A stretch of 12,859 nucleotides of DNA from an uncultured Variovorax sp. (GTDB lineage Bacteria > Pseudomonadota > Gammaproteobacteria > Burkholderiales > Burkholderiaceae): assembly GCA_946478645.1 (NCBI GenBank), contig CAMLCW010000125.1:1-12859 (forward strand), read 5' to 3'. Position 1 is the stretch's first letter. Every line of letters starts with the position of its first letter. Below the pieces are notes generated by a model. The model was not told the DNA's origin and made no database searches. It was given only the letters and a program-made list of their open reading frames with translations. A program made the translations under genes and the position numbers. Shown piece by piece: positions 1 to 12,859 of this stretch.

Positions 1-34
1 TACACTCTTTCCCTACACGACGCTCTTCCGATCT
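1..34. other. Illumina adapter remnant at contig end (sequencing artefact)
   Basis: Bases 1-34 match the 3' part of the standard Illumina TruSeq/P5 read-1 adapter, ending in GCTCTTCCGATCT. This is not genomic sequence. It creates a false C-terminus and stop codon for the minus-strand gene that runs off this end: the residues after the HADM motif are adapter-encoded. Real sequence begins at about base 35. Confidence 0.97.
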
Positions 35-537
35 CGCATGTCGGCATGCGCATCGAAGCGGAAGTGCCAGAAGCTGCAGCGCTCGTTGGTCAGCACCGGA
101 TCGACCGCCGCGTAGTTGAGGAAGATCACGCGCCGCGCAGGGTCGCGCTCGTTGTTCTTCTCGACCGCGTCCACCAGCGCCGCGGCCGTGGCCGACGAGT
201 TGCCCTGCAGCACGATGCGCGCACCGTCGTCGATGGCCGCGCGCAGGGCCGAGAGCGCTTCCTCGTTCTGCCCCTTGCTGTCGTAGCGGTCGAGCTGCAG
301 CGGCCGCGCCCCGCCCGGCAGGCGGATGCCGCCGCGCGCATTCACGCGTTCGACGGCCCACAGCAGGTTGCGGAAGACGGCCTCGCCGGTGTTGGCGAAC
401 GGCCCGCTCATGCTCTCGATGAGCGCCAGGCGGATGGGCGCGGGCGGCGTCTGCGCCTGCACCGCCAGGGCCGGCGTGCATAGCGCCAGCGCCGCGAATT
501 TCAAGGCCTTGCGGCGCCAAATAAAGCTGGGATTCAT
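35..537 (-). CDS. Periplasmic ligand-binding protein of a branched-chain amino acid/amide-type ABC transporter (N-terminal part, incomplete)
   Basis: The first 167 residues of a periplasmic binding protein of the LivK/Peripla_BP_6 type; the rest lies beyond the contig end. The start at 537 gives a classic signal peptide: MNPSFIWRRK, then a hydrophobic stretch LKFAALALCTPALA and a VQAQ cleavage region. The mature part opens with IRLALIESMSGPFANTGE, the typical first strand and ligand loop of this fold. A Rossmann-like lobe follows, with a segment around residues 100-125 (GARIVLQGNSSATAAALVDA) typical of these binding lobes. The ligand cannot be told from this fragment; amino acids, short amides and aromatic compounds are all bound by relatives. 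An in-frame ATG 16 codons upstream is less likely because it would bury the signal peptide. It is divergent from the Hsp20 gene. The C-terminal residues read into bases 1-34 are artefact. Confidence 0.85.
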
Positions 538-540
538 TGT

Positions 541-568
541 CTTGAAACAGGTGCGGCCGGGCCTAGAT
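541..568 (+). promoter_or_regulatory. Possible heat-shock (sigma-32-like) promoter for the Hsp20 gene
   Basis: CTTGAAA at 541-547 equals the sigma-32 -35 core. A weak -10 candidate, CCTAGAT, lies at 562-568 after 14 bases. This is an acceptable spacing, but the -10 is a poor match to CCCCATnT. It sits about 95 bp before the Hsp20 start, where a heat-shock promoter would make sense. It is a tentative call. Confidence 0.3.
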
Positions 569-661
569 GAGGTCTCAAGCGGCACTCAGGATGGAATGGC
601 CGCGCAGTGTAAGGGACACACATTCCTTGTCCCCGTTGTGATCATCATTCAGGAGCCTCAG

Positions 662-1033
662 ATGTTTTTCGCCCCCACCCTCCGCACCGCCCGCTACGCA
701 CCGCGCTCGTACGACCGCGCCTTCGAGCGCTTCGTCGCCGATGCCTTCTCGGGCCTGCCGCGCTCGCCGCTGGTCGAGCAGGACGACAAGAGCTGGACGC
801 TCTCGCTCGACGTGCCCGGCCTCTCGCGCGAAGACCTCGCCATCGGCATCGAAGGTGCCGTGGTCCGCATCAACAGCAAGGCCGAAGCCAAGCGCCAGTT
901 CAAGGCCGCCTACGAATTGCCGCTGGACATCGACGCCGGTGCCAGCGAAGCCACGCTCGAGAACGGCGTGCTCACGCTCAAGCTCGCCAAGCGCGTGCCG
1001 GTGAGCCAGGTCACGCCGCTGCTGATCAAGTAA
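662..1033 (+). CDS. Small heat-shock protein, Hsp20/alpha-crystallin family
   Basis: A 123-residue small heat-shock protein, expected to hold unfolding cytoplasmic proteins in a refoldable state without ATP. The start at 662 is supported by AGGAG at 651-655, six bases upstream. After a short N-terminal arm (1-33) comes the alpha-crystallin domain (about 35-112): strands SWTLSLDVPG, LSREDLAIGIEG and VVRINSK, then AAYELPLDID, ending in the family hallmark NGVLTLKLAKR. The C-terminal tail VTPLLIK is a weak version of the I-x-I/V motif that links dimers into oligomers. The protein is shorter than typical 140-160 residue members, mainly because of a short N-terminal arm, which could limit oligomer size. 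The open frame extends upstream to 326, but that stretch overlaps the divergent transporter gene and has no family similarity. Confidence 0.9.
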   Translation: MFFAPTLRTARYAPRSYDRAFERFVADAFSGLPRSPLVEQDDKSWTLSLDVPGLSREDLAIGIEGAVVRINSKAEAKRQFKAAYELPLDIDAGASEATLENGVLTLKLAKRVPVSQVTPLLIK

Positions 1034-1053
1034 CGAGCGGCCTGCGGAATTGC

Positions 1054-1081
1054 GCCGCGTGTCATGCCTTCGACACGCGGC
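1054..1081 (+). terminator. Perfect 10-bp hairpin after the Hsp20 gene, probable transcript end
   Basis: GCCGCGTGTC at 1054-1063 pairs perfectly with GACACGCGGC at 1072-1081 around an 8-base loop, starting 20 bp after the Hsp20 stop. There is no T-tract, so intrinsic termination would be weak. It may instead protect the mRNA 3' end or act with Rho. Confidence 0.45.
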
Positions 1082-1111
1082 TGCAATGCCCACGGCGGGA
1101 AAGTGCGTTCA

Positions 1112-1182
1112 CTATTGTTTTTGACTTTGAAGTGCTTCACTCATAACAATAGAAGCGCTGCGAACGTCACATCATGTGATGT
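1112..1182. promoter_or_regulatory. AT-rich cluster of inverted repeats in the Hsp20-hydrolase gap (operator-like)
   Basis: This part of the 251-bp gene-free stretch is markedly more AT-rich than its surroundings. Three symmetric elements are visible. CTATTGTT (1112-1119) faces AACAATAG (1145-1152). Between them is TGAAG-TG-CTTCA (1128-1139). Then comes ACATCA-TG-TGATGT (1169-1182). A near direct repeat, AAGTGC(G)TTCACT, occurs around 1101 and 1131. The arrangement looks like regulator binding sites or a promoter region for the downstream hydrolase. No regulator gene is adjacent, and I cannot name the binding protein. Confidence 0.4.
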
Positions 1183-1224
1183 TTTCACATTGTCCTTTCC
1201 TCTCTTCCGTGGGCGGCTCGCAAA

Positions 1225-1258
1225 CGCACCGCATTCATGACGCATTCATGACGGTGCG
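1225..1258 (+). repeat. Tandem 11-bp repeat enclosed in a 7-bp inverted repeat, upstream of the hydrolase
   Basis: GCATTCATGAC occurs twice in exact tandem (1231-1241 and 1242-1252). The pair is enclosed by CGCACCG (1225-1231) and CGGTGCG (1252-1258), a perfect 7-bp inverted repeat. It ends 26 bp before the hydrolase start. It could be a paired operator or a 5'-UTR hairpin. Confidence 0.6.
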
Positions 1259-1284
1259 GATACGGGTGCCCTTCAAGGCACGCC

Positions 1285-2040
1285 ATGATCACGCACCTCA
1301 AGTCAGCCAAAGACAATGAACGGTCCGACACGCTCCTGGTCTTCCTGCCCGGCGCCTACCTCAAACCGGACGAGTTCGAACGCGAAGGATTCATCAGCGC
1401 AGTGCGCGAGCGCCATCTGGCAGCGGACGCCCTGCTCGTGGATGCCGACGTCTCCTACTACTACGACCAGACCCTGAGCGAGCGGCTGCACGCCGACGTC
1501 ATCGCGCCGCAGCGCGCGCTGGGCTACAAGTCGATCTGGCTCGTGGGCATCTCGATCGGCGGCTTCGGCGCGCTGATCCACGAGCTCTCCAAGCCCGGCT
1601 CGGTCGACGGCATCGTGGCGCTGGCGCCGTATCTCGGCCGGCGCGTGCTCGGCGCCGAGATCCTCAAGGCGGGCGGCCTGCGCACCTGGCAGGCGCCCGT
1701 CGGGCCGCTGCCCGACGAAGAGCCCGACCGCAAGCTCTGGCCCTGGTTCCAGCAATACCTCGATGCGCAGAAGTCGCGCAACCTGCCGCAGCTCTACCTG
1801 GGTTTCGGCCTCAGCGACCGCTTCGCGAGCAACCACAAGCTGCTCGCGGACGCCCTGCCCGAAGGCCGCGTCTTCACCACCGAAGGCGGCCACGACTGGC
1901 CGCAGTGGCGCCAGCTCTGGCGCAATGTGCTCGACGTGCTGCCGCTGCCGTCGCTCGGCCGCGCGCGCCCGACCGCTATGCCGGCGCCTGCGCCGAAGCA
2001 GCCGGCGCCGACAGCGAAGCCATGGGCCATCGCGGCTTGA
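1285..2040 (+). CDS. Alpha/beta-fold hydrolase (serine hydrolase), substrate unknown
   Basis: A 251-residue alpha/beta hydrolase, probably cytoplasmic since no signal peptide is visible. The fold and active site can be traced: the strand [10 protein letters not shown] (16-25) with an oxyanion-type loop; the nucleophile elbow [11 protein letters not shown] with Ser90 in G-x-S-x-G; an acid at Asp178 in FGLSDRF; and His203 in GGHDWPQW. This is a complete Ser-Asp-His triad in the expected order. Relatives include esterases and thioesterases, but nothing here shows the substrate. The C-terminal tail from about residue 226 is rich in Pro, Ala and Lys and looks disordered; its last 21 codons overlap tsaD on the other strand. 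The start codon follows a weak AAGG (1275-1278) that lies partly inside a small hairpin (GTGCC 1266-1270 with GGCAC 1277-1281), so translation may be modest or regulated. Confidence 0.85.
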
Positions 2041-3037
2041 CGTCGAAGGCGTAGCGCGCACTGGCCTGCGCCAGCCCCGACTGCAGCCGCATGGCGGCGG
2101 CCATCGCGATCATCGCGCCGTTGTCGGTGCACAGGTGCAGCTCGGGATAGTGCACGCGTACGCGGCGCTTGGCGCAGGCGGCATCGAGCTGCTCGCGCAG
2201 GCTGCGGTTCGCGCCCACCCCGCCCGCCACCACCAGCCGCCGGAGCCCCGTGCGATCGAGCGCGGCGAGCGACTTCTTCAACAGCACCTCGACGATCGCT
2301 GCCTGGGTCGAAGCGGCCAGGTCGGCCTTGCTCGCCTCGAGGCCGTCGCCAAGCTTCCTGGCCTGCGTGAGCACCGCCGTCTTGAGGCCAGCGAACGAGA
2401 AGTCCAGGTCGCCGCTGTGCAGCAGCGGGCGCGGCAGCTTGAAGGCGGCGGCGTCGCCTGATTCCGCGAGCTTGGCGAGCCAGGGCCCGCCCGGGTACGG
2501 CAGCCCCATGAGCTTGGCGCTCTTGTCGAAGGCCTCGCCGGCCGCATCGTCGATGGTCTCGCCAAGCAGCTCATAGCGGCCCACCCCGTCCACGCGCATC
2601 AGCTGCGTGTGGCCGCCCGAGACCAGCAGCGCGACGAACGGGAATTCGGGCGGATCGGCGCTCAGGAACGGCGACAGCAGATGCCCTTCGAGGTGATGCA
2701 CGCCGAGCACCGGCTTGCCGAGCGCCGCGCCCAGCGCGCAGGCCACGCCCGCACCGACGAGCAAGGCGCCCGCGAGCCCCGGGCCGCGCGTGTAGGCCAC
2801 CACGTCGAGCTCGGCCAGCGTGCGCCCGGCTTCCTTCATCACCGCTTCGGTCAGCGGCAGCACGCGGCGGATGTGGTCGCGGCTCGCCAGTTCGGGCACC
2901 ACGCCGCCGTAGGCCTGGTGCATGGCGATCTGGCTGTGCAGCGCATGCGCCTTCAACTGCGGCAGCGCGTGGCCGTGCGCCTCGACCAGCGCCACGCCGG
3001 TCTCGTCGCAGGAGGATTCGATTCCCAACAAGAGCAT
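1976..3037 (-). CDS. tsaD: tRNA N6-adenosine threonylcarbamoyltransferase TsaD
   Basis: TsaD transfers the threonylcarbamoyl group from threonylcarbamoyl-AMP to A37 of tRNAs reading ANN codons, working with TsaB and TsaE in the cytoplasm to make t6A. It is a 353-residue member of the ASKHA/Kae1 family. It begins with [16 protein letters not shown], the family's N-terminal signature. The metal-binding HHLEGH (His115 and His119) is present, as are the glycine-rich [12 protein letters not shown] and [12 protein letters not shown] segments and the C-terminal CTDNGAMIA with the metal ligand Asp near 305. Most members end soon after the PRWP motif. This one carries about 15 extra residues ([13 protein letters not shown]), encoded entirely in the region overlapping the convergent hydrolase gene. 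No strong ribosome site precedes the start. It is divergent from nasR, separated almost solely by a palindromic repeat. Confidence 0.97.
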
Positions 3038-3060
3038 GGGGGGAGTTTAGGCGCGAGGGC

Positions 3061-3187
3061 AATCACGCAGAGAAAACGGGGACAGGACGCAGAGGACGCG
3101 AAAGGAATCCATGAAAAAAGATTTCTTGGCTGTTCTTTTGCGTCTTTCGCGAAACCTTCGCGTCCTCTGCGTCCGGAAGTCCGCATT
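3061..3187. repeat. Palindromic interspersed repeat, copy 1 (inverted relative to copy 2)
   Basis: An element of about 127 bp with long terminal inverted repeats. An 18-bp arm starting GGACGCAGAGGACGCG (3085-3102) is the exact reverse complement of 3157-3174, around an AT-rich core. Read backwards it matches 6896-7031 closely over its core and its right end, including GGACTTCCGG and the outer AATGCGG. The left boundary is uncertain. It contains no gene. It fills nearly all of the 161-bp divergent gap between tsaD and nasR, so their promoters must lie in it or beside it. The structure suits a non-autonomous, MITE- or REP-like element. Confidence 0.85.
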
Positions 3188-3198
3188 CAACGGCACAG

Positions 3199-4506
3199 AT
3201 GTTGCGACAGCCGTCCAAGATGAAATCCGGCCTCCGCTTCCTCATCGCCGCGAGAAGGTGCGAAATCGACGAGCTCGACCAGCTCGCGCGCACCAGCGAA
3301 CTGGTCGGCCTGATCGCGCGGCTGGTGCATGCGCTGCAGCGCGAGCGCGGCCTGTCGAACCTGTTCCTCGCGGCCCGCGGCGAGCGCCTGGGCGCCGAGC
3401 GCGACGCGCAGATCGCCGAATGCCTTGCGCTCGAACAGGTGGTGCGCGCGGGATTCGAGCAACTGGTGGCCGAGGCCCGCACCGGCGCCACGGCGGGCAA
3501 CAGCGCGCGCCTCTACAGCCGCATCGCCTGGGTGCTTCCGGGCCTCGACGGCTTGCCCACACTGCGCCGGCGCGTGGGCGATCTCGCGCTCACGCCGGCG
3601 CAGGCCACCGCGGCCTTCGCGAAGCTCGTCGCCGGGCTGCTGGCCGTGGTGTTCGAGGCGGCCGACGGCGCTACCGATCCCGAGATTTCCCGGCTGCTGG
3701 TGGCGATGTTCAATTTCATGCAGGGCAAGGAGTTCGCGGGCCAGGAGCGTGCCTTCGGCGCCGCCACCCTGGCGGTGGGCCGCAGCGGCGCGCAGCAGCA
3801 ACAGCAGCAGCGCCAGCAATGGCAGCACCTGATCGCGTTGCAGGAGCGCTGTTTCCAGGTCTTCGCCGAGTTCTCGTGCGGCGAAGCGCTCGCGCTGTGG
3901 CACCGCAGCGAGGCCGATGCGGCCATGGCCGAGATCGAACGCCTGCGCCGCACCCGCCTGAGCGCGCAGGCGGTATCGGCCGCCGACGCCGACGCACGGC
4001 TGAGCCAGGCCTGGTTCGATTGCTGCTCGCTGCGCATCGACGCGATGAAGGCGGTGGAAGACCGACTCGCGGCCGACCTGCGCGCGCTCTGCGCCCAGAA
4101 GATCGCGCAGGCACACAGCGAGCTGCAGGCCTGCGAGGCGGTGCTCGGCAGCCTTGCGCCGCAAGCCGGCGGCGCGGCTTTTTTCGACGACGCCGACACC
4201 CGTTCCACTGAGCCCGCACCGTACGGCCGGCAGCTCGAGCGGTCGGTGCTCGACATGGTGCAGGAGCAGTCGCTGCGGCTGCAGGCGATGGGCGACGAGC
4301 TCGAGACGGTGCGCGCCTCGCTCAACGAACGCAAGCTGGTCGAGCGGGCCAAGGGCCTGCTGATGGCCCTCCGCCGCATGAGCGAGAACGAAGCCCACAA
4401 GATGCTGCTGCAGACCGCCATGAACCAGAAGCGGCGCCTGGTCGACGTGGCCGAGTCGATGCTCGCGATGGCCGACTACCTGTCCGACGCAGCGCCCCGG
4501 CGTTGA
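3199..4506 (+). CDS. nasR: Nitrate/nitrite-responsive antiterminator, NIT sensor domain + ANTAR domain (NasR-like)
   Basis: A cytoplasmic RNA-binding regulator expected to bind leader RNA of nitrate-assimilation operons when it senses nitrate or nitrite, letting polymerase pass a terminator. It has 435 residues. The NIT domain spans about 25-300 and has the characteristic early helix HALQRERGLSNLFLAARG. The ANTAR domain at about 364-425 includes MGDELETVRASLNERKLVERAKG and the LLMALRRMSENEAHKMLLQ helix-turn typical of this three-helix RNA-binding module. Domain order and length match Klebsiella NasR. It ends about 50 bp before a sigma-54 promoter followed by an ANTAR-type leader and the nrt operon, its obvious target. 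A second in-frame ATG at 3220 could be the true start, and neither start has a good ribosome site. A glutamine-rich stretch (AQQQQQQRQQWQ, about residues 198-209) lies in the sensor domain. A palindromic repeat ends 11 bp before the start. Confidence 0.92.
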   Translation: MLRQPSKMKSGLRFLIAARRCEIDELDQLARTSELVGLIARLVHALQRERGLSNLFLAARGERLGAERDAQIAECLALEQVVRAGFEQLVAEARTGATAGNSARLYSRIAWVLPGLDGLPTLRRRVGDLALTPAQATAAFAKLVAGLLAVVFEAADGATDPEISRLLVAMFNFMQGKEFAGQERAFGAATLAVGRSGAQQQQQQRQQWQHLIALQERCFQVFAEFSCGEALALWHRSEADAAMAEIERLRRTRLSAQAVSAADADARLSQAWFDCCSLRIDAMKAVEDRLAADLRALCAQKIAQAHSELQACEAVLGSLAPQAGGAAFFDDADTRSTEPAPYGRQLERSVLDMVQEQSLRLQAMGDELETVRASLNERKLVERAKGLLMALRRMSENEAHKMLLQTAMNQKRRLVDVAESMLAMADYLSDAAPRR

Positions 4507-4534
4507 TGACGGGTGCGCGGCGCCGCGCATGCAC

Positions 4535-4549
4535 GCACAAGATCTGTGC
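4535..4549 (+). promoter_or_regulatory. Possible NtrC binding site upstream of the nrtA promoter
   Basis: GCAC-N7-GTGC at 4535-4549 has the symmetry and spacing of NtrC sites (GCACC-type half sites seven bases apart). Its inner bases (AAGATCT) differ from the usual C/G next to each half site. It is centred about 42 bp before the predicted start, closer than usual for an enhancer. Confidence 0.35.
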
Positions 4550-4557
4550 AGAAATGC

Positions 4558-4573
4558 TGGCACACGACTTGCA
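4558..4573 (+). promoter_or_regulatory. Sigma-54 (-24/-12) promoter of the nrtABD operon
   Basis: TGGCAC (4558-4563) and TTGCA (4569-4573) match the RpoN consensus TGGCACG-N4-TTGCA except at the seventh base. GG and GC are separated by exactly 10 bases, the spacing this sigma factor demands. The predicted transcript start is near 4584, giving a leader of about 165 nt before nrtA. A sigma-54 promoter here implies an activator such as NtrC and expression under nitrogen limitation. Confidence 0.85.
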
Positions 4574-4585
4574 AGACCAGCGCAT

Positions 4586-4627
4586 GGACCTTCGGGTCCG
4601 AGGCTGACGCACCCAATGGCGGGTGCG
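4586..4627 (+). promoter_or_regulatory. ANTAR-type leader RNA hairpins ahead of nrtA
   Basis: Two hairpins lie at the very start of the predicted transcript. The first is GGACC-UUCG-GGUCC (4586-4599). The second, eight bases on, is CGCACCC (4608-4614) paired with GGGUGCG (4621-4627) around the hexaloop AAUGGC. ANTAR proteins recognise hairpins with six-base loops carrying A1 and G4; the second hairpin meets this exactly, while the first, a UUCG tetraloop, does not. The partner protein is most simply NasR, encoded just upstream. Confidence 0.7.
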
Positions 4628-4643
4628 CCCGCCGTCAAAGGAC

Positions 4644-4710
4644 AAAGGCGTCCCCACCCCGAAAGGGCTCGTTCACGAGCGGCCCTTGCGCGGTGCGGAC
4701 GCCTTTTTTT
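4644..4710 (+). terminator. Intrinsic terminator in the nrtA leader (attenuator)
   Basis: A long hairpin is followed by seven Ts (4704-4710) and preceded by AAA. The outer stem GGCGTCC (4647-4653) pairs with GGACGCC (4697-4703), continuing through ACC/GGT. An inner arm has AAGGG (4663-4667) with CCCTT (4683-4687) and CTCG with CGAG around a TTCA loop. It lies between the promoter and the start codon 39 bp downstream, so it must be read through for nrtA to be expressed. It is the expected target of antitermination by the ANTAR protein. Confidence 0.9.
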
Positions 4711-4748
4711 CGTTCTTGCCTTCCATGTTCATCACCGGAGTTCGCCCC

Positions 4749-5993
4749 ATGACCGACCTGCTGAAAACCCGCCTCGGCCGCCGCCGCGTACTGCAAGCCG
4801 CCGCCCTTGGCGCGATGGGCATCGATCCCGCCTTGCGCGCCGCCGTCTGGGCCCAGGGCTCCGACAAGCCCGAGAAGGAAGAAGTGAAGATCGGCTTCAT
4901 CCCGCTGACCGACTGCGCCAGCGTGGTGATGGCGTCGGTGCTCGGCATCGACACGAAGTACGGGGTCAAGATCGTGCCGAGCAAGGAAGCCAGCTGGGCC
5001 GGCGTGCGCGACAAGCTCGTGAACGGCGAACTCGACATGGCGCACGTGCTCTACGGCCTAGTCTACGGCGTGCACCTGGGCCTGAGCGGCCCGAAGAAGG
5101 ACATGGCCGTGCTCATGACGCTCAACAACAACGGCCAGGCGATCACGCTGTCGAAGAAGCTCGCCGACAAGGGCGCGGTCGATGCCGGCTCGCTCGCCAG
5201 GCTCATCGCGAGCGAGAAGCGCGAATACACCTTCGCCCAGACCTTCCCCACCGGCACGCACGCGATGTGGCTCTACTACTGGCTCGCCTCGGCCGGCATC
5301 GATCCGTTCAAGGACGTGAAGAACATCGTCGTGCCGCCGCCGCAGATGGTCGCCAACATGCGCGTGGGCAACATGGACGGCTTCTGCGTGGGCGAGCCCT
5401 GGAACCAGCGCGCCATCATGGACGGCATCGGCATCACCGCGATCACGACGCAGGACGTCTGGAAGGACCACCCCGAAAAGGTGCTCGGCACCACCTCCGA
5501 CTTCGTCAAGAAGTACCCGAACACCGCGCGCGCGGTGACCGCGGCGATCCTCGAGGCCGGCAAGTGGATCGACGCCGGCCTGCAGAACAAGAACAAGATG
5601 GCCGAGACGATCGCCGACAAGAGCTACGTCAACACCCGCGTGGACGCCATCAACCAGCGCATCCTCGGCCGCTACGCCAACGGCCTCGGCAAGAGCTGGG
5701 ACGACCCGAACCACATGAAGTTCTACAACGACGGCGCGGTGAACTTTCCGTACCTGTCGGACGGTATGTGGTTTCTCACGCAGCACAAGCGCTGGGGCCT
5801 GCTCAAGGAACATCCCGACTACCTGAAGGTGGCGAGCGAGATCAACCGCATCGACATCTACAAGCAGGCGGCCGCCGCCACGCAGACGCCCGTGCCGAAG
5901 GACCCGATGCGCAGCAGCAAGCTGTTCGACGGCATCGTCTGGGACGGCAAGGACCCGAAGAAGTACGCCGATTCGTTCAAGCTGCACGTCTGA
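4749..5993 (+). CDS. nrtA: Nitrate ABC transporter, periplasmic substrate-binding protein (NrtA/CmpA family)
   Basis: A 414-residue binding protein that captures nitrate (possibly also nitrite) outside the inner membrane for the NrtB-NrtD transporter. The start at 4749 has GGAG eight bases upstream; the open frame continues upstream only through the leader and terminator. The N-terminus LGRRRVLQAAALGAMG resembles a twin-arginine signal, suggesting Tat export of a folded protein. Family hallmarks in order: GFIPLTDCASVVMA (49-62), NNNGQAITLS (126-135), PTGTHAMWLYYWLA (167-180), PPPQMVANM (196-204) and GFCVGEPWN (211-219). Gln130, His171 and Glu216 appear to match nitrate-contacting residues of cyanobacterial NrtA (judged from memory of the family, not aligned). 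Bicarbonate-binding CmpA is a close relative, but the nas context favours nitrate. It is the first gene of an operon with nrtB, which begins 12 bp after it. Confidence 0.94.
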   Translation: MTDLLKTRLGRRRVLQAAALGAMGIDPALRAAVWAQGSDKPEKEEVKIGFIPLTDCASVVMASVLGIDTKYGVKIVPSKEASWAGVRDKLVNGELDMAHVLYGLVYGVHLGLSGPKKDMAVLMTLNNNGQAITLSKKLADKGAVDAGSLARLIASEKREYTFAQTFPTGTHAMWLYYWLASAGIDPFKDVKNIVVPPPQMVANMRVGNMDGFCVGEPWNQRAIMDGIGITAITTQDVWKDHPEKVLGTTSDFVKKYPNTARAVTAAILEAGKWIDAGLQNKNKMAETIADKSYVNTRVDAINQRILGRYANGLGKSWDDPNHMKFYNDGAVNFPYLSDGMWFLTQHKRWGLLKEHPDYLKVASEINRIDIYKQAAAATQTPVPKDPMRSSKLFDGIVWDGKDPKKYADSFKLHV

Positions 5994-6005
5994 GGAGCAC
6001 GCACC

Positions 6006-6893
6006 ATGGTCAGCGCCGTCTTCCATTCGCCCCTGCCGCGCGCAGAGGCTGCGCCTCAACCCACCCTGCGCCCCAAGAGGGAGAGAGAGAAAAAGCCACG
6101 CACGCCCATCGACCTGCGCGCGTTCTGGATGCGCGTGCTGCCGCCGCTTGCGGGCTTCGGCCTGCTGGTGCTGGTCTGGGAACTGGTCGCGATGAGCAGC
6201 ACCACCGGTTTCCCGTCGCCGATGGCGACCTGGCAGCAGGCGCTTGAAGTGTTCAGCGATCCGTTCTACAGCAACGGTCCGAACGACCAAGGCGTGGGCT
6301 GGAACGTGCTCTCGTCGCTGCAGCGCGTGGCGCTGGGCTTCGGGCTCGCGGCGGCCGTCGGCATTCCCGCGGGCTTCGCGATCGGCCGCTTCGAATTTCT
6401 ATCGCGCATGTTCAACCCGCTGATCAGCCTGCTGCGCCCGGTGTCGCCGCTGGCCTGGCTGCCGATCGGCCTCCTGGTGTTCAAGGGTGCCAACCCGGCC
6501 GCGATCTGGACCATCTTTATCTGCTCGATCTGGCCGATGGTGATCAACACCGCCGTCGGCGTGCAGCGCGTGCCAAGCGACTACATGAACGTGGCGCGGG
6601 TGCTGAACCTCTCGGAGTGGAAGATCTTCACGCGCGTCCTCCTGCCCGCCGTGCTGCCCTACATGCTCACCGGCGTGCGCCTGGCGGTGGGCACGGCGTG
6701 GCTCGTGATCGTCGCGGCCGAGATGCTGACCGGCGGCGTCGGCATCGGCTTCTGGGTCTGGGACGAGTGGAACAACCTCAACGTCGCCAACATCATCATC
6801 GCGATCTTCGTGATCGGCATCGTCGGGCTGGTGCTGGAGTTCGCGCTGGTGCGGCTGGCGATGGCATTCACTTTCGACGAAGTGAAAGGCTGA
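6006..6893 (+). CDS. nrtB: Nitrate ABC transporter permease (NrtB)
   Basis: The inner-membrane channel subunit, 295 residues, of the BPD_transp_1 family. The start at 6006 follows AGGAG at 5994-5998, just after the nrtA stop. A charged, proline-containing cytoplasmic N-terminus (1-40) is followed by hydrophobic segments near 45-62, 105-130, 140-160, 163-183, 215-240 and 260-285, the usual six. The cytoplasmic loop LSEWKIFTRVLLPAVLPYM (about 199-217) is the EAA motif that docks onto the ATPase; the conserved Gly is replaced by the LPAVLP variant common in this subfamily. The very basic segment PKREREKKPRT (residues 23-33) is unusual but lies before the first membrane helix. The stop codon is followed three bases later by a palindromic repeat that separates it from the ATPase gene. 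Confidence 0.93.
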   Translation: MVSAVFHSPLPRAEAAPQPTLRPKREREKKPRTPIDLRAFWMRVLPPLAGFGLLVLVWELVAMSSTTGFPSPMATWQQALEVFSDPFYSNGPNDQGVGWNVLSSLQRVALGFGLAAAVGIPAGFAIGRFEFLSRMFNPLISLLRPVSPLAWLPIGLLVFKGANPAAIWTIFICSIWPMVINTAVGVQRVPSDYMNVARVLNLSEWKIFTRVLLPAVLPYMLTGVRLAVGTAWLVIVAAEMLTGGVGIGFWVWDEWNNLNVANIIIAIFVIGIVGLVLEFALVRLAMAFTFDEVKG

Positions 6894-6895
6894 GG

Positions 6896-7031
6896 AATAC
6901 GGACTTCCGGACGCAGAGGACGCGAAGGTTCCGCGAAGGACGCAAAAGAACAGCCAAGAAATTTCCTTTTTATGAATTCCTTTCGCGTCCTCTGCGAAAC
7001 CTTCGCGTCCTCTGCGTCCGGTTCCCGCATT
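6896..7031. repeat. Palindromic interspersed repeat, copy 2, inside the nrt operon
   Basis: A 136-bp element between nrtB and nrtD. Its ends form a perfect 24-bp inverted repeat: 6907-6930, starting CCGGACGCAGAGGACG, against 6998-7021. The outer flanks AATACGG (6896-6902) and CCGCATT (7025-7031) are nearly complementary. The centre, AAGAACAGCCAAGAAAT (6947-6963), is shared with copy 1, which lies in opposite orientation. It starts right after the nrtB stop codon. In the nrt mRNA it would fold into a very long hairpin, which could stabilise upstream mRNA or reduce expression of the ATPase. Confidence 0.92.
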
Positions 7032-7054
7032 GATACCCAACTCGAAACAAAGCC

Positions 7055-7861
7055 ATGAACGACACCAAGTACATCGAGATCCACGACGTCGAGCAGGCGT
7101 TCAAGACCCCCAAGGGCCGCTTCGTTGCGCTCGAGGGCGTGAACCTGAACGTGGCCAAGGGCGAGTTCGTCACGCTGATCGGCCACTCGGGCTGCGGCAA
7201 GTCGACGCTCTTGAACCTGATCGCCGGCCTGACCACGCCAACGCGGGGCGTGCTGCTGTGCGCCAACAAGGAGATCAAGGGCCCGGGACCGGAGCGCGCG
7301 GTGGTGTTCCAGAACCATTCGCTGCTGCCCTGGCTCACCTGCTTCGAGAACGTCTATCTCGCGGTCGAGCGCGTGTTCGCCGCCACCGAGAGCAAGGCCC
7401 AGCTGCGCGCGCGCACCGATGCGGCGCTCGCGATGGTGGGACTCGCGGCCGCCGCGCAGAAGCGGCCCGGCGAGATCTCGGGCGGCATGAAGCAGCGTGT
7501 GGGCATCGCACGCGCACTGTCGATGGAGCCCAAGGTGCTGCTGATGGACGAGCCCTTCGGCGCGCTCGATGCGCTCACGCGCGCGCGGCTGCAGGACGAG
7601 CTGCTCGCGATCGTGCAGAAGACCCGGAGCACGGTCGTCATGGTCACGCACGACGTCGACGAGGCCGTGTTGCTGAGCGATCGCATCGTGATGCTCACCA
7701 ACGGCCCGGCCGCCACGGTGGGCGAAGTGCTGGAGGTCGGGATTGCGCGCCCGCGCAGCCGCGTCGAGCTGGCCGAGGACCCGGCCTACGTGCACGCGCG
7801 CAAGGCGGTCATCGACTTTTTGTACACGCGCCAGGCGCACGTGGAGAAGTCGGTGGCCTGA
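7055..7861 (+). CDS. nrtD: Nitrate ABC transporter ATP-binding protein (NrtD-like)
   Basis: A 268-residue cytoplasmic ATPase that powers nitrate import through NrtB. Motifs in order: Walker A GHSGCGKST (about 43-51), Q-loop VFQNHSLLPW (about 85-94), ABC signature ISGGMKQRVGIARAL (about 142-156), Walker B VLLMDEPFGALD (162-173) and H-loop VVMVTHDVDEA (about 194-204). Substitution of M for Q in SGGMKQR is usual in the nitrate/sulfonate/taurine subfamily. There is no NrtA-like C-terminal domain, so it resembles NrtD rather than the fused NrtC of cyanobacteria, and it would act as a homodimer. It is separated from nrtB by 161 bp that hold the palindromic repeat, and no promoter or strong ribosome site is visible before its start at 7055. 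It ends 16 bp from the convergent ANTAR gene, with no terminator seen between them. Confidence 0.94.
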   Translation: MNDTKYIEIHDVEQAFKTPKGRFVALEGVNLNVAKGEFVTLIGHSGCGKSTLLNLIAGLTTPTRGVLLCANKEIKGPGPERAVVFQNHSLLPWLTCFENVYLAVERVFAATESKAQLRARTDAALAMVGLAAAAQKRPGEISGGMKQRVGIARALSMEPKVLLMDEPFGALDALTRARLQDELLAIVQKTRSTVVMVTHDVDEAVLLSDRIVMLTNGPAATVGEVLEVGIARPRSRVELAEDPAYVHARKAVIDFLYTRQAHVEKSVA

Positions 7862-7877
7862 AGGCGTCCACGGCTTC

Positions 7878-9158
7878 TCAGGACATGATGACCTGCAGGC
7901 TGTGCTCGTACGAGGCCGTGAGGCGCTCGAAGCTGTCGACCAGCGCGTCGCTCGCGCGCACCAGCGTGGCGCGCCCCTCGGGGCTGTCGGCCGCGCGAAC
8001 GCCGCCCACGAGCCGCAGCCACTCATCGCGCGCGCTCGCAAGCGCGGCACGGATCTCGGCCGTTCCGAGCGGCGCGTGCTCCAGCTCGACGAGCGCGGCC
8101 TCGAACTCGTCCATCGTCGGCGCGAGGCGTGCACGCGCGGCCGGCTCGCCCAGCACCGATGCCAGCAGTGCGTCCTTGGCCAGGCGCTGCGCCCGCATGC
8201 GCTGGCGTCCGCAGATGTTGACGATGCGCAGCGCGCGCCGCGCGCCCGAGGCCTCCAGCGCCTCGGTCAGCGCCTCGGCCGCGGCCAGCAGCCGCTCGGC
8301 GCGCGCGTCGATCTCGGCCAGGCCCGGCGCCGTGGCGCGCGCCGACAACGTGGCCGAGAGTCCGGTCCAGGCATGCTGCACCTCGGCCAGCGCCTGCGCG
8401 CCCGTGCCGGCCAAGCCGAGGGCCGCGAGGTGATCGAGGTTCTGCTGCACCCGTTCGGCCGACTGGGTGCGCAGCACGCGCGCGCGCTGCGCCTCGACGC
8501 CGCCGAGCAGCTGCGCGGCCACGCGCACCAGCCGCTGCGACAGCATGCGCAGTTGCCCGGCGCGGTTGATGGCCTCGGCCCACTGCGCCGCCTCGATGAC
8601 CGAGCGCGACACTTCGCCAAGCCGCAGGTTGGCGTGCATCGCGGCACCGCGCAGCAGGCCGAAGGCCTCGTCCTCGCCGATGCCGCGCGCCGACATCAGC
8701 AGGCCCTTGGCGCGGTCGACCCACTTGCGCTCGTCCATGCGGGTGCGGACGTTCTCCAGTTCGGTGCGCAGCGCCGCCTCGCGCGCGAAACGCGCCTGCG
8801 CGCGCACCAGCAGCCCGGGCAGCAAGGCCGCATCGCGCGGTGCCCAGGCGTGCATGCCCAGCGCGACCAGCGCCGCCTGCGCCTCGCCCGGCAGTGGCAC
8901 GCCGGCCACGCCGATTGCGCAGGGTGGCACGCCCTTCCACACCTGCATCACGTCGGCCAGCACCGGCAGCGCCGCCGCGTCGTCGAGCCAGACCAGCACC
9001 TGTTGCGGTGCCAGTGCCTCGGCCTGCTGCACCAGCGTGCGGCAGGTGGTGCGCGCGAGCACGGTCGCGCCAGCATCGGCCAACCCCTGCCGCAGCGGCT
9101 CGGGCAAGGGCGCGGATTCATCCCATTCATTGGGAGCGACGAGAAGAACGGAAGTCAT
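7878..9158 (-). CDS. Second ANTAR regulator: pseudo-receiver + ANTAR + duplicated PilJ/NarX-like sensor segments
   Basis: A 426-residue cytoplasmic protein with an unusual order of parts. Residues 1-125 look like a degenerate response-receiver domain: VLLVAPNEWDES lacks the acidic pair expected after strand 1, though Asp59/Asp60 sit near the usual phosphorylation site. ANTAR occupies about 133-190 (LENVRTRMDERKWVDRAKG, then LLMSARGIGEDEAFGLLR). The remainder is a helical sensor region with two P-box-like motifs, INRAGQLRMLSQRL (197-210) and VNICGRQRMRAQRL (313-326), resembling the nitrate-binding P-box of NarX/NarQ and the PilJ N-terminal domain. NasT has the receiver-ANTAR half and relies on a separate NasS sensor; here the sensor appears fused. 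It is divergent from the narK-nirB unit, whose leader carries an ANTAR hairpin and terminator. The start at 9158 is the only sensible one: the frame continues upstream to about 10163 without family similarity. Confidence 0.88.
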   Translation of the reverse strand: MTSVLLVAPNEWDESAPLPEPLRQGLADAGATVLARTTCRTLVQQAEALAPQQVLVWLDDAAALPVLADVMQVWKGVPPCAIGVAGVPLPGEAQAALVALGMHAWAPRDAALLPGLLVRAQARFAREAALRTELENVRTRMDERKWVDRAKGLLMSARGIGEDEAFGLLRGAAMHANLRLGEVSRSVIEAAQWAEAINRAGQLRMLSQRLVRVAAQLLGGVEAQRARVLRTQSAERVQQNLDHLAALGLAGTGAQALAEVQHAWTGLSATLSARATAPGLAEIDARAERLLAAAEALTEALEASGARRALRIVNICGRQRMRAQRLAKDALLASVLGEPAARARLAPTMDEFEAALVELEHAPLGTAEIRAALASARDEWLRLVGGVRAADSPEGRATLVRASDALVDSFERLTASYEHSLQVIMS

Positions 9159-9210
9159 GGCAGCGTGTGGGAAGGCACCGGAAGCATAGGCGACGCACGC
9201 CCGGAATGCC

Positions 9211-9227
9211 GGGCACGCCTCTTGCAT
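9211..9227 (+). promoter_or_regulatory. Sigma-54 (-24/-12) promoter of the narK-nirB operon
   Basis: GGGCACG (9211-9217), four bases, then TTGCAT (9222-9227) matches TGGCACG-N4-TTGCA at all but the first base. GG (9212-9213) and GC (9224-9225) are exactly 10 bases apart. The predicted start is near 9237, immediately before the ANTAR-type hairpin, giving a leader of about 177 nt. Confidence 0.85.
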
Positions 9228-9237
9228 CAAGCAGGGT

Positions 9238-9282
9238 GCGGTGTAACGAAGCACCGCTTTGGTGAGGCTGCAGGTTCCTGCA
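9238..9282 (+). promoter_or_regulatory. ANTAR-type leader RNA hairpin ahead of the MFS nitrate transporter
   Basis: GCGGUGU (9238-9244) pairs with GCACCGC (9251-9257), closing with one U-G wobble, around the hexaloop AACGAA with A1 and G4 as required by ANTAR proteins. It begins at or just after the predicted transcript start. A second, smaller hairpin, TGCA-N6-TGCA (about 9270-9283), follows but lacks the A1/G4 signature. A further strong stem, CCGGCC/GGCCGG, lies between it and the terminator. Confidence 0.68.
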
Positions 9283-9359
9283 TCCGTTCCGGCCGCACAG
9301 GCCGGGGAGCACCGCCCTGCCGACAGCGCTTGCTGCCGGCCTCCCGTCCCCCAACCCGT

Positions 9360-9398
9360 CCGCGTCGCGGCCCTTGCAGGCCGCGCCCGCGGTTTTTT
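9360..9398 (+). terminator. Intrinsic terminator in the narK-nirB leader (attenuator)
   Basis: The outer stem CCGCG (9360-9364) pairs with CGCGG (9388-9392). The inner stem CGCGGCC (9366-9372) pairs with GGCCGCG (9379-9385) around the loop CTTGCA. Six Ts follow (9393-9398), only 15 bp before the start codon. As in the nrtA leader, transcripts starting at the sigma-54 promoter must pass this terminator to reach the genes. Confidence 0.9.
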
Positions 9399-9413
9399 GC
9401 ATCGTCGAACGCC

Positions 9414-10661
9414 ATGTCGAGTTTCAAGAGCTTCTTGCAGTCCGGCCACAGCCCTACGCTGTTCGCGGCCTTCCTGTACTTCTCGTTCTCCTGCTGCATC
9501 TGGGTGCTCAACGGCGCGATGGCGCCGTTCATCAGCGAGAGCTTCGATCTTTCGCCGGCGCAGAAGGGACTGATGCTGTCGGTGCCGATCATCGCGGGCG
9601 CGCTGATGCGCTTTCCGCTCGGCATCCTGTCGCAGTACATCGGCCGCAAGAAAGCCACGCTGGTCGAGATGGGCCTGATCGCGGTGGCGATGCTGTTCGG
9701 CTTCTTCTTCGTCGAGAGCTTCAACGACCTGCTGGCCATGGGCGTGCTGCTCGGCATTGCGGGCGCGAGCTTCGGCGTCGCGCTGTCGCTCGGCGCGGGC
9801 TGGTTCCCGCCGCGCCACAAGGGCCTCGCGATGGGGCTCGTCGGCGCCGGCAACGTCGGCACCGCGGTGTCGGTGCTGGTGGCACCGCCGCTCGCGCAGT
9901 GGCTCGGCTGGCAGAGCGTGTACGCCGTCGCCGCCGCGGCGATCCTGCTGCCGATGGTGGTGATGGTCGTGTTCGCCAAGGAGCCGCCCGACGTCGACAG
10001 CCATGCGGGCTTTCGCGCGCACATCGCCTGCCTGTTCGAGAAGGACGGCTGGGTCTTCAGCCTGATCTACGGCGTGACCTTCGGCGGCTTCATCGGGCTC
10101 ACCACCTTCCTGCCTTCGTATTACCACGAGCAGTTCGGCGTCAGCAAGGTCGAGGCCGGACAACTCACGATGCTCGCCGCCTTCATGGGCGCGGCGGTGC
10201 GCATCGCCGGCGGCTGGCTCTCCGACCGCTGGGGCGGCGTCAACACGCTCACGGTGGTGCTGCTCGCGGTGGCCGTGGGGCTGGCGCTGGTGGGTGTCTC
10301 GTCGTCGTCGCTGGCGCTCACCACGCTGCTCCTGATCGTGTGCTTTGCCGCGCTGGGCGCGGGCAACGGCGCGCTGTTCCAGCTGGTGCCGCTGCGCTGG
10401 CCCGCGAGCACCGCCGTGGCCGGTTCGATGATCGGCGAGATCGGCGCGCTCGGCGGCGGCCTCGTGCCCAACGCCATGGGCCTGTCGAAGCAGTACCTCG
10501 GCAGCTACACCTGGGGCTTCGTGTTCTTTGCCGCGCTGTCGCTCGTGATGCTCGGCGTCATGCGCGTGATGCAGGTCCGCTGGACCCGCACCTGGGCCGA
10601 AAAAGGCGGCCGCGCGCGCGCCGCCGCCTCGCCCGGCACCTCACTTTTCCCGATTCGCTGA
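9414..10661 (+). CDS. narK: MFS nitrate/nitrite transporter (NarK/NasA family)
   Basis: A 415-residue inner-membrane protein with about 12 hydrophobic segments, importing nitrate (or exchanging nitrate and nitrite). The MFS motif-A-like loop GILSQYIGRKKATL lies near residues 67-80. Glycine-rich helices typical of the nitrate/nitrite porter family occur in both halves: MGLVGAGNVGTAVS (TM5, about 141-154) and LGAGNGALFQLVP with GSMIGEIGALGGGLVPN (TM10-11, about 314-352). The start at 9414 is the only ATG in frame after the leader terminator, but it lacks a clear ribosome site. The long open frame upstream (back to 7743) overlaps the divergent ANTAR gene and is not coding. The NasA-like length and the coupling to nirB 13 bp downstream point to assimilation rather than respiration. 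Confidence 0.93.
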   Translation: MSSFKSFLQSGHSPTLFAAFLYFSFSCCIWVLNGAMAPFISESFDLSPAQKGLMLSVPIIAGALMRFPLGILSQYIGRKKATLVEMGLIAVAMLFGFFFVESFNDLLAMGVLLGIAGASFGVALSLGAGWFPPRHKGLAMGLVGAGNVGTAVSVLVAPPLAQWLGWQSVYAVAAAAILLPMVVMVVFAKEPPDVDSHAGFRAHIACLFEKDGWVFSLIYGVTFGGFIGLTTFLPSYYHEQFGVSKVEAGQLTMLAAFMGAAVRIAGGWLSDRWGGVNTLTVVLLAVAVGLALVGVSSSSLALTTLLLIVCFAALGAGNGALFQLVPLRWPASTAVAGSMIGEIGALGGGLVPNAMGLSKQYLGSYTWGFVFFAALSLVMLGVMRVMQVRWTRTWAEKGGRARAAASPGTSLFPIR

Positions 10662-10674
10662 AAGGACCCACCCG

Positions 10675-12859
10675 ATGAAGAAGCCCAAGCTCGTGATGGT
10701 CGGCAACGGCATGGCCGGCGTGCGCACGCTGGAGGAGCTGTTGAAGCTCGCGCCCGATTTCTATGACATCACCGTCTTCGGTGCCGAGCCGCATCCGAAC
10801 TACAACCGCATCCTGCTGTCGCCGGTGCTCGCGGGCGAGCAGACCGTCGACGAGATCGTGCTGAACAGCTGGGAGTGGTATTCGGACAACGCAATCACGC
10901 TGCACGCCGGCAAGAAGGTGGTCGAGGTCGACCGCGTGAAGCGCATCGTGCGCGCCGTCGATGCCGAGGGGCACGTCACCGAAGCCGCCTACGACCGCCT
11001 GCTGATGTGCACCGGCTCCAATCCGTTCATGCTGCCGGTGCCCGGCAAGGACCTGAAGGGCGTCATCGCCTACCGCGACATCGCCGACACCGACTACATG
11101 ATCGAGACCGCGCGCACGCACAAGAACGCCGTCGTGATCGGCGGCGGGCTGCTCGGGCTTGAAGCCGCCAACGGCCTGATGCTGCGCGGCATGAACGTGA
11201 CCGTGGTGCATGTGATGCCCTGGCTCATGGAGCGCCAGCTCGACGACGTGGCCGGCAAGCTGCTGCAGAAGTCGCTCGAGGACCGTGGCCTCAAGTTCCT
11301 CATGGGCGCACAGACCCAGGAGCTCGTCGGCGGCGAGGATGGGCGCGTCAAGGCGATCCGCTTCAAGGACGGCACCGAAGTGGCGGCCGACCTCGTCGTG
11401 ATGGCCGTGGGCATTCGCCCCAACACCGAGCTGGCCGAAAAGATGCGGCTGCATTGCAACCGCGGCATCGTCGTGACCGACACCATGCAGACCGTGACCG
11501 ACGCGCGCATCTACTCGGTCGGCGAATGCGCGGCGCACCGCGGCATCGCCTACGGCCTGGTGGCGCCGCTGTTCGAGCAGGCCAAGGTCGCGGCCAACCA
11601 CCTGGCGCAGTTCGGCATCGGCCGCTACCTCGGCTCGCTGACCTCGACCAAGCTCAAGGTCACCGGCATCGACCTGTTCTCGGCCGGCGAATTCATGGGC
11701 GGCGAAGGCACCGAGGAGATCGTGATGAGCGACCCCTTCGGCGGCGTCTACAAGAAGCTCGTCATCAAGGACGACAAGCTGGTGGGCGCATGCCTCTACG
11801 GCGACACGGTGGACGGCAGCTGGTACTTCAAGCTGCTGCGCGACGGCCGCAGCGTGGGCGACATCCGCGACAAGCTGATGTTCGGCGAGTCGAACATCGG
11901 CGACACCGGCCACGAGGGCCACAGCAAGGCCGCCAGCATGCCCGACGACGCCGAGGTGTGCGGCTGCAACGGCGTGACCAAGGGCACGATCTGCAAGGCC
12001 ATCAAGGAGAAAGGCCTGTTCACGCTCGACGAGGTCAAGAAGCACACCAAGGCGAGCGCAAGCTGCGGCTCGTGCACCGGGCTGGTCGAGCAGATCCTGA
12101 TGTTCACCGCGGGCGGCGACTACTCGGCCACGCCCAAGAAGAAGGCGGTCTGCGGCTGCACCGACGCGAGCCACCAGGACGTGCGCGACGCCATCCGCAA
12201 GGAACACTGGCTCACGCACCAGGCGGTGTACCGCGGCATGGGCTGGCGCACGCCCGACGGCTGCGCCACCTGCCGCCCGGCGATCAACTACTACCTGATC
12301 TCGACCTGGCCCAAGGAGGCGAAGGACGATCCGCAAAGCCGCTTCATCAACGAGCGCAGCCACGCCAACATCCAGCGCGACGGCACCTATTCGGTGATCC
12401 CGCGCATGTGGGGCGGCCACACCACGCCCGACGAGCTGCGCCGCATCGCGGACGCGGCCGACAAATACAAGATTCCGACCGTCAAGGTCACGGGCGGCCA
12501 GCGCATCGACCTGCTCGGCGTGAAGAAAGAGGACCTCGCCAATGTCTGGAAGGACATCGGCATGCCTTCGGGCTTTGCCTATGCGAAGAGCCTGCGCACG
12601 GTGAAGACCTGCGTGGGCAGCGAATGGTGCCGCTTCGGCACGCAGGATTCCACGCAGATGGGCAAGGACCTGGAGCGCGCGCTCTGGGCGATGTATGCGC
12701 CGCACAAGGTGAAGCTGGCGGTCTCGGGCTGCCCGCGCAACTGCGCCGAGGCGGGCATCAAGGACGTGGGCGTGATCGGCGTCGACTCGGGCTGGGAGCT
12801 CTACGTGGGCGGCAACGGCGGCATCAAGACCGAGGTGGCGCAGTTCCTGGTGAAGGTGA
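10675..12859 (+). CDS. nirB: NADH-dependent assimilatory nitrite reductase, large subunit NirB (3' end missing)
   Basis: Catalyses six-electron reduction of nitrite to ammonium with NAD(P)H in the cytoplasm, together with NirD. 728 codons are present of roughly 820-850; the window ends inside the gene. The start at 10675 has AAAGGA nine bases upstream. Domains in order: FAD-binding VGNGMAGVRTLEEL (about 8-21); NADH-binding VVIGGGLLGLEAAN (about 153-166); a first BFD-type [2Fe-2S] site with Cys429, Cys431, Cys464 and Cys467; a second with Cys493, Cys495, Cys530 and Cys533; a ferredoxin-like nitrite/sulfite reductase half domain (about 555-620); and the siroheme/[4Fe-4S] ligands Cys646, Cys652, Cys686 and Cys690 in TCVGSEWC and SGCPRNC. 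All cofactor cysteines visible in the window are intact. It is co-transcribed with the MFS transporter. A long minus-strand open frame across it is only a GC-rich shadow. Confidence 0.97.
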   Translation, partial: MKKPKLVMVGNGMAGVRTLEELLKLAPDFYDITVFGAEPHPNYNRILLSPVLAGEQTVDEIVLNSWEWYSDNAITLHAGKKVVEVDRVKRIVRAVDAEGHVTEAAYDRLLMCTGSNPFMLPVPGKDLKGVIAYRDIADTDYMIETARTHKNAVVIGGGLLGLEAANGLMLRGMNVTVVHVMPWLMERQLDDVAGKLLQKSLEDRGLKFLMGAQTQELVGGEDGRVKAIRFKDGTEVAADLVVMAVGIRPNTELAEKMRLHCNRGIVVTDTMQTVTDARIYSVGECAAHRGIAYGLVAPLFEQAKVAANHLAQFGIGRYLGSLTSTKLKVTGIDLFSAGEFMGGEGTEEIVMSDPFGGVYKKLVIKDDKLVGACLYGDTVDGSWYFKLLRDGRSVGDIRDKLMFGESNIGDTGHEGHSKAASMPDDAEVCGCNGVTKGTICKAIKEKGLFTLDEVKKHTKASASCGSCTGLVEQILMFTAGGDYSATPKKKAVCGCTDASHQDVRDAIRKEHWLTHQAVYRGMGWRTPDGCATCRPAINYYLISTWPKEAKDDPQSRFINERSHANIQRDGTYSVIPRMWGGHTTPDELRRIADAADKYKIPTVKVTGGQRIDLLGVKKEDLANVWKDIGMPSGFAYAKSLRTVKTCVGSEWCRFGTQDSTQMGKDLERALWAMYAPHKVKLAVSGCPRNCAEAGIKDVGVIGVDSGWELYVGGNGGIKTEVAQFLVKV

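Follow-up and report, generated by a model that had tools for sequence, protein, structure and literature searches.

A putative sigma-54 and ANTAR-type leader with one A1/G4 hexaloop precedes narK-nirB in a Variovorax nitrate cluster

The window analysed here is the whole of a 12,859-nucleotide stretch from an uncultured Variovorax sp. (GenBank assembly GCA_946478645.1, contig CAMLCW010000125.1). A NIT-ANTAR (NasR-like) gene (3199..4506, forward strand) stands beside a first leader (4558..4748, forward strand), and nrtA, nrtB and the gene for a nitrate-type ABC ATPase come after it. Further along, the gene for an ANTAR-PilJ regulator (7881..9158, reverse strand) diverges from an open reading frame for a nitrate/nitrite transporter (9414..10661, forward strand), which would be the first gene controlled by a second leader and which we, like the first-pass annotation, take to be narK. 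Its start is at 9414 rather than at 9413 as first given. The gene for the nitrite reductase large subunit, nirB (10675..12858, forward strand; TIGR02374), follows and runs off the window.

The second leader, ahead of narK, lies on the forward strand and begins with a sigma-54-type promoter, GG-N10-GC (9211..9226), that is present at 12 of 12 Variovorax-type loci. The GG (9212-9213) and GC (9224-9225) have exactly the -24/-12 type spacing, and the sequence there, GGGCACGCCTCTTGCA, differs from TGGCAYNNNNNYTGCA by one mismatch. The narK transcript would start near 9237, and the lengths of about 165 and 177 nt proposed earlier for the two leaders fit the sequence when +1 is placed 12 bases past the GC. 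The P1 hairpin (9238..9257), which forms when the leader is folded by MFE and is also supported by comparison, is GCGGUGU-AACGAA-GCACCGC, with the hexaloop AACGAA (A1, G4) at 9245-9250 and a stem that reaches 7 bp only when the closing U.G is included. Its 3' arm and the downstream GGTG form GCACC-N5-GGTGA (9251..9265). This is followed by a linker hairpin TGCAG-GTTC-CTGCA (9269..9282), hairpin B (9289..9305), which lies near the P2 place of two-hexaloop leaders and has no A1/G4 hexaloop, hairpin C (9319..9340), and an intrinsic terminator (9360..9398) with a 12-bp stem (9360-9392) and a T6 run (9393-9398) ending 15 bp upstream of the narK ATG (9414). The sigma-54 site, AACGAA hairpin and T6 terminator reported before narK were thus all present when coordinates were rechecked. 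Within the Variovorax clade P1 was invariant but for one cell, GCACC-N5-GGTGA was invariant in 12/12 rows and the linker stem was invariant in 12 rows, so that P1 and the linker hairpin varied too little for covariation. In hairpins B and C, two pairs each had changed in both arms. No Shine-Dalgarno sequence was seen by eye upstream of the narK ATG (9399-9413), where letters such as TTGAACGCCATG are kept in the clade.

We compared these features with chance expectation. Allowing at most one mismatch, the sigma-54 pattern had only two matches in the window, GGGCACGCCTCTTGCA at 9211 and TGGCACACGACTTGCA at 4558, with 1.15 expected by chance and two or more in 64 of 200 shuffles. The weight of the site therefore comes from its position and conservation, since the match alone is not beyond chance. 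Among shuffled leaders from beside ANTAR-PilJ genes, 2.8% had a hexaloop hairpin of at least 7 bp. Something terminator-like occurred in 62 of 100 shuffles and the score of the window terminator was reached in 3 of 100; a generic terminator scan did not list the one at 9360-9398. Fold energy of the narK leader was ordinary (z -1.45, 17/200 shuffles equally good) and that of the first leader was not matched by any shuffle (z -3.51, 0/200). An Rfam scan of the window gave no match at gathering scores, and one match near the leader with an E of 4.8 was taken as chance.

To set the narK leader beside its relatives, 299 genomes of the family were searched, 93 of which had a close narK (the fragmentary narK of G001 and of G313 was set aside). 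This gave 105 upstream regions including extra loci, and the 103 of at least 300 nt were used (L043b and L084 omitted). A hexaloop hairpin was defined as a stem of at least 6 with a C-G or U-G pair closing a loop (A/G)NNGNN, and a neighbour as a divergent ANTAR-PilJ gene within 900 bp. With two Methylobacterium loci retained, the hairpin was found in 41/46 narK leaders beside an ANTAR-PilJ gene and in 14/57 elsewhere (14/54 without the motif-free repeats L023/L046, L055/L078 and L055b/L078b), against 7% and 5% of the respective shuffled leaders. MFE folding of the first 55 nt gave an A/G1-G4 hexaloop in 20 of the 46 leaders beside the gene (another hairpin in 23, no sigma-54 match in 3) and in 3 of the 57 elsewhere (another hairpin in 16, no sigma-54 match in 38). 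MFE folding alone counts loops with an extra inner pair as misses, and in the first 55 nt of the window leader it preferred an alternative hairpin, CGAAGC-ACC-GCTTTG, over P1. We then adopted an anchored test, which uses only the loop letters and their distance to the sigma-54 site and is kinder to the hypothesis than MFE. The anchor was found in 42/46 leaders beside the gene, 18-23 nt past the GC; of the remainder, L107, L114 and L118 lacked a sigma-54 match and L098 lacked the anchor. Over 31 distinct sequences, P1 stem pairs 2-7 were paired in 174 of 186 cells, compared with 51-110 when the arms were slid by 1-2 bases. Stem letters covaried between genera (GCAACGC/GCGTTGC in L089 and GCCTGC/GCAGGC in L115 versus GCGGTGT/GCACCGC in the window), and the loop-closing pair, which the anchor requires to be either one, was C-G in 21 and U-G in 10. 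Comparison with relatives supports a function for the narK leader. The proposal of a sigma-54/ANTAR-type leader before narK-nirB and a separate one before nrtA was borne out in that both recur across genera.

The number of hexaloops was assessed in 47 leaders, the 46 beside the gene and L035. In 16/47, a second A/G1-G4 hexaloop whose stem had 5-6 of its 6 pairs lay 43-46 nt past the first. No second anchor was found in 24/47, made up of 12/12 Variovorax-type leaders and 12 others (L035, L037, L051, L056, L065, L067, L089, L097, L099, L101, L115 and L118, the P1 of the last being doubtful). Four more (L038, L040, L074 and L091) had a second anchor with at most 4 of 6 stem pairs, giving 16 single-hexaloop leaders outside the Variovorax clade; L039, L044 and L098 had no P1 under the two-hexaloop rule. 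No second A1/G4 hexaloop was found in the window leader even with laxer stems, and a weak candidate, GGTGAA, in L020, L025 and L028 was rejected as it overlaps P1. On a tree of the 47 ANTAR-PilJ proteins, single versus double required one change over 39 labelled rows, the double label including L108, a nirB leader, and two or three changes if four or all eight unlabelled rows were taken as single. The window leader thus probably belongs to a lineage showing one A1/G4 hexaloop rather than two, and we put the chance that one hexaloop is sufficient at about even.

Described ANTAR targets carry two hexaloops, each with A1 and G4, of which the second overlaps the terminator (PMC3369931, PMC3369936). 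Of these features the window leader has the first A1/G4 hexaloop and lacks the second hairpin and the terminator overlap; it also lacks the C:G closure known from NasR SELEX. Walshe et al. 2022 reduced the minimal ANTAR site to a single hexaloop and urged further study of how common single-hexaloop use is (PMC8934654); the sequence part of that site, one A1/G4 hexaloop hairpin, is present. The initial description of an ANTAR leader therefore stands for its one A1/G4 hexaloop but not as the complete motif, as a second hexaloop was seen in 0/12 of the clade. Alternatively, this could be a canonical two-hairpin target, with hairpin B as a P2 that has diverged and is still recognised although it lacks A1/G4. 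The hairpin B loop starts 50 nt past that of P1, a spacing similar to the 43-46 nt in two-hexaloop leaders, and the linker hairpin lies between. However, hairpin B loops vary in length, the P2 anchor is missing in 12/12 rows and an A1/G4 alternative overlapping hairpin B exists only in L022, making this explanation unlikely.

In the window a GC-rich stem is followed by a U-run, and P1, ending at 9257, lies 102 nt upstream of this terminator stem (9360) with no overlap. The leader was terminator-like in 9/12 Variovorax relatives; L018, L024 and L030 have ATTTCG, with three Ts, in place of the T-run. The terminator claimed for this leader is good in the window itself, with its 12-bp stem and T6, but its T-run is weak in 3/12 relatives. 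Over the 12 clade rows an inner stem pair was G-C in 6, A-U in 5 and G-U in 1, and another was C-G in ten with one U-A and one U-G, the window's own stem sitting in a slightly different register in the alignment. Folding of partial transcripts and the clade alignment revealed no conserved antiterminator pairing; an arm of hairpin B can pair with the terminator 5' arm in the window, a candidate dropped as unsupported by the alignment. Outside the clade, other one-hexaloop leaders were terminator-like in 6/11 with none found in 5, those of L091 and L099 being at P1, and two-hexaloop-type leaders were terminator-like in 5/18, four of those at the sigma-54 site itself. On these sequence comparisons, control of narK at the terminator is slightly favoured.

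A different possibility is that binding at P1 controls mRNA stability or translation, and that the resemblance of the later hairpin to a terminator is incidental. The loss of the T-run in 3/12 relatives, the low count and position of terminator-like signals in two-hexaloop-type leaders, several leaders with CTCC after P2 and GGAG before the start codon, and actinobacterial ANTAR RNAs reported at ribosome-binding sites (PMC8164766) are all consistent with this. The clade terminator stem nevertheless stays paired through both-side changes and 9/12 rows are terminator-like, so we consider this improbable for the Variovorax leader, at about the same level as a diverged P2. Two variants were seen among the relatives. 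Eight leaders of the two-hexaloop kind (L033, L037, with a second loop of 7 nt, L100, L106, L107, L113, L114 and L117) have no U-run terminator and carry, partly as judged by eye, CTCC past P2 and GGAG before the start codon, which suggests translation control instead in those eight. In L099 seven Ts directly follow P1, about 120-100 nt upstream of narK, so the ANTAR hairpin could itself be the terminator there.

The divergent ANTAR-PilJ protein has a pseudo-receiver (receiver-like) part, an ANTAR domain (136-188) and a NarX/NIT-type tandem sensor in which two P-box-like motifs are kept. By Pfam the sensor is PilJ (PF13675), not NIT, so this is not a NIT domain joined to ANTAR. The fold of a predicted model matched NasR; NarQ scored 13.7, but the unrelated helical bundles talin (13.3) and vinculin (12-13) were near, and the ANTAR part of the model was of low confidence. 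At least 120 relatives were listed, and the readable organism names among them were Variovorax. In 10 of the 51 genomes whose narK leaders lack the neighbour, a long ANTAR-PilJ match lay at another place (L127 in this set is the same place as L115), and 10/10 divergent regions combined a sigma-54 site with an A/G1-G4 hexaloop hairpin 18-25 nt downstream. A nirB-like start followed in at least 7 of them by eye, and for L108 tblastn confirmed this. A scan found a second hexaloop 44-47 nt on in 6/10; L121 has one with a mismatch by eye and L125-L127 have none. A second copy of the window-type leader was found in 2/7 Variovorax genomes: by eye L128 (V. paradoxus DS1452) has a nirB-like start downstream, and the contig of L129 stops short of any gene. 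Both retain P1, which forms in both MFE folds, and have a linker hairpin with other letters by eye, clear in the MFE fold of L129 only. L130 and L131, two of four matches to the P1 pattern in genome G319, were not leader-like by eye and were discarded.

A search for NIT in 36 genomes with an ANTAR-PilJ neighbour (G140, the source of L032, and named Variovorax records were not included) gave a match of NIT-ANTAR strength and length in 5/36, with weaker matches in 12 more (E 7e-14 or weaker, frames of about 650-740 aa). Because leader and gene move together and NIT-ANTAR-strength matches occur in 5/36 only, the ANTAR-PilJ protein is the likely partner, and we regard the narK leader, with high confidence for a sequence-based assignment, as the cognate RNA target of this protein. 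Of the two ANTAR proteins offered earlier as partners, ANTAR-PilJ thus gained ground and NIT-ANTAR lost it. That the NIT-ANTAR protein (3199-4506) controls both leaders and ANTAR-PilJ is unneeded fits with its place in the same cluster in Variovorax, the A1/G4 hexaloop in both leaders and some NIT match in 17/36 genomes, but the leader travels with the ANTAR-PilJ gene and the stronger matches are few. NIT-ANTAR as sole partner is unlikely on that count, and control of both leaders by it alone is very improbable.

The GCACC-N5-GGTGA at 9251-9265 is NtrC-like, and the GGTG after P1 could form either a competing CACC-N5-GGTG hairpin or an NtrC-like DNA dyad. A loose test found a competing hairpin after P1 in 12/12 Variovorax, 6/11 other one-hexaloop and 6/19 two-hexaloop-type leaders. 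That the stretch past +1 is mainly a DNA site with the hairpin as by-product is consistent with CACC-N5-GGTG in 12/12 Variovorax leaders, L035, L051, L065 and the second copies L128 and L129, but is very doubtful given that the exact GGTG partner was absent from 19 two-hexaloop-type leaders, where P1 persists, and that loop letters outside the dyad are conserved. The coding region of ANTAR-PilJ contains a further dyad, GCACC-N6-GGTGC, at 8996-9011 (chance expectation 0.10), which also occurs in L018, L021, L022 and L029; coding constraint could explain it. For an NtrC site these dyads are no more than suggestive.

The first leader, at 4558..4748, consists of a sigma-54 site, a UUCG hairpin replacing P1, a P2 hexaloop AATGGC and a terminator. 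Among 26 nrtA leaders examined, 22 were terminator-like and 23 had a terminator head, and the P2 hexaloop was found in 23/23 of these. A P1 hexaloop lay 26-32 nt before P2 in 10/15 non-Variovorax leaders (L077 doubtful) and in 0/8 from Variovorax; these keep the P2 hexaloop alone (8/8), and by eye their P1 hairpin is capped by UUCG or some other loop. The earlier claim of the same layout in both leaders holds in that the layout recurs, but each leader has only one A1/G4 hexaloop. We tentatively propose that an evolutionarily stable ANTAR regulator lineage uses a single recruitment hairpin at the very 5' end and acts from there, with no P2 antiterminator, on a terminator some 100 nt further along, and that the two nitrate-cluster leaders of Variovorax kept opposite halves of the P1-P2 pair. 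Across the 23 nrtA loci most had a sigma-54-type site by eye, the P2 hexaloop was mostly AACGGC and the terminator was of the GGACAAAGGCGTCC...GGACGCC-T type. Its head lay 24-37 nt past the P2 loop, so P2 seemingly does not overlap the terminator. A similar leader precedes some narK genes (L058 and L093, and by eye L076, L081 and L082).

Together, we favour, at a probability of roughly 0.6, a two-input 5' leader of a one-hexaloop lineage in which a sigma-54 start and a P1 hairpin read by the ANTAR-PilJ protein determine passage of the terminator. Under nitrogen limitation, sigma-54 polymerase, probably with NtrC, would start near 9237. The first 20 or so nucleotides would fold as P1, whose hexaloop is, by comparison, where the ANTAR-PilJ protein is predicted to bind. 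Judging by the sensor fold and the P-box motifs, this protein would bind RNA when its NarX/NIT-type domains are occupied by nitrate or nitrite. With protein bound, polymerase would pass 9360-9398 into narK-nirB, and without it transcription would stop. Against this explanation are the missing second A1/G4 hexaloop, the 102-nt gap between P1 and terminator with no conserved antiterminator pairing, the three Ts of L018, L024 and L030, the other one-hexaloop leaders whose terminator is missing or lies at P1, the 20/46 of the MFE test, in which the window leader did not count, the low confidence of the ANTAR part of the protein model, the z of -1.45 and the U.G closure of P1, in contrast to the C:G pair obtained by NasR SELEX (PMC7496416).

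The narK leader reads as a variant of the Klebsiella oxytoca nasF/NasR design, in which Ntr control is combined with a nitrate-responsive ANTAR antiterminator of assimilation genes (PMC3369936, PMC5424462), Klebsiella nas genes requiring both Ntr and NasR (PMC5424462). The two share an A1/G4 hexaloop hairpin and a downstream terminator. They differ in that the leader here lies beside a receiver-like-ANTAR-PilJ gene and has one hexaloop, U.G closure and no P2/terminator overlap. NasR binds both hairpins at about 1 uM and P2 alone at about 12 uM (PMC7496416). Hexaloop recognition is also shared with eut/EutV of Enterococcus faecalis, whose RNA-contact residues are mostly retained in ANTAR-PilJ, although eut leaders have two hexaloops with the second overlapping the terminator, and EutV has no sensor domain and is activated by a separate kinase while ANTAR-PilJ carries its own sensor. 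In the NasT/NasS nasA leaders of Paracoccus and Azotobacter an ANTAR protein likewise controls a nitrate-assimilation leader, but NasT is governed by a separate nitrate binder, NasS, whereas sensor and ANTAR are here in one protein. Compared with the nitrate-sensor domains of NarX/NarQ, McpN and PilJ, those here are duplicated in one chain and joined to an RNA-binding domain, with no membrane helices predicted by eye.

Genes for nitrate transport and nitrite reductase appear in a sigma-54 survey (PMC12316311). Ramesh et al. 2012 placed ANTAR-target matches upstream of nitrate/nitrite transporters and nitrite reductase. The layout itself is already known in kind; the new part is the one-hexaloop lineage and its ANTAR-PilJ partner. 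An ANTAR-PilJ protein with such leaders was undescribed among the matches listed by a literature search lying outside supplements and most subscription papers, and PMC7074706, considered as a possible description, deals with a different subject. The Variovorax clade bears on how widely single-hexaloop ANTAR sites are used. Its natural one-hexaloop leaders can be set beside two-hexaloop leaders that go with the same family of proteins and, within the cluster itself, beside a leader with P2 only, making the model of separate recruitment and antitermination hairpins directly testable. The data also suggest that nitrate switches made of a NarX-like nitrate sensor and an RNA-binding domain in one protein are common in this bacterial family.

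Two minor features of the window were noted. Positions 2-34, at the contig end, seem to carry adapter sequence, which we take to be Illumina TruSeq. The stretches 3060-3180 and 6900-7020, which flank the nrtA-nrtB region, are alike by eye (ggacgcagaggacgcgaagg...) in opposite orientation and are possibly a repeated intergenic element.
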